64,000 nt of DNA from contig JABFGI010000009.1 of NCBI GenBank assembly GCA_013112535.1, positions 1 through 64,000 of the forward strand. The letters are read 5' to 3'. Made by a program: the position numbers and the translations under genes. Shown here piece by piece: positions 1 through 64,000 of this stretch. The notes under the pieces are model-generated. The model worked only from the letters and a program-made list of their open reading frames with translations, searched no databases and was not told the origin of the DNA. The first letter of the stretch is position 1. Every line of letters starts with the position of its first letter. This DNA comes from Pseudomonadota bacterium (GTDB lineage Bacteria > Pseudomonadota > Gammaproteobacteria > Eutrophobiales > Eutrophobiaceae).

Positions 1-84
1 TACAAACAAATAATTTATTCAAGTCGGTTCTGAGGATAAATAACAAAGCCTCAACTTGAATAGTGGTTGTTTATGGAACTTGAA

Positions 85-140
85 CCGTTAATAATTGTGA
101 TTATCGCGTTTTCACACAGTCTGGGCCAGAAGCAGACATT
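85..140 (-). repeat. Short repeat, inverted relative to the copy at 1244-1300
   Basis: Read on the minus strand from 140, this begins AATGTCTGCTTCTGG and continues with AAAACGCGATAATCACA and an AATTATTA tail. The same pattern occurs on the plus strand at 1244-1300 (TGTCTGCTTTGGGTCGAC, then TAAACGCATTATCACA and ATAATTAA). The two copies are imperfect and point away from each other, with the two small genes at 139-1177 between them. I recognise it only as a dispersed intergenic repeat, not as a named element. Confidence 0.5.
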
Positions 141-504
141 AAGCATCAGTTACCTTTTTTATTTTTGGAGAAAATAAATATGCGCTAAAAAGAAATAGCG
201 TTTCAATTACACTTACTGCCGCAATAGGTAAAAAATCATCTTCTTCAATAAAGTCTATCCCTGTAAGCAAGCCAACGATACAAGTAATAAACAACAATGT
301 ACCTTTTGCACTGGCTTTGTCTTTATGAATATCCCATGCAACCCATAGTAAGATACTGAGCCAAAAAATAATCAATCCTAAATTAAACCAATCAAATAGT
401 GGAAGCCCGCGTTCTGTAAAAGAAAGAAGATAAGAATATAGGATGCTTGCAGAAAAACTCAATAACATAAACATATATGCCATTTTTTTGTTTTCTTTAA
501 TCAT
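139..504 (-). CDS. Small hypothetical membrane protein
   Basis: This 121-residue protein has about four hydrophobic segments: roughly residues 8-28, 38-57, 68-84 and 92-111. They are separated by short charged loops, with a lysine-rich N-terminus and C-terminus, so it is very probably an inner-membrane protein. I recognise no domain or motif. It sits next to a GNAT acetyltransferase on the same strand, and both lie between copies of a short repeat, which suggests accessory content. Function unknown. Confidence 0.6.
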   Translation of the reverse strand: MIKENKKMAYMFMLLSFSASILYSYLLSFTERGLPLFDWFNLGLIIFWLSILLWVAWDIHKDKASAKGTLLFITCIVGLLTGIDFIEEDDFLPIAAVSVIETLFLFSAYLFSPKIKKVTDA

Positions 505-547
505 TAAATAAATTCCATTTTATCTTGTATTTAACTAAGCGAATAAA

Positions 548-600
548 TGTCCGCTTTGGGTCGTTCATATTATAACTCGTCATTCGGCCATAAGCGGACA
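548..600. repeat. Hairpin-type intergenic repeat
   Basis: Perfect 9-base inverted ends TGTCCGCTT (548-556) and AAGCGGACA (592-600) enclose GGGTCG, which is shared with the repeats near 140 and 1246. This copy has both arms, while the copy at 1246 has only the left one. It lies between the two small genes. It resembles a short mobile or cassette-associated element, but no attC-type core site (GTTRRRY) is evident. Confidence 0.5.
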
Positions 601-640
601 ATTTATAAAACTTAAATTTATTTCAGCTTGTTATGTGATT

Positions 641-1177
641 TTACCAATATTCCTGTTTATTCAATGCTTTTACACACACAGATGAGCCTACCATTGCATC
701 TATCACGCCACTTTGAAGTGATTGGGCGAGCCAACCCTCAGGCTGTGTTAGTTTGAAAGGCGCTTTTACAATATCTTCGTTGATTTGTTGAAAACCCACT
801 TTAGAGTAAAAATTTGGATCCCCATATGTGAATACAAAGTCTATATCTTTTATTCTTAGGTATTCAATACCATGCCTAATAAGTTGTTGACCTATTCCTT
901 TTCCCTGTTGATCTGTAGCAATAGCAACAGGAGATAGAATAAATGCAATTTTTTCACTAGGAAGTATTAAGCGGCTGAAGAATATACAACCTACTAATTC
1001 TTTTTCCAGAATAGCAACAAAGCCCACAATATCATGTTCATCAGTAGTGATAATTAGTTCGGACACCAAGCGACTAATTGTTTCACCTTCGTCCTGCCCT
1101 TCAGAATCAGAGAACACCTTAGTAAAGAGATTAATAACATCTGGAGACTGACTTGCATTAAAGGTAGAAAGTTTCAT
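641..1177 (-). CDS. GNAT-family N-acetyltransferase (YhbS-like)
   Basis: A 178-residue protein with a single GNAT fold (COG3153/YhbS-like pattern). The acetyl-CoA binding motif A is visible around residues 82-105 as LSPVAIA followed by DQQGKGIGQQLI, matching the family Q/R-x-x-G-x-G/A signature. It is followed by FTYGDPNFYSKVGF, typical of the second half of these enzymes. The acceptor cannot be told from sequence. It sits in a small accessory pocket with an unknown membrane protein and flanking repeats, so recent acquisition is plausible. Confidence 0.85.
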   Translation of the reverse strand: MKLSTFNASQSPDVINLFTKVFSDSEGQDEGETISRLVSELIITTDEHDIVGFVAILEKELVGCIFFSRLILPSEKIAFILSPVAIATDQQGKGIGQQLIRHGIEYLRIKDIDFVFTYGDPNFYSKVGFQQINEDIVKAPFKLTQPEGWLAQSLQSGVIDAMVGSSVCVKALNKQEYW

Positions 1178-1243
1178 TCTTTTAACTCGACTTATTTTTG
1201 ATCAATGAAACAAGCAGCACCATAACTATATTTTAAAGGACGC

Positions 1244-1300
1244 TTTGTCTGCTTTGGGTCGACAGCTGCATAAACGCATTATCACATAATTAAAAATCTA
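1244..1300 (+). repeat. Short repeat, partner of the copy at 85-140
   Basis: Contains TGTCTGCTTTGGGTCG at 1246-1261 followed by TAAACGCATTATCACA. The left arm matches the hairpin repeat at 548-600, and the whole matches the inverted copy at 85-140 with mismatches. It lies in the gap upstream of the MFS gene and could contribute to its promoter region. Confidence 0.45.
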
Positions 1301-1374
1301 TCTGCAACTAAAGTGGCTTTTCTATAGGTGTAAACAATGTAGAATTCGCTCTAATAGATAGCTGATTATTAATT

Positions 1375-2748
1375 ATGCAAGAACAACCTTCAGAATCATT
1401 ACAGCGAATCACCTTGACCATGGTGTTATTGAATGCGTTTACAACACCCTTGATGTTATCCGGGGTAAATGTGGCATTGCCTGCTATTGCGATAGACTTA
1501 TCAATGAATGCCGTATTGTTAAGCTGGATTCCTATGGCTTATCTGATGGCGAGCGCGATGTTTGTTTTAATCTTTGGGCGGCTTGCTGATATGGTTGGGC
1601 GTAAGCGTATCTTTTTGATCGGGACTGGCAGCGTTATTGTTACGTCACTAATTGCGGCATTTGCTGTGAGTGGTACGATGTTGGTAGCAGCTCGTTTTTT
1701 ACAGGGCATGAGTGCGGCGATGTTATATGCCACTCAAGTTGCCATAGTATCTTCGGTGTTCCCGCCAGCTAAACGCGGTCGTGCGATTGGTTTAACGGTA
1801 TCTACTATCTATCTTGGTTTAACCATTGGGCCTTTACTGGGAGGTTTTGTAATTGATGCGTTTGGATGGCGTGCCAGTTTTCTGTTACATATTCCATTAG
1901 CGTTTGTCGTTTTATTACTGGGGGTCTTTTATGTTAAAGGCGACTGGTCTTCTGATGAGCGTGGCAGTTTTGATTTGTTTGGAGCGTTGACTTATATCGT
2001 TTCTATATTAATTATCTGTATTGCAGTTTCGTATTTACCCTCAACCTTAAGTCTGTTTTTATTAGCATTGTCTCTATTTGGTTTTGCCTTCTTCTTTTTA
2101 TTTGAAAAAGTACATAAACACCCGATATTTAATGTTACGTTATTTTTTACCAATCGCATTTTTACTTTTTCCTGTTTGGCATCATTAATTATTTATACGG
2201 CTACATTTGCTAATGTGGTACAGGTCAGTCTTTATTTACAATACTTAAAAGAAATGTCAGCAGCATCTGCCGGGATGATCATGATGTGTCAACCTTTGAC
2301 TATGGCAATCTTTTCGCCATTAGCTGGTCGGCTATCAGATAAAATTGAAGCCCGTTATCTGGCAACAGCAGGGATGGCGGTCAGTTGCGGCGGTTTATTA
2401 TTACTTTCAAACCTACAAGTTGATTCCAGTCTGGATTATTTACTTGGAGCACTTGTCATAACGGGTTTTGGCTTTAGTTTGTTTTCATCACCCAATGTCA
2501 ATGCGATTATGGGTTCTGTAGAGAAACGTTCTCTCGGTAGCGCCAATGGTGTCATGGCAACGATGCGGATCTTCGGTCAGATGACCAGTATGGTATTGGT
2601 TACTCTTGTTTTCGCTTTAATTATTGGGCCAGTAGAAATTGATGTGTCAAATTATGATGCATTGGAAAAAGCAATTCGTTTGACTTTTTCAATTGCTGCC
2701 TGTTTATGTTTACCAGGATTGTATTTTTCTGTCGCCAGAGGCAAGTGA
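1375..2748 (+). CDS. MFS drug-type exporter (DHA2/EmrB-QacA-like)
   Basis: A 457-residue major facilitator with hydrophobic segments along the whole length. The loop 2-3 signature GRLADMVGRKR is near residue 65, and motif C-like glycine/proline patterns (TIGPLLGGFVIDAFGWR) are near residue 145-165. The closest general pattern is the 14-TM DHA2 drug:H+ antiporter group, but no membrane-fusion partner or outer-membrane channel lies nearby, so the substrate is unknown. It is a single transcription unit, convergent with ycgL, and a 12-bp perfect hairpin lies just beyond its stop. Confidence 0.85.
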   Translation: MQEQPSESLQRITLTMVLLNAFTTPLMLSGVNVALPAIAIDLSMNAVLLSWIPMAYLMASAMFVLIFGRLADMVGRKRIFLIGTGSVIVTSLIAAFAVSGTMLVAARFLQGMSAAMLYATQVAIVSSVFPPAKRGRAIGLTVSTIYLGLTIGPLLGGFVIDAFGWRASFLLHIPLAFVVLLLGVFYVKGDWSSDERGSFDLFGALTYIVSILIICIAVSYLPSTLSLFLLALSLFGFAFFFLFEKVHKHPIFNVTLFFTNRIFTFSCLASLIIYTATFANVVQVSLYLQYLKEMSAASAGMIMMCQPLTMAIFSPLAGRLSDKIEARYLATAGMAVSCGGLLLLSNLQVDSSLDYLLGALVITGFGFSLFSSPNVNAIMGSVEKRSLGSANGVMATMRIFGQMTSMVLVTLVFALIIGPVEIDVSNYDALEKAIRLTFSIAACLCLPGLYFSVARGK

Positions 2749-2808
2749 CACTCGTCAGCAGGTTTACTATATTTCTTTCGGATTTATTTTTTGTTGCTAG
2801 ATGTGTAT

Positions 2809-2836
2809 TGTCATTCCTGCCTTCGCAGGAATGACA
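2809..2836. repeat. Perfect 12-bp hairpin, dispersed-repeat type
   Basis: TGTCATTCCTGC (2809-2820) and GCAGGAATGACA (2825-2836) are perfect inverted arms around a CTTC loop. It lies between the convergent MFS and ycgL genes, so it may terminate transcription, although no strong T-run follows on either strand. A related hairpin with GGGAATGACA lies at 25081-25107. Confidence 0.6.
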
Positions 2837-2869
2837 GATTAATACTCTGTTAACTTGCCATAGGCTTAT

Positions 2870-3139
2870 TTAATCTCCGCTATACAAGTTTGGTTTTAAT
2901 GGGTCGGGCGGCATTTGTAAGTGGTAACCTTTCTCTTCAAGGTTTTCCATCACCACATTAACATCTTCACGTGCGAGTTTTCTATCAGGTGTTAATTCCA
3001 AATCGATAACATGCGTTAGCTCTTTTACCATTGCGGTTAATTCTTCAGGAAGATCATCACTGGTTTTATCTGAATGAATGTAAAGATACATACCATCTTG
3101 CCTAGCACAACGATAGATTTTGCAGTTAATTTTTTTCAT
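2870..3139 (-). CDS. ycgL: YcgL domain-containing protein
   Basis: This 89-residue protein matches the YcgL (DUF709) family over its whole length. It has CKIYRC at the start, DGMYLYI near residue 16, a central LTHVIDLEL, and a C-terminal part with GYHLQMPPDP. YcgL is a small conserved gammaproteobacterial protein of unclear function, usually found alone or near RNase D/minCDE. Here it lies just downstream of fhs on the same strand, separated by a strong hairpin. Confidence 0.85.
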   Translation of the reverse strand: MKKINCKIYRCARQDGMYLYIHSDKTSDDLPEELTAMVKELTHVIDLELTPDRKLAREDVNVVMENLEEKGYHLQMPPDPLKPNLYSGD

Positions 3140-3150
3140 AGTAAAAATAG

Positions 3151-3175
3151 TTAAGGGCGCATGAAGCGCCCTTAA
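3151..3175 (-). terminator. Probable terminator downstream of fhs
   Basis: A perfect 10-bp stem, TTAAGGGCGC (3151-3160) with GCGCCCTTAA (3166-3175), encloses a 5-base loop. On the minus strand it follows the fhs stop by about 30 bases and is trailed by CTATTTTTA. On the plus strand it is followed by T5. It separates fhs from ycgL. Confidence 0.7.
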
Positions 3176-3204
3176 TTTTTAGAACATTTTAGAATGTATA
3201 TTAT

Positions 3205-4878
3205 TTAGAATAAGCCAGTGATATTACCGTTATCATCAATATCGATGCGTTCAGCAGCAGGAACTTTCGGTAAACCCGGCATGGTCATCATGTTACCGCA
3301 GATAGCAACGACGAAACCGGCACCGTTAGCTAAACGTACTTCACTGACATGAAGATTATGACCTGTTGGTGCGCCTATCGCCGTTGGATCGGTTGAGAAA
3401 GACATTTGAGTTTTTGCCATACAAACAGGATATGAACCGTATTCTTTATTCCAGTCTTCCAATTGTGCTTTCACTTTTGGATCGAATGTTACTGAACCCG
3501 CACCGTAAACTTTGGTTGCAACAGCTTCGATCTTTTCAGGTAAAGATGCACTGTCTTCATAAACATATTTATGTGAACCAGGGTTATTATCAACAATATC
3601 CACCACGGCTTTAGCCAGGTCTTCAGCACCGGCACCGCCATCAGCCCAGTGTTTAGACACGACTGCTGTTGCGCCCAATGATTCACAACGTTTCATCAAC
3701 ATATCAACTTCTGCATCGGTATCTAATGTGAAATGATTCAAACATACAACGCAAGGTAAGCCATAGACTTCGGTAATGTTTTTAATATGGCGTTCCATAT
3801 TCACCATGCCTTTATCTAACGCTTCCAGATTTTCTTCATTCAAATCTGCTTTTGCCACACCACCGTGATATTTCATTGCCCGAATCGTTGCAACTAAAAC
3901 AATGGCGGCTGGTTTTAAATCTGCCATACGGGTTTTGATATCAATAAATTTTTCAGCACCGAGGTCCGCACCAAAACCACCTTCGGTAACAACATAATCA
4001 GCCAGTTTCAAGCCAGTCTTAGTTGCTGTAACCGTGTTACAACCATGGGCGATATTTGCAAAAGGACCACCATGGATAATGGCGATATTATTTTCCAGTG
4101 TTTGAACCATGTTCGGATTAATCGCGTCTTTTAATAATGCCGCCATCGAACCATGAGCATTTAAGTCACGCGCATAAACAGGTGTTTTATTATCTTTTTT
4201 ATAACCGATAACAATTTTACCTAGACGTTCTTTCAAGTCAGCGCGACTGGTAGCTAAACATAGTATTGCCATGATTTCTGAAGCAACAACTATGTCATAA
4301 CCATCTTCACGTAGATAACCATTTGCAGGGCCACCCATACCGACAGTGATTTTACGTAATGCACGGTCATTCATATCAACAACACGTTTGAATTGAATGC
4401 GACGTGGGTCAATACCTAATTCATTACCGTGGTTGATATGGTTATCAATCATGGCGGAAAGTAAGTTGTGTGCAACGCCAATTGCATGGAAGTCGCCAGT
4501 AAAATGAAGGTTAATATCTTCCATCGGTACGACTTGCGCGTAACCGCCACCGGCAGCCCCACCTTTCACACCAAAACAAGGACCTAATGAAGGTTCACGC
4601 AAACACATGATGGCTTTTTTACCAATACGATTTAATGCATCGCCAAGACCTACTGTTGTGGTTGTTTTACCTTCACCTGCTGGAGTAGGACTAACTGCCG
4701 TGACCAGAATTAACTTTCCGTCTTCCTTGTCTTTCAGGCTGTCGATATAGTTGAGTGACAATTTTGCCTTGTAGTGACCATAGGGTTCTAAATGTTCACT
4801 ATCTATCCCATATTGATCTTTTGCCAGATCAACAATACGTTTCATTTTTGCCTTTTGAGCAATTTCAATATCAGACAT
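3205..4878 (-). CDS. fhs: Formate-tetrahydrofolate ligase
   Basis: This enzyme makes 10-formyl-tetrahydrofolate from formate, THF and ATP in cytosolic one-carbon metabolism. The protein is 557 residues, the normal family length. It carries the nucleotide-binding loop [18 protein letters not shown] near residue 65 and the family blocks [21 protein letters not shown] near residue 95 and [14 protein letters not shown] near residue 300. The start is well supported by a strong ribosome site (GGAGGACTT) a few bases before the ATG. It is probably monocistronic because of the hairpin after the stop. It pairs functionally with glyA elsewhere in the window. Confidence 0.97.
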
Positions 4879-5085
4879 TCAAGTCCTCCAGAACTAAGTA
4901 AATGTTAAATTATTATAAAATACAAAAAGTTATATTATTTATGTAATGAAATTGTTATGTTCACTTATCGTTATAGTATTTTAAGGTGTGAACGAATTTT
5001 GGACATTTTAGCGTGTTGGCGTGAATTTCTCTAACTTCTTTCAATAGAATTTACACGTCTCATAGAAATATCCAAATTTACAAGG

Positions 5086-6822
5086 GTGATAATCATAAAC
5101 GTTTTACTGGATTATTTAATACGTATTCGAGTCCTGCTGGCTGGAAAGCAAGCATTATTTGCGCTTTCATTATTAGGACTGCTGACAGGTATTCTCGCTG
5201 GTGGAGTGATTATTCTGTTTCGTTTTAGTATTGAATATACCCAAACGTTTTTTTTGCCCGGAGCTGATCCTGAAAACTACGAGGGTTTAAGTTGGCAAGT
5301 ACGCATATTAATTACTTCGGCAGGAGGGTTGATTTTAGGAGTACTTTATTATTTTTACTCTAAAATTCCGCTCAGAGTAGGCGTAATACATGTTTTAGAA
5401 CGCTTGGCTTATAACGAAGGTAATTTACCTTTAAAAAATATGATACTGCAATTTTTTGGAGCAACGATTGCTATCGTATCTGGTCATTCAGTCGGTCGTG
5501 AAGGTCCCAGTGTGCATTTAGGGGCAGGGACAGCAAGTTTGCTGGGCCAATATCTTCATTTACCTAACAACAGTATTCGTACCTTAGTGGGTTGTGGTGC
5601 CGCTGCAGCAATTGCAGCCTCTTTTAATACGCCACTCGCCGGCGTTATTTTCGCAATGGAAGTCATTTTAATGGAATACACCATTACCGGTTTCACGCCT
5701 ATTATCTTATCTGCAGTAAGCGCGACAGCCGTGTGTCGGATGGTATTCGATACCGAACCAATTTTTGTCGTTCAAGCAGTTGACCTTGAATCTTTTTTTG
5801 AGCTACCGATTATAGTACTAATGGGTATTTTCATTGGAACTATTGCAGCGCTACTTATCCGGTTAACACGAATCATGACGATACAGGGCGCGAAAATATC
5901 CATAGGGTTACGCTTGTTTCTTGCCGGAGCAGGTGTGGGATTAATAGCCTTAATAAGTCCTGAAGTCATGGGTATCGGCTATGACACAGTAAATGCGGTG
6001 ATGCTAGGCCAAATTGGTATTTTTGCGATAGTTGTTATTTTGTTGGCCAAAGTAGTTGCGACTTCACTTTGTGTTGGTTTTAGTATCCCTGCAGGACTAA
6101 TTGGCCCTGCTATTTTTATAGGTGGTTTAGCAGGAGGTATTGTTGGTAAATGTGTTGAAATGTATAGCAGCAATTTTTCGGATATAGGTCTTTATGTCAT
6201 GTTAGGTATGGGTGCAATGATGGGGGCGACATTACAAGCACCTTTGGCTGCATTGTTGGCATTACTCGAAATGACAGGGAATCAGAATATAATTTTTCCG
6301 GGTATGCTTGCTATTGTTAGCGCCAATCTGGCTGCACGTGAATTATTCAAAAGTGACTCTTTCTTTTTAACTCAGTTTAAAGGCTTTGGACTTGATTATA
6401 GAAACGATCCTGTCGCGCAGTCTTTGAGACGTATTGGTGTGGAATCGGTTATGAACAAGGCATATATCATGACTGAACCTGTTATTTCACGAACCGTTGC
6501 CAATACGCATTTAAAAGAATCACCAGACTGGCTATTAATCAGACGTGATGACAGCAACCAATTAATGCCAGCGACTGACTTAGCACGACATTTGAAAGAG
6601 ACAGATGATGATGAAGTTGATTTACTGGAAATCCCTGCCAAACGTCGACAATTGGTGTCGGTCAGTCTTGAATCGACTTTGCAACATGCACAACAACTTT
6701 TAAATGATTCTGAAGCTGAGGCACTGTATGTAATCAGGAAACTAGGCGTTTCCGCTGACCGTATTTATGGCATCCTGACTCAGGAAGACATAGAAAAGCA
6801 TTACCGTTCTACCAGCCATTAA
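5086..6822 (+). CDS. ClC-family chloride channel/antiporter with C-terminal CBS-like region
   Basis: A 578-residue integral membrane protein of the ClC family with a GTG start. The gating-glutamate motif GREGP is near residue 140, the internal glutamate equivalent lies in GVIFAMEV, and the anion-pathway motif GFSIPAGLIGP is near residue 330. The first selectivity motif (GSGIP in E. coli ClcA) is replaced by RVGVIHVLERL, as in a separate bacterial ClC subgroup. After about residue 440 the protein is soluble and contains degenerate CBS-type repeats (ESVMNKAYIM, then GILTQEDIEKHY). Whether it is a channel or a proton exchanger cannot be read from sequence. Confidence 0.88.
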   Translation: MIIINVLLDYLIRIRVLLAGKQALFALSLLGLLTGILAGGVIILFRFSIEYTQTFFLPGADPENYEGLSWQVRILITSAGGLILGVLYYFYSKIPLRVGVIHVLERLAYNEGNLPLKNMILQFFGATIAIVSGHSVGREGPSVHLGAGTASLLGQYLHLPNNSIRTLVGCGAAAAIAASFNTPLAGVIFAMEVILMEYTITGFTPIILSAVSATAVCRMVFDTEPIFVVQAVDLESFFELPIIVLMGIFIGTIAALLIRLTRIMTIQGAKISIGLRLFLAGAGVGLIALISPEVMGIGYDTVNAVMLGQIGIFAIVVILLAKVVATSLCVGFSIPAGLIGPAIFIGGLAGGIVGKCVEMYSSNFSDIGLYVMLGMGAMMGATLQAPLAALLALLEMTGNQNIIFPGMLAIVSANLAARELFKSDSFFLTQFKGFGLDYRNDPVAQSLRRIGVESVMNKAYIMTEPVISRTVANTHLKESPDWLLIRRDDSNQLMPATDLARHLKETDDDEVDLLEIPAKRRQLVSVSLESTLQHAQQLLNDSEAEALYVIRKLGVSADRIYGILTQEDIEKHYRSTSH

Positions 6823-6971
6823 ATTTGTTTTCATTTGAAAAATTATTCTTTATTTTATGGTGTCTTAACCTCGAATCTGTTAGTCTTATTTCCCCTGAAT
6901 ATGAAACTATTTAGGCAAATTTTTACCCCTAAAACCGGTTGTTTCAGACTGGGCAAATTCGCTCCCTCTAA

Positions 6972-9456
<2,485 letters not shown>

Positions 9457-9496
9457 AAAAGAATTTAAAAATTAAAAATTGGTATTGGAGAAATAA

Positions 9497-10786
<1,290 letters not shown>

Positions 10787-10812
10787 TAATGATGGTGGAT
10801 TTAGTTTAATAG

Positions 10813-11109
10813 ATGAGAATAAGTACCGCACTTTTCGTTTTATTATTGGTACTGTTGCAGTATCGACTATGGTTCGGTAACGGTAGCATGACGGAAGTGC
10901 ATCATCTTGAAAAACAAATCAGTCAGGTTAAAGAAGATAATCAAAAATTAAAAGAACGTAATCTCTCGTTAACTGCAGAAGTCTATGACTTGAAACAGGG
11001 ACAGGAAGCGATTGAGGAAAGAGCAAGAAGCGAAATGGGAATGATCAAGTATGATGAAACCTTTTATCAAATAATTGATTATTCAGGTTCTCAAGCTAAT
11101 TCGAATTAG
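10813..11109 (+). CDS. ftsB: Cell division protein FtsB
   Basis: A 98-residue bitopic membrane protein of the divisome. It has a short cytoplasmic start, one membrane segment (about residues 4-20), then a periplasmic coiled coil (KQISQVKEDNQKLKERN onward) with regular leucine/charged heptads, and an EERARSEMGMIK block typical of FtsB. It partners with FtsL and FtsQ. Position between eno and ispD is the classic gammaproteobacterial arrangement. It has only a 5-base gap to ispD. Confidence 0.93.
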   Translation: MRISTALFVLLLVLLQYRLWFGNGSMTEVHHLEKQISQVKEDNQKLKERNLSLTAEVYDLKQGQEAIEERARSEMGMIKYDETFYQIIDYSGSQANSN

Positions 11110-11114
11110 GAAGC

Positions 11115-11816
11115 ATGTCTGATAGCTCAAAATACTGGGTCGTTATTCCAGCTGCTGGTGTCGGTAAACGCATGGGTGTTGATAAACCGAAACAGTATAT
11201 TTCAGTTAATGGCAAGACTATCATTGAACATACTATTGATTGTTTTATTAATCGCGAAGAAATAGAAGCTGTTGTTGTTGCGATTTCAAAAGCAGATGAA
11301 TATTGGCCAGATCTGGAAATAGCCAAGCATGAAAAAGTAATTGCAGCGCCGGGTGGTGTTGAACGTTATCAATCTGTGTTTAATGGTTTGCAAGTATTAC
11401 AGGATAAAGCAAAAAAGAATGATTGGATTCTGGTTCATGATGCAGCGCGACCTTGTTTGAATCAGTCAGCTATTGACAGGTTGATCATTAATTTACGGAC
11501 GCATGATGTTGGCGGAATTCTGGCAATGCCTTGTCGGGATACAATGAAGCGAGCGAATGAGTCTGGTGTTATCGTAGATACAGTTGAACGTGAGTCACTT
11601 TGGCATGCACAAACACCGCAGATGTTTAAATATGGGAAACTATTTTCTGCCATTGAAAAAATACTGGATGGCGATATTGTTATTACAGATGAAGCGATGG
11701 CAATGGAGTTAGCCGGTTATAATCCAATGCTTGTACAAGGGCATCAGGAAAATATAAAAATAACCCATAAAGATGATCTGCAATACCTGGAACACTTTTT
11801 AAATGAGATGACATAA
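11115..11816 (+). CDS. ispD: 2-C-methyl-D-erythritol 4-phosphate cytidylyltransferase
   Basis: Third enzyme of the non-mevalonate (MEP) isoprenoid pathway; attaches CMP to methylerythritol phosphate. The 233 residues show the nucleotide-binding loop [17 protein letters not shown] near residue 12, VHDAARP near residue 103, and TPQMF near 165. It starts at an ATG with an AGGAAG ribosome site. It is followed after one base by ispF, the next-but-one enzyme of the pathway. Confidence 0.97.
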
Positions 11817-11817
11817 G

Positions 11818-12291
11818 ATGCGAATTGGACACGGATATGATGTACATCGTCTTGTTGAAGACCGACCTTTAATTTTGGGTGGGGTGACTATTCCTCACGA
11901 AAAAGGTCTTGAAGGTCATTCGGATGCAGATGCTGTGATACATGCCTTATGTGACGCCATACTTGGTGCACTGTGTTCAGGGGATATTGGTAATCATTTT
12001 CCTGATACCGATCCGGAGTTAAAAAACGTCGACAGTCGTTTATTATTAAAACAAGTATTTAGTTTGATGAACGAGAATGATTACGAACTAGGCAATGCGG
12101 ATATCACTATTCTCGCACAAGCACCCAAGATGGCAGGATATATTCCGGCAATGAGAGAAATCCTGGCTAGTGATTTAAAATCAAAAGTGGAAAATATCAA
12201 TATTAAGGCCACAACCACAGAAAAGATGGGTTTCGTTGGCCTTGGAGAAGGCATAGCCGCGCATGCTGTCGTTTTATTAAAGTCTTTCTAG
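11818..12291 (+). CDS. ispF: 2-C-methyl-D-erythritol 2,4-cyclodiphosphate synthase
   Basis: Cyclises CDP-methylerythritol phosphate in the MEP pathway; forms a zinc-dependent trimer. The 157 residues contain the metal site GHGYDVHRL at the start, [15 protein letters not shown] near residue 34, and the C-terminal [14 protein letters not shown]. It ends the pyrG-ispF run. The final 21 codons have a divergent second copy at 17556-17618, a remnant beyond the rpf locus. Confidence 0.98.
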
Positions 12292-12448
12292 AATCAATTC
12301 ACAAAAATAGCTCTTCTTATAGCTGTAAAAAGTAATATAGTTTAAGGGCATCATCATTCGGTTTAGTGGCATTGTTCTCGTTATCTGTGAGATGAATGTT
12401 CTCAAAATCAAAGGATGATTTCTTTAATCAATAATAAGGAGATTCATT

Positions 12449-13372
12449 ATGAATACTGTCAGATACAGTAGTGAGGTTGAAAACTTCGAACAGTTTAATT
12501 TGAAAACTCAAACGAGTTTAGAAAATAATCTAGACGAGTATCATTTTTTACATCAAAAGTTTGATAGAGAAAGACGAATTTTGTGGCTGTATATGAAACC
12601 TGAAGGAAGACAATGTTTTTCAATAAATTTACTTAAAGACATGATGGCTCAGCATGAATTATTATTGGAAAATCATGGGATATATTATCATGAACATATT
12701 CCATACAAGGTGCATTATCAAGTGCTCACTTCGGAAGTTGGAACACCTTATAATCTTGGAGGGGATCTTGAGTTATTTATTAAGTATATAAAAGCTAAAG
12801 ATCGAACTTTACTTAGAGAGTATGCAAAGTTATGTATTAATGTATTGCATCCAACAGCAATTAATTTTGATTCTACTATAAAAACGATATCACTTGTTAG
12901 GGGGCAAGCATTAGGAGGTGGGTTCGAATCTGCTTTATCGAGTAGTCTTTTGGTGGCTGAGAAAAGTGCAAAACTAGGGTTGCCTGAAGTACTTTTCAAC
13001 TTGTTTCCAGGTATGGGAGCCTACCACTTATTAGCGAGGAGACTGCCAACCGCTCAAGTTGAAAAAATGATTTTAAGTGGAAGAGTATATGACGCTAAAG
13101 AACTCTATGACATGGGTGTCGTTGATATTTTAGCCGAAGATGGTGAAGGCGAAAAAGTAATCTATGATTATGTCGATAAACATAAACGCCATATTAATAC
13201 TCAAATTGGATTACAAAAGGCTCGGCAAATTTACCAACCGATTACACATTCGGAACTTATGCGTGTGTGTGACGTTTGGGTAGATGCAGCTATGCAATTG
13301 GAATCTCGTGACTTGAGAGTTATGGAACGTTTAGTGAAAGCCCAGTATAGAATGGGCTATGAGAAAAATTAA
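12449..13372 (+). CDS. rpfF: RpfF-like DSF synthase (crotonase superfamily)
   Basis: Predicted to make a cis-2-unsaturated fatty acid signal (diffusible signal factor), acting as acyl-ACP dehydratase and thioesterase. The 307 residues follow Xanthomonas RpfF in order: YNLGGDLELF near residue 101, GQALGGGFESAL with Glu160, GLPEVLFNLFPGMGAY with Glu180, and a C-terminal WVDAAMQLE. Glu160 and Glu180 lie 20 residues apart, as do the catalytic Glu141/Glu161 of Xanthomonas RpfF. These residues separate it from ordinary enoyl-CoA hydratases. A strong AAGGAG ribosome site precedes the ATG. It converges on rpfC, the same arrangement as in Xanthomonas. Confidence 0.92.
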   Translation: MNTVRYSSEVENFEQFNLKTQTSLENNLDEYHFLHQKFDRERRILWLYMKPEGRQCFSINLLKDMMAQHELLLENHGIYYHEHIPYKVHYQVLTSEVGTPYNLGGDLELFIKYIKAKDRTLLREYAKLCINVLHPTAINFDSTIKTISLVRGQALGGGFESALSSSLLVAEKSAKLGLPEVLFNLFPGMGAYHLLARRLPTAQVEKMILSGRVYDAKELYDMGVVDILAEDGEGEKVIYDYVDKHKRHINTQIGLQKARQIYQPITHSELMRVCDVWVDAAMQLESRDLRVMERLVKAQYRMGYEKN

Positions 13373-13486
13373 AGCCAATAAGTACTATTACATAAACGAT
13401 GACAATATGAAGTTTTCTTATGCAACTTAGTAATTTAAAAGCTTTATGTGTGTTGAGTAATTGTCTAGATAGGATGTCTCTTTTGC

Positions 13487-16024
13487 TTACACCTCAATAT
13501 TTTTCTTCATTTTTTTATATAGGTAGGTATAAAGTTTCTGTTTAGTCTCTGTGAATGTAGTTTCCAAATCAGAAAACTGACTATTTATCTTAGAGTCGTT
13601 TTTAGATTGACAGCTATCTAATAAACCATTACATATCTTAGCTAATCTTTTTGCTCCCACATGTCGTGAACTACCATCAATAGAATGGGCTAGTTCATAA
13701 ACATTTTCGTACATTTTTTTCTTTATTTCAGAATTTAGTTCTTCTATCAGATTTGTTGCCTCGTCAATATAATTATTAATAAGGTTTGGTAAAAAATTTT
13801 CTTCATTTGTCATGGAAGACAACATATCTAGAGCGTTAGTGTCTATAAGAGGTAATGCATAAGGATCATTGATGTTGATAATATTTAACATTGAATTATC
13901 ATTAAATGAACTATTTTTGTCTTTGATTAATCTTGATATGGAATCAAGTAACCTTTCAGGTTCAATAGGTTTTGTCAAATAAGCATCTAGCTGGGCTTCT
14001 TCGCAAGCATTTTTTGCTTCTTTTGTTGCATTAGCTGTTAAAATTATAATAGGTACATGTTTTTTATCGGGACACATAAAGCGATATATCTTAGCTGCTT
14101 CAATGCCTCCCATTACAGGCATTTGCATATCAAGTATAATTATATCAAATTCATTTTCTTCAAGAATATTGAGTGCTTCCTCGCCATTATTTGCCAAAGT
14201 AACAATGTGATTTTCAAATTCGAGAATATTTTTTATAACTTTCTTGTTAGTTTCATTATCTTCGCCGACAAGAATTCTTAAACTATCTAACTTAGAAGGG
14301 AAGTTTTCATCTTCTTCAGAATTTTTTTTGTTATCTGATGCTGTAATGTTAACGCCAGCAACAGCAGCATGGGTAATTCTAAAAAGTGTAGTTCTATCAG
14401 GTGAGCTATTGATGATTGATGTGTAACCCGAATTTAATAATTGAGAGTGTAGTGAAGGCGAAAGTTCATTATCATTAATTAGAATAAAAGATTGATTCCT
14501 TAAAGAAGAGTTAAGTCTCATCTCTTTTATAAAGTTAACTGGATCAGTATCTAAATGTTTTTGAAATACAAATATAATAGAGTAAGGGTTTCCTGTATTA
14601 TTTGATTTTAAATTCATACCGATGGCTTGTTCAACATTATCAGCACAATCAAATGTAATTGGCCATAATGATAAATAATTTTCAATAGACTGGTTTTCTT
14701 TTCTTATTGGGTTAACTATGAGTGCATGAGAGTTATATAAATGAATTATTGATTGATTTTCTTCTGATAATATTTCTTGTTGTTCAAATTCTACTTCAAA
14801 CCAAAAGGTTGTTCCTTTGCCCGGTGTACTATTAAAGTCAATTTCTCCATCTAGTGCTTCTACAAGTTGTTTGGCGATTGCCATCCCCAGACCTGTGCCA
14901 CCAAAATTACGAGTCGTCGATTCATCTGCTTGTGTAAACTTGCTAAACAATTTTGTTTTATCATGTTCAGAAATTCCGATTCCGGTATCTACAACTTCAA
15001 ACCTGATTCTGGTGTTTTTGGAATTAGATAAGACAGGTTTAACATAAATCTCAATAAAACCCTGGTTCGTAAATTTAATTGCATTACTAACCAAATTGAT
15101 AATAATCTGTTTAAGGTGAAGTCTGTCACCACGTAATAGAAAAGGCGTGTCTGCAGAAATATGTACATTAAATAATATATTTTTACTCTGCGCTTCTGGT
15201 GACAACATCATTGTTGTTGAGTTAATTAATGCATGCAAATCAAAATCAAGAGTTTCTATTGAAACCTTTCCAGCTTCTATTTTAGAAATATCCAAAATAT
15301 CATTAATTAGAGTTAAAAGAGTATTTGCGGAAGCATTTATTGTTGATGCAAAGTCTTTTTCTTTTGGTGGAAGTTCAGCTTTAGAAAGTAATGAACTCAT
15401 CCCAATGACGCCATTTAGTGGCGTTCGTATCTCATGGCTCATGTTTGCCAGGAATTGACTTTTAGCTTCGTTTGCAGCCTTAGCTTCATTAATTAGACGA
15501 TGCAATTTTGATATGAGTGATGACAGATAAGCAGTTAAGAATATAATCGAAAAAATTATTCCGTAGCTTAATATTTTTTGTTCTATCCAATATTCATTAT
15601 TGGTTATGACAATAGCAAAGCCAATTACACTCAAGCTTGAACTTGCGAAAAGGTATTTGTTTCCATAACGAAATCCATTGCCAAAAGATATCCATAGGTA
15701 CAAAAAGAATAATGATGAGCCAACATGGTTTGATAGGCATATCATATATGTAAGTGTGCTCATGTCGATGAACATGGCGAATATTCTACGAGAAACGGAT
15801 ATTTTATCTGAGAATAAAATTCGCACAAATAGAACCAAAGCTGTAACTAAGGCTGCGGAATTAACTATTAACAGATTTGTGTATTGATTGAGTGAGTCTT
15901 TAAAATAATAAAAGTAACCTGCCAGTAAAATTAAAATAATGATCCTTATTGCGCTTTGCTCAAATTCACTATCAGGACGATTTTTTAAGCGATATAATAT
16001 TAAATTTAGAGGTTTATTTTCCAT
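13487..16024 (-). CDS. rpfC: RpfC-like hybrid sensor histidine kinase (DSF sensor)
   Basis: This 845-residue inner-membrane sensor has several transmembrane segments (about residues 23-40, 50-70, 80-100, 105-140, 150-172) and a HisKA domain with the phospho-accepting His197 in [12 protein letters not shown]. An ATPase domain follows (NLVSNAIKFT near 312, DTGIGIS near 347, GGTGLGMAIAKQL near 375), then a receiver-like stretch at about 430-555 that lacks the Asp and Lys, a full receiver with Asp632 in ILDMQMP, and a C-terminal HPt domain with His780 in AHSIDGSSR. The layout matches RpfC, but the extra degenerate receiver makes it longer than Xanthomonas RpfC. It should sense the RpfF product. 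It lies downstream of rpfG and faces rpfF. Confidence 0.9.
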   Translation of the reverse strand: MENKPLNLILYRLKNRPDSEFEQSAIRIIILILLAGYFYYFKDSLNQYTNLLIVNSAALVTALVLFVRILFSDKISVSRRIFAMFIDMSTLTYMICLSNHVGSSLFFLYLWISFGNGFRYGNKYLFASSSLSVIGFAIVITNNEYWIEQKILSYGIIFSIIFLTAYLSSLISKLHRLINEAKAANEAKSQFLANMSHEIRTPLNGVIGMSSLLSKAELPPKEKDFASTINASANTLLTLINDILDISKIEAGKVSIETLDFDLHALINSTTMMLSPEAQSKNILFNVHISADTPFLLRGDRLHLKQIIINLVSNAIKFTNQGFIEIYVKPVLSNSKNTRIRFEVVDTGIGISEHDKTKLFSKFTQADESTTRNFGGTGLGMAIAKQLVEALDGEIDFNSTPGKGTTFWFEVEFEQQEILSEENQSIIHLYNSHALIVNPIRKENQSIENYLSLWPITFDCADNVEQAIGMNLKSNNTGNPYSIIFVFQKHLDTDPVNFIKEMRLNSSLRNQSFILINDNELSPSLHSQLLNSGYTSIINSSPDRTTLFRITHAAVAGVNITASDNKKNSEEDENFPSKLDSLRILVGEDNETNKKVIKNILEFENHIVTLANNGEEALNILEENEFDIIILDMQMPVMGGIEAAKIYRFMCPDKKHVPIIILTANATKEAKNACEEAQLDAYLTKPIEPERLLDSISRLIKDKNSSFNDNSMLNIININDPYALPLIDTNALDMLSSMTNEENFLPNLINNYIDEATNLIEELNSEIKKKMYENVYELAHSIDGSSRHVGAKRLAKICNGLLDSCQSKNDSKINSQFSDLETTFTETKQKLYTYLYKKMKKNIEV

Positions 16025-16043
16025 GTAGAAAGATGAGTATTAT

Positions 16044-16190
16044 TTATTTGTTTTCTCGAATATTAATGATCTTATTTTGACTGGAAAATAATGCATCAAC
16101 GCAATCTGGATTGAAATGCTTTCCTTTTTCTTTCTTTATATATTCAGGGGCTTCGTCTAAAAGCCAGGCATTCTTATGGGAATGTCCTGA
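16044..16190 (-). pseudogene. 3' fragment of a second rpfG
   Basis: On the minus strand this stretch encodes a C-terminal tail related to intact RpfG. It contains KNAWLLD, YIKKEKGKHFNPDCVDAL and about 18 further codons to a stop at 16044-16046. By my alignment 19 of 30 positions match RpfG (KAAWSLD, YIKSEKGKHLDPDCVEAL). No start codon or upstream domains remain. It ends 20 bases before the rpfC start, exactly where an operonic rpfG would be expected, while the intact rpfG lies just beyond it. Confidence 0.8.
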
Positions 16191-16227
16191 CAATTAATTA
16201 TAAGCCTTACACAGATTTAATGTGAAA

Positions 16228-17283
16228 TTAGGTTGTTATATCATCTGTTTTTTCAAGTAACGCCTCAACACAATCAGGATCAAGATGTTTTCCTTTTTCA
16301 CTTTTAATATAATTAATCGTTTTATCTAATGACCACGCAGCTTTATAAGGTCTATGATTTGTTAAAGAATCAAATACATCAGCAACGGCAACTATTCTAG
16401 CTTCTATCGGTATGTCATTAGCTGAAATTCCATATGGATATCCTGTGCCATTGTATTTCTCATGATGGTTTAATGCGATTAATGCACCGGTTTGCAGATA
16501 CGGAGACGGGCTATCTTTTAAAATATCATAGCCTATCGTTGTATGAGTTTTCATCTTTTTAAACTCGAACTCAGTAAGCTTTCCTCTCTTTAGAAGTATT
16601 TCATCTGGAATGGCAATTTTTCCAATATCATGTAAAGGTGAGGCAATTCTTAAAATATCTGCATTAGATTCATTTAGTCCTAGTTCAAGAGCAATAATGT
16701 AGCTTATGCGACCAATTCTTTCTAAATGTGCGCCGGTGACGCAGTCTTTATATGCACATGCTTTCGTCAGTCTATCGAGAGTTTCCTGTTCTCGAATATG
16801 TATTTCTTCTGATGATGCGTTTATTTTCTTTGTTAAAGATTGGCTGCGTCTTTTTAACTTTGATTGATGTTTTGCAAGTGACAGCAAATTTTTACATTTT
16901 GATTTGTATTCGGTTTTATCAAAGGGTTTATTTAAAAAGTCATTCACCCCATTTTCAAGAGCTTCATATAGTATTGCTCTATCTTTCATAATGGTGATCA
17001 TCATGATTGGAATGTCTTTACAGCCTGGTATACGACGAAGTTTCTTTGTGAATTCGATGCCGTTCATAACTGGCATTCTATAATCCGTAATAATCAAATC
17101 AGGTGATGATTTTTTTACTTCTTTAAGTGCTTCACTAGCATATTGAAAAGGTTTTATTAAGACTTTTTCATCGATATTTTTTAATGTTTCAGCAAGAATA
17201 TCAAGGCTGGAAGCTTGGTCATCTATAATCATAATCGTTGATGTGAACTGCTTTTCAGATAGCTTTTTAAATGATAAGAGCAT
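16228..17283 (-). CDS. rpfG: RpfG-like response regulator with HD-GYP domain
   Basis: This 351-residue cytosolic regulator has a receiver domain (residues about 15-135; phospho-acceptor Asp67 in IITDYRMP, conserved Lys119 in NKPF), a helical linker, and an HD-GYP domain. That domain has the metal-binding HDIGKIAIPD (His218-Asp219) and HHEKYNGTGYP (GYP at 281-283), so it looks catalytically complete. The predicted role is cyclic di-GMP hydrolysis on phosphorylation by RpfC. It is transcribed before rpfC, with a relic of another rpfG between them. The upstream 270 bases presumably hold the operon promoter. Confidence 0.9.
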   Translation of the reverse strand: MLLSFKKLSEKQFTSTIMIIDDQASSLDILAETLKNIDEKVLIKPFQYASEALKEVKKSSPDLIITDYRMPVMNGIEFTKKLRRIPGCKDIPIMMITIMKDRAILYEALENGVNDFLNKPFDKTEYKSKCKNLLSLAKHQSKLKRRSQSLTKKINASSEEIHIREQETLDRLTKACAYKDCVTGAHLERIGRISYIIALELGLNESNADILRIASPLHDIGKIAIPDEILLKRGKLTEFEFKKMKTHTTIGYDILKDSPSPYLQTGALIALNHHEKYNGTGYPYGISANDIPIEARIVAVADVFDSLTNHRPYKAAWSLDKTINYIKSEKGKHLDPDCVEALLEKTDDITT

Positions 17284-17555
17284 AATTGAATATTTCTTTT
17301 TTAGTTATGGTAAATATAACGTAAAGTTTACTGAGTATAGCTAATAAGGCATTGTTTTTTCAAATAATTAATAAATATCTTCTGTTTGTCCAAAAATTTA
17401 GTGCAAAATTAAAGTAAAAACATCAGCTCTTTGACGTAAGTAGTTGTTTACTTGCTTTATTGGGGCGTCTTTTTCGAAACTATTTTTTTACAACAAGAGA
17501 AAAGTTAAACAAATTATTTAGCTCTAAGGTTGAAAATATGATTTTTAAATGAAGA
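17284..17555. other. AT-rich intergenic DNA upstream of rpfG
   Basis: No gene or recognisable RNA is visible between the rpfG start and the ispF-like fragment. It presumably carries the rpfG-rpfC promoter on the minus strand, but no convincing -35/-10 pair or regulator box stands out. Confidence 0.4.
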
Positions 17556-17618
17556 ATGGGCTTCATTAGTCTTGGAGAAGATATTGCCGTACATGCGGCT
17601 ATTCTATTAAATAGATTC
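17556..17618 (+). pseudogene. 3' end of a second ispF
   Basis: Twenty-one codons starting at an ATG read MGFISLGEDIAVHAAILL and then NRF. They match the C-terminus of the intact IspF ([18 protein letters not shown], then KSF) at 13 of 21 positions. No upstream ispF sequence is present. It lies directly against the 3' end of the degraded rpfC copy, as intact ispF lies upstream of rpfF and rpfC, and so marks the edge of a duplicated or imported segment. Confidence 0.85.
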
Positions 17619-17619
17619 G

Positions 17620-18741
17620 TTATTTTTTATCTTCTAAAATTAAATTTAGTGCAACTTTTGTTTGTTTAAATATAAAATAAAGTCCTTGTAGATGATCTTG
17701 CGATAAAGATACATTTTTTTCTTTATTAATTTAGACAAAGTACTGAACAGTACTAGCCATTTCTTGTCCCTATAGAACATGATCTGCCATCCAGCTTATG
17801 AAAAACATTTCTTGTTTCATCATTGTCAATATTTTCTACTAATGTTGTTAATTGTTCCACCATTTATGCAGTATCGTTTACATAACCGTCAATAACATCG
17901 CGTATAAAAATTATTTTTAGACATAGAAAACAATGTGTCTAATGCTTCTGTATCAAGTAATGATGAATGATTTGTATAATTTTTCTTGTTTAACTATCTA
18001 CTATCCTTAACTAATCAAGAAATAGTTTCGAGAAATTCATCAGGTTCAATGGGTTTGGTTATATAAGCATCGACATTCGCTTCATTGTATTATTAAGTTG
18101 CTTCGGTTGTTGCATTTGCGATTAAAATTTAAACAGGTGTATTTTTTTGAGGGTGGCTAATATAAAAAAGTTTTGCTGCTTCTATCTTGGAAATATCAAG
18201 AATATCATTGATTAATGACAATAGTGTTTTTGCAGAAGCATTAATCGTTGATGAATAGTCTTTTTGTTTTTCATCAAGCTGTGTTGTCGAGAGCAAGAAA
18301 CTCATTCCGATAATTCCGTTGAGTGGCGTCCGAATTTCATGGCTCATGTTTGACAGAAACCGGGACTTTGCCTCGTTAGCAGTTTTCGCGTTAGCAACTG
18401 CAGCATGCAATTTATTAATAAGTAGCGAGATATATAAAGATAATGCGATCGTAATAATGAAGAAACTATGGGCAAGATTCTTTTGTCCTTACCAGAATGG
18501 GCTAAAGTTTATGACGATACTAAAGCTGATAATACTGAATATAGTGCTGACTATTAGAAGCTGCTTGCCAAAGCGAAGGCCATTACCAAAGGTTATCCAT
18601 AAATACAGAAAGATTAATGGTGTTCCTGCATCATTAGATATGTAAATCATATAGGTCAGTATGGCCATATCCAGAAAGGCCGTTATGATTTTAAATGCAA
18701 TTGTCTTCTTTTATTTGTTTAATTAGTACTTTAATTTTCAT
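17620..18741 (-). pseudogene. Degraded second rpfC (internal deletion, frameshifts and stops)
   Basis: Minus-strand pieces occur in the same order as in the intact RpfC: membrane part (FLDMAILTYMIYISN, then LYLWITFGNGLRFG) at about 18530-18690, HisKA ([28 protein letters not shown]) at about 18180-18360, receiver C-terminus (DAYITKPIEPDE) near 18040-18090, and HPt remnant (HKLDGRS) near 17800. The ATPase, degenerate receiver and first half of the true receiver are missing; HisKA is joined straight to the receiver at a shared Ile-Glu-Ala-x-Lys. Several stops interrupt the receiver part and the HPt part is in another frame. A short intact reading frame at 18129-18410 covers HisKA only. Confidence 0.88.
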
Positions 18742-18747
18742 TATGTA

Positions 18748-19290
18748 TTAATTCCGTTTTAATAATAAATATATAGCTCCTGTACCACCATCTACTTGTT
18801 GTGCAGAACAAAAGGCCAACGCATCATTTCTTTGGCGTAACCAGTGATTTACCTTGTTTTTAATAACAGGCTTCATATTTTCCGAACCTATACCTTTGCC
18901 ATGAATTATACGAACACATCGCAATGAACGCATATGACAATCTGCAAGAAAGTTTGATAATTCAGTCCTTGCCATTTCAACCGTTAACCCATGCAAATCA
19001 AGTTCATCTTCTATTTTGAATTGACCGCGGCGTAACTTCCTTATGGTCTGTTTTTGAATATCGGGTCGGGAAAAAAACAGTTCATCTCCTCTTTCCAGCA
19101 GGTTCTGATCATATTCGCTATCGTATAATTCCTGCATGGCAGGGCGATCATCTTGTTTTATTCTGGATGGAGTGGCTGAAGGTTTGGCTTTATCGTGAAC
19201 AACACTATCCTGTTTTAACGGTTTTATCTTGCCAACCGCTTCCCTGAACATGGCACTGTCTTCTTCAGAAATAGTTGTTGATTTCTTCAT
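18748..19290 (-). CDS. Smr-domain protein (SmrA/SmrB-like)
   Basis: A 180-residue protein ending in a Smr domain, the nucleic-acid-binding/nuclease domain found at the end of MutS2 and in SmrB, which cleaves mRNA at collided ribosomes in E. coli. Domain motifs are LDLHGLT near residue 95 and IHGKG near 128, with a GGTGAIYLLLK end. I prefer the ATG at 19290 (MKKSTTISEEDSAMFREAV), which matches the start of E. coli SmrB, over a TTG seven codons upstream. The final assignment to SmrA or SmrB is uncertain. It sits directly after the rpfC relic. Confidence 0.85.
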   Translation of the reverse strand: MKKSTTISEEDSAMFREAVGKIKPLKQDSVVHDKAKPSATPSRIKQDDRPAMQELYDSEYDQNLLERGDELFFSRPDIQKQTIRKLRRGQFKIEDELDLHGLTVEMARTELSNFLADCHMRSLRCVRIIHGKGIGSENMKPVIKNKVNHWLRQRNDALAFCSAQQVDGGTGAIYLLLKRN

Positions 19291-19386
19291 TGTGCTATCA
19301 GCAACGACCAAATCAGCAAAGTTTATAGTATGAAAAGATTAATGTCAGTCTGTCACATGTAAATAATGTGAAAAGTGGATAAATTT

Positions 19387-22300
19387 TTAACTTAGCCAAG
19401 CACGGGCATTAATAAACAATTTCATCCAGGGACTATATTCATGCTTCCATTCTGGATCCAGACTGGAAAACTGCTTGCTTAAAAATACACGCTCTGGATG
19501 AGGCATCATAATCGTGATGCGGCCATCATCATTAGTAAAACCGGTAAAACCGCCAGCTGATCCATTTGGATTAAGTGGATAAGTTTCAGTAGCAGAACCT
19601 GAATTATCAATATAACGCAATGCAGCATTTTTTTGTGTATCAGAAGAAGTTCGGCCTTCGCCATGTGCGACTACAACCGGTATTTTTGAGCCGGCCATAT
19701 CTTTGAAAAATATCGATGGTGATTCCAATATTTCAGTCATTACCAATCGTGCTTCAAACTGTTCGGATTTATTTTTTATAAACTCAGGCCATGATGCTGC
19801 ACCGGGAATCAAGTCGCGAAGCTGAGACATCATCTGGCAACCGTTACAAACACCAAGAGAGAAAGTATCTGTACGTTTGAAAAAATCCTCAAACATCTTA
19901 CTCAGTTTGTCATTGTATAAAATGGTTTTTGCCCAACCACCGCCAGCACCAAGTACGTCACCATAAGAAAAACCACCGCAAGCAACCAGACCATTAAACG
20001 AATCCAGTTTTATCTGATCATCAATCAAATCCTGCATATGAATATCTATGCATTCAAAGCCGGCACGATCAAATGCAGCCGCCATTTCTATTTGACCATT
20101 AACGCCTTGTTCACGCAAAATGGCCATCTTTGGTTTTGCGCCAGTATTAATAGCAGGAATCGGGTTCGTTTCAAATTGAAATGAAGTATCGAGAAATAAA
20201 CCGCTATTATTTCTATCAGTAATTTGATCATATTCCTGCTTCGCACATTCAGGATTATCACGTAGCGCTTGTATTTGATAACTGGTCTCAGACCATTTTT
20301 TATGCAATTCATCTATCGCAATACTTAATACATCTGACCCGTTATGTTTTAGGTTAAATTCATAAGCTTTATTCAACAAACCAATTGTTTTAATAGACTG
20401 CTCATCAAACCCGGCATTAACAAATGTTTGTTTAACACTTTTTTCATGTTCTTGCTTGATTTGTATAACTGCGCCGAGCTCTTCATTAAATAAACCCGCA
20501 ATTAAGTCATCAGAATTATTAATATTTATATTGATACCAGTGTGACCGGCGAATGCCATTTCAGCCAGAGTAACAAACAATCCACCATCAGAACGATCGT
20601 GATAAGCGAGTATCAAGTCAGACTCATTCAGTATTTGTAATGATTGAAAGAAAGTAATTAAGTTATTTGAGTTATCTAAATCTGGTGTTTCATTCCCAAC
20701 TTGTTCATACACCTGACACAAGGCAGAACCACCTAAACGTTGTTGTCCATTTGCCAGATCGATATATATCAATATAGTTTCATCATCTTGAAATAATTGT
20801 GGTGTAAGTGACTGACGTACATCTGCGACACGGGCAAATGCAGTAATATTTAATGATAACGGAGACGTGACTTTCTTTTCTTTGTTATTGTCTGACCAAA
20901 CCGTATTCATGGACAATGAATCTTTACCCACTGGAATAGCAATACCTAATTCTTTACATAACTGACTGACTGCTGAAACAGTGGCATAGAGTTTTGCATC
21001 TTCATCCAGTTCGCCACAAGCGGCCATCCAGTTTGCAGATAGTGCAATATCGCTCAGTTTAAGAATGCGTGCTGCGGATATATTCATAATGGCTTCAGCA
21101 ATCGCCATACGTCCTGAAGCAGGTGCATTATTTATTGCAATAGGCGTACGCTCACCCAATGCCATCGCTTCACCAATGTAATCATAATAAGAAGAACTGG
21201 TGACAGCACAATCTGCAACGGGTACTTGCCAGGGGCCAACCATCTGATCGCGTACGACTAAACCGGAAATAGAACGATCGCCTATGGTGATTAAAAAGCT
21301 TTTACTGGCAACAGTCGGTAAATGTAAAACACGATCGATGGTTTCTTTTAAATCTAATAATGAAGTGTCGAATTCGTTAGCATGACTCGTCTCAGTTGAA
21401 GCATTACGTTTCATCTTTGGCATCTTGCCAAGTAATACCGACATCGGAATATCAATCGCTTTATTATTAAAGTGCGAATCGTTTAATATCAATTGTTCAT
21501 CTTCAGTTGATTCACCAAGCACTGCATAAAGCGCACGTTCTCTTTTACAAAGGCTAATAAATTTTTCGATGTGTTCCGGATTGATTGCTAACACATAACG
21601 TTCTTGCGATTCATTACACCAAACACCCATCGGCGACATACCCGGCTCATCATTAGGTATTTCACGTAACTCAAGTTGCGCACCACGATCACTGGCGCTA
21701 ACCAGTTCCGGCATGGCATTGGAAAGACCTCCAGCACCCACATCATGAATACTTAAAATTGGATTTTTTTCACCTAATGCCCAACAACGATCTACGACTT
21801 CCTGACAACGACGTTCCATTTCAGCGTTATCACGCTGAACCGAGGCAAAATCCAAGGCAGCATCACTGCTACCGGATGCCATCGATGATGCAGCACCACC
21901 ACCCAGGCCAATTAACATTGCCGGACCACCGAGAACAACTAACTTGGCACCGGCAGGAATATCGAGTTTGTCGACATGTTCATTTCGAATCATGCCGTAA
22001 CCACCGGCAAGCATGATCGGTTTATGATAACCACGAATAACCGAATCCGTTTCGCGTTGTTCATACGTACGGAAATAACCGCAAAGAGCAGGGCGGCCAA
22101 ATTCATTATTATAAGAAGCCGAACCTATTGGTCCTTCAATCATAATATCGAGTGCCGAAACAATACGTTCCGGTTTGCCATTATCTTTTTCCCACGCCTG
22201 TTCAAATTCCGGTATTTTTAAATTCGAAACAGCAAAGCCACTCAAACCCGCTTTTGGTTTTGCGCCACGTCCGGTTGCTGCTTCATCTCGTATCTCACCA

Positions 22301-23244
22301 CCGGAGCCGGTTGCGGCGCCTGGATAAGGTGAAATTGCCGTGGGATGATTATGTGTTTCGACTTTCATCAATATATGAATATCTTCATCTTTATATCCAT
22401 AGTGATTTTGATCGGGATCAGTAAAAAAACGTTTGCCATTGTAACCAGCCATAACGGCAGCATTGTCATGATAAGCAGAAAGGACATTACCCGGGTTTTC
22501 CTGATGTGTCTGTCGAATCATGTCAAATAATGAATGTTCCTGTTTCACATCATCGATTGTAAATTCCGCATTAAAGATCTTGTGACGACAATGTTCAGAG
22601 TTTGCCTGAGCAAACATCATTAACTCCACATCAGTTGGATTACGATTCAGTTTTTCAAAATTAGTAAATAAATAATCGATTTCTTCAGTTGATAAAGCGA
22701 GTCCCATTTTAGAATTTGCCTTCTCTAACGCCGGTTTGCCGCCAGAAAGAATATCAACGTGTTCTAATACGGCTGGTTCGGCTGTAGAAAATAATGCTTT
22801 TGCTTCATCTTCTTCATGAATAACCACATCGGTCATGCGGTCATGAATTATCAGTTTAATGAGTTCGACTAGCTCATCAGTCAGATTCGAACCACTGGAT
22901 AATGTAAGTAAATAAACTATACCTCGCTCAATTCGTATGACCTTATCCAATCCGGAATTATGAACAATATCGGTCGCTTTACTCGACCAGGGCGAAATGG
23001 TCCCGGGACGAGGAATGACGATAAGTTTAGCCGAATCGTTATTGTCAATTTCAATTACAGAACCATAATTTAGTAGACCATCAAGCTGCGCCTGCTCCTT
23101 GTCATTCAGGCCAGCGCTGGTTTCAGCAAAGTGAATAAAATGCGCCTGAATCGAGCTGGTTTCTGGAACGAGTGCCTGCAAAGCAGGAAGGAGTTTATTG
23201 ACCCGAAAGTCAGAAAGGGCGTTGCCGCCTTGCAGTATTAACAT
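19387..23244 (-). CDS. purL: Phosphoribosylformylglycinamidine synthase
   Basis: Fourth step of de novo purine synthesis: FGAR + glutamine + ATP to FGAM. The 1285 residues form the single-chain proteobacterial type. It has an N-terminal PurS-like part, two AIRS-type ATP-binding halves ([21 protein letters not shown] near residue 295; GKDSLSMN near 770), and a C-terminal glutamine amidotransferase with the nucleophile in [13 protein letters not shown] near residue 1130 and HGEGR near 1190. It is divergent from hicA across a 139-base gap. Confidence 0.98.
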
Positions 23245-23352
23245 TAAATCGTTGAATCTTGGTTGATGAAGAAAATTGAGGGGGTATTTTATCAGCCCGA
23301 AGCAGGTCGTGCTAAATTATTTTTTAAGACAATTTGTGTGAATCAATTCTTG

Positions 23353-23379
23353 AAATAGTACCATTATATAGTACTATTT
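23353..23379. promoter_or_regulatory. Palindromic operator in front of hicA
   Basis: AAATAGTAC (23353-23361) and GTACTATTT (23371-23379) are perfect 9-base inverted arms with a 9-base spacer, ending 4 bases before the hicA ATG. A TTGAAA at 23350 and a TACTAT at 23372 could be -35 and -10 boxes lying inside it. HicB carries a ribbon-helix-helix domain, so self-repression here is the obvious inference. No ribosome site is visible before hicA, so a leaderless message is possible. Confidence 0.7.
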
Positions 23380-23383
23380 AATA

Positions 23384-23638
23384 ATGCAGCGGAAGCATAA
23401 AAAGACATTGGAGTTAATTTATAGTCGACCAACAAGTGGCAACATTAACTGGTCTGATATTGAATCGCTATTTAAGGAACTTGGCGCTGATGTGTCCGAG
23501 AGAGCAGGTTCCAGAGTAGCTGTTGTGCTTTTTGGTGAAGTTCGAGTTTTTCATAGACCGCACCCTTCTCCGAATACTGATAAAGGTGCTGTTGCCAGTA
23601 TTCGTAAGTGGCTGGAAGTGAACGAGGTAGAGTTATGA
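23384..23638 (+). CDS. hicA: HicA-family toxin (mRNA interferase)
   Basis: This 84-residue protein fits the HicA family, small double-stranded-RNA-binding-fold toxins that cut mRNA. It shows HKKTLELIYSRPTSGNINW at the start, EERAGSR-type residues (ERAGSRVAV) near 39, the presumed active-site histidine in VFHRPHP near 55, and a C-terminal helix VASIRKWL. It is followed by hicB with an ATGA stop-start overlap, the standard toxin-first order of hicAB. A palindrome directly upstream supports autoregulation. Confidence 0.88.
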   Translation: MQRKHKKTLELIYSRPTSGNINWSDIESLFKELGADVSERAGSRVAVVLFGEVRVFHRPHPSPNTDKGAVASIRKWLEVNEVEL

Positions 23639-23967
23639 ATATTTTGGAAGTTGATGGTTATAAAGCAAAGATTGAATATGACGCTGATTCCGATCAGTTT
23701 CGTGGTGAAATACTGGGGCTAAATGGTAGTGCCGATTTTTATGGCAAAAGCCTGGCTACTTTACGTAAAGAATTTAAAAAATCCTTAAAGGTGTATCTGG
23801 AAGTTTGCGAAGAAAAAGGTATCAGTCCGACAAAAGAATATTCCGGAAAATTTAATCTTAGAGTTCCTCCAGGTTTACACAGTGAGATAGCTGCTCGCGC
23901 AACAGGTGAAAATAAAAGTATTAATCAGTGGGTTGTTGAGACGCTTAAGAATTCAGTTTCTTCATAA
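23635..23967 (+). CDS. hicB: HicB-family antitoxin
   Basis: This 110-residue antitoxin has an N-terminal HicB fold (YKAKIEYDADSDQFRGEI, with the usual LRKEFKKSLKVYLEVCEE helix) and a C-terminal ribbon-helix-helix DNA-binding part (NLRVPPGLHSEIAARA, then KSINQWVVETL). I choose the ATG at 23635, which overlaps the hicA stop, over a GTG at 23608 lying inside hicA. The DNA-binding tail fits the palindrome at 23353-23379. Confidence 0.9.
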   Translation: MNILEVDGYKAKIEYDADSDQFRGEILGLNGSADFYGKSLATLRKEFKKSLKVYLEVCEEKGISPTKEYSGKFNLRVPPGLHSEIAARATGENKSINQWVVETLKNSVSS

Positions 23968-24271
23968 TATTCTATTATCGTTTCTATATTGACTATGGTT
24001 TCGCCTGATGGCGAGCTACTTCTTTTTGCGTGGCCAAAAAGAAGCTAGCCAAGAAAAAGGCCACCCCAAATGTCTTGCCCTAACGGGTACCCTCGGTGTT
24101 ATTTGATTTCAACGGCACGCGCATAGGCGACATCCCTGTCGCCAATACGCTCTCGCCACTTCCCTGTGGCTCAACCGATAAAATCAAACAACACCTCGGC
24201 AAGCCATAAGGGGATTGATAGCATTGGTTAGATACAGCATTCTACTAATGTGCTGCGCCCTGATATCGTCA
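23968..24271 (+). repeat. Structured intergenic repeat, copy A
   Basis: No gene is visible in these 304 bases. From about 23999 the sequence reads TTTCGCCTGATGGCGAG, then TTTTTGCGTGGCCAAAAAG, and matches the reverse complement of 24964-25045 over about 80 bases. It then contains a hairpin GGCGAC-ATCCCT-GTCGCC (24126-24143) nested inside long imperfect arms CCTCGGTGTT (24091) and its counterpart ending near 24199. It is a member of a dispersed proteobacterial repeat type and could act as a terminator for hicAB. Confidence 0.65.
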
Positions 24272-24748
24272 TTAATAACCGTAACTTTTTATTAATAATG
24301 TAAATTCATCATTTAATATTGCTGCTGAATTGCTAGCAACTTTTGTAAATATTGGTTCCATTTCGACTTGCATTCTTAGAAATTTCTTACCAAGATCTGT
24401 TTGTAAAAACTGTAAAAGTTCTTTTAATTCTTCTTCTGTTAAATATTTGTGATATGCGGCTCGCCAACCTTCCCATAAGGCTTTCTCATAATCAAATATC
24501 AGTTTTTTATATTCATCATTAGTCCAAAAAGATTCTGGTAAATCTTTATATAGTCTTTTCGCTTCTAACGTATAAGAAGAACTAAAACTTTTTAATGTAT
24601 TGTTTATCTTCATAGCCTCCATGTATTCATCTACTAATTTCTGTTTAGGATCTGCGGAGACGGAACATGCTGTAATGAATGCTATTAACAAAATAAAAAG
24701 TTTAATATTCACTTTATCTCGCTGTAATATTTTTTTAAATGCTAGCAT
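24272..24748 (-). CDS. DUF2059-type secreted protein, possible lipoprotein
   Basis: This 158-residue protein has an N-terminal hydrophobic segment ending in LIAFITACSVSADPKQ, which reads either as a lipobox (ITAC) or an ordinary signal peptide. The mature part is helical and charged (EYMEAMKIN, EELKELLQFLQTDLGKKFL), the pattern of the DUF2059 family: a KYLTEEEL motif followed by F-L-x-T-x-x-G-x-K. Such proteins are periplasmic with no known activity. It lies alone between two inverted repeat copies. Confidence 0.7.
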   Translation of the reverse strand: MLAFKKILQRDKVNIKLFILLIAFITACSVSADPKQKLVDEYMEAMKINNTLKSFSSSYTLEAKRLYKDLPESFWTNDEYKKLIFDYEKALWEGWRAAYHKYLTEEELKELLQFLQTDLGKKFLRMQVEMEPIFTKVASNSAAILNDEFTLLIKSYGY

Positions 24749-25117
24749 CAGTAGAATCGTCCTTGTTTAATATGACTGGAAATATTAATTATAGTGATTC
24801 TAGAACCACAGTACACTTTGTATATTTTAATTCCCGTTTTGTCATGCTGAGTAAGTGATTAGTTATAGGGTCAATTGTGCATGGACGCACAATTGAGCGC
24901 ATTCATTCAGGGATGAATGTATGCGCGACCCGTAGTAACTGATGACTTGCGAAGGGAGCCGTAGGCCATGACATTTCGGGTGTCTTTCTTTTGGTTACTT
25001 TTCTTTGACCACGCAAAGAAAAGTGACTCGTCATCAGACGAAATATGAAGTTAAAAAGAATATAGAAGATATTGTTCGACTGGATTCCCATCTGCATGGG
25101 AATGACAAAGGAAGTTG
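24749..25117 (-). repeat. Structured intergenic repeat, copy B, plus hairpin
   Basis: No gene is visible in these 369 bases. The minus strand from about 25045 to 24964 matches copy A (TTTCGTCTGATGACGAG, TTTGCGTGGTCAAAG). Further on are hairpins CATTCA-GGGA-TGAATG (24904-24919) and TCAATTGTGC/GCACAATTGA (24871-24896). At 25081-25107 a separate hairpin (ATTCCCAT 25084-25091, ATGGGAAT 25096-25103) resembles the element at 2809-2836. Confidence 0.65.
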
Positions 25118-25981
25118 TTACTTAATCTCTTCCACTTTTATTAATACATTCCTCTGTTCTTGCCCACGTTGCTTGGTACGTATCACATTCGCACGACTAT
25201 CATTATTGTAATGTTGTGTGCTGCCACCGATTTGTATCCATTCGCCTAATCTGCCTGTTGCAGTCGTTTCGACTTCCTGTATATCAAATATCGCAGCCTG
25301 ATTTGGACTAACGCGTGACAGGCGTGGTGCGACGAGTAAGGTGACATTGTCGCCTTGTAATCTTGGTAAGACGTAAAAGCCGGATGTGACATCACGGTAT
25401 TCAACGCCATTTTGTACGACGATACCGGCACCGGTAACAACAGCACTTTGTGTGGGTATGGGTACGGAATTCCCGACATTGATATGTGCCGGGTGTCCTT
25501 CCAGTGTCTGGATACGAAAAACATTCCTGTCTTCGATGTTGGAGCGCGTTTCTAATGTGCGATAACGAATCATATTACCGTCACTGTCCTGTCCCTGTAT
25601 GATGGCGCCTTCATTACTGATATCAGGCGATTCAATTCTGACATTACCAGAGTGATAGCGTCCGGATAGTCCGCTTTCATTTGTCTTTAAACTGCCATCG
25701 ACGTTTTGTTTCACGCTGATCATTAACCGACGTGGTGCGTTATCGAGTTTGGCAAGAACTTGTTTTATTTGTTTTAGATTGGAGGGGGTAGACTTAATGA
25801 TAAGTTTACCGTTCATCCCGGTAACGGTACCGCCTTCGGCAACGAGTGGTTTAAGAACAGGAATAATATCTGATACCACGCCATGTTTTAATTCGATAAT
25901 TTCCAGCTTCATCGAATCCGCCATCACAGGTGTAACACCGATTATGAATAGTAAAAAAACATGTAAAAATAATTTATTCAA
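25118..25981 (-). CDS. Secretin-like / NolW-type exported protein
   Basis: This 287-residue protein has a clear signal peptide (LFLHVFLLFIIGVTPVMA). It is followed by a secretin short-domain (NolW-type) fold: ELKHGVVSDIIPVLKPLVAEG and a GMNGKLIIKSTPSNLKQIKQVLAKLD block near residues 33-80. The rest (FRIQTLEGHPAHINVG near 160 and VLPRLQGDNVTLLVAPRLS near 212) resembles the gate region of secretins but is far too short for a complete pore. It overlaps the upstream gene by 4 bases in a probable operon with purB. Role unknown. Confidence 0.7.
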   Translation of the reverse strand: MNKLFLHVFLLFIIGVTPVMADSMKLEIIELKHGVVSDIIPVLKPLVAEGGTVTGMNGKLIIKSTPSNLKQIKQVLAKLDNAPRRLMISVKQNVDGSLKTNESGLSGRYHSGNVRIESPDISNEGAIIQGQDSDGNMIRYRTLETRSNIEDRNVFRIQTLEGHPAHINVGNSVPIPTQSAVVTGAGIVVQNGVEYRDVTSGFYVLPRLQGDNVTLLVAPRLSRVSPNQAAIFDIQEVETTATGRLGEWIQIGGSTQHYNNDSRANVIRTKQRGQEQRNVLIKVEEIK

Positions 25982-26493
25982 ATATGCATCCTACGTAAAT
26001 TTGCGTCCGGTTTAGCGGTATTCCACATTGTGTTAAATGCGTCTAACAGGTGTTTCGACTCGCGTCTGCCGTTGAAGTTTAGTTTTCCTTTGTACCTTTC
26101 TATGCTTTCTCTATATAGATACCCAACGTTATCGGCAATAAGTACCGCTTCATTGAATGATTTATACTCCTTGGCAACTTTGCGAATTTCGATAAAACTA
26201 CTGACTTTCCCTGCTAAATCAATGAGTTTGTGTCCTCTTCGAACAATTATTTCAGGTTCAAAAACAATGATTCGTATTTCAACATTGCGACTTTTTAGTG
26301 CTAATTGTCGCATTGCTTCAACTAAATCAGCCTGATCATAAACAAGCGGATCGAGTTCCTGGCTGATAATAGCCAGTTTTTGTTTGCATTGTTTTACCAA
26401 CTCCAGAGTGGCCTCAGCATTATCATCTCTTGTTGAGATGTTTAATGTCTCGTCGGATGATTCCCCCAGTCGGTATTCAGAATAATCGTGCAT
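25978..26493 (-). CDS. Conserved protein of DUF7931 type (phospholipase-D-like fold suspected)
   Basis: A 171-residue soluble protein. LAIISQELDPLVYDQADLVEAM and a later VEIRIIVFEPEIIVRRGHKLIDLA resemble the DUF7931 domain, in which a region like the phospholipase D fold lacks the HKD catalytic motif. VGYLYRESIERYKGKLNF follows. It starts 2 bases after purB ends and overlaps the secretin-like gene, so the three are probably co-transcribed. No function is known to me. Confidence 0.6.
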   Translation of the reverse strand: MHDYSEYRLGESSDETLNISTRDDNAEATLELVKQCKQKLAIISQELDPLVYDQADLVEAMRQLALKSRNVEIRIIVFEPEIIVRRGHKLIDLAGKVSSFIEIRKVAKEYKSFNEAVLIADNVGYLYRESIERYKGKLNFNGRRESKHLLDAFNTMWNTAKPDANLRRMHI

Positions 26494-26495
26494 AA

Positions 26496-27884
<1,389 letters not shown>

Positions 27885-27943
27885 CTATTAAATTGAATGA
27901 AGATTATACAATGATTATTGAATGAGTTTGAGCCAAATCTGAC

Positions 27944-28342
27944 CTATCCATCGATTTCATCAGCGTTTTTTTCTGCTTTATTCAATAACTTGAATTGAAC
28001 CACTGGCAAGATAAAAACAATCGCACCAATAGGAATAAAATATTTAAGTAACAGCCATGTATTTTCCAGTGTTTCATAAATACAAGTTGCAACTGTGCCA
28101 ATAAGCATGGCTATCGATGCAACTATCACAGAGATTAAAACAGGTTTTTTCATTTTAAACTGTTTCATTAATGAAGCTAATAAAACAATTAGTGTCTGTA
28201 AAATAAGAATTAAATATACAGGTATTAAAGTTATATATAACCATATATTTTCCGACTCAGCTGAAGCAAAGGCGAAAATTGGAATAGAGCTTGTAGTTAA
28301 TATTAAAAAAATATTAGGGAGAAGGATTTGGTATTTTTTCAT
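27944..28342 (-). CDS. Small hypothetical membrane protein
   Basis: A 132-residue protein with four likely membrane segments (about residues 7-27, 34-57, 68-88 and 97-118) and a charged tail (KAEKNADEIDG). Its start lies 29 bases inside the end of the aldo-keto reductase gene, and it is followed 70 bases later by purB, all on one strand. I do not recognise the family. Confidence 0.6.
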   Translation of the reverse strand: MKKYQILLPNIFLILTTSSIPIFAFASAESENIWLYITLIPVYLILILQTLIVLLASLMKQFKMKKPVLISVIVASIAMLIGTVATCIYETLENTWLLLKYFIPIGAIVFILPVVQFKLLNKAEKNADEIDG

Positions 28343-29357
28343 GGATAGTTTCTATTGCCCTGATGGTGTCTTTGTCTAGTTTAACATCGATGCTTTCGAT
28401 ATCTGCTTTAAGTTGTTCCATTGTTGTTGCGCCAATGATATTGCTGGTCAGGAATGGTCGGCTATTGACATAGGCTAGTGCCATTTGTGATGGGTCGAGT
28501 CCATTTTCATTTGCCAACGCAATATAAGCTTGGGTCGCTGCTTCTGCTTGTGGCTTGGTATAGCGTGTAAAGCGATCGAATAAAACCAAACGTGTGCCTT
28601 CCGGCTTTGCTCCATTCAAATATTTTCCGCTTAAAACACCAAAAGCCAGAGGTGAGTACGCAAGCAATCCCACCGCTTCACGATGAGCAAATTCAGATAA
28701 GCCAATTTCAAAACTGCGGTTTAATAAATTGTAAGGATTTTGAATACTGACGATGCGAGACAAACCCTGTTCATTAGCAACACGACAATATTCAGCGCAG
28801 CCCCAGGCTGTTTCATTGGAAATACCAATGTTTCTGATTTTCCCTTCCTTAACCAGGTCATCAAGTACACCTAGTGTTTCTTCGATCGGTACACCATCTT
28901 TTTCCGGTACATGATAATAATTCAACTGCCCAAAGTAATTGGTATCTCTTTCCGGCCAATGTGTTTGATAAAGATCAATATAGTCAGTCTGCAATCGTTT
29001 TAAGGAGGCATCGAGGGCGGCATGGATATTTTTTTTATCCAGTCTTGGATTGCCATCACGCATATAACCAGTCCAATCCGCTTGGGCACAAACCTTGGAA
29101 GCAATAATAAGATTGTCGCGATCCTGTCGTTTGGCTAACCAGGTACCAATATAAGTTTCAGTTAATCCCTGCGTTTCTTTCTTTGGTGCAACCGGGTACA
29201 TCTCGGCAGTATCGATGAAATTAATACCGGCATTGACGGCATAATCCAGTTGTTCATGTGCTTCAGCTTCGGTGTTTTGTTCACCCCAGGTCATTGTTCC
29301 CAGACAGATTTTGCTGACTTCAATATCTGTTTTACCCAGTTTTGTATATTCCATCAT
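28314..29357 (-). CDS. tas: NADP(H)-dependent aldo-keto reductase, Tas family
   Basis: A 347-residue AKR-fold reductase that aligns well with E. coli Tas: LGKTDIEVSKICLGTMTWG at the start, FIDTAEMYPV with catalytic Asp and Tyr, IIASKV, and HWPERDTN near residue 132. Physiological substrate unknown. In E. coli, tas was named for complementing tyrosine auxotrophy. An alternative start one codon later is possible. It probably heads a minus-strand run through the secretin-like gene and is divergent from pyrC. Confidence 0.9.
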   Translation of the reverse strand: MMEYTKLGKTDIEVSKICLGTMTWGEQNTEAEAHEQLDYAVNAGINFIDTAEMYPVAPKKETQGLTETYIGTWLAKRQDRDNLIIASKVCAQADWTGYMRDGNPRLDKKNIHAALDASLKRLQTDYIDLYQTHWPERDTNYFGQLNYYHVPEKDGVPIEETLGVLDDLVKEGKIRNIGISNETAWGCAEYCRVANEQGLSRIVSIQNPYNLLNRSFEIGLSEFAHREAVGLLAYSPLAFGVLSGKYLNGAKPEGTRLVLFDRFTRYTKPQAEAATQAYIALANENGLDPSQMALAYVNSRPFLTSNIIGATTMEQLKADIESIDVKLDKDTIRAIETIHEKIPNPSP

Positions 29358-29436
29358 CTTTACCCTGATACATTCGCGGACAATTACTGCAGCTTATGAT
29401 ACCTTTCAATTTTCAATCTGTAATGTTCATCCTGAA

Positions 29437-30471
29437 ATGCAAACAATAACCATAACAAAACCGGACGATTTCCACCTGCACCTGCGTGATGGTGCGGCCC
29501 TGGAAAGTGTTGTAAACCACACGGCAGCGCAATTTGCCCGCGCGATCATTATGCCGAATCTTAAACCGCCGGTAGTAACAACAGAATTGGCGCTGGAATA
29601 TCGTGACCGTATTTTGGCCAGCGTTAATAAACAATATGACTTTGAGCCTTTAATGACTCTGTATCTAACGGATAATACTTCTGCCGAAGAAATAAAGACG
29701 GCAGCAGAAAGCAAATTAATAAAAGCGCTAAAATATTATCCTGCTGGTGCAACAACTAATTCGGATCAGGGCGTTACCGACTTCAAGAAAACCTATGCGG
29801 CATTAGAAGCGATGATGAAGCATGGCATGCCTCTATTAGTACATGGTGAAGTGACGAATGATGATGTCGATATTTTTGATAGAGAAGCGGTGTTCATTGA
29901 TAAAGTATTAACGCCATTAGCAAAAGACTTTCCTGAATTAAAAATAGTGTTAGAACACATAACAACAAAGGCAGGCGTTGATTTTGTTTTAAGTGCCAAA
30001 GAAAATATTGCCGCAACGATTACGCCACAACATATTCTATTAAACCGAAATGATTTATTTAAAGGCGGTCTCCGTCCACACAATTATTGTTTACCGATAT
30101 TAAAAGCTGAACAAGATCGTAAAGCAGTTCAACAGGCAGCAATCAGTGGTAATGCAAAATTCTTTTTAGGTACCGACAGCGCACCGCATGAACGAAAGAA
30201 CAAGGAAACAGGTTGTGGTTGTGCCGGTATTTTTTCAGCACATATCGGTATCGAAATTTATGCAGAGGCTTTTGATGAAACTGGTGCGATAGATAAGCTG
30301 GAAGCTTTTGCCAGTCATTATGGTGCAGACTTCTATGGTTTGCCACGTAATGCAGATCAAATAACCTTGATAAAAGAAGAATTATCCATTCCGGAAACGA
30401 TTGCTTTTGGTGATAGCGTACTGGTTCCATTTCGAACAGGCGAAACATGCGCATGGCAACTGAAGAAATAA
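29437..30471 (+). CDS. pyrC: Dihydroorotase (class II)
   Basis: Closes carbamoyl-aspartate to dihydroorotate in pyrimidine synthesis; a zinc enzyme. From the ATG at 29437 the protein is 344 residues, close to E. coli PyrC. It starts MQTITITKPDDFHLHLRDG, with the first zinc histidines in HLHL, the carboxylated lysine in LKYYPAGATTNSDQGV near residue 98, LVHGEV near 133, and FLGTDSAPH near 245. A longer in-frame extension back to 29272 is unlikely because homology begins at this Met. The 3' end overlaps rnt. Confidence 0.96.
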   Translation: MQTITITKPDDFHLHLRDGAALESVVNHTAAQFARAIIMPNLKPPVVTTELALEYRDRILASVNKQYDFEPLMTLYLTDNTSAEEIKTAAESKLIKALKYYPAGATTNSDQGVTDFKKTYAALEAMMKHGMPLLVHGEVTNDDVDIFDREAVFIDKVLTPLAKDFPELKIVLEHITTKAGVDFVLSAKENIAATITPQHILLNRNDLFKGGLRPHNYCLPILKAEQDRKAVQQAAISGNAKFFLGTDSAPHERKNKETGCGCAGIFSAHIGIEIYAEAFDETGAIDKLEAFASHYGADFYGLPRNADQITLIKEELSIPETIAFGDSVLVPFRTGETCAWQLKK

Positions 30472-31118
30472 ACGAATCTTCTCAAAAGAAAGAGAAAACA
30501 GCAGTTGCAAAACGATTCCGTGGATTTTTGCCAGTTATTGTTGATATAGAAACAGCTGGTTTTAATGCGGTAACTGATGCCATGCTGGAAATCGCTGCTG
30601 TTACGGTAACAGTCAATGATGAACAACAGTGGTGTGTCGATGAAATTGTTTCCAAACACGTAAATCCGTTTGAAGGTGCAAATTTAGATAAAGCCTCATT
30701 AGCATTTACCGGCATCGATCCAGAACATCCTTTTCGTAAACAAATTGCAGTAGATGAAATTACAGCTTTACGTGAAATATTTAAACCCGTTCGTCAAAAA
30801 ATAAAAGAACACCGATGTAGTCGTGCAATATTAGTCGGTCACAATGCGGCGTTTGATATTAATTTTTTAAATGCGGCTGTTGAACGAAATAATATTAAAC
30901 GTAATCCGTTTCACCCTTTTAGTACTTTTGATACTGCAACCATGGCAGGTCTTGCTTACGGACAAACTGTGTTAGCTCGAGCGGCTGAAGCAGCAGGTTT
31001 GGAGTGGGATGAGAAAGAAGCCCACTCAGCAAGATATGATGCCGTACAAACGGCAAAGTTGTTTTGTGAGATTGTTAATAAATGGAATGAGTATACTGGC
31101 TTGTTTAAGGTAGATTGA
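30447..31118 (+). CDS. rnt: Ribonuclease T
   Basis: DEDD-family 3'-5' exoribonuclease that trims tRNA 3' ends and other stable RNAs. The 223 residues contain Exo I (VDIETAGFNAVTDAMLEIAA near residue 32), GHNAAFDINFLNAA near 130 and the final HSARYDAVQTAKLF near 190, giving the DEDDh set with the catalytic histidine. The start overlaps the end of pyrC by 25 bases. A second ATG two codons later is an alternative. Confidence 0.96.
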   Translation: MRMATEEINESSQKKEKTAVAKRFRGFLPVIVDIETAGFNAVTDAMLEIAAVTVTVNDEQQWCVDEIVSKHVNPFEGANLDKASLAFTGIDPEHPFRKQIAVDEITALREIFKPVRQKIKEHRCSRAILVGHNAAFDINFLNAAVERNNIKRNPFHPFSTFDTATMAGLAYGQTVLARAAEAAGLEWDEKEAHSARYDAVQTAKLFCEIVNKWNEYTGLFKVD

Positions 31119-31133
31119 TTACCAACTTCTTTT

Positions 31134-31505
31134 TTATTGTATTAACTTTTGAATAGTTACCATAACGGATTTTTGTTTTTCCCTGTCGAGTTTTTGCCAG
31201 ATATTATCGATCAATTCTAATTCGAATCCCTGTTCAAAATCAGTTTCTTCACTTCCAAAATGAAATGATAGCCATGGGTATGAGATGTTGTAAATCTCGG
31301 CCAATTTCATAATAAGATTTTGATTTTTTGGTGTGCCTGCACGTGTTTCCCAACGTTTGACTGTCTTAACAGATATATTTCGAATTTTAGCCACATCTTC
31401 TTGTGATAGCTTTGCTTTAATTCTGGCATAAAAAAGTCTGTCTGAAATTCGACGTAAACCATAATTTAACCGTTTCTCGGATGCATTTTTGAGTTCTTTG
31501 TCCAT
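31134..31505 (-). CDS. XRE-family helix-turn-helix regulator
   Basis: This 123-residue protein has a lambda-repressor-like HTH at residues about 20-78 (ARIKAKLSQEDVAKIRNISV, KTVKRWETRAGTP, then LAEIYNISYPWLSF). The C-terminal 45 residues are acidic and helical with no known domain. It converges on rnt with a 15-base gap. Neither a toxin partner nor phage genes are adjacent, so its target is unknown. Confidence 0.8.
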   Translation of the reverse strand: MDKELKNASEKRLNYGLRRISDRLFYARIKAKLSQEDVAKIRNISVKTVKRWETRAGTPKNQNLIMKLAEIYNISYPWLSFHFGSEETDFEQGFELELIDNIWQKLDREKQKSVMVTIQKLIQ

Positions 31506-31645
31506 AGTCTTAAAAAATTAAAATTGATATCTCTACTATCGGTATAAGAAGACAAAAGCTTTAGGGGTAATCAGAGTGAATTACATAACCTGGAGTTTTT
31601 TAACTATTATTTCACTATCAGACGAAACAAAAAGTATATTAAGAA

Positions 31646-32956
31646 TTATGATTTAATTTTCGCTTCCCACTGTTTCGCTTTCTCCATCAATCTGGAATAT
31701 TCCATCGTTGTTAACTCTCTATTCTTTAACAACTGTTTTCCTGATATCCATACATCACTGACTTGTTGTCTGTTTGCAGAATAGATGATTTGCGATACTG
31801 GTTCGTAAAGTGGTGCGGTTTCAAGTTGGTCCAGGTTAACAGCAACGATGTCGGCTTGTTTCCCCTTTTTTAATGAGCCAATTGATTCATCAAGGCCGAG
31901 TGCTTTTGCGCCATTGAGTGTTGCCATCTTTAATGCAGTGTGTGCATCAACACAGGTACTATCTTTGGCAACACCTTTGGCGAGGAGGGCAGCCGTGCGC
32001 ATTTCACCGAACATATCCAAATCATTATTACTGCCGACGCTGTCCGTACCAATACAAACGTTAACTCCGGCTTTAATTAAATCTCCAACGGGACAAAAAC
32101 CACTGGAAAGTTTTAAGTTTGATTCAGGGCAATGTGCGACACTGACACTAAGTCTGGCAAGTTCATTTATTTCTTCCTGGTTCAATTGCGTCATGTGTAC
32201 AGCCAGCATGCGCGGACTTAATATACTTAATTCGGATAAACGTTGTAGCGGTCGTTTACCATGTTGTTCGACACTTTGTTCTACTTCAAAAGCCGTTTCA
32301 TGAATATGCATGTGAATCGGGATATCGAGTTCTTCTGCTATTACACTAATTCGTTTTAATGGTTCGTCTGAAACGGTATAGGGTGCGTGTGGAGCAAAGG
32401 CAGTGTTAATCAAAGAATCATGTTTATATTTATCATGTACCTGTTCACCTTTAAAAATATAGTCATCTGCATCTTTCGCCCAGGCAGTAGGGAAGTCGAT
32501 CAGAATTAAACCAACGACAACGCGCATACCTACATGTGTACAAACTTCTGCTGTTTGGTCTGGAAAGAAATACATATCATTAAAGCAGGTTGTGCCACCG
32601 CGAATCATTTCAGCGATGGCAAGTTCAGTACCGTCTTTTACAAAATCAGGATCAACCCATTTCGTTTCTGCTGGCCAGATATGATTATTAAGCCATTCCA
32701 TTAATGGTAAGTCATCAGCAAGACCTCGAAATAAATTCATCGCAGCATGGGTATGTGCATTAATTAAACCCGGAATTAACGCATGTTGTTGCAATTCGTG
32801 TTCTTCAGTTGCCGTATATTTACTACGCGCTTTATCCGTTGGTAGTATCGCTTCTATCTTGCCATCTTTGATAGCTATGGAATAATTTTCGTGGACAGTA
32901 TTTTTCGGTTCAACCGGTATAATCCATTTAGCGTGAATCAAACTATCAACATTCAT
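31646..32956 (-). CDS. mtaD: 5-methylthioadenosine/S-adenosylhomocysteine deaminase (TRZ/ATZ family)
   Basis: An amidohydrolase-fold deaminase of 436 residues with metal ligands in NAHTHAAMNLFRG near residue 66, HMHIHET near 218 and GTDSVGSNNDLDMFGEM near 303, plus the usual KQADIVAVNL tail. The family assignment is strong. The substrate is inferred as methylthioadenosine because mtnA is divergent next door and a methylthioinosine-type phosphorylase is at 52 kb, the Pseudomonas-type route. It shares a 61-base promoter region with mtnA. Confidence 0.88.
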   Translation of the reverse strand: MNVDSLIHAKWIIPVEPKNTVHENYSIAIKDGKIEAILPTDKARSKYTATEEHELQQHALIPGLINAHTHAAMNLFRGLADDLPLMEWLNNHIWPAETKWVDPDFVKDGTELAIAEMIRGGTTCFNDMYFFPDQTAEVCTHVGMRVVVGLILIDFPTAWAKDADDYIFKGEQVHDKYKHDSLINTAFAPHAPYTVSDEPLKRISVIAEELDIPIHMHIHETAFEVEQSVEQHGKRPLQRLSELSILSPRMLAVHMTQLNQEEINELARLSVSVAHCPESNLKLSSGFCPVGDLIKAGVNVCIGTDSVGSNNDLDMFGEMRTAALLAKGVAKDSTCVDAHTALKMATLNGAKALGLDESIGSLKKGKQADIVAVNLDQLETAPLYEPVSQIIYSANRQQVSDVWISGKQLLKNRELTTMEYSRLMEKAKQWEAKIKS

Positions 32957-33017
32957 TTTAATTAGTCCTTCGTTATGTATGTGCGTTATGATAATTCATT
33001 AACAGGATGATTACCCA

Positions 33018-34079
33018 TTGACTATATACAATTCAAAAAATATTACCGAACCTTTTGCCGCAGTTAAGTGGGAGTCAGGAAAGTTGATCTTGTTAGATCA
33101 ACGTAAATTACCGGCAGAAAACATTTATCTTGAATACGACTTAGCCAGTGAAGTAGCAAAAGCAATTAAAGACATGGTTGTTCGTGGTGCACCGGCGATT
33201 GGTATCGCTGCGGCTTATGCCGTTGTACTTGCGGCGCGTTCGGCTTATCAATCTTCAGCAGATAATTGGCGCGAAATAATTAATACAGAACTTGAATTAC
33301 TTTCGAATTCAAGACCAACAGCGGTAAATTTGAATTGGGCGATTGCCAAAATGCGTCAAGGTTTTGATTCTATCGAAGGTGATCCTGAAACTGCATTATT
33401 AGAAATGGCTATACGCATTCATGATGAAGATATTGCCGCTAATCATGAAATGGGACGATTAGGCGCGGAATTAATTAAGCCAGACAGCCAGATAATTACA
33501 CATTGTAATGCCGGTGCCTTGGCCACTGGTGGCTATGGGACGGCATTAGGTGTAATTAGAACGGCATTTAAGAATGGATTAGTTAAACAGGTTTATTCAT
33601 CCGAAACTCGTCCGTGGATGCAAGGTGCGCGGTTGACCAGTTGGGAGTTACAACAAGACAATATTCCGGTAAATCTGGTGATTGATTCAGCGGTTTCCAG
33701 CCTGATGCAAAGTAGTGATATTGATTGGCTGATTGTTGGTTCTGATCGCATTGCTGCAAATGGTGATGTAGCAAATAAAATTGGCACCTATTCGCATGCT
33801 GTTTCCGCAAAATATCATGGTGTAAAAGTCATGGTGGTAGCGCCATTTTCGACCGTTGATATGCAAATAAAATCAGGAAAGGATATTCCAATTGAGTATA
33901 GAAATACCGAGGAAATCACTGATTTTAATGAAGTCCGCGTTGCGCCAAATGACATGCAAGCGATTAATCCTGCCTTCGATATTACGCCGGCAAAATTGGT
34001 TGATGTCATCGTTACAGAGGAGGGAATTGTGCAGGATCCTGATGCTGAAAAAATGCTTGCAATTTTTGGTAAAATTTGA
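33018..34079 (+). CDS. mtnA: S-methyl-5-thioribose-1-phosphate isomerase
   Basis: Isomerises methylthioribose-1-phosphate to the ribulose form in methionine salvage. The 353 residues contain RGAPAIGIAAAYAV near residue 54, CNAGALATGGYGTALGV near 158, SETRPWMQGARLTSWEL near 192 and GSDRIAANGDVANKIGTY near 235, with the catalytic Cys and Asp in place. No mtnK, mtnB, mtnC or mtnD lies in the window, so later steps must be elsewhere. Confidence 0.97.
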   Translation: MTIYNSKNITEPFAAVKWESGKLILLDQRKLPAENIYLEYDLASEVAKAIKDMVVRGAPAIGIAAAYAVVLAARSAYQSSADNWREIINTELELLSNSRPTAVNLNWAIAKMRQGFDSIEGDPETALLEMAIRIHDEDIAANHEMGRLGAELIKPDSQIITHCNAGALATGGYGTALGVIRTAFKNGLVKQVYSSETRPWMQGARLTSWELQQDNIPVNLVIDSAVSSLMQSSDIDWLIVGSDRIAANGDVANKIGTYSHAVSAKYHGVKVMVVAPFSTVDMQIKSGKDIPIEYRNTEEITDFNEVRVAPNDMQAINPAFDITPAKLVDVIVTEEGIVQDPDAEKMLAIFGKI

Positions 34080-34203
34080 CCTAAAATCAGTAGCTTAAAA
34101 GCAAGAAAAAAGTAGGGAAAATGACCGGATTATGATAAGATTCGGGCTCAAATAATTACTAGAAATAAAGGCGTTTTTTACCCCTCTTTTCCATCAATAA
34201 TTT

Positions 34204-36768
34204 ATGTCTGAAACCGATAGCCCCGATTTTGCGCGCGACCTTTCCAATGTCAATATAGAAGACGAAATGCGACAGTCCTACATGGACTACGCAATGAGTG
34301 TCATCGTCGGTCGCGCCTTGCCTGATGTCCGTGATGGACTAAAACCTGTGCATCGTCGCGTGTTGTTTGCGATGAAAGAAATGGGTAACGACTACAACAA
34401 ACCGTACAAAAAATCGGCGCGTGTTGTTGGTGATGTCATTGGTAAATATCATCCTCATGGTGATACGGCGGTCTATGACACGATGGTGCGCATGGCGCAG
34501 CCTTTTTCTCTACGTTACATGCTTGTCGATGGTCAGGGTAATTTTGGTTCTGTCGATGGTGATTCACCTGCGGCAATGCGTTACACCGAAGTTCGTATGT
34601 CGCGTATTGCACATGAAATTATCGAAGATATCGATAAAGAAACGGTTGATTTCGCACCAAACTATGACGGTTCTGAAAATGAACCTGTTGTTATGCCTAC
34701 CCGAATTCCTAATCTATTGGTTAATGGTTCCAGCGGTATTGCGGTCGGTATGGCAACCAATATTCCGCCACACAATTTGTCGGAAGTGATTGCCGCTTGT
34801 TTAGCCTTAATTGATAACTCTGATGCAACGATTCAGGATTTGATGGAACATGTTCCCGGACCTGATTTTCCCACGGCTGCCATTATTAATGGTTCATCCG
34901 GTATACGTGAAGCTTATGAAACAGGTCGCGGGAAAATCTATGTACGTGCGCGTTGTGAAATTGAAGAACATGATTCAGGTAATAAAATAATTATTACCGA
35001 ATTACCTTATCAGGTTAACAAAGCGCGTTTGGTCGAAAAGATTGCCGAACTGGTTAAAGACAAAAAGATAACCGGTGTAAAAGAATTACGTGATGAATCT
35101 GATAAAGACGGCATGCGCGTCGTGATTGAATTACGTCGGGGTGAAGTTGCCGAAGTGATGTTGAATAACTTGTATAAGTTTACCGCAATGCAATCGGTAT
35201 TTGGTATTAATATCGTTGCTCTGGCCGACAACCGACCACGTTTGATGAACTTAAAGGATTTACTTGAAGCCTTTGTCAGTCATCGTCGCGAAGTTGTCAC
35301 TCGCCGTACTGTTTTCGAATTACGTAAGGCACGTGCACGTGCCCATATCCTGGAAGGCCAGGCTGTCGCGCTGGCGAATATTGATCCGGTTATTGCTTTG
35401 ATTAAATCATCAGCGAGTCCTGCCGATGCTAAAGAAGCATTATTAGCAAGAACATGGGCATCGGATGCAGTTGTTGAAATGTTGGAGCGTTCTGGTGCCG
35501 ATTCTTCGAGACCGGATAATTTACCCAAAGAATACGGCCTGACCGACGATGGTTATCGTTTATCACCGGAACAGGCTCAAGCCATACTCGAATTGCGTTT
35601 ACAAAAATTAACCGGGTTGGAAAAAGACAAGATACTAAAAGAATACGGTGACTTGCTAGAAACCATTGCGGACTTGCTCGATATACTGTCGCGTCCTGAA
35701 CGTTTAATGCAGGTGATACGCGAAGAGCTGGAAGTGATTCTTGAGAAATATGGTGATGAACGTAAAACCGAAATTGTTCACACGCAAGAAGACCTGAGTA
35801 TGGAAGATTTGATCACGGAAGAAGATGTGGTCGTCACTTTATCTCATGCCGGTTATGCCAAATCACAACCTATTGATACCTATCGTTCACAACGTCGAGG
35901 TGGTCGTGGTAAGTCTGCAACTTCAGTTAAAGATGAAGACTTTATCGATAAACTCTTTATGGCAAGTACCCATGACACGATTTTGTGTTTCTCAAATCGC
36001 GGTAAAGTGTATTGGTTAAAAGTGTATGAGCTGCCACAAGCGAGTCGTACTGCACGTGGAAAGCCAATTATCAATTTATTACCGCTGGAAGATGGCGAAC
36101 AAATCAATGCTGTATTACCGATTAGAGAATACGATGAAAATAAATATATTTTCATGGCGACAGAAAACGGTACGGTTAAGAAAACATCATTAACTGAATT
36201 TGCGCGTCCAAGACCAAGTGGTAAACGTGCAATTGAGTTGGTTGAAGGTAACAAATTAATCGGTGTTGAAATTACCGACGGCGAACATGACATCATGTTG
36301 TTTAGTAATGCTGGCAAAGTAGTACGTTTCCCTGAAGAACATGTTCGAGTCATGGGGCGGACTGCAAAAGGCGTTCGTGGTATTCGTTTAAGTGGCGATC
36401 AAAAAGTGATTTCCCTGATCATTGTAGAAAACAAAGAAAGCACGATTCTTACTGCAACTGAAAACGGTTATGGTAAACGTACAGCTGTTGAAGATTATCC
36501 ACAAAAATCTCGTGGTGGTGTTGGTGTTATTTCAATTCAGGTATCAGAACGAAATGGTGCTGTTGTCGGTGCTGTTGCGGTTGATAGCGAAGACGAAATT
36601 ATGTTGATCAGCGACCAAGGTACTTTAATCAGAACGCCTGTTGGTGATATCTCTGTTTTTGGTCGTAATACCCAGGGTGTTAGATTGGTTAATCTTAGTG
36701 AAGAAGAACACTTGGCTGGTTTGGAACGCATCATCGAAATTACAGATGATAATGTTACAGAAGAGTAA
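34204..36768 (+). CDS. gyrA: DNA gyrase subunit A
   Basis: The breakage-reunion subunit of DNA gyrase, 854 residues. The catalytic tyrosine is Tyr127 in [10 protein letters not shown]. The quinolone-determining region reads [13 protein letters not shown], with Thr88 at the E. coli Ser83 position and Asp92 at the Asp87 position. The C-terminal beta-pinwheel includes a GyrA box ([12 protein letters not shown] near residue 560). It is followed by a serC relic and then pheA, as in the common gyrA-serC-pheA order. Confidence 0.98.
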
Positions 36769-36838
36769 TAAGACTGACTTGTTATTTTCTTTCCAGGTTT
36801 TTTCCTAAGTTTTTTATCTTTTTTAGGCTCGCTTTCAT

Positions 36839-37039
36839 ATGAGTCGTTCTTTTTTAAAATTCAGTGCCAACTAGCCGAATTTCCTCATTCAAGCTTATTC
36901 TTAACGGGTTCATGCTTTAAAAGGGCTTCGTTTGGCTGGTGGTATGCGCGCGAGTCTATATAATGCTATGCCTGAATCCGGTATAAGGCAGATTTTTGAT
37001 TTTATGCAGGAATTTCAACGAATACAGAGTATGAAATAA
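36839..37039 (+). pseudogene. serC: Relic of serC with a large internal deletion
   Basis: Both ends of phosphoserine aminotransferase are recognisable between gyrA and pheA. At 36839 an ATG opens MSRSFLKFSA, like the usual MSRxFNFSAGP start, then a stop, and in another frame AEFP. From about 36905 to the stop at 37037-37039 the frame reads [19 protein letters not shown] and then FDFMQEFQ, matching the SerC C-terminal LKGHRSVGGMRASIYNAMP and FMxEF. Roughly 300 internal codons are gone. gyrA-serC-pheA is a common gammaproteobacterial order. Confidence 0.85.
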
Positions 37040-37057
37040 AAATAAGAATTTAAGGTC

Positions 37058-38143
37058 ATGAGCGAGAAAAAAAGTCTGGAACAACTGCGTGAAGAAATTG
37101 ATGTGGTCGATAAACAATTGATCGATCTGATTAGTCAGCGTGCGCGTTTTGCTCAGGAAGTTGCAGAAGTTAAAAATTCGTCGCCTGAACCAACAACGTT
37201 TTATCGTCCTGAACGTGAGGCACAGGTCTTAAGAAAGGTGATCGAACAAAATAACGGGCCATTATCTGAAGAAGAAATGGCCAGACTGTTTCGGGAAATT
37301 ATGTCTGCGTGTCTGGCTTTGGAAAAAACACTGGATATTGCCTATCTCGGTCCGGAAGGCACTTTCACTCAATCTGCCGCGCTTAAACATTTTGGTCATT
37401 CAGTGAATACCACCGCTTTTACGAGTATCGATCAGGTGTTTCGTGAAGTGGAATCAGGTGCATCGAACTATGGTGTTGTGCCAATAGAAAATTCTATTGA
37501 AGGTGTGGTTAATCACACATTAGATATGTTGAATGATTCCGGATTGAAAATATGTGGTGAAGTGGAGCTGCGTATTAATCATCACCTTTTAAGTAAAAAT
37601 GAATCGCTTGAAGGTATTAGCCGTGTTTATGCTCATCAACAGGCTTTGGCACAATGTCGTGCCTGGCTTGATTTACATTTAATCAAAGCTGAACGTGTTT
37701 CTGTGTCAAGTAATGCCGAAGCAGCACGTATTGCCGGAACAGAAGATAATACCGCGGCCATTGCGAGCGAATCAGCCGGTGAACTTTATAATTTAAATAA
37801 TCTGGCAAATAACATTGAAGATGAGCCAAACAATACAACCCGTTTTCTTGTTATCGGTAGAGCGACTTGTGAACCAAGTGGTAATGACAAGACATCATTA
37901 ATTTTTTCTGCACAAAATAAACCGGGCGCCTTACATCAAATGCTCAGTTGTTTTGCTGAAAATGGTATTAGCATGACACGTATAGAGTCGAGACCTTCTC
38001 GACGTGAAATGTGGGCTTATGTTTTTTTTGCTGATATAGAAGGGCATGCTGAAGATGAACATGTTAAAAAAGCGTTGGCTGAACTTAAAGAATGTGCGGC
38101 GATGATGAAGTTGCTAGGTTCATATCCAAAGGCCGTCCTTTAG
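37058..38143 (+). CDS. pheA: Chorismate mutase / prephenate dehydratase (P-protein)
   Basis: Bifunctional enzyme leading to phenylpyruvate for phenylalanine. The 361 residues comprise a chorismate mutase domain (1-90; LEQLREEIDVVDKQLIDLI), a prephenate dehydratase domain (about 95-270; YLGPEGTF near 96, PIENSIEGVV near 148, NNTTRFLVIG near 260) and a C-terminal ACT domain with the phenylalanine-binding ESRPSRREMW near 310. It heads the aromatic cluster. No leader-peptide attenuator is apparent upstream, where the serC relic lies. Confidence 0.97.
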   Translation: MSEKKSLEQLREEIDVVDKQLIDLISQRARFAQEVAEVKNSSPEPTTFYRPEREAQVLRKVIEQNNGPLSEEEMARLFREIMSACLALEKTLDIAYLGPEGTFTQSAALKHFGHSVNTTAFTSIDQVFREVESGASNYGVVPIENSIEGVVNHTLDMLNDSGLKICGEVELRINHHLLSKNESLEGISRVYAHQQALAQCRAWLDLHLIKAERVSVSSNAEAARIAGTEDNTAAIASESAGELYNLNNLANNIEDEPNNTTRFLVIGRATCEPSGNDKTSLIFSAQNKPGALHQMLSCFAENGISMTRIESRPSRREMWAYVFFADIEGHAEDEHVKKALAELKECAAMMKLLGSYPKAVL

Positions 38144-38177
38144 TGAAACTCTCTTAATGCACTTTTTTCGCCATATC

Positions 38178-38257
38178 TTCGTCAGTTTCGTGCTCGAATC
38201 CTCATGTATTAACTATACATTCCGGTTCTGCGCGCGATGCTTCCTCGATCTGACGAA
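38178..38257. repeat. Inverted-repeat element between pheA and hisC
   Basis: Outer arms TTCGTCAG (38178-38185) and CTGACGAA (38250-38257) enclose an inner hairpin ATGTA (38204-38208)/TACAT (38216-38220). It lies in the only sizeable gap of the aromatic cluster and may be a dispersed intergenic repeat or a weak terminator. Confidence 0.45.
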
Positions 38258-38310
38258 AAAATCACTATTAATAGAGCTTCACTGAAAAATATTAATGATG
38301 GGTATTACTA

Positions 38311-39414
38311 ATGTCTTGTGATCTATTGGCTCTCGCAACTAAAGGTGTTGCTGGTCTCCAACCTTATTCTGGTGGCAAACCTATAGAAGAGTTAGAGCGT
38401 GAATTGGGTCTGGATGAGATTATCAAACTTGCTTCCAATGAAAATCCTTTAGGGCCAAGTCAGAAAGTATTAGATATTATTGCTTCGACAAAAGATTTAT
38501 CGCGCTATCCTGATGGCAATGGTTTCAGTTTAAAAAAAGCATTGGCTGAAAAACATGATGTTGAGCCGGAAAAAATTACGCTGGGTAATGGTTCGAATGA
38601 TGTTTTGGAAATGGTTGCGCGTGCATTTGTTACAACCGAACATCAGGTTATTTATTCGCAACATTCTTTTGCTGTTTATCCAATAGTCACGCAAGCAGTG
38701 GGTGCGGAGCATGTGGTTGTTCCGGCAAATGACTGGGGTAATGATTTACCTGCTATGCTGGAAGCGATTACGGATAAGACGCGTCTAATTTTTGTTGCTA
38801 ATCCAAACAACCCAACGGGAACCTGGGTTAATCGTTCGGACTTGAAAAATTTTCTGGAAAATGTGCCAGAACATGTGCTTGTCTTGTTAGATGAAGCTTA
38901 TTTTGAATATGCAATCAGTGAAGCGAACTATCCTGATAGCAGTTTATGGTTAGACGATTTTAAAAATCTGATCGTAACACGAACATTTTCCAAAGCTTAT
39001 GGATTGGCCGGTTTACGTATAGGTTATGCTTTATCACATCCTGATATTGCGAATCTGTTAAACCGGGTTCGTCAGCCATTCAATAATAATAGTCTGGCTT
39101 TAGTGGCGGCAGAAACGGCATTACAGGATACGCATTATATTTTACACAGTGTCGGCGTAAATCATTCCGGCATGAAACAGTTAACGTTGGCTTTCGATGA
39201 TATGGGACTGGAGTTCATTCCATCAAAAGGTAATTTTATCTGTGTTGATTTTGAACAACCGGCTGATGCTATTTATGACAGTTTGCTTAAATCAGGCGTT
39301 ATTGTCCGTCCGGTTGCAAACTACGGCATGCCGAATCATTTGCGCGTATCAGTCGGGTTGGAGTCTGAGAATAAGAAGTTTATTGATGCATTGGGTAAAA
39401 TACTGGCAAAGTAG
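38311..39414 (+). CDS. hisC: Histidinol-phosphate / aromatic aminotransferase
   Basis: A PLP-dependent class II aminotransferase of 367 residues. It has the N-terminal LQPYSGGKPIEELERELG, SNENPLGPS near residue 40, NPNNPTGTW near 165, the cofactor lysine in RTFSKAYGLAGLRIGYAL near 230, and the final arginine in GMPNHLRVSVG. The family is HisC. Placement between pheA and tyrA suggests it also transaminates phenylpyruvate or hydroxyphenylpyruvate, or prephenate, but that is inference. Confidence 0.92.
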   Translation: MSCDLLALATKGVAGLQPYSGGKPIEELERELGLDEIIKLASNENPLGPSQKVLDIIASTKDLSRYPDGNGFSLKKALAEKHDVEPEKITLGNGSNDVLEMVARAFVTTEHQVIYSQHSFAVYPIVTQAVGAEHVVVPANDWGNDLPAMLEAITDKTRLIFVANPNNPTGTWVNRSDLKNFLENVPEHVLVLLDEAYFEYAISEANYPDSSLWLDDFKNLIVTRTFSKAYGLAGLRIGYALSHPDIANLLNRVRQPFNNNSLALVAAETALQDTHYILHSVGVNHSGMKQLTLAFDDMGLEFIPSKGNFICVDFEQPADAIYDSLLKSGVIVRPVANYGMPNHLRVSVGLESENKKFIDALGKILAK

Positions 39415-39485
39415 GCGGTAAATAGTAGTTGGGAAAGTATTTTTCCACATACCATATAATTCTTTTTAAATTTTAATGTAAAAAA

Positions 39486-40376
39486 ATGTTAATTGATCAT
39501 CTTTCAATAATCGGAGTGGGCCTGATTGGTGGCTCGCTTGCTCGCGCCTTACGTAAAGCAAAGTTGGTCGGTCGTGTGACAGGTTGTAACCGTTGTGAAG
39601 AAACGCTAATAAAAGCGGTTGAACTTGATGTGATCGATGACTACACATTAGATGTTGCTGAAGCAGTTAAAGGTGCAGATGTAATAGTAATTGGTACGCC
39701 GTTATCGGTAACAGAAAAATTATTACCGCAAATTGCAGAAGCATTAGAAACCAAAACTGTGTTGACTGATGTGGGTAGTGCCAAAGGCAGTGTGGTTAAT
39801 GCTGCAAGAAAAACCTTGGGCGATCAATTCCCAAAATTTGTTCCTGGTCACCCGATTGCCGGTACTGAAAAAAGTGGTGTTGAAGCCTCGTTTGCAGAAT
39901 TGTTTATTGGTCATCGTGTCATACTTACCCCGGTAGAGGAAACCTGTAAAAAATCACACAAATTGATCACGGATATGTGGCATGCAGTGGGTGCTGATGT
40001 TATTGATCTTGATGTTGCACATCACGATGAAATTCTGGCTGCGACCAGCCATTTACCCCACATGTTGGCCTTTGCTCTGGTTGATTGCCTTGCCAATATG
40101 CAAGAGCGCGATGAAATTTTTAAATATGCAGCCGGTGGCTTTGCTGACTTTACTCGCATTGCATCAAGTAACCCTGATATGTGGCATGACATTTGTTTTT
40201 CTAATCGTGATGCCTTATTAAAAACACTGGAAAAATTTTCTGAACATATCGATCAAGTTAAAGCAGCGATTGAAAGTTCTGATAGCGATCAGTTATTAAA
40301 AATTTTCACGCGAGCTAAAAAAGTCAGGGACGAATTTGTTCATAATAGAGAACAGCTAGATACAAGCAAAGAATAA
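39486..40376 (+). CDS. tyrA: Prephenate dehydrogenase
   Basis: NAD(P)-dependent oxidative step of tyrosine synthesis. The 296 residues form a monofunctional TyrA with an N-terminal Rossmann loop (IGVGLIGGSLARALRKA at residue 9), TDVGSAKGSV near 99, GHPIAGTEKSGVEA near 120, HDEILAATSHLPHMLAFAL near 180, and an acidic C-terminus. No fused chorismate mutase or ACT domain is present. It is followed after 12 bases by aroA. Confidence 0.94.
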   Translation: MLIDHLSIIGVGLIGGSLARALRKAKLVGRVTGCNRCEETLIKAVELDVIDDYTLDVAEAVKGADVIVIGTPLSVTEKLLPQIAEALETKTVLTDVGSAKGSVVNAARKTLGDQFPKFVPGHPIAGTEKSGVEASFAELFIGHRVILTPVEETCKKSHKLITDMWHAVGADVIDLDVAHHDEILAATSHLPHMLAFALVDCLANMQERDEIFKYAAGGFADFTRIASSNPDMWHDICFSNRDALLKTLEKFSEHIDQVKAAIESSDSDQLLKIFTRAKKVRDEFVHNREQLDTSKE

Positions 40377-40388
40377 TTACACGTTGTT

Positions 40389-41714
40389 ATGAGTTCAAAG
40401 AATATTACTGGCAATCATTCCAGTTTTAAAGTTAAACCGGGCGGGGTCATTAGCGGTCGACTTACTGTGCCCGGCGATAAATCAATATCACATCGTGCCT
40501 TGATGTTGGGTGCTATTGCCGAAGGTGAAACAACAATTACGGGTTTTCTACAAGGTGAAGATACTTTAGCGACGGCCAGGGTATTTCAACAAATGGGTGT
40601 TGAGATAGAAAACAATGGCAGTCTGGTAAAAGTGAAAGGTGTCGGTCTTCATGGGCTTCATGCTTATGACAAAGCACTGGACTTTGGTAATTCGGGAACT
40701 TCAGTACGTTTGATGTCAGGATTATTATCCGCGCAAGCGTTTGATTCAGAATTGATTGGTGATGAATCTTTAATGACGCGCCCGATGATGCGCGTGATTA
40801 ATCCATTGCGAACAATGAATGCGGTCATTAATTGCACTGACAAAGGCACCTTGCCTATTAATATCTCAGGTGGTAATCAATTAACAGCAATCGACTATGA
40901 ATTACCGGTTGCCAGTGCTCAATTAAAATCCTGTTTGTTGTTAGCCGGACTTTATGCTGAAGGCACGACCCGTATTACCGAAAACAAAACAACCCGAGAT
41001 CATACTGAACGTATGCTCGGTGCATTTTCTCATCCTGTTACAAAAAACGGATCTAAAATTTCTATTGAGAAAGCTGAACGATTAGTTGCGACGGAAATTA
41101 GTGTTCCCGCTGATTTTTCTTCTTCTGCGTTTTTTATTGTCGCGGCAAGTATCTGTCCCGGTTCGGATGTGGTTTTAGAAAATGTCGGGATCAATCCGAC
41201 ACGCGACGCCATGTTAAAGATCATGGATCTCATGGGTGCTGATATTGAGTTAGAGAATGCACGCGAACAATCTAGCGAACCCGTTGCTGATATACATATA
41301 AAGAGTAGTGAATTAACAGGAATCGATATTCCGGAAGAACTGGTACCGATTGCTATCGATGAATTCCCGGCAATATTAATTGCCGCTGCTTGCGCCAAAG
41401 GCACAACGCGTTTATCCGGTGCAGCAGAATTACGCGTGAAAGAGAGTGATCGAATCGAGGCCATGTTAGATGGATTTATTGCCACAGGCATTAAAGTTGA
41501 GGCAACAGATGATGGAATGATCATTGAAAATGGAGAGTTTCAAGGCGGTGTAGTCAATAGTCATGGTGATCATCGAATTGCCATGGCGTTTGCGGTTGCC
41601 GGTATGGTTGCAAAAGATCCTGTAGTTATTAAAGACTGTGAAAATGTCGCAACATCTTTTCCAGGTTTTGTTGAATTAGCACAAAAAGCAGGAATGGATA
41701 TCAATTATGAGTGA
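40389..41714 (+). CDS. aroA: 3-phosphoshikimate 1-carboxyvinyltransferase (EPSP synthase)
   Basis: Shikimate pathway enzyme joining shikimate-3-phosphate and PEP. The 441 residues include GDKSISHRALMLGAIAEGETTI near residue 30, the conserved LDFGNSGTSVRLMSGLL near 97 and RVKESDRIEAM near 345. The glyphosate-site loop reads GDKSISHR and LDFGNSGTS, as in class II-type enzymes rather than the E. coli LGNAGTAMR. It overlaps cmk by 8 bases. Confidence 0.97.
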   Translation: MSSKNITGNHSSFKVKPGGVISGRLTVPGDKSISHRALMLGAIAEGETTITGFLQGEDTLATARVFQQMGVEIENNGSLVKVKGVGLHGLHAYDKALDFGNSGTSVRLMSGLLSAQAFDSELIGDESLMTRPMMRVINPLRTMNAVINCTDKGTLPINISGGNQLTAIDYELPVASAQLKSCLLLAGLYAEGTTRITENKTTRDHTERMLGAFSHPVTKNGSKISIEKAERLVATEISVPADFSSSAFFIVAASICPGSDVVLENVGINPTRDAMLKIMDLMGADIELENAREQSSEPVADIHIKSSELTGIDIPEELVPIAIDEFPAILIAAACAKGTTRLSGAAELRVKESDRIEAMLDGFIATGIKVEATDDGMIIENGEFQGGVVNSHGDHRIAMAFAVAGMVAKDPVVIKDCENVATSFPGFVELAQKAGMDINYE

Positions 41715-42402
41715 TGTGCCCATTATTACGGTTGATGGCCCAAGTGGTACAGGTAAAGGGACGATTTGCAGTTATCTGACTGATTGGTTGCAATGGAATT
41801 TTCTCGACAGTGGCGCGCTTTATCGTGTCTTGGCCCTGGCTGCGCAAAAGCGAGGCATTGATAATAAAGATGAAACGGCACTGGCTAATTTGGCAGAAAA
41901 ATTGAATGTTGAGTTTAAAGTTGCCGGAGCCGGTTCTCTAGTCGATGTCGTGCTGGATGGTGAGATAGTGACTGACGAAATTCGTACTGAAGAAGCTGGA
42001 AATGCAGCCTCACAGGTTGCGCCAATTGTAGCCGTACGTGAGGCTTTGTTATCGAGGCAAAAAGCCTTTCATAAGGCACCGGGACTGGTTGCTGATGGTC
42101 GAGATATGGGAACTGTGGTTTTTCCACAGGCAACATTGAAGATATATTTGACGGCAAGTGCCGAGGAAAGAGCTAAAAGACGCCTGAAACAGTTGAAGGA
42201 TAAGGGTATTAGTGCTAATCTCCGCGACCTTTCCGCCGATATAGCTGAACGAGACGAGCGTGATAGTACACGTGCCGCCTCACCATTGAAACCGGCAGAA
42301 GATGCAGTAATCATTGATACAAGTACGCTTGATATTAATGAAGTAGTAGCGAAGATTTCGGAATTGGTCAAAGAACGAATCCCAAATTTAGCGACACGGT
42401 AG
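41707..42402 (+). CDS. cmk: Cytidylate kinase
   Basis: Phosphorylates CMP and dCMP with ATP. The 231 residues contain the P-loop DGPSGTGKGTICSYL near residue 10, FLDSGALYRVLAL near 32, and the DGRDMGTVVFPQATLKIYLTA block near 133. The aroA-cmk-rpsA order is typical. Translation is probably coupled to aroA. Confidence 0.97.
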   Translation: MSDVPIITVDGPSGTGKGTICSYLTDWLQWNFLDSGALYRVLALAAQKRGIDNKDETALANLAEKLNVEFKVAGAGSLVDVVLDGEIVTDEIRTEEAGNAASQVAPIVAVREALLSRQKAFHKAPGLVADGRDMGTVVFPQATLKIYLTASAEERAKRRLKQLKDKGISANLRDLSADIAERDERDSTRAASPLKPAEDAVIIDTSTLDINEVVAKISELVKERIPNLATR

Positions 42403-42525
42403 TTAATCACTCGCGATGAGTGTTTAGCTGAAGATTAACGGACACTAAAAAATAGTGCATTTTTTAATAGTCCCATAACAGAACAACCTGTTGTAGTAAT
42501 AGACAGGATTCAGGATATACCTTTC
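42403..42525 (+). promoter_or_regulatory. rpsA leader with small hairpins
   Basis: The gap contains CACTC/GAGTG (42408-42422) and CACTA/TAGTG (42443-42457), the latter followed by CATTTTTT like a weak terminator for the aromatic cluster. No clear Shine-Dalgarno sequence precedes the rpsA ATG, consistent with the unusual self-regulated initiation site known for rpsA in E. coli; the regulation here is inferred. Confidence 0.45.
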
Positions 42526-44193
42526 ATGAGCGAGAGTTTTGCCGAACTATTTGAACAAAGCCAAATAGAAAATAAAATGCGTCCTGGCGCAATCATTAGT
42601 GCCATAGTAGTAGACGTTACTTCCGATAATATTGTTGTTAATGCTGGACTTAAGTCCGAAGGCATTATCCCCATAGACCAATTCCATGATGAGCATGGCG
42701 ACCTTGAAGTTGCTTTAGGCGACGAAGTTGATGTTGCGCTTGATTCTATCGAAGACGGATATGGTGTAACCCGTTTATCTCGGGAGAAAGCGAAACGTAA
42801 AATTGCCTGGACAGAACTCGAAAAGGCTCATGAAGCGAATGCTACCGTTGTCGGTGTTATTACCGAACGTGTGAAAGGTGGTTTTACTGTTGATGTTGAT
42901 AAAGTTCGCGCTTTCTTACCGGGCTCATTAGTTGATGTACGCCCTGTACGTGATACCTCTTATTTAGAGGGTAAGCCGCTAGAATTCAAAGTTATTAAAA
43001 TTGATCAGAAACGAAATAATGTTGTTGTTTCTCGTCGAGCAGTTGTTGAAACTGAAAGTAGTGTTGAACGTGATGCATTATTGGAATCATTAAAAGAAGG
43101 TGCATTGGTTAAAGGTGTTGTTAAAAACCTGACTGACTACGGTGCATTCCTTGATTTAGGTGGCATTGATGGTCTTCTTCATATTACCGATATGGCTTGG
43201 AAGCGTGTTAAGAACCCAAGTGAAATCGTTAATATTGGTGATGAAATAGAAGTTAAAGTATTGAAATTTGACCGTGAAAAGAACCGTGTTTCTTTAGGTC
43301 TGAAACAAATGGGTGAAGATCCATGGTTAGATTTAACCCGTCGTTACCCAGAAGGGGCGCGTTTACATGGCAAGATTACCAATCTGGCCGACTATGGTTG
43401 TTTTGTTGAATTAGAAGAAGGTGTTGAAGGTTTGGTTCACGTTTCTGAAATGGATTGGACCAATAAGAACGTTCATCCTTCAAAATTAGTCCATATTGGC
43501 CAAGAAACCGATGTCATTATTCTTGATATTGACCAGGAACGTCGTCGTATTTCTCTTGGCATGAAGCAATGTCAGTCAAATCCTTGGGAACAATTCGCAG
43601 CAACGCATAATAAGGGCGACCGTGTTGTTGGTGTGATCAAATCGATTACTGATTTCGGTATTTTCATCGGACTTGATGGTGGTATCGATGGTCTGGTTCA
43701 TTTATCTGACGTAACCTGGGCTGAGAATTCAGATGATTCAGTTCGTAACTTCAGCAAAGGTGATGAGATTGAAACCGTTGTCCTTGCTGTTGATGCAGAA
43801 CGCGAGCGAATCTCTCTTGGCGTTAAACAACTTGAAAAAGATCCTTTCTCAAACTTTATTGCTGAAAACGCAAAAGGTTCGATTGTTAAAGGTGTGGCAC
43901 AAGACGTGGATCAACGTTTCGTTACGATTGCATTGGGCGATGGTGTTGAAGGTACCTTGAAAGTCAGTGAAATTTCACTGGAAAAAGATATCGATGATGC
44001 ACGCACTGTGATGAAAGAAGGGGATGAAGTTGAGGTCAAAATTACGGCGATTGACCGTAAAAAACGCACGATTAACCTTTCTATCAAGGCAAAAGAAACA
44101 GATGATGAACAGGCAACTGTTAGCGAATATGCACCAGAATCGGGTGGAACAGCCAAATTAGGTGACCTTTTGAAGGAACATTTGGATAAATAG
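42526..44193 (+). CDS. rpsA: 30S ribosomal protein S1
   Basis: A 555-residue protein of six S1/OB-fold repeats, the normal proteobacterial length. Repeat signatures include [11 protein letters not shown] at the start, [19 protein letters not shown] near residue 195, [19 protein letters not shown] near 282, and [19 protein letters not shown] near 368. It binds mRNA on the 30S subunit and melts structured leaders. ihfB follows, as in E. coli. Confidence 0.98.
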
Positions 44194-44303
44194 TTAAATT
44201 TGCTGTTACAAATTGTTTATCTTCTGATAGGATTTAGGAACAATAACAATGGCTTGGCGTGTTTAGAGCAGAAAATCATCGACGCATAACCGAGATAACA
44301 AGC

Positions 44304-44603
44304 ATGACAAAATCTGAACTTATCGAAGTATTGGCAAGACGCCAATCTCAACTGGCTTACAAAGACGTTGAATTGGCAGTTAAAACCATTTTGGAACACA
44401 TGTCCGGTACGCTCTCAAATGGAGAGCGTATCGAGATTCGTGGTTTTGGTAGTTTTTCTCTACATTATCGCCCACCAAGGGTTGGACGAAATCCTAAATC
44501 GGGTGAACCTGTATCGCTGCCGGCCAAGCACGTACCGCATTTCAAGCCGGGCAAGCAGATGCGTGAAAGAGTTAACAACTGTAATAGCCCTATTACTGAC
44601 TAA
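44304..44603 (+). CDS. ihfB: Integration host factor subunit beta
   Basis: DNA-bending histone-like protein that pairs with IhfA. From the ATG at 44304 it has 99 residues: [14 protein letters not shown] at the start, [19 protein letters not shown] near residue 45 and [15 protein letters not shown] with the DNA-intercalating proline region. An upstream in-frame ATG-like start at 44259 would add 15 residues absent from the family, so it was not used. The C-terminus NNCNSPITD is slightly longer than usual. Confidence 0.96.
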
Positions 44604-44720
44604 TAAATCCCGCATTTTTTCTTTTCCATTTCATCACAGCAATTGTTAGATGTTATAGACTGTCTGTCGTAGTCGTGTACGATCGTTTTAATCTGTGTAG
44701 AACATGTTCTGGAGAGTGTA

Positions 44721-45008
44721 ATGTCCCGTATTGCTAAATTGATTATTGTTTTTGCCATTTTGCTTTCTGGATTGGCATTTCATCTTAAAAATAATCAAAT
44801 CATTGAATTAAATTACTATGTTGGTGTGCTTGATATGCCGCTTTCATGGTTGGTTGTTATTATTTTATTTATTGGCGCATTACTCGGCATACTTGCCAGT
44901 ATGCCAATGATTATAAAATTGAAATCTCAAAAACTTAAACTTGAAAAACAGATAAAAAACAGCGAAAAAGAGATCAACAATCTCCGTGTCATGCCAGTTA
45001 AGGACTAG
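44721..45008 (+). CDS. lapA: Lipopolysaccharide assembly protein LapA
   Basis: A 95-residue inner-membrane protein with two membrane segments (about 4-22 and 41-63) and a cytoplasmic coiled-coil tail (KLKSQKLKLEKQIKNSEKEI), matching LapA/YciS. In E. coli LapA acts with LapB in controlling LpxC and LPS amount. It lies 3 bases before lapB and downstream of ihfB, a conserved arrangement. Confidence 0.9.
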   Translation: MSRIAKLIIVFAILLSGLAFHLKNNQIIELNYYVGVLDMPLSWLVVIILFIGALLGILASMPMIIKLKSQKLKLEKQIKNSEKEINNLRVMPVKD

Positions 45009-45011
45009 TTA

Positions 45012-46184
45012 ATGATTAATGAATTAAACTTACTTTGGCTATTGCTACCTGTTGCTGCATTTAGTGGCTGGTGGATTGGTCGACGCGGGAATAATTCAAA
45101 AGATCGTTCTTCAGGTTCAATAAACCCTGATTATTTCAAAGGATTAAATTTCGTTTTAAATGAGCAACCGGACAAAGCAATAGAAGTCTTTATTCGTATG
45201 CTGGAAGTGGATAGTGAAACTGTTGAAACACATCTCGCTTTAGGCAACTTATTTCGTCGCCGTGGTGAAGTTGATCGGGCAATCCGAATCCATCAAAATT
45301 TAATCGCCAGACCGACATTAAATCGTGAACAGCGTAACAGTGCTTTACTTGAACTTGGCATGGACTATATGCGATCAGGTTTACTTGATCGGGCAGAAGG
45401 CCTTTTTCTAGAGTTAATTAATTCAGGTACCCATCTAAATCAGGCCTATACGCAGCTATTGGAAATATACCAGCAGGAAAAAGATTGGGATAAAGCGATC
45501 ACTATTGCCAGAAAATTGAGCGCAATTTCATTCGAATCATACAATCCCGTCATTGCACAGTTTTATTGTGAGCATGCTGATGCAGCATTGAATGAAGGCA
45601 ATATGCGAGTTGTTAAAGACATGGTTCGCCGAGCAATGAGTTTTGATACAGACTGTGTTCGCGCCAGTTTAATAGAAGCACAAATGCATCAAAAGAATGG
45701 TAAGACAAAACTGGCAATCAAAGCTTATAAGCGAGTTGAATCACAGGATAGCGATTATATTACTGAAGTTCTGATGCCACTCTACGAATGCTATCGTAAC
45801 ATGGATCGCGTTGATGAGTTTGTTGAATACTTGCGAATGCTGGTTAATATTTATGACAATATAAGTATCTTGTTAATGTTGACCGAGTTGATTGCAGAGC
45901 GTGAAGGGGAAAATGCAGCAATCAGATTTATTTCGGATGAATTAAAAAATCGTCCGACAGTGAAAGGTGTTGATAAATTGATCGAATATGCACTGGAAAG
46001 ATCAGAAGGTGAAACGCATGAGCATCTACAAACCATTAAAGACCTGACAGGTCAATTGATTGATGGAAGAGCAATGTATAAATGTAATAGCTGTGGCTTT
46101 GATGCCAAGTCATTACATTGGCAATGTCCTGGTTGTAAAAATTGGGATACCGTTAAACCTGTTTTTGGAGTCGCTGGTGAGTGA
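45012..46184 (+). CDS. lapB: Lipopolysaccharide assembly protein LapB
   Basis: A 390-residue protein with one N-terminal membrane anchor ([20 protein letters not shown]), about eight TPR helices (for example [18 protein letters not shown], near residue 50) and a C-terminal rubredoxin-type metal knuckle with four cysteines (CNSCGF near 357 and CPGCKNWD near 371). It is the adaptor that promotes FtsH degradation of LpxC in E. coli. Its last codons overlap the pyrF start by 8 bases. Confidence 0.95.
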
Positions 46185-46869
46185 TAGTAAAGTCATTGTG
46201 TCGTTAGATTTTCCTGATGGGAAACAAGCTCTGGATCTTTGTCAGAAGTTAGATCCTTCAAGTTGTAAACTAAAAATTGGTAAAGAACTTTTTACCCGGG
46301 AAGGTCCCGACCTCGTTGAAAAATTAATCAAATCGGACTTCGATATTTTTCTGGATTTAAAATATCACGATATACCGAATACCGTTGCCAGTGCCTGTCG
46401 TGCTGCTGCTGACCTGGGTGTGTGGATGTTAAATGTCCATGCTTCTGGTGGTCGTAATATGATGGAAACAGCTATTGAAGCGTTAGATAAAACAACACAT
46501 AAACCTTTATTAATAGCGGTTACAGTATTAACCAGTATGTCACAGGAAGATCTGAGTGAGTTAGGTATAAACCGAACTGTTGATGATCAGGTTCTGCTGT
46601 TAGCAAATCTGGCGAAAGAATCAGGTTTGAATGGTGTTGTTTGTTCAGCTAAAGAAGCAAATCGTATTAAAAATGAATTAGGCAGTGATTTTTGTTTAGT
46701 GACGCCGGGTATTCGTCCAGCCGATTCAAGCAGCGATGATCAAAAACGTATTATGACACCATCTGAGGCCATTGCTGCAGGTAGTCATTATCTTGTTATT
46801 GGTCGACCAATAACAAAAGCAGACGATCCGCTTGTCGCGTTGGAGTCGATTAACGTTTCTATCAGTTAA
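46177..46869 (+). CDS. pyrF: Orotidine 5'-phosphate decarboxylase
   Basis: Last step of UMP synthesis. I choose the GTG at 46177, which follows a GGAG site and gives 230 residues beginning [19 protein letters not shown], the family's usual start; the reading frame is open further upstream only inside lapB. Catalytic residues lie in [12 protein letters not shown] near residue 33 and [12 protein letters not shown] near 62 (the D-x-K-x-x-D set). GIRP near 185 and VIGRPI near 208 bind phosphate. Confidence 0.95.
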
Positions 46870-46884
46870 GCGTTATTATTATTT

Positions 46885-49800
46885 ATGACAACGTATGAAA
46901 GACAAAATGTATTGTCTCCAAAATTACCTGAGGCAGGTCAAAATAAATCAAACTGGTCACGTTTATACGGAAGTGCGAAATCACTTGCTATTGCCAATAT
47001 GGCAATGCAAACAAAGAAACCTGTTCTGGTTGTTGCCGCCGATGCTATTAGTACAGCTAATGTTGTTAATGAATTAAAAGTCTATATAGAAAATCTAAAG
47101 GAAACTCCGGTAATGGTTTTCCCTGATTGGGAAACCCTGCCTTACGATCCATTTTCGCCATATCAGGATATTATTTCAGAACGTTTACAAACCTTGTTCA
47201 CATTAACCACGTTGAAACAAGGTGTTCTTGTTGTGCCCGTTACTACCATCATGCATCGCTTGTTACCGAGTGATTATTTGTTAGCAAATAGTATGCTGCT
47301 AAATGTTGGACAATCAATCAACATTGAAAGTTTTAGAAAACAATTAAGCCAACAAGGTTACCGTTTTGTTGAACAGGTTACTGAGCATGGTGAAGTCTCT
47401 GTCCGGGGTTCTTTGCTTGATGTCTTTCCAATGGGTGCAAACGATCCTTTTCGAATTGATTTATTTGATGATGAAATTGATAGCATTCGTTTGTTTGATA
47501 TTGAAACGCAACGTTCGACAGATAAAGTTGAATCCATACGTGTCTTACCTGCACGTGAAGTGGCCTTGATTGATGAGGGTATTGCACGTTTTCGTGCTAA
47601 CTGGCGTGCCCGTTTTGAAGGTAACCCCGGTCAATGTCCCATCTATAGCGAAGTTAGTCAGTCAATTGCACCAGCAGGCATCGAATATTATTTACCCTTG
47701 TTCTATGACGAAACCAGCAGCTTGTTTGATTACATGCAAGAAGATGCATTTGTTGTGTTGGATGATGGTATTAAAGAAGCCGCTGAAACGTTTTGGGAAG
47801 ATATAGAATCCCGATATGAACAAAATCATTACGATGTCGAACGCCCAATCTTGCCTCCACGCGATGTGTTTCTGAATACCAATGAGTTATACACTCAATT
47901 AAAACGATTTCCACAAATTCATATTTCAACGCTTTCAACGGACTCTGACTCATCTGTTGTTGAATACGATACTGAAATGCCAACCAATCTTTCTATCGAT
48001 GCACGAGCAAAAGAACCGTTGACCTTGGTAAAACATTTTTTAAATGATTTTAATGGACGTGTATTGATTGCGGCTGAAACTCAGGGGCGACGTGAAACGA
48101 TCATGGAATTGTTTAAACAACATGATGTACCTGTCAAAATTAAACATTGGCAAGAGTTTCTAGATGGTAATGTAAAGTTTGCTATTGCCATTATGCCGAT
48201 TGAAAACGGACTTATTATTCATGAGCCGAACATTGCAATAATTACTGAAGCGCAGTTGTTTGGTGAACGTGTTATGCAACGGCGATTGCGTAAACGTAAA
48301 CAGCAGGATGCTGATGCGGTTGTTCGTAATTTGACTGAATTAAGAACAGGTGCGGCAGTGGTTCACGAAGAACATGGTGTTGGTCGTTATTTAGGTCTGG
48401 TTACGCTGGATATCGGTGGTTTCCTAGGCGAGTTTATTCATCTTGAATATGCTGAAGGTGACAAACTATATGTGCCGGTTGCGGCGCTGGATTATATTTC
48501 TCGTTACACCGGACTGGATCCGGAACACGCACCGTTACATAAGTTGGGCAGTGGTCAATGGCAAAAGGCGAGAAAAAAAGCAGCAGAAAAAATACATGAT
48601 GTTGCTGCTGAATTACTCGAGTTGCATGCACGTCGTGCAGCAAGACAAGGACTATCTTATGAGTTTGACCAGAACGCTTATCAATCATTTACACAAAATT
48701 TTCCTTTTGAAGAAACGCCCGGTCAACAGGATGCCATAGATGCCATGATTGAAGATATGCGTGACGCTAAACCGATGGATAGATTAATTTGTGGTGATGC
48801 CGGTTTTGGTAAAACAGAAGTGGCAATGCGTGCGGCATTTCTAGCGGTTCAGAATAATAAGCAAGTTGCGATTTTGGTACCAACAACATTGCTAGCGCAA
48901 CAGCATTATCAAAATTTCATTGATCGCTTTGCTGACTGGCCGGTGAGAATTGAATTACTATCGCGTTTCAGGACAAAGAAAGAATCCGATGTTGCTTTAG
49001 CCGCAATGGCGGATGGTAAAGCCGATATTGTTATCGGTACACATAAATTATTACAAAGTGATATTAATTTTAAAAATCTCGGTTTGATTATTATTGATGA
49101 AGAGCACCGCTTCGGTGTGCGTCAAAAAGAAAAATTTAAAGCATTACGTGCAGAAATTGATGTACTAACCTTAACAGCAACGCCGATACCAAGAACATTG
49201 AATATGGCGTTATCAGATTTACGCGAACTTTCTATTATTGCCACACCGCCTTCGCGTCGATTAGCAGTTAAGACTTTTGTCAAGGAACGTAGCGACGTAC
49301 TTTTAAAAGAAGCGATGTTGCGCGAGATCAAACGCGGTGGCCAGATTTTTTATTTACATAATGAAGTTAAATCAATTGAAAAGACCGCAGATGAAATAGA
49401 AAAATTGTTGCCTGAAGCTCGAGTTCAGTATGCCCATGGACAAATGCCGGAAAAACAACTCGAGTCCATCATGCTCGACTTTTACCATCGTCGTTTTAAT
49501 GTATTAGTGTGTACAACGATTATCGAAACAGGTATTGATGTCCCCACGGCAAATACCATTATTATTGATCGCGCGGATAAATTTGGTTTGGCACAACTTT
49601 ATCAACTACGTGGGCGTGTAGGGCGTTCCCATCATCGTGCTTATGCGTATTTAATTGTGCCACCACGTAAAGCCATGACCGCCGATGCAATCAAGCGACT
49701 TGAAGCAATAGAAGCCCTGGAAGAATTGGGAATCGGTTTTACCCTGGCTACGCATGATCTTGAAATACGAGGTGCAGGGGAGTTCCTCGGCGAAGGACAA

Positions 49801-50358
49801 AGCGGTCATATTCAGGAAATTGGTTTTGGCTTATACATGGAATTACTCGATAGGGCCGTGCAAGCAATGAAAGAAGGACTGCAACCTGAACTGGATCGTC
49901 CTTTGGATCACGGAGCTGAAATAGATTTGCATGTGCCGGCATTAATCCCGGAAGACTTTTTACCCGATGTACACATTCGTTTGATTATGTACAAACGTAT
50001 TGCCAGCGTAAAATCGAAAGCAGAGCTTAATGAATTGAAAGAAGAAATGATTGATCGATTTGGTTTATTACCCGAACCCGTCAGAAACTTATTTGAGATA
50101 AGTAAACTCAAACAAAAAGCACGACCCTTAGGTATTCGTAAGATTGATCTGGGAATGAATGGTGGGCGTATCTTCTTTGAAGAAAATGCCACAATTGATC
50201 CTAATGGTATTATCCAGTTGATTCAGACAAACCCGTCCAGTTATAAACTGGATGGTCAGGACAAATTAAGGATAATTATGGATTTGGCAGATATAGAAAG
50301 TAGGTTGAATGTACTGAATAATCTTTTTTCTGAAATTACGTTGAAAAACGCGGCATAA
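46885..50358 (+). CDS. mfd: Transcription-repair coupling factor
   Basis: A 1157-residue SF2 translocase that removes stalled RNA polymerase and recruits UvrA. It has an N-terminal UvrB-like region, an RNA polymerase interaction domain (GAAVVHEEHGVGRYLGL near residue 490), helicase motifs (RLICGDAGFGKTEVAMRAAF near 632, DEEHRFGVRQKE near 735, TATPIPRTLNMAL near 765, RGRVGRSHHRAYAY near 910) and a C-terminal TRCF domain. csiV follows after 7 bases, a known pairing. Confidence 0.98.
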   Translation: MTTYERQNVLSPKLPEAGQNKSNWSRLYGSAKSLAIANMAMQTKKPVLVVAADAISTANVVNELKVYIENLKETPVMVFPDWETLPYDPFSPYQDIISERLQTLFTLTTLKQGVLVVPVTTIMHRLLPSDYLLANSMLLNVGQSINIESFRKQLSQQGYRFVEQVTEHGEVSVRGSLLDVFPMGANDPFRIDLFDDEIDSIRLFDIETQRSTDKVESIRVLPAREVALIDEGIARFRANWRARFEGNPGQCPIYSEVSQSIAPAGIEYYLPLFYDETSSLFDYMQEDAFVVLDDGIKEAAETFWEDIESRYEQNHYDVERPILPPRDVFLNTNELYTQLKRFPQIHISTLSTDSDSSVVEYDTEMPTNLSIDARAKEPLTLVKHFLNDFNGRVLIAAETQGRRETIMELFKQHDVPVKIKHWQEFLDGNVKFAIAIMPIENGLIIHEPNIAIITEAQLFGERVMQRRLRKRKQQDADAVVRNLTELRTGAAVVHEEHGVGRYLGLVTLDIGGFLGEFIHLEYAEGDKLYVPVAALDYISRYTGLDPEHAPLHKLGSGQWQKARKKAAEKIHDVAAELLELHARRAARQGLSYEFDQNAYQSFTQNFPFEETPGQQDAIDAMIEDMRDAKPMDRLICGDAGFGKTEVAMRAAFLAVQNNKQVAILVPTTLLAQQHYQNFIDRFADWPVRIELLSRFRTKKESDVALAAMADGKADIVIGTHKLLQSDINFKNLGLIIIDEEHRFGVRQKEKFKALRAEIDVLTLTATPIPRTLNMALSDLRELSIIATPPSRRLAVKTFVKERSDVLLKEAMLREIKRGGQIFYLHNEVKSIEKTADEIEKLLPEARVQYAHGQMPEKQLESIMLDFYHRRFNVLVCTTIIETGIDVPTANTIIIDRADKFGLAQLYQLRGRVGRSHHRAYAYLIVPPRKAMTADAIKRLEAIEALEELGIGFTLATHDLEIRGAGEFLGEGQSGHIQEIGFGLYMELLDRAVQAMKEGLQPELDRPLDHGAEIDLHVPALIPEDFLPDVHIRLIMYKRIASVKSKAELNELKEEMIDRFGLLPEPVRNLFEISKLKQKARPLGIRKIDLGMNGGRIFFEENATIDPNGIIQLIQTNPSSYKLDGQDKLRIIMDLADIESRLNVLNNLFSEITLKNAA

Positions 50359-50365
50359 TAGACAC

Positions 50366-51049
50366 ATGAATCTGATAAAAACGCTATTAATAGTAAGTTT
50401 CCTGATACTTTCTCAATCGGCCCTGGCGGAATCCTGGTATCAGGTTGAAGTCATTGTCTTTGACAGGCTTTATCCCAAACTGGATGGTGAACAATGGCAG
50501 AATGAAGAGTTTAAAATGCGCGATAACATGGTTGAACTAGAACCAGATTCTGTGCAGGGATTGGTTCCCTATATGGTTTTAAATAAAAGTCGTAACCGTC
50601 TGGGCGGTGTTTATCGTGTTTTAAAGTTATCCAGTGAATACCGACCTTTGTATCATGTTTCCTGGCAACAGGAAGCAACCGAACGGCGTGAGTCTCGATA
50701 TGTTCATATTCAGAAACTCGAAGGCAATGCGGTGATGCCTGTAGCTGATACAACAGAATCGACAGAAGAACCCGCTTTTATAGAGGAATTTAATATACCA
50801 GATAGAATCATAGACGGTTCTATCCGTATCAGAAGTGGATTTTATTTACACGCGGATATCGACCTGTCTTATTTCAAACAACTCCCACCGGAAAACAAAG
50901 TCCTTCGTAGCAGCGAAGAATCCTATTCTGGTTTTGATAAAACAGTCATTAAACTAAAAGAAACACGCAAGATTAAACTGAATGAAATTCATTATTTTGA
51001 TCACCCGATGTTTGGAGTGATTCTTCAGGTAAGTCGTTTAACCAATTAG
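50366..51049 (+). CDS. CsiV-family periplasmic protein
   Basis: This 227-residue protein has a signal peptide (LLIVSFLILSQSALA) followed by SWYQVEVIVFDRLYP, the opening of CsiV-family proteins, which bind peptidoglycan and were described in Shewanella. The later YRVLKLSSEYRPLYHVSWQQ and a final YFDHPMFGVILQVSRL also fit. Position directly behind mfd is the usual one. No membrane anchor is seen after the signal. Confidence 0.85.
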   Translation: MNLIKTLLIVSFLILSQSALAESWYQVEVIVFDRLYPKLDGEQWQNEEFKMRDNMVELEPDSVQGLVPYMVLNKSRNRLGGVYRVLKLSSEYRPLYHVSWQQEATERRESRYVHIQKLEGNAVMPVADTTESTEEPAFIEEFNIPDRIIDGSIRIRSGFYLHADIDLSYFKQLPPENKVLRSSEESYSGFDKTVIKLKETRKIKLNEIHYFDHPMFGVILQVSRLTN

Positions 51050-51237
51050 CACGATTACTCGGCTTTAGCATCCTGCGTCGCTCTACCACCTACATCCATG
51101 TAGGCGTACGCTCGACAATATTATTCGTTGAAAATAATCGAATAATGCTCATACACTAGCGCACACTCCTCTTATTAGTTTGTTTTCGCCTCGATTTGTC
51201 TTCGCTCGCTACATCGTGCAATATTAAATAGACAATT
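51050..51237. repeat. Intergenic hairpins downstream of csiV
   Basis: Two hairpins lie between csiV and the PIN gene: CCTACA-TCCA-TGTAGG (51089-51104) and ATTATTCG/CGAATAAT (51120-51146). The first has the same kind of loop (TCC-A/C-T) as the elements near 24.1 and 24.9 kb, so it is probably another member of that repeat type. They may terminate mfd-csiV. Confidence 0.5.
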
Positions 51238-51777
51238 ATGAAACAAAATAAAGAACAACATGTAGGTCTTGATTCGCATTGTCTATCTTATTTACTTGAT
51301 GGTATTGCAGGGGTTAGTTGTCCAACTGATTCTCTCGCACAAGAAAGGATTTCTCTTCTTCGTATTTGGTTCTATAGACCTGGAACATTCTATATTACAG
51401 AAACAGTACTCGCAGAAGTGGCACAAATACGTGATATTTACCGTAGAGAATTACACGATGGTTTCATAAATTCATTGTTTCTTGATTATCCTGTACGTAT
51501 TAGAGCTGAAGTTAAAAACAGAGCTAAGGAGTTCGAAACATATCATCCAAAACATAATGATTGTCTGATCCTTGCTGAAGCTGAAGAATTAAATTTAGAT
51601 ATTCTACTTTCATATGATAATGATTTTTTGAAACGCCTATCAAATGTATCGGAAATTACTCGTTTAATGAAGCCTGTTGATTACTGGGTTAGTCTAAATA
51701 TTCCTAAAGGCTCTCAGCCTGTTACAGTTCCACATCATACTAATCCGTTAAGTAAAGAAACATGGTGGGTTCACTAG
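51238..51777 (+). CDS. Lone PIN-domain protein, possible RNase
   Basis: A 179-residue protein with the acidic quartet of PIN nucleases: Asp12 in GLDSHCLSYLL, Glu60 in TETVLAEV, Asp108 in HNDCLILAEAEEL and Asp127/129 in SYDNDFLKRL. The first 145 residues cover the domain; the tail (PVDYWVSLNIPKG onward) is not part of it. PIN proteins are often VapC-type toxins, but no antitoxin gene lies beside it, so it may be a solitary RNase. No ribosome site is visible upstream. Confidence 0.75.
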   Translation: MKQNKEQHVGLDSHCLSYLLDGIAGVSCPTDSLAQERISLLRIWFYRPGTFYITETVLAEVAQIRDIYRRELHDGFINSLFLDYPVRIRAEVKNRAKEFETYHPKHNDCLILAEAEELNLDILLSYDNDFLKRLSNVSEITRLMKPVDYWVSLNIPKGSQPVTVPHHTNPLSKETWWVH

Positions 51778-51807
51778 GAAAAAAACGTAGTCAGTTTTTA
51801 ATTATTA

Positions 51808-51996
51808 TTATTCATTCTCATGTTTGGGATAAATACTGATTTCATCTTCATTAACATAGACTGATAAATTTATTGGTCGGCAACAGACTTCGCAATCTTC
51901 AATGTATTCTTGTTCGGGGATACTGTGATCGATCACTATTTCGATTGTTTCACCGCAATAAGGACAGGTAATGGTTTTACTTGCTAGTTGGTTCAC
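51808..51996 (-). CDS. CPXCG-motif cysteine-rich protein
   Basis: A 62-residue zinc-ribbon-like protein with TCPYCGETIEI and a second pair in DCEVCCRPINL, the two knuckles of the CPXCG family. An acidic C-terminus follows (EDEISIYPKHENE). Function unknown. It overlaps the end of the phosphorylase gene by 4 bases, so it is translated from the same message. Confidence 0.88.
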   Translation of the reverse strand: MNQLASKTITCPYCGETIEIVIDHSIPEQEYIEDCEVCCRPINLSVYVNEDEISIYPKHENE

Positions 51997-52736
51997 TGTC
52001 TCTCGTGAAACAATGCTGAAAGCAATGTCATGACTTTACCCATGCCTTCCTTGAGATTATTTTCAATGATGTCCATTGTAATAATTTCATCCGTTTTTCC
52101 TGCAGCCCAGTTAACGACTAAAGAACAACAAACGTATTTCATTTCCAGTTCTCTGGCGAGACTGGCTTCGGGCATGCTGGTCATGCCGACGATGTCACAA
52201 CCGTCTTTTTCGTACTTTATAATTTCTGCTGCGGTTTCTAATCGTGGACCCTGTGTTACGGCATAGGTACCAGTTGGATAAATATCGATATTATTTATAT
52301 TTGCCGCATTGATTAATTGTTGACGTAATGATTCGGAATAGGGTGAAGTGAAATCAATGTGCACCACTTCTTTCAGGTTGTCTTCATAAAACGTATCAAT
52401 ACGACCATGCGTGAAATCTATAAGCTGATCCGGAATAACAATACGGCAGGGTGTCATTTCTTGCGTAATACCGCCGACAGCATTAACGGCAATGATTTCG
52501 CTAACATCAGCATCTTTTAATGCTTGTATATTCGCGCGATAATTAATTTTATGTGGTGGAATCGTATGTGGATTGCCATGACGTGGTAAAAATAATATTT
52601 CATTATTATTAAATTTACCGACGATGATTGCCGCTGAAGGTTTTCCCCATTGCGTGTCGGGGTTAATTTCGTCAATAATTTCAAGGCCGTCTAATTGGGT
52701 GAGACCGCTACCGCCGATGATTGCTAATTTAGTCAT
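51993..52736 (-). CDS. S-methyl-5'-thioinosine phosphorylase
   Basis: A purine nucleoside phosphorylase-fold enzyme of the MTAP group, 247 residues: IIGGSGL at the start, FLPRHGNPHTIPPHKINYRAN near 48, GPRLETAAEI near 165 and the purine-site segment VVNWAAGK near 207. MTAPs that use adenine carry a D-x-D/W pattern here, while the Asn/Ala form seen here is that of the Pseudomonas methylthioinosine enzyme, which needs prior deamination. That fits mtaD and mtnA at 31-34 kb. The substrate remains an inference. Confidence 0.82.
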   Translation of the reverse strand: MTKLAIIGGSGLTQLDGLEIIDEINPDTQWGKPSAAIIVGKFNNNEILFLPRHGNPHTIPPHKINYRANIQALKDADVSEIIAVNAVGGITQEMTPCRIVIPDQLIDFTHGRIDTFYEDNLKEVVHIDFTSPYSESLRQQLINAANINNIDIYPTGTYAVTQGPRLETAAEIIKYEKDGCDIVGMTSMPEASLARELEMKYVCCSLVVNWAAGKTDEIITMDIIENNLKEGMGKVMTLLSALFHERQ

Positions 52737-53299
52737 GATAGTTTTACCGCATAGATGCCCGCTGCATTACGATGGTATTCATGATAATCCATACCGTAAC
52801 CAAACACATAATGATCAGGGATAATCACGCCAGTAAAGTCTGCATTTTTAATGGGCTTGTCTATTTCTAATTCTTTTTCAGCAAGTACCGCTGTGAATAC
52901 TTTTTTTGCCCCAGCTTCATAACAGTATTCGATAATCGCAGCGAGCGTAATGCCTTCGTCGAGAATATCATCAACCAGTAAAACAGTTTTATCTTCTAAA
53001 GACTTTTCCGGCTTTTTTAACCAATTAATCGTACTACCACTGGTAGTGCTTCTATAACGTGTTGCATGAATGTAATCCATTTGTAATGGAAAGTTGAGTT
53101 GCGGAATTAATTTTCCCGCAAGAATAACGCCTCCAACCATGACGGGTAATATCAGAGGATTACTGTTTTCTAATTCTGATGTAATTTCTTTCGCCATACG
53201 CGCGATTGCCTTTTCAACTTCTTCTGCTGAATGTAACAACTCGGCGTTTTTCAGTGCATTTTGACTGTCTTCATATATTTCCTGTTGATCAGTCATCAT
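52733..53299 (-). CDS. hpt: Hypoxanthine-guanine phosphoribosyltransferase
   Basis: Salvages hypoxanthine (and guanine) with PRPP. The 188 residues contain the PRPP loop VLLVDDILDEGITLA near residue 102 and VMVGGVILAGKLIPQLNFPL near 53. It overlaps the phosphorylase gene by 4 bases. The pair is logical because methylthioinosine phosphorolysis releases hypoxanthine. The start could be either of two adjacent Met codons. Confidence 0.88.
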   Translation of the reverse strand: MMTDQQEIYEDSQNALKNAELLHSAEEVEKAIARMAKEITSELENSNPLILPVMVGGVILAGKLIPQLNFPLQMDYIHATRYRSTTSGSTINWLKKPEKSLEDKTVLLVDDILDEGITLAAIIEYCYEAGAKKVFTAVLAEKELEIDKPIKNADFTGVIIPDHYVFGYGMDYHEYHRNAAGIYAVKLS

Positions 53300-54170
53300 T
53301 TATTTCCTTCAGTTTCTGTTGTCCTGTGTAATCTTTTGCAAATTGCCAGGCAGAACGACCACTACGTGAACCTCGCTCCAGAGCCCATTTTAATGAAGAT
53401 TTTTTTATAGTCTCATTCATTTCTATATTGTCATTTAATTTTTTCAACCAGTAATCGACAATCTCCAGATACTCTTCCTGATTGAAAGGGTGGAATGAAA
53501 GCCATATTCCAAAACGTTCAGACAAGGATATCTTTTCTTCTATAGATTCGTTTAAATGCAATTCGTTGTGTATGTTTTTACTGGCAACATTGTCACTCAT
53601 GTATTCCGGTAACAGGTGACGTCGATTGGATGTGGCGTAGATTAATATGTTCTCAAAACTGTTAGTCAGGGAACCATCCAGTACGACCTTAAGTGCTTTA
53701 TAGCTGGCATCGTCTGCTTCAAATGAAAGATCATCACAATAAAGAATAAAATGACCTTGCTTGGCACTGAGCTGTTCAATAATGGCACGCAAGTCTTTCA
53801 AGTCTTCTCGTTCAACTTCAATCAGGTTTAACCCGTCTTCCTGATATTCATTCAGCAAGGCTTTTATCAACGATGATTTTCCTGTGCCTTTTGGGCCCCA
53901 GAGTAAAACGTTATTGGCAGGGAGGTTTGCCAGGAATTGTTGGGTATTACGATCAATCAGTTTCTTTTGACGTTCGATACATTGCAGATCTGAAAGTCGA
54001 AAGTTTGCTGGACGTTCGATTTTTTGGAAATAACCGTTATGATTTGAGGATTTCCAATGATAAGCACCGCCATTAAAACGGGTCGATACTTTGGGAATAC
54101 CAGGTATAAGTGGCTCTATTCTATCGAGTATTGCGTCCAGTCGTTTTAATAGTTTTTCTGAATCTGACAC
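53289..54170 (-). CDS. DUF815-family P-loop ATPase
   Basis: A 293-residue AAA+-type protein with Walker A WGPKGTGKSSLIKALL at residues about 91-106, Walker B-like LYCDDLSFE near 162, and a sensor-like IYATSNRRHLLPEYM near 195, all typical of DUF815 proteins. The C-terminal WALERGSRSGRSAWQFAKDY is also conserved. Cellular role unknown. It overlaps hpt by 11 bases. Confidence 0.88.
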   Translation of the reverse strand: MSDSEKLLKRLDAILDRIEPLIPGIPKVSTRFNGGAYHWKSSNHNGYFQKIERPANFRLSDLQCIERQKKLIDRNTQQFLANLPANNVLLWGPKGTGKSSLIKALLNEYQEDGLNLIEVEREDLKDLRAIIEQLSAKQGHFILYCDDLSFEADDASYKALKVVLDGSLTNSFENILIYATSNRRHLLPEYMSDNVASKNIHNELHLNESIEEKISLSERFGIWLSFHPFNQEEYLEIVDYWLKKLNDNIEMNETIKKSSLKWALERGSRSGRSAWQFAKDYTGQQKLKEINDD

Positions 54171-54244
54171 GGTTCTTCTAGCGAGAATTAAAAGTTGCCA
54201 GATTATACTTTACTCTGAACAGTTAATCTTCCTATTGAAGAAAT

Positions 54245-57076
54245 TTAATAAGTAGCGATCGCCTGATTCAATTTATCTTCAATACGTTTTTTATAATTAA
54301 GATAATGTATCGTTTGTAACGTACTGGATTCAACCTGTCCCATCAGACCCTTGGAAATATCTATATCAGTAATATAAATAGGATATTTTTGGCCGCTCGC
54401 ACGTTTATTAATGACATATTCTGCAACTACATTGAATAAATTATTACCATGCTCCATATATGAAAACTCATGATCTTCGCAAAAAATACTTAAAGAATTA
54501 TGCTCATCATCAGGACTGCCAATTACCTGAATATTAAAAAAACCACGTCCATAACTTTCAATTTCATCGTTAATCCTGTTTATTTTAATTTTTTTCGTTT
54601 TGTCATAATTAATTTGAAAGAATTCAACTTCAATGTTTTCAATATTAGATTGAATATCCAGCATTAAGAATACACGGCGATTTATCGTTGCTTCAAAAAA
54701 AAGATTAAAATGATTGATTAAAGCTTCGCTGTCATGAAAAGGAATCGTCTGACAAAACAAGGAAGCATTTTCATCAATGATATAGATGTCAGCCATATTA
54801 TTATTTATGAAATAAAAGAGTTGTATCTTCTCCGGTTTATTTAATATAAATAATTCCTGAATTAATTTGTCTCCGTGTGTTTCATGTTCAAACACAACAG
54901 GGCTAAATTTATTGTTAGGTTTGCTCAGGCTACGTAATAGATGTGCAGTGGATCCAATATATTTATGATGCAGATGATCATCTTCATTAAAAAGGACGTA
55001 ATAACAATCTTCAGCCTGAATTAGATAGCGAATATTTTCCTGTGAATTTTTTCCATAAAAAACATTAACAATATCCTGAATTATCTCTTCGATACGTTTT
55101 GTTATAGCTGGTCCATAGCTTGATGAGTAACTGAACGCATTAAGTTTTGGTGGGCCATAGGTTTCGCCAGGAGGAACCCAGTTCAGGTATTCACAAATGC
55201 ATTGTATAAATGCGTCATCACCATCAAACCGAAATGTGAGTAATTCTTCCCAGGTTGTGCAGATTAATAAATCAAAACTATGGGTCAGGTTATTATGCTG
55301 TGCACCGTAACTCAATACATTATCTCTTGTGCTTGAAATATGTTTAATATTATCATTTGATCTGGTTTTCGGAACATGACCAACATTAATGTAAACACAG
55401 GCGTGTTGAATTTTTGCTGATTGATTAAGGTCATTGAAATCGGCTTCAGGAAGTTTTCTTGTAGGAAATTCTTCATCAAGAGAGATTAATAATTGTCGTA
55501 GTTCTTTAACGGTCAAACCATCGTTATTAATGAGAGAGATAGCAGAATGCGAATTAATAATCTGGTTAAAAAAAGCCCATGTCAGTAACTCCATGACGTT
55601 TTGTGCACGTTTAACAGGTTTGGTTTCATTAATATCATTTAAACTTATGTGTCCTTGAAACATGTGCCAGCTATCTTTTCCCATCGAATTACTTTTTTGA
55701 TAAATCGTCAGTTTTGAATAATTCAGACTTGCATCATTATTCCGGTTAATGATTTCTATTTTTCCCGTTCTTCTTTCAAATGCGGCGTAAAGTTTTCGGC
55801 CAAGTACATTCAATTCAGTCTGGCTAACACGCGATACTTCTGTATTTTGTCGGGCGAAATTAGAAAGAAAACGATAACTTTCAGTTAGCGCATTCATTAA
55901 TCGATTGCGTTGTTGGGAAATCATATCGATTTGCCAGTTTTTTTGTGTATCCATCTGGATAAATTGCTGGTTTGTCCATCCCCAATCCAATACAACCTGT
56001 TTGAATAATTCTCTTCGCCAACTTTTTTTCTTGATTTCATGACTAAGAGGTTCGTTTATTTTTACGTAAAAACATTGTCTGAAAAGTTCAAGTCGTTCTC
56101 GCTGGTTTCGAATCATTAAATATTCTTCAACTTTTTTATACATCATCAGGTATGGATCAAGGTCATCAATATTTTCAACGCCTTCATAGACTGCTTCTTT
56201 AAACATCATGCTCAATAATGAAATGGAAGGGTATTCACTTGCATAAACTTCCATTAGTAGAAGTTTCATTAATGATTTATAGGGAGAATGAATACTTTTA
56301 TAAAGTTGCCAGACGGCAGCGCCAAAAAATTCTGAAGCGGGAATATCGGCTACGGCACCGAAATCAATACTATCGGAAATACTTGATTTGTTATTACGTG
56401 AAAGATCGTCGATATAATTTTCATAATCGTTTTCGTTTTCCGGAGGTACTAACCACCAGGTTGGAATCTTTCCGGCGATTAGTAAGCTGGAACGATAAAA
56501 TTCGTCCAGTAAAAGATAATGTTGTGCCGAACCACTGCTTTCTGAAGATAAACCTTGTTGTTTACCCTGTTTAAATTCTTCAGCGGAGAAGATAAAGAAG
56601 TGAACTTCAAGTAATAATGTTTCTTCAGCCCATTTTTCTACTGCGTAGGCTTTTTGTTGTATCAGGTCGATGACATCAGCATCTAATGAAATTGAATGTA
56701 ATAACCAGACATCAAAGTCGCTTTTACTGTTATACGCAATTGAACCACTGCTTCCCATGAAATACATGCCATTAATATCCATGATACGACGAGCACGACG
56801 AATGGGTTTGTAAGTATTAAAAAAACTTTTAGCGGCTTTTATGGCGGCTTGTTCAGATGCATAGTCGACAATGCCAGCAGGAACATCGTCATTGATATAT
56901 CCGGGTAATTCCGGGTTATTTTCATGGAAAAGCAGTGGGAGTAAATCAATAAATCGCGCTTGTCGTTCACTTAATCCTTGTCGAGTTAACTCAATTCGCT
57001 CTTTATTAATCTTTAGAAAATGTGCCTCTGCGCTATATAGCTCGGCCTTGGATTTTTGATTTAAGTTTCTAATCAT
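54245..57076 (-). CDS. cyaA: Class I adenylate cyclase
   Basis: Makes cyclic AMP from ATP. The 943-residue protein has the class I layout: an N-terminal catalytic nucleotidyltransferase part with GSSGSIAYNSKSDFDVWLL (Gly108-Ser112, Asp120 and Asp122 the likely metal ligands) and a long C-terminal regulatory part. It is a single gene with no cyaY or hem genes beside it, unlike the enterobacterial context. cAMP signalling through CRP is inferred. Confidence 0.93.
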   Translation of the reverse strand: MIRNLNQKSKAELYSAEAHFLKINKERIELTRQGLSERQARFIDLLPLLFHENNPELPGYINDDVPAGIVDYASEQAAIKAAKSFFNTYKPIRRARRIMDINGMYFMGSSGSIAYNSKSDFDVWLLHSISLDADVIDLIQQKAYAVEKWAEETLLLEVHFFIFSAEEFKQGKQQGLSSESSGSAQHYLLLDEFYRSSLLIAGKIPTWWLVPPENENDYENYIDDLSRNNKSSISDSIDFGAVADIPASEFFGAAVWQLYKSIHSPYKSLMKLLLMEVYASEYPSISLLSMMFKEAVYEGVENIDDLDPYLMMYKKVEEYLMIRNQRERLELFRQCFYVKINEPLSHEIKKKSWRRELFKQVVLDWGWTNQQFIQMDTQKNWQIDMISQQRNRLMNALTESYRFLSNFARQNTEVSRVSQTELNVLGRKLYAAFERRTGKIEIINRNNDASLNYSKLTIYQKSNSMGKDSWHMFQGHISLNDINETKPVKRAQNVMELLTWAFFNQIINSHSAISLINNDGLTVKELRQLLISLDEEFPTRKLPEADFNDLNQSAKIQHACVYINVGHVPKTRSNDNIKHISSTRDNVLSYGAQHNNLTHSFDLLICTTWEELLTFRFDGDDAFIQCICEYLNWVPPGETYGPPKLNAFSYSSSYGPAITKRIEEIIQDIVNVFYGKNSQENIRYLIQAEDCYYVLFNEDDHLHHKYIGSTAHLLRSLSKPNNKFSPVVFEHETHGDKLIQELFILNKPEKIQLFYFINNNMADIYIIDENASLFCQTIPFHDSEALINHFNLFFEATINRRVFLMLDIQSNIENIEVEFFQINYDKTKKIKINRINDEIESYGRGFFNIQVIGSPDDEHNSLSIFCEDHEFSYMEHGNNLFNVVAEYVINKRASGQKYPIYITDIDISKGLMGQVESSTLQTIHYLNYKKRIEDKLNQAIATY

Positions 57077-57525
57077 CCTTTATCTCATTGTTTTTTAAAG
57101 ATAATATTTGAAGTTCAGTCGTAGATATCATGATTTATATTCGTTCCCCCAACGCTTCAGGCTAGTAAATACTATATCGGCAGAAGGTCGTATTTCTTCA
57201 TTGAGAATATCTTGTCCAAATTTAAGGTAAAATGATAAATATTAATAATATCAATAAGATGCGAGTTTTTTTCTGAGAAATATTTGTTTAATGGTAAATA
57301 GGTGAAAAGAACTGGAATTTAAGGCTTAACATCAATGCATTGGGGCATGTGTTTTGGTAATATTCGTGCCTCGTTTGGGGGCATGTACACTAGATATAGC
57401 GAAAAGTGCATGAATAAAGCGCTTTCATAAAATTATAAGGATTATTTTACTCATGATATAAATTAAATTATGAGTATCAGATAACGATTTCATCTAAATA
57501 TTTTAATCGCAATTGAGGAAGAACT
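57077..57525 (+). promoter_or_regulatory. Upstream region of glyA (449 bases, no gene seen)
   Basis: No open reading frame or known riboswitch is recognisable. The stretch has two direct GGGGCATGT repeats (57342-57350 and 57378-57386, 36 bases apart) and a perfect palindrome AAAGCGCTTT (57416-57425) within TGAATAAAGCGCTTTCA, which resembles LacI-family operators. The region also holds the divergent cyaA promoter. A GAGGAAG ribosome site precedes glyA. Confidence 0.4.
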
Positions 57526-58794
57526 ATGTTTACAAAAGATACAAAAATACAAGGGTTTGATGATGAACTCTTCAATGCAATGGAAGGAGAACGTCGCCGA
57601 CAGGAAGAGCACATTGAGTTAATCGCTTCTGAAAATATGACCAGTCCCCGTGTCCTGGAATGTCAGGGTTCAGTATTAACGAATAAATATGCTGAAGGTT
57701 ATCCGGGCAAACGTTATTACGGTGGTTGCGAGTACGTTGATGTGGCTGAGCAACTTGCTCTTGATCGTGCTTGTGAATTATTTGGTGCAGACTGGGCCAA
57801 TGTTCAACCTCATTCAGGTTCACAGGCAAATGGTGCGGTTTACCTTGCATTGATTAATCCGGGCGACAAAGTTATGGGTATGAGTCTGGCACATGGTGGT
57901 CATTTAACTCATGGCGCATCAGTCAACGTATCAGGCCGTATTTACGATGCGGTTCAGTACGGATTAGACGACAAAGGCTACATTGATTATGACCAGGCTG
58001 AAGAATTAGCATTGGAACATAAACCTAAATTACTTATGACCGGTTTTTCTGCTTATTCACGCGTAGTTGATTGGCAACGTTTCCGTGATATCGCGGATAA
58101 AGTTGGCGCGATCATGGTTGCTGATATTGCGCACGTTGCCGGTTTAATTGCGACTGGCGAATATCCAAGTCCGGTACAAATTGCTGACGTAACAACATCA
58201 ACTACGCATAAAACACTACGTGGACCACGTTCAGGCATTATCATGGGTAAAGCGAATGAAGATATCCAGAAGAAAATCAACTTCATGGTCTTCCCTGCTT
58301 ATCAAGGCGGTCCACATATGCATACGATTGCGGCCAAAGCTGTTGCTTTTAAAGAAGCCATGCAGCCTGAGTTCAAATCTTATATTCAACAAGTTAAAAA
58401 GAATGCTAATGCTATGGCAGAAACCTTTGTTGAACGTGGTTTGAAAATTGTATCAGGCGGTACTGACAATCATTTATTCCTGGTGGATATGGTTGAAAAA
58501 GGTTTAACCGGTAAAGATGTTGATGCTGCAATTGGTCGAGCGCATATCACTTGTAATAAGAATGCAGTGCCAAACGATCCGCAATCACCTTTCGTGACCA
58601 GTGGTATTCGTGTTGGTACACCTTCAATTACGACACGTGGTTTTGATGAGGCCGATTGTAAGCAAGTTGCTAACTGGATTTGCGATATCATGGATAACAT
58701 GGGTGATGATTCAGTTATCGAACGTGTTAAAGGTGAAGTACTGGAACTTTGTAAGAAACGACCATTATATGAGTCGAATGAAGATCTGAAGTAA
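57526..58794 (+). CDS. glyA: Serine hydroxymethyltransferase
   Basis: PLP enzyme interconverting serine + THF with glycine + methylene-THF. The 422 residues include [20 protein letters not shown] near residue 26, [12 protein letters not shown] near 90, and the cofactor lysine in [16 protein letters not shown] near 225. Length and motifs are standard. Its one-carbon product links to fhs at 3-5 kb. A terminator follows at 58825, before nrdR. Confidence 0.98.
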
Positions 58795-58824
58795 ACGTAT
58801 TTCTACTGTTAGTACTTGTAGTAT

Positions 58825-58862
58825 GAGGGATTGCTATTGCCTGTAAGCTTTGGCAATCCCTC
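58825..58862 (+). terminator. Rho-independent terminator after glyA
   Basis: GAGGGATTGC (58825-58834) and GCAATCCCTC (58853-58862) form a perfect 10-bp stem followed by CTTTATTTT. An inner alternative pairing (ATTGCC 58836/GGCAAT 58852) competes with it. It should separate glyA from the nrdR-rib operon at least partly. Confidence 0.8.
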
Positions 58863-58896
58863 CTTTATTTTAACAACTGGAAAAGTGAAATAAAAA

Positions 58897-59412
58897 ATGC
58901 GATGCCCTTTTTGTATTGATCCTGATACACGAGTGATTGATTCTCGCCTGGTAGGTGAGGGTGATCAGATCCGTCGTCGTCGAGAATGTACAAAATGTAA
59001 AGAGCGTTTTACTACTTATGAATCTGCTGAGTTGAATTTTCCCCGTATTGTTAAAAGTGATGGCCGACGTGAGCCTTTCAATGAAGAAAAACTACGTGGT
59101 GGATTGTTACGTGCGGTTCAAAAACGACCGGTTGAAATGGAAAAAATTGATGTTGCTGTCTCAAACATCATGCATATGTTACGTGCAACCGGTGATAAGG
59201 AAGTTAAATCAATTCAGGTTGGTGATTGGGTCATGGAACAATTGCGTGGTATTGATCAAGTTGCCTATGTCAGGTTTGCCTCTGTCTATAGGAAATTTGA
59301 AGATGTGCGGGCTTTTCTTGAAGAAATAGAACGCGTTGAAAATGAATTACCTCCCGAATTACAAAAAAGTCAGCTTGATCTATTAGGTTCAGATGATGGA
59401 GACGATAGTTGA
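58897..59412 (+). CDS. nrdR: Transcriptional repressor NrdR
   Basis: A 171-residue ATP/dATP-sensing repressor of ribonucleotide reductase genes. The zinc ribbon (MRCPFC at residues 1-6 and [12 protein letters not shown] at 31-42, four cysteines) is followed by an ATP-cone domain ([19 protein letters not shown] near 50 to about 140). The tail after residue 150 is acidic. It starts the operon with the riboflavin genes, a frequent arrangement. Confidence 0.96.
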
Positions 59413-60494
59413 CGTGGCAAGCACACGACTACCAATTTATGTCTCGTGCTATTCAATTGGCAAAACGTGGACGTTATACTTGCGATCCTAATCCGCGTGT
59501 TGGTTGTGTTATTTGTAAAGAAGGTCAGGTTATAGCGGAAGGCTGGCATGCTGTTAGCGGTGAAGCACATGCTGAAGTTAACGCGCTAAATCAATGTGAT
59601 GATGCTTCTGATTCCACTGTCTATATAACACTTGAACCGTGTTCCCATCACGGACGTACACCACCCTGTGTCGATGCTTTAATTAACGCCAATGTGAAAG
59701 AAGTAATTATTGCTATGAGCGATCCTAATCCTCTGGTATCAGGATCAGGGATTAATAAGCTGGAAGAAGCAGGTATTAAAGTTAAGCAAGGTTTGCTGGA
59801 AGTGGAAGCTATTAAGCTAAACCCTGGTTTTGTTAAACGAATGACATTGGTAAAGCCTTATGTCCGATGTAAGCTGGCAATGAGTCTGGATGGTCGTACT
59901 GCATTAGCTAATGGTGACAGCCAATGGATAAGTTCTGAGCAATCAAGAAAAGATGTACATCGATTGCGTGCCGCAAGCAGTGCAATATTATCAACAGTTG
60001 AGACTGTTATTAGTGATGATGCTTCATTAAATGCGAGAGATCTTGAATTTGATGTTAAACAGCCGGTTCGAGTGATTATTGACAGACAGCTTGGAATATC
60101 GTCACAGGCAAAGTTATTCAGCATTGCAGGTAAGGTCATTATTTATACTGAAAAAGAAAATGATGAACGGTTAAATGAATTATATAAAGTTGGTGCAGAA
60201 GTGATTTTTATACCAGCATCTGAGTCATGGTTAGCAGGTGTGTTTACTCATTTAGCAAAAAAATATGAAATAAATGAGGTTTTGGTCGAAGCAGGTGCGA
60301 CTTTTTCAGGGTCGTTGATAGAAGCTGGTTTAGTTGATGAACTTGTTATCTATATGGCTCCGATATTATTGGGAGACACGGCGCAAGCTCTATTAAAACT
60401 GGAACCATTAAATAAATTAAAACAAGCAAAAAAACTGAATTTAATTGACGTAAGACAATGCGCTAGCGATATCCGTTTAACTTATAGTTTATAA
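59409..60494 (+). CDS. ribD: Riboflavin deaminase/reductase RibD
   Basis: Bifunctional pyrimidine deaminase and reductase in riboflavin synthesis. The 361 residues open at a TTG that overlaps the nrdR stop; an internal ATG ten codons later would cut into the conserved [15 protein letters not shown]. The deaminase zinc site is HAEVNAL near residue 57 and [16 protein letters not shown] near 82. The reductase domain begins near 150 ([20 protein letters not shown]). It is followed by ribE. Confidence 0.95.
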
Positions 60495-60508
60495 AAAGCG
60501 ATTTAAAT

Positions 60509-61099
60509 ATGTTTACAGGAATTATTGAAGCAACAGGACGTATCCTGAAGATTGATAAAAATGCTGATGATAGTCGTTTTACATTTGATACGGGAAAGTT
60601 ATCGCTATCAGATATGAAGCTGGGCGATAGTATTTCAGTCAACGGTGCCTGTTTATCTATTATTGAAAAAAATGAAAATTCTTTCAGTGCCGATTTATCC
60701 GGAGAAACGTTGGGTTTAACAACCTTTTCTTCGTTAAAAGCAGGTTCTTGTATTAATCTTGAGAAGGCAATGATGCTTTCAGATCGAATTAATGGCCATA
60801 TGGTTTCCGGTCATATTGATGGGGTGGGTAAAATTATTGCTAAACAGGATGAAGGTCGTTCAATTAGGTTTACGATCGAGTTTCCTGCAGAGTTAAATAA
60901 ATTTATTTCAAAAAAAGGATCTGTAACGGTTGATGGTGTGAGTTTAACTATCAATGACGTTAATAATAATGTGTTTGATGTTAATATAATTCCACACACT
61001 CTATCTGAGACGATTTTTTCAGAATATGAAATTGATACAAAGGTTAATCTTGAAGTTGATCAGATTGCTCGTTATCTGGATAAGTTAATAAATAAATAA
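60509..61099 (+). CDS. ribE: Riboflavin synthase alpha chain
   Basis: Dismutates two lumazines to riboflavin. The 196 residues contain the two lumazine-binding repeats: MFTGIIEATGRIL at the start with SVNGACLSI, and GHIDGVGKI near 105 with TVDGVSLTIND. Homotrimer in other bacteria. A single base separates it from ribBA. Confidence 0.97.
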   Translation: MFTGIIEATGRILKIDKNADDSRFTFDTGKLSLSDMKLGDSISVNGACLSIIEKNENSFSADLSGETLGLTTFSSLKAGSCINLEKAMMLSDRINGHMVSGHIDGVGKIIAKQDEGRSIRFTIEFPAELNKFISKKGSVTVDGVSLTINDVNNNVFDVNIIPHTLSETIFSEYEIDTKVNLEVDQIARYLDKLINK

Positions 61100-61100
61100 T

Positions 61101-62210
61101 ATGACACTAAATACTGCATCAGAACTTATTGAAGATATTCGAAATGGCCGTATGGTCATATTGATGGATGATGAAGACCGTGAAAATGAAGGCGATTTAA
61201 TCATTGCTGCTTCCTGTGTTCGTTCAGAAGACATTAACTTTATGGCACATTTTGGACGCGGTTTAATATGTCTGACTTTAACAGGTGAACATTGTCGTAA
61301 GTTGAACTTGCCATTAATGACCAGTCAATCAAGTTCAAACTTTTCAACCAATTTTACAGTATCGATAGAAGCGGCTGAAGGTGTAACGACTGGAATTTCG
61401 GCTTCAGATAGGGCAATAACAATACAAAAAGCCGTTGCACCGGATGCAAAGCCATCTGATCTGGTTCAACCGGGACACATATTTCCACTAATGGCACAAC
61501 CTGGTGGTGTCTTATCAAGAGCGGGTCATACGGAAGCAGGATGTGACTTAGCACGGCTGGCAGGCCTGCAAGCTTCAGCAGTCATTGTTGAAATACTAAA
61601 TGATGATGGCTCAATGGCAAGGCGGCCTGATTTAGAAAAGTTTGCCAAAAAACATGATTTAAAAATAGGAACCATTGCCGATTTGATTCGATATCGCATT
61701 GAAAATGAAAAAACAGTAGAGCACATGACGGAATGTATTCTTCCGACAGAATACGGTGAATTTTTACTTCATGCTTATCAGGATAAATTAGAAAAGAAAA
61801 TACACCTGGCCCTGGTTAAAGGGAAGCTTGATCCTGATAAACCGACATTGGTTCGGGTACATTTGGAAAATCCTATTTCTGACTTAACGGGTAGTTTGGC
61901 AAAAGATCGTGGTTGGCCGGTAAATGATGCATTAAAACGGCTTTCCGAAGAAGAGTCAGGCGTATTAGTTATTCTTTGTCAACAATTTGAATCGTTGGAA
62001 TTAATAAATCAGATAGAATCTTATAAGACGAACGAGCAAGATACAGAACCCAGGAATGTAAAAGAGAATAGTAAAGATTTACGTACTATTGGATTAGGAG
62101 CACAAATCCTTTCTGATTTAGGGGTAAAAAAGATGCGTGTACTGAGTGCACCAAAACGTATTCATGCCTTGTCAGGTTTTGGTCTGGAAGTTATTGAGTA
62201 CGTACACTAA
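61101..62210 (+). CDS. ribBA: RibBA-type protein: active DHBP synthase with degenerate cyclohydrolase II
   Basis: The N-terminal 3,4-dihydroxy-2-butanone-4-phosphate synthase half (residues 1-200) is intact: [16 protein letters not shown] near 23, [10 protein letters not shown] near 53, [17 protein letters not shown] near 137. The C-terminal half (about 205-369) has the cyclohydrolase II fold ([19 protein letters not shown]), but where active enzymes have the three zinc cysteines (SECLTGDxFxSxRCDCG) it reads [21 protein letters not shown] cyclohydrolase activity is therefore unlikely; such proteins occur in other Gram-negatives. Confidence 0.9.
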
Positions 62211-62226
62211 TAGAGAAACATGAAGC

Positions 62227-62715
62227 ATGTCTAATATAAAAGTAATTGAACAAAAAGGATCTTTTCAAGGCTCTGCCAATATCGCGATCGTTGCAAGTCG
62301 TTTTAATAGTTTTATTGTCGACCGCCTTTATGATGGTGCTATAAACAGTCTTAAAGCCAATGGTATTAGTGAAAATAATATTACAGTAGTTAAAGTGCCA
62401 GGCGCATTTGAAATACCTGTGGCAGTAAAAAATTTACTTGATAACAATAAGTATGATGCAGTTATAACATTAGGCGCAGTGATTCGAGGTGAAACACCTC
62501 ATTTTGATTTTATTTGTAATGAGTGTGCTCATGGTATTTTAAAATTGGCGATTAAAAGTGGTGTACCTGTCATTTTTGGTGTATTAACTGTTGATAATAC
62601 TGAACAGGCAATGGATAGAGCCGGGGATGAAGAGAGTAATAAAGGTTATGAAGCAGCTTCTGCAGCATTGGAAATGATTAGTGTAATTAAGCAAGTTAAG
62701 CAGATACAGCCATGA
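62227..62715 (+). CDS. ribH: 6,7-dimethyl-8-ribityllumazine synthase
   Basis: Joins ribityl-aminouracil and DHBP to lumazine. The 162 residues carry VASRFNSFIVDRLYDGA near residue 22, PGAFEIPVAV near 58, GAVIRGETPHFDFICNE near 85 and PVIFGVLTVDN near 116, with the catalytic His in HFD. It overlaps nusB by 4 bases. Confidence 0.97.
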   Translation: MSNIKVIEQKGSFQGSANIAIVASRFNSFIVDRLYDGAINSLKANGISENNITVVKVPGAFEIPVAVKNLLDNNKYDAVITLGAVIRGETPHFDFICNECAHGILKLAIKSGVPVIFGVLTVDNTEQAMDRAGDEESNKGYEAASAALEMISVIKQVKQIQP

Positions 62716-63167
62716 GCACACCATCTCCAGCCATTAGCAAACGTGCAAGAATTAAAGCCAGGCGCAACACAGTACAAGCCTTATACCAATGTTTTATGAC
62801 GGAAAAAGACGTTGCCGATATTATTGCTGAATTCGAGAGTGATGGTCATACGCTTGCTAAGACAGATGTTGATTATTTCAAACTGTTAATAAGAGGCACA
62901 GTAAAGTGTCGTAAAGAACTTGATGCACAAATTGAAAAATTACTGGATCGACCTGTCAGCGAACTCGATGCGATAGAACGCGCGATATTACACATCGGTT
63001 GTTATGAATTAAAATATCATCTGGAAATTCCATGGCGGGTGGTTGTTAATGAATCAATCGAACTAGCCAAGTTATTCGGTGCAGAAGAGTCACATAAATA
63101 TATCAATGGTATTCTTGATAAAGTCGCAAAAGAATTACGTTCAAACGAAACTAATCAATCACGCTAA
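62712..63167 (+). CDS. nusB: Transcription antitermination factor NusB
   Basis: RNA-binding factor that with NusE acts in rRNA antitermination. The 151 residues are all-helical with RIKARRNTVQALYQC near residue 12, ELDAIERAILHIGCYEL near 84 and VVNESIELAKLFGAEESHKYINGILDKVA at about 110-140 (the family's conserved block). ribH-nusB-thiL is a very common order. Confidence 0.96.
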   Translation: MSTPSPAISKRARIKARRNTVQALYQCFMTEKDVADIIAEFESDGHTLAKTDVDYFKLLIRGTVKCRKELDAQIEKLLDRPVSELDAIERAILHIGCYELKYHLEIPWRVVVNESIELAKLFGAEESHKYINGILDKVAKELRSNETNQSR

Positions 63168-63178
63168 TTATTAAAGTC

Positions 63179-64000
63179 TTGAATGAATTTGAAATCATAG
63201 AGCATTTCTTTAAAGATAAGTATCCATCAAATAAAGGAAATCTTATTTTGGGTATTGGTGATGATGCTGCCATTATCAATGTTAGCGAAGAATCAGAATT
63301 AGTCATTTCTACAGATACTTTGGTTTCAGGTGTTCATTTCTTTGATAATGCTGCAGCTGAAGATATTGCTTATAAGGCACTTTCAGTTAATTTAAGTGAT
63401 ATCGCTGCAATGGGCGCATTACCACGCTGGCTTAGTCTGTCTTTAACCTTACCGGAAAAAGATATTGATTGGATAGAAAGATTTGCCTCAAGCTTTAATC
63501 AATTGGCACAAGAACATTCCTTAATATTGATAGGCGGAGATTTAACAAAAGGCCCTTTATCAATAACTATACAAATACATGGTGTTGCGCCAAAAGGAAA
63601 ATCTTTACGGCGTAGTGGTGCGGCGGCTGGTGATTTGATTTATGTTAGCGGAGAATTAGGTGCTGCGGCTTATGCACTAGAACACTTCAATGAAGCTGAG
63701 TCATTCCCCGCGGCAACGAAAAAAGAAATGCAACGATTAAATCGACCCGATGCCAGGATAAAAACAGGTCTTGAATTACGAGGCAATGCGACCAGCTGTA
63801 TCGATATATCAGATGGTCTATTAGCTGATTTAGGACATATTCTAAAAGCAAGTAATGTTGGTGCAGAAATTAAATTACCTGATATTCCTTTTTCCGAGAG
63901 TGTTAAAAAACTGGATAAAGATAAAGCGATAGAATTGGCATTAACCGGCGGTGATGATTATGAGTTGTGTTTTACACTGCCGAATGGTTTATCCGAATCG
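63179..64000 (+). CDS. thiL: Thiamine-monophosphate kinase (partial, runs off the window)
   Basis: Phosphorylates thiamine monophosphate to the pyrophosphate. The frame opens at a TTG (63179), giving MNEFEIIEHFFKDKY, the usual GEFxLI-type start; the nearby ATG at 63183 is out of frame and hits a stop. Motifs: GIGDDAAIINV near residue 27, STDTLVSGVHF near 46, VNLSDIAAMGALPRWLSLSL near 70, GGDLTK near 120, and GGDDYELCFTLP at the end. 274 codons are visible; the normal length is about 320. Confidence 0.93.
   Translation, partial: MNEFEIIEHFFKDKYPSNKGNLILGIGDDAAIINVSEESELVISTDTLVSGVHFFDNAAAEDIAYKALSVNLSDIAAMGALPRWLSLSLTLPEKDIDWIERFASSFNQLAQEHSLILIGGDLTKGPLSITIQIHGVAPKGKSLRRSGAAAGDLIYVSGELGAAAYALEHFNEAESFPAATKKEMQRLNRPDARIKTGLELRGNATSCIDISDGLLADLGHILKASNVGAEIKLPDIPFSESVKKLDKDKAIELALTGGDDYELCFTLPNGLSES

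Follow-up and report, generated by a model that had tools for sequence, protein, structure and literature searches.

The rpf cluster of Xanthomonas campestris, in which rpfF converges on rpfC and rpfG, is covered by a 2015 review (PMC4504480) whose available portion also lists clusters outside the xanthomonads, in Methylophaga, Leptospirillum, Thiobacillus, and Methylobacillus, and places RpfR-type DSF systems in Burkholderia, Yersinia, and other bacteria. According to excerpts of PMC5391125, DSF docks on the membrane-adjacent RpfC residues R15, D17, S18, E19, and Q22 in Xcc numbering. A dienoic variant of the signal, CDSF (a 2,5-dienoic DSF), is known from Xanthomonas oryzae (excerpts of PMC4542539). 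The available part of a survey of two-component quorum sensing (PMC8895600) contains no case like the locus described here.

We analyzed a window of 64,000 nucleotides, namely positions 1 to 64,000 of contig JABFGI010000009.1 (assembly GCA_013112535.1), from a gammaproteobacterium of the family Eutrophobiaceae. A first-pass annotation of these letters had reported a complete DSF locus of the Xanthomonas kind. Its observation is confirmed and its interpretation is partly supported. The DSF system is of a known kind, and clusters outside Xanthomonas had already been reviewed in 2015 (PMC4504480). Nor is the locus a simple inherited unit, since its rpfF is a foreign allele and its rpfC a chimera. 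The mosaic make-up of these two genes, a decayed second rpfC, and duplicated ends of rpfG, smr, and ispF were absent from the first reading.

Results

An intact rpfF-rpfC-rpfG system

The locus consists of three genes:

12449..13372, plus strand: rpfF, DSF synthase, 307 aa (open reading frame; catalytic E160 and E180)
13487..16024, minus strand: rpfC, hybrid sensor kinase, 845 aa (open reading frame, Pfam, structure model)
16228..17283, minus strand: rpfG, receiver plus HD-GYP phosphodiesterase, 351 aa, native lineage (open reading frame, Pfam, tree, motifs)

Coordinates and strands are those first annotated, rpfF is convergent with rpfC and rpfG, and all three genes are unbroken and keep their key residues. 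Both catalytic glutamates of the crotonase fold are found in RpfF, and E160 and E180 are invariant in 24 of 24 alignment rows, the window's included. The parts of RpfC are also as described: a multi-helix N-terminal domain in the structure model (pLDDT 93.9), then HisKA (187-252), HATPase (299-414), receiver (584-696), and HPt (748-816) by Pfam. Its phospho-residues are H197, D632 in LDMQMP, and H780 in AHSIDGSS, the latter two counted from motif positions. Compared with the PDB, the sensor model gave no match at E 0.001 or better. RpfG has receiver and HD domains by Pfam and retains the motifs TDYRMP, HDIGK, and HHEKYNGTGYP.

By its sequence, the window RpfF belongs with the DSF synthases and does not fall among general enoyl-CoA hydratases, a placement that the annotation had named as fatal to its reading. 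A role as general hydratase was rejected on profile scores, PDB sequence matches, and structural matches. RpfF scored 337.8 bits against NCBIfam PRK08788 (cut-off 177) and 64.5 bits against the best general hydratase model in the profile search. The PDB sequences of RpfF and its homologues matched at 1e-43 or better, the next match being at 3.3e-12, and the corresponding structural matches were at 9.4e-23 or better, followed by one at 2.7e-13. The nearest solved structures are thus Xanthomonas RpfF and its Burkholderia and Cronobacter homologues, and then comes a large gap. The strict NCBIfam RpfF model NF053515 (cut-off 550) was not reached by the window protein, at 216.5 bits, nor by the RpfF of genome G191, a member of another family, at 241.1 bits. 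An RpfR-type system was also rejected: the Paraburkholderia, Yersinia, and Pantoea RpfF rows, presumably rpfR partners, form a separate 100/100 clade without the window, and the neighbor here is rpfC.

The genome (3.05 Mb in 20 contigs, 99.03% complete and 0.07% contaminated) contains one rpfF; two further weak matches lie in open frames of 700 and 720 codons. At E 1e-20, rpfF was found in 25 of 53 genomes of the family, typically between eno-ispD-ispF and smr-purL and facing rpfC, often with rpfG, although several of these loci are cut by contig ends and some are without rpfC or rpfG. This shared address and the PRK08788 score, over its cut-off, are more than chance would give. The flanking ispF, smr, and purL do differ from those of Xanthomonas, as had been pointed out, but they are not odd, being the usual address in Eutrophobiaceae, and the same address occurs in G191. 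Three congeners (G001, G008, and G010) gave no rpfF match at E 1e-20. Elsewhere in the data, G035 has two different rpfF loci (L042 and L050), and in G060 (L153) rpfC copies flank rpfF on both sides. The title of the L060 contig, Mycobacterium sp. KBS0706, may be wrong; the RpfF encoded there clusters mostly with those of Alphaproteobacteria.

Other features of the genome were also recorded. Two matches to fae (formaldehyde-activating enzyme) exceeded the cut-off, at C1:406352-406828 and C8:26409-26903, and suggest a methylotroph. A dsrA match stayed under its cut-off, and a search for pMMO gave no match, its control being equally silent. In the window, the open reading frame at 25118-25981 resembles secretin N-terminal domains by eye.

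A foreign rpfF allele between native ends

The rpfF gene is foreign after about codon 10, and its junctions were mapped as follows:

12449..12476, plus strand: native 5' end of rpfF, where colinearity with the DNA of congener G003 ends
12477..13372, plus strand: foreign part of rpfF, sister of G191 from another family (tree, AU test, DNA break)
13471..13482, no strand assigned: 12-mer AGGATGTCTCTT in the rpfF-rpfC gap, native 3' flank (locus comparison)

Window and G003 DNA are 80% identical over 11114-12476, a stretch that holds the upstream region, the ribosome site, and nine rpfF codons, and then the match breaks sharply; judged by eye, native-like protein may continue to about codon 22. 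On the other side, 4 loci out of 206 contain AGGATGTCTCTT: one is that of the window, and the other three are overlapping loci of G003. The exchange is therefore bounded by native sequence at both ends.

A 24-row tree of five neighboring genes (eno, ispD, ispF, smr, and purL) makes G003 the sister of the window, with a support of 88, and unites window, G003, and G004 with a support of 100. In an RpfF phylogeny, which the annotation had proposed as a check, the sister of the window protein is G191 of another family and not a congener (100/99, 78 rows). At 60% identity, the G191 RpfF is the best match among 369 genomes of the class after the window's own, whereas identity to the window's own family is at most 47% over near-full-length matches, and a fragment from G018 reaches 51% over 199 residues. 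With G191 in the set, AU tests rejected a grouping of the window RpfF with the type-B clade (p 0.00038) and with G003 alone (p 8e-11); in an earlier set without G191, neither the type-B grouping (p 0.495) nor the family grouping (p 0.217) was rejected. The tested groups were picked after the trees had been viewed. Three duplicate records (L059, L071, and L083) were removed ahead of the trees, the 78-row tree leaves out 10 long rows, and L099-L137, mostly Streptomyces and distant hydratases, were left out. Flanks were compared for 20 of the 54 matching genomes of the class and a few others. The window rpfF is a foreign allele of a type found in another family.

The G+C content of rpfF (0.357), rpfC (0.315), and rpfG (0.336) is lower than that of ispF, eno, smr, and purL (0.39-0.42), but we kept it out of the evidence because the comparison covered genes of the window alone. 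Three other candidates were considered. A close plasmid source was rejected, as the 14 matching plasmid records are all below 60% identity, the ten listed being at 36-40%. One G191-like donor of the whole cluster was likewise rejected, given RpfC and RpfG identities of 39% and 51%. A second, independent rpfF replacement in G002, G005, G007, and G009 was not retained: their sequences stand apart in the tree, but the type-B grouping was not rejected (p 0.213).

The desaturase linked to rpfF in relatives

In 9 of the 25 family genomes with rpfF, a fatty-acid desaturase gene lies directly 3' of it (eight complete, and one, in G017, cut by a contig end). Among the 89 loci searched at E 1e-5, only these nine, all of the window's family, carry it (L035, L041, L042, L044, L045, L047, L048, L049, and L052); 5 of 12 genomes of the genus have it. 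It matched PF00487 in the three cases tested, with histidine boxes seen by eye. No match to it was found in the window's own genome at E 1e-10. The G003 desaturase is distantly nearest to a Delta(5) DesA model, at 79 of 500 bits. From its linkage, the desaturase may act on the DSF signal, making it a possible unrecorded enzyme of DSF chemistry; titles and abstract openings in our literature search suggested no rpfF-linked desaturase.

In several congeners, rpfF and the desaturase face rpfC1-rpfG, some having a second receptor gene, rpfC2. Both rpfC genes are present in G003 and G007, with rpfC1 on the rpfF-desaturase side and rpfC2 adjoining smr. Congeners also show apparent stages of rpf loss. 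In G002 (L055), a shortened rpfF adjoins smr, rpfC and rpfG gave no match, and purL and ispF are in pieces, where sequence errors are possible. G005 (L052) has a short rpfG of 189 aa, and in G004 (L151) a broken rpfC2 is the sole rpf remainder.

A chimeric RpfC receptor

RpfC is a chimera in which an rpfC2-type sensor sits on an rpfC1-type C-terminal half. The exchanged segment is:

15485..15973, minus strand: sensor segment of rpfC, rpfC2 type, about codons 18-180, edges approximate (blocks, trees, DNA)

Residues 17-180 group with rpfC2 (100/100), and placement in the rpfC1 clade of the genus was rejected (p 1.9e-7). Residues 416-842 are instead sister to G003 rpfC1 (93/91, below the star), and an rpfC2 grouping was rejected (p 0.0047). 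The kinase part sides clearly with neither. Identities by block agree with the segment trees, whereas the full-length tree, which leaves out 4 rows, puts the window protein simply in the rpfC2 clade (99/99). At the DNA level, the long match to G003 rpfC1 covers 13634-15484 of the window, the rpfC2 match extends further, to 15766, and the start of rpfC (to 15970) lies inside a match to the rpfG-rpfC1 junction of G003. The edges of the swap are approximate, given these overlapping matches and a 44-base stretch matching rpfC1 (15647-15690) inside the rpfC2-type sensor. The G191 sensor is only 24-36% identical to the window's in three blocks; a single G191-like donor therefore did not supply both rpfF and the sensor.

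All five DSF-docking residues are kept in the window RpfC (R16, D18, S19, E20, and Q23); these hook residues, R16-Q23, sit at the edge of the swapped segment. Most rpfC1 copies also keep them, and they do not tell the two sensor types apart; the sensor alignment comprised 29 sequences chosen out of about 70 RpfC copies. Another position does vary with the desaturase. The window rpfC has W111 and N116. All 4 rpfC2 copies, including the decayed one of the window, likewise have tryptophan at position 111, as do 49 of the 57 copies from loci that lack the desaturase; among the 8 rpfC1 copies beside a desaturase, none does. Those eight have F (seven) or T (one) at 111 and H or Y in place of N116. 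The eight copies without the desaturase that lack the tryptophan comprise six with F, one sensor-less fragment, and one gap. The pattern, which may reflect few changes on the tree, is a lead rather than a test.

Scars of a probable tandem duplication

Remnants of additional gene copies lie between and beside the three genes:

16044..16178, minus strand: 3' end left from a second rpfG; the DNA is colinear with the rpfG-rpfC junction of G003 (DNA comparison)
17417..17453, minus strand: 3' end left from a second smr (DNA comparison, shuffles)
17552..17613, plus strand: 3' end left from a second ispF, joined to decayed rpfC2 as in G004 (DNA comparison, shuffles)
about 17640..18716, minus strand: decayed rpfC2, with stops and frameshifts and its ATPase part gone, ends approximate (Pfam, tree)

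The order upstream of rpfG is thus smr fragment, ispF fragment, and decayed rpfC2, the last orthologous to the rpfC2 of G003 and G004. Both the ispF and the smr scar reached a score of 54; the highest scores in 200 two-base-block shuffles were 29 and 32, respectively, and those in 170 further window stretches were 28 and 28. A weaker smr 3' fragment is present in G003 too. The scars are consistent with an ispF-to-smr unit that would have been duplicated in tandem and later have collapsed.

Native RpfG and apparent constraint on the circuit

RpfG is native: its tree places the window protein as sister to that of G003 with a support of 99. Ratios of dN/dS were 0.14 for rpfG, 0.15 for the rpfC body, and 0.19 for the sensor, compared with 0.07 for ispF and 0.05 for eno; rpfG, the rpfC body, and the sensor appear to be maintained, the ratios being rough as dS (1.1-1.9) is near saturation. 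A search for GGDEF matched the genome 43 times, a few of the matches being two pieces of one gene, and cyclic di-GMP is therefore probably available to RpfG.

Discussion

The locus combines intact genes, a foreign rpfF, a chimeric RpfC, a native RpfG, and duplication scars, in a genome where the desaturase linked to rpfF in relatives was not found. We consider it likely, with a probability of roughly 0.78, that these form a working DSF-to-cyclic-di-GMP circuit built on a recombination mosaic and that the type of signal changed, with an ordinary DSF perhaps taking the place of a desaturated one. The structure and history of the genes come from computation; the activity of the proteins, the chemistry of the signal, and the specificity of the receptor are predicted from sequence, and by analogy the circuit would work as in Xanthomonas. 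Starting from 3-hydroxyacyl-ACP, RpfF would produce a cis-2-unsaturated fatty acid, the RpfC membrane sensor would detect it, and phosphate would travel via the RpfC receiver and HPt to RpfG, which would degrade cyclic di-GMP.

The ancestor would have carried ispF-rpfF-desaturase facing rpfC1-rpfG, plus a tandem second unit with rpfC2 adjoining smr. An rpfF allele of a type known from another family would then have taken the place of the rpfF-desaturase segment after about codon 10, in frame and with the native upstream region and ribosome site left in front of it. In rpfC1, the part that encodes the sensor would have given way to its rpfC2 counterpart, and rpfC2 itself would have decayed. We infer this order of events, and likewise that the synthase and the sensor shifted jointly to suit a new signal. 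A more specific version is tentative, and we would sooner bet against it than for it: congeners would use a desaturase-modified DSF, perhaps dienoic, read by an rpfC1 sensor without the W..N pair, and here a dialect switch would have taken place in situ with RpfG retained, a plain-DSF synthase being imported, the desaturase dropped, and a W..N sensor grafted onto the old receptor. The dienoic idea comes from the distant resemblance of the linked desaturase to the Delta(5) DesA model.

The strongest competitor keeps the exchange within the locus. The foreign-looking rpfF could be the old synthase of the second tandem unit, moved together with the rpfC2 sensor into the first, as might be suggested by the scars of an ispF-to-smr duplication, the rpfC2 type of the sensor, and the lack of an rpfF immediately next to rpfC2 in the window, G003, G004, and G007. 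This is possible but doubtful: the rpfC2-type sensor is distant from that of G191, so that the unit itself would have been mixed, and a second rpfF beside rpfC2 was seen in no genome examined. That the locus is an ordinary, vertically inherited one with a merely fast-evolving RpfF is very improbable. It would agree with the address shared across the family and with AU tests that did not reject it before close relatives joined the set, but not with a sister in another family (60% identity, 100/99) against at most 47% in its own (51% for a fragment), the DNA break at 12476, the AU rejection once G191 was included, or a genome in which the desaturase was not found.

A contig misassembled from two strains is the least probable explanation, with odds we put close to nil. 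The genome is in 20 contigs, but it is 99.03% complete with 0.07% contamination, the reading frame is kept across the rpfF junction, which has native sequence on either side, the change of rpfC type falls inside one open frame, and the join of the ispF remnant to rpfC2 recurs in the independent genome G004. It is also improbable, if less so than vertical descent, that RpfF is mainly a thioesterase feeding lipid turnover, with a circuit that is not quorum sensing. RpfF enzymes generally free fatty acids from acyl-ACP (available portion of PMC4504480), and congeners have lost parts of the system; against this stand the intact co-located sensor and regulator, their low dN/dS, and the DSF-docking residues that are kept. 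We thus favor the recombination mosaic with a changed signal.

To our knowledge, how a signal and its receptor can change together without losing communication is an open question that has been studied mainly in peptide systems. This locus and its nearest congeners offer defined states for it, with the desaturase present or absent, a native or a foreign synthase, and two sensor types on related kinase bodies. If the more specific version above is true, it would be a cross-family, domain-level signal switch in fatty-acid quorum sensing. The product of the rpfF-linked desaturase can be sought directly.

Among its relatives, the window shares with the G003 locus (L047) the flanks, the upstream region and first rpfF codons, rpfG, the C-terminal half of rpfC, and rpfC2, but in G003 the desaturase is present, rpfF is of type B, and rpfC1 has T..Y for W..N. 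The G191 locus (L182) has the closest RpfF found (60%), the same gene order, and likewise no desaturase match, but its RpfC and RpfG are only 39% and 51% identical to the window's. With the rpf cluster of Xanthomonas campestris (3m6m and 3m6n) the window locus has in common the convergence of rpfF on rpfC-rpfG (PMC4504480, available portion), the catalytic glutamates, the order of RpfC domains, the docking pattern R-x-D-S-E-x-x-Q, and the HD-GYP regulator. It differs in that neither rpfH nor rpfB lies among or next to the three genes, in its flanks, in an RpfF 36% identical to the 3m6m chains by structural alignment, and in its mosaic rpfF and rpfC and decayed extra copies. As in rpf-1 and rpf-2 of Stenotrophomonas maltophilia, for which horizontal transfer has been proposed, synthase and sensor input co-vary at one locus (excerpts of PMC4517397). 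However, those are strain variants whose differences lie chiefly toward the N termini of RpfF and RpfC (same excerpts), whereas in the window the linked desaturase is missing, a segment of the sensor has been exchanged, and the synthase, over nearly its whole length, groups with another family.

Follow-up and report, generated by a model that had tools for sequence, protein, structure and literature searches.

Relic of a second ispF gene as the probable trace of an old tandem duplication in a repeatedly recombined DSF-type rpf locus

Tandem duplications with a novel joint arise in bacteria by illegitimate recombination. The locus described here, located within an analyzed stretch of DNA of 64,000 nucleotides (referred to as the window), resembles such duplications in several respects: it has the form of a same-strand repeat of several genes, in which truncated end genes meet at one joint and the whole end genes lie outside, with most of one copy apparently lost at a later stage. 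It differs from them in being old and fossilized, with a joint too decayed to show microhomology and a second copy reduced to the tail of ispF and a dead rpfC. No description of such a seam was found in the literature on rpf duplications, and the literature on duplication joints yielded general papers only.

Variation at a comparable locus has been described in Stenotrophomonas maltophilia, in which related strains differ in rpfF and in the input domain of RpfC at one locus (variants rpf-1 and rpf-2), a variation attributed to horizontal exchange (PMC4517397). The related bacteria compared in this study likewise differ in their rpfF genes and in the input part of RpfC. However, the exchanges seen in the window appear to be intragenic (rpfF from codon 10; the sensor as opposed to the kinase part of RpfC), and they are accompanied by a duplicated locus. 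A further gammaproteobacterial locus of similar organization, that of Methylohalomonas lacus (L083), contains eno-ispD-ispF-rpfF-rpfC-rpfG-smr-purL and encodes an RpfF protein with 60% identity to that of the window, but is present in a single copy in which no relics were seen.

The window is part of genome G000, whose closest genomes, as judged by PurL and IspF, are G003 and G004. The usual gene order in the GTDB family of these bacteria, as well as in M. lacus, is eno-ispD-ispF-rpfF-(fatty-acid desaturase)-rpfC-rpfG-smr-purL, and a single ispF-to-smr interval is present in G009, G011, G005, G015, G012 and others. The window has a different arrangement: a whole ispF, rpfF, rpfC, rpfG and the tail of an smr gene are followed by the tail of an ispF gene, the relic of a second rpfC (rpfC2) and a whole smr. 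The genes at the outer edges are the intact ispF on the left (11818–12291, + strand; TIGR00151, 221 bits, above the cut-off), which groups with those of G003 and G004, and the intact smr on the right (18748–19311, − strand; Pfam Smr), whose orthologs are located beside purL in relatives. The strands of the two relics match those of the whole genes. Elsewhere in the window (23608–23967), a small ORF resembles a HicB-type antitoxin, as judged by eye from its translation.

The relic of the second ispF 3′ end (ispF′) occupies positions 17491–17618 (+ strand). It contains the 63 bases (17556–17618, + strand) singled out in the initial annotation, which translate as MGFISLGEDIAVHAAILLNRF; the 13 matches to the C-terminus of IspF reported for these 21 codons were reproduced exactly upon alignment with the intact protein. 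The relic is longer than this segment, with in-frame similarity extending upstream to ~17491 (TREKL...SKVEN...K*RMGF), interrupted by one in-frame stop codon and a 4-codon gap. A six-frame search of the whole genome identified ispF′ as its sole second IspF match (E value of 2e-5). The direct contact with a decayed rpfC, also reported initially, was borne out by the position of the stop codon of the rpfC2 relic itself (17620–17622, − strand).

Across the seam from ispF′, a remnant encoding the C-terminal portion of Smr (smr′) was identified at positions 17419–17475 (− strand), at what would be the right end of the first copy. It reads EKDAPI--KQVNNYLRQRADV, compared to EKKQPIIKNKVNNWLRQRDDV in Smr of G004, carries the clade-like motif VNN-LRQR, and is located immediately upstream of rpfG; its side and strand are those of smr in single-copy relatives. 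Its alignment score of 53 was reached by none of 1000 shuffles, although by a narrow margin (best shuffle, 51). A homologous, more decayed smr relic is present in G003 (L031, ~8504–8555), with a score of 44 compared to 41 for the best shuffle (0/1000). Both truncated relics of the window end at the presumed duplication joint, a stretch of ~15 bases of decayed sequence (17476–17490), and come together at a single site between the two copies, the evidence for smr′ being moderate.

The decayed second rpfC (17620–18716, − strand) contains several stop codons and an internal deletion fusing ~aa 254 to ~aa 640. With 81% identity over 177 aa to rpfC2 of G003, and with DNA alignments to both G004 and G003, it is, on these comparisons, orthologous to rpfC2 of both genomes. 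It is strongly diverged from the intact rpfC of the window (rpfC1), with 57% identity over 179 aa.

In G004, an intact ispF is directly followed by a broken rpfC-like gene (rpfC2) and then by smr; there is no rpfF, rpfC1 or rpfG between ispF and rpfC2, and no rpfF anywhere else in this genome. The alignment of the window relic with G004 is continuous from the end of ispF, across the border and into rpfC2, and the ispF′-rpfC2 pair therefore represents a border of the G004 type. The order in G003 is ispF-rpfF-desaturase-rpfC1-rpfG-rpfC2-smr. The DNA of the window matches that of G003 upstream of rpfG to ~17473 and again from 17622 onward, with ispF′ placed exactly between. In G003, the rpfC2 reading frame no longer stops at its former end but continues into the smr relic, and the junction in that genome is therefore derived. 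In G007, smr and rpfG are separated by a second rpfC, which is intact (L035, 9118–11652) and is absent from the closely related G009; the seam was found in neither of these two genomes.

The 63 bases are short and A+T-rich, and the similarity is interrupted by a stop codon further upstream, so a coincidental resemblance to the end of ispF had to be considered. However, ispF′ scored 100 against IspF of the clade, while the maximum for dinucleotide shuffles was 55, i.e. none of 1000 reached even 56% of its score, and other genes of the window gave values of 24–44 with the same scoring. Moreover, the homology with G004 passes unbroken from the end of ispF into rpfC2. The genome search, the alignment and the shuffles show that ispF′ resembles the IspF C-terminus more closely than expected by chance; a fortuitous match, rejected on the shuffles, would be extraordinarily improbable, and the initial recognition of this segment as the tail of a second ispF is upheld. 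The origin of the relic proved to be different from that first proposed, namely import of the ispF-rpf block, edged by ispF′, from another lineage. Import would be in keeping with the divergence seen in both the relic and rpfC, and with the foreign body of rpfF (see below). On the other hand, ispF′ carries a Leu within MGF-x-x-L-GE that is found only in IspF of G000, G003 and G004, whereas all other sampled IspF proteins with a readable end contain Arg at this position, save one with Asn. This clade-only residue argues for descent from the G000/G003/G004 clade rather than from another lineage. In addition, the rpfC relic is orthologous to rpfC2 of the two closest relatives, and the intact ispF and rpfG group with these relatives as well. 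When ispF′ and the rpfC relic were compared with related genomes, both matched their own clade (the G004 border and rpfC2 of G003, respectively). It is most likely that ispF′ descends from this small clade, and its acquisition from outside, disfavored by the clade-specific residues and by synteny with G004, seems highly improbable. M. lacus was also rejected as the donor of the whole block, as only RpfF groups with Methylohalomonas. For the body of the intact rpfF, import is well supported, and the intact rpfC has probably acquired its sensor part in this way as well; the ispF′ segment appears not to have been affected.

A truncated smr meeting a truncated ispF on the inside, with whole copies of both genes on the outside, is the anatomy of a head-to-tail duplication, and ispF′ is probably the left edge of the second copy of an old duplication of this type, reaching from inside ispF to inside smr. 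A segment from ~codon 111 of ispF, across the rpf genes, to ~codon 147 of smr would have been doubled, leaving the whole ispF and the whole smr outside and a seam between the smr tail and the ispF tail in the middle of the array. The second copy would then have lost rpfF and rpfG, bringing the ispF tail directly against rpfC2, which would have decayed since. A single duplication may have occurred in an ancestor common to G000, G003 and (probably) G004. In G003, a deletion would have taken away ispF′ together with the end of rpfC2, while in G004 the first copy may have been lost by recombination between ispF and ispF′, leaving one ispF before rpfC2. Since the single-copy order from ispF to smr is common in the family and occurs in Methylohalomonas, the duplicated unit needs no other source. 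For the kinase part, a single clade uniting the rpfC1 and rpfC2 sequences of G000, G003 and G004 was not rejected (AU test, p = 0.45), as predicted by a duplication in the stem of this clade. The meeting of ispF′ and smr′ at the joint between the copies agrees with the initial description of the fragment as the edge of a duplicated rpf segment. The notion that an ispF-rpf block had been present twice was correct as regards duplication but too narrow as regards its extent, the unit having ended inside smr, as indicated by smr′. Comparison with the relatives did not reveal a single rpf locus in which the fragment is unrelated sequence.

Several observations nevertheless speak against a duplication. 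Between its ends, rpfC is found twice, but neither rpfF′ nor rpfG′ has left a trace in the second copy, and the model thus requires two losses. In addition, smr′ is a short relic scoring barely above the best shuffle. The sensor parts of rpfC1 and rpfC2 differ greatly from each other, and in this part the rpfC1 genes of G000 and G003 are not simple orthologs. The rpfC2-like gene beside smr in G007, which lacks a detectable seam, indicates that a second rpfC near smr can arise in another way; an independent insertion of this kind was rejected as the source of the window relic, as no seam or smr relic was found upstream of rpfG in G007, G009 and G011. The losses of rpfF′ and rpfG′ would be unnecessary if two alleles of the same small clade had been joined in one step, i.e. 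if a recipient of the G004 type (ispF-rpfC2-smr) had taken up the ispF-rpfF-rpfC-rpfG-smr tail of a neighbor by end joining inside ispF, which would produce an identical end structure. Exactly the allele needed for this is present in G004, rpfC1 and rpfC2 are strongly diverged, and exchange at the rpf locus is real. However, the G004 arrangement can equally well be the product of a loop-out between two ispF copies, and the signatures flanking the seam are clade-specific on either side, with no sign of two sources. The sequence data fit a stem duplication and a one-step joining of alleles within the clade alike; we consider such a joining to be rather unlikely. Under the favored tandem duplication, the ispF′ seam would be a scar in the genome without present function; the DSF-type genes at work are those of the first copy. 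The duplication scar is real and mostly ordinary, and is set within a repeatedly recombined DSF-type locus.

The intact DSF-synthase gene of this locus (12449–13372, + strand) encodes a protein that passed the NF006452 model (338 bits, compared to a cut-off of 177) and scored below the curated cut-off of the NCBIfam equivalog NF053515 (216.5 bits, compared to 550), for which RpfF-like is the fitting name. Residues E160 and E180, which we take to be the catalytic glutamate pair of the RpfF crotonase fold, are invariant in alignment A1. The protein was placed as the sister of M. lacus RpfF (support 100/100), and its grouping with its own family was rejected (AU test, p = 1.4e-5). Across the ribosome-binding region and codons 1–9 (window 12420–12475), the DNA is almost completely identical to that of G003, and this homology ends sharply after codon 9 (~12475), at the probable breakpoint of a replacement. 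Since the identity stops at this point, the body of rpfF has probably been replaced behind its native start, by a sequence of the Methylohalomonas type from codon 10. In relatives, a fatty-acid desaturase gene is located between rpfF and rpfC (L031, 3562–4644; L035, 15667–16752), and this gene, possibly a part of signal synthesis, is missing from the window, where it was probably lost.

The intact rpfC-like gene (13487–16024, − strand), located next to rpfF, encodes a hybrid histidine kinase with the architecture expected for RpfC: a putative membrane sensor followed by HisKA, HATPase, REC and Hpt domains (Pfam). Its kinase part groups with rpfC1 of G003 (91/95), whereas the sensor part (residues 1–185; window 15470–16024) groups with the rpfC2 group (100/99), and grouping of this part with rpfC1 of G003 was rejected (p = 6e-6). 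As the sensor and kinase trees disagree, RpfC was rejected as a single unit of descent. The intact rpfG-like response regulator gene (16228–17283, − strand) encodes Response_reg and HD_5 domains (Pfam), in agreement with a REC domain and an HD-GYP-type output. The protein is the sister of G003 RpfG, with a C-terminal half about equally near to G011 and G003. Between rpfC and this gene lies a relic of a second rpfG tail (16049–16202, − strand; tblastn E value of 1e-20 to G003 RpfG), which, counted from the alignment, is identical to the G003 tail at 25 of 37 positions and to the intact tail of its own locus at 20 of 37. The patterns observed for the rpfC sensor, the intact rpfG and its relic, and rpfF are marks of repeated recombination at this locus; RpfF is the only tract with an assigned donor lineage (Methylohalomonas-type).

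The seam explains the presence of a dead rpfC beside a working rpf locus, and one event would unite three present layouts, those of the window genome, G003 and G004. The duplication is ordinary as a mechanism and useful as a record. More speculatively, and with considerable doubt on our part, the two-copy DSF locus might have offered an opportunity to remodel the signal system, in which replacements took place while the copies coexisted: the synthase would have been replaced from codon 10 by a gene of another gammaproteobacterial lineage with retention of the native start, and the sensor part of the receptor would have been exchanged with retention of the kinase part. If this were true, signal specificity would have changed, in a manner comparable to the pherotype switching known from Gram-positive quorum sensing. 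The piecewise replacement of the synthase and of the receptor sensor makes a change in DSF signal specificity testable in a concrete case.
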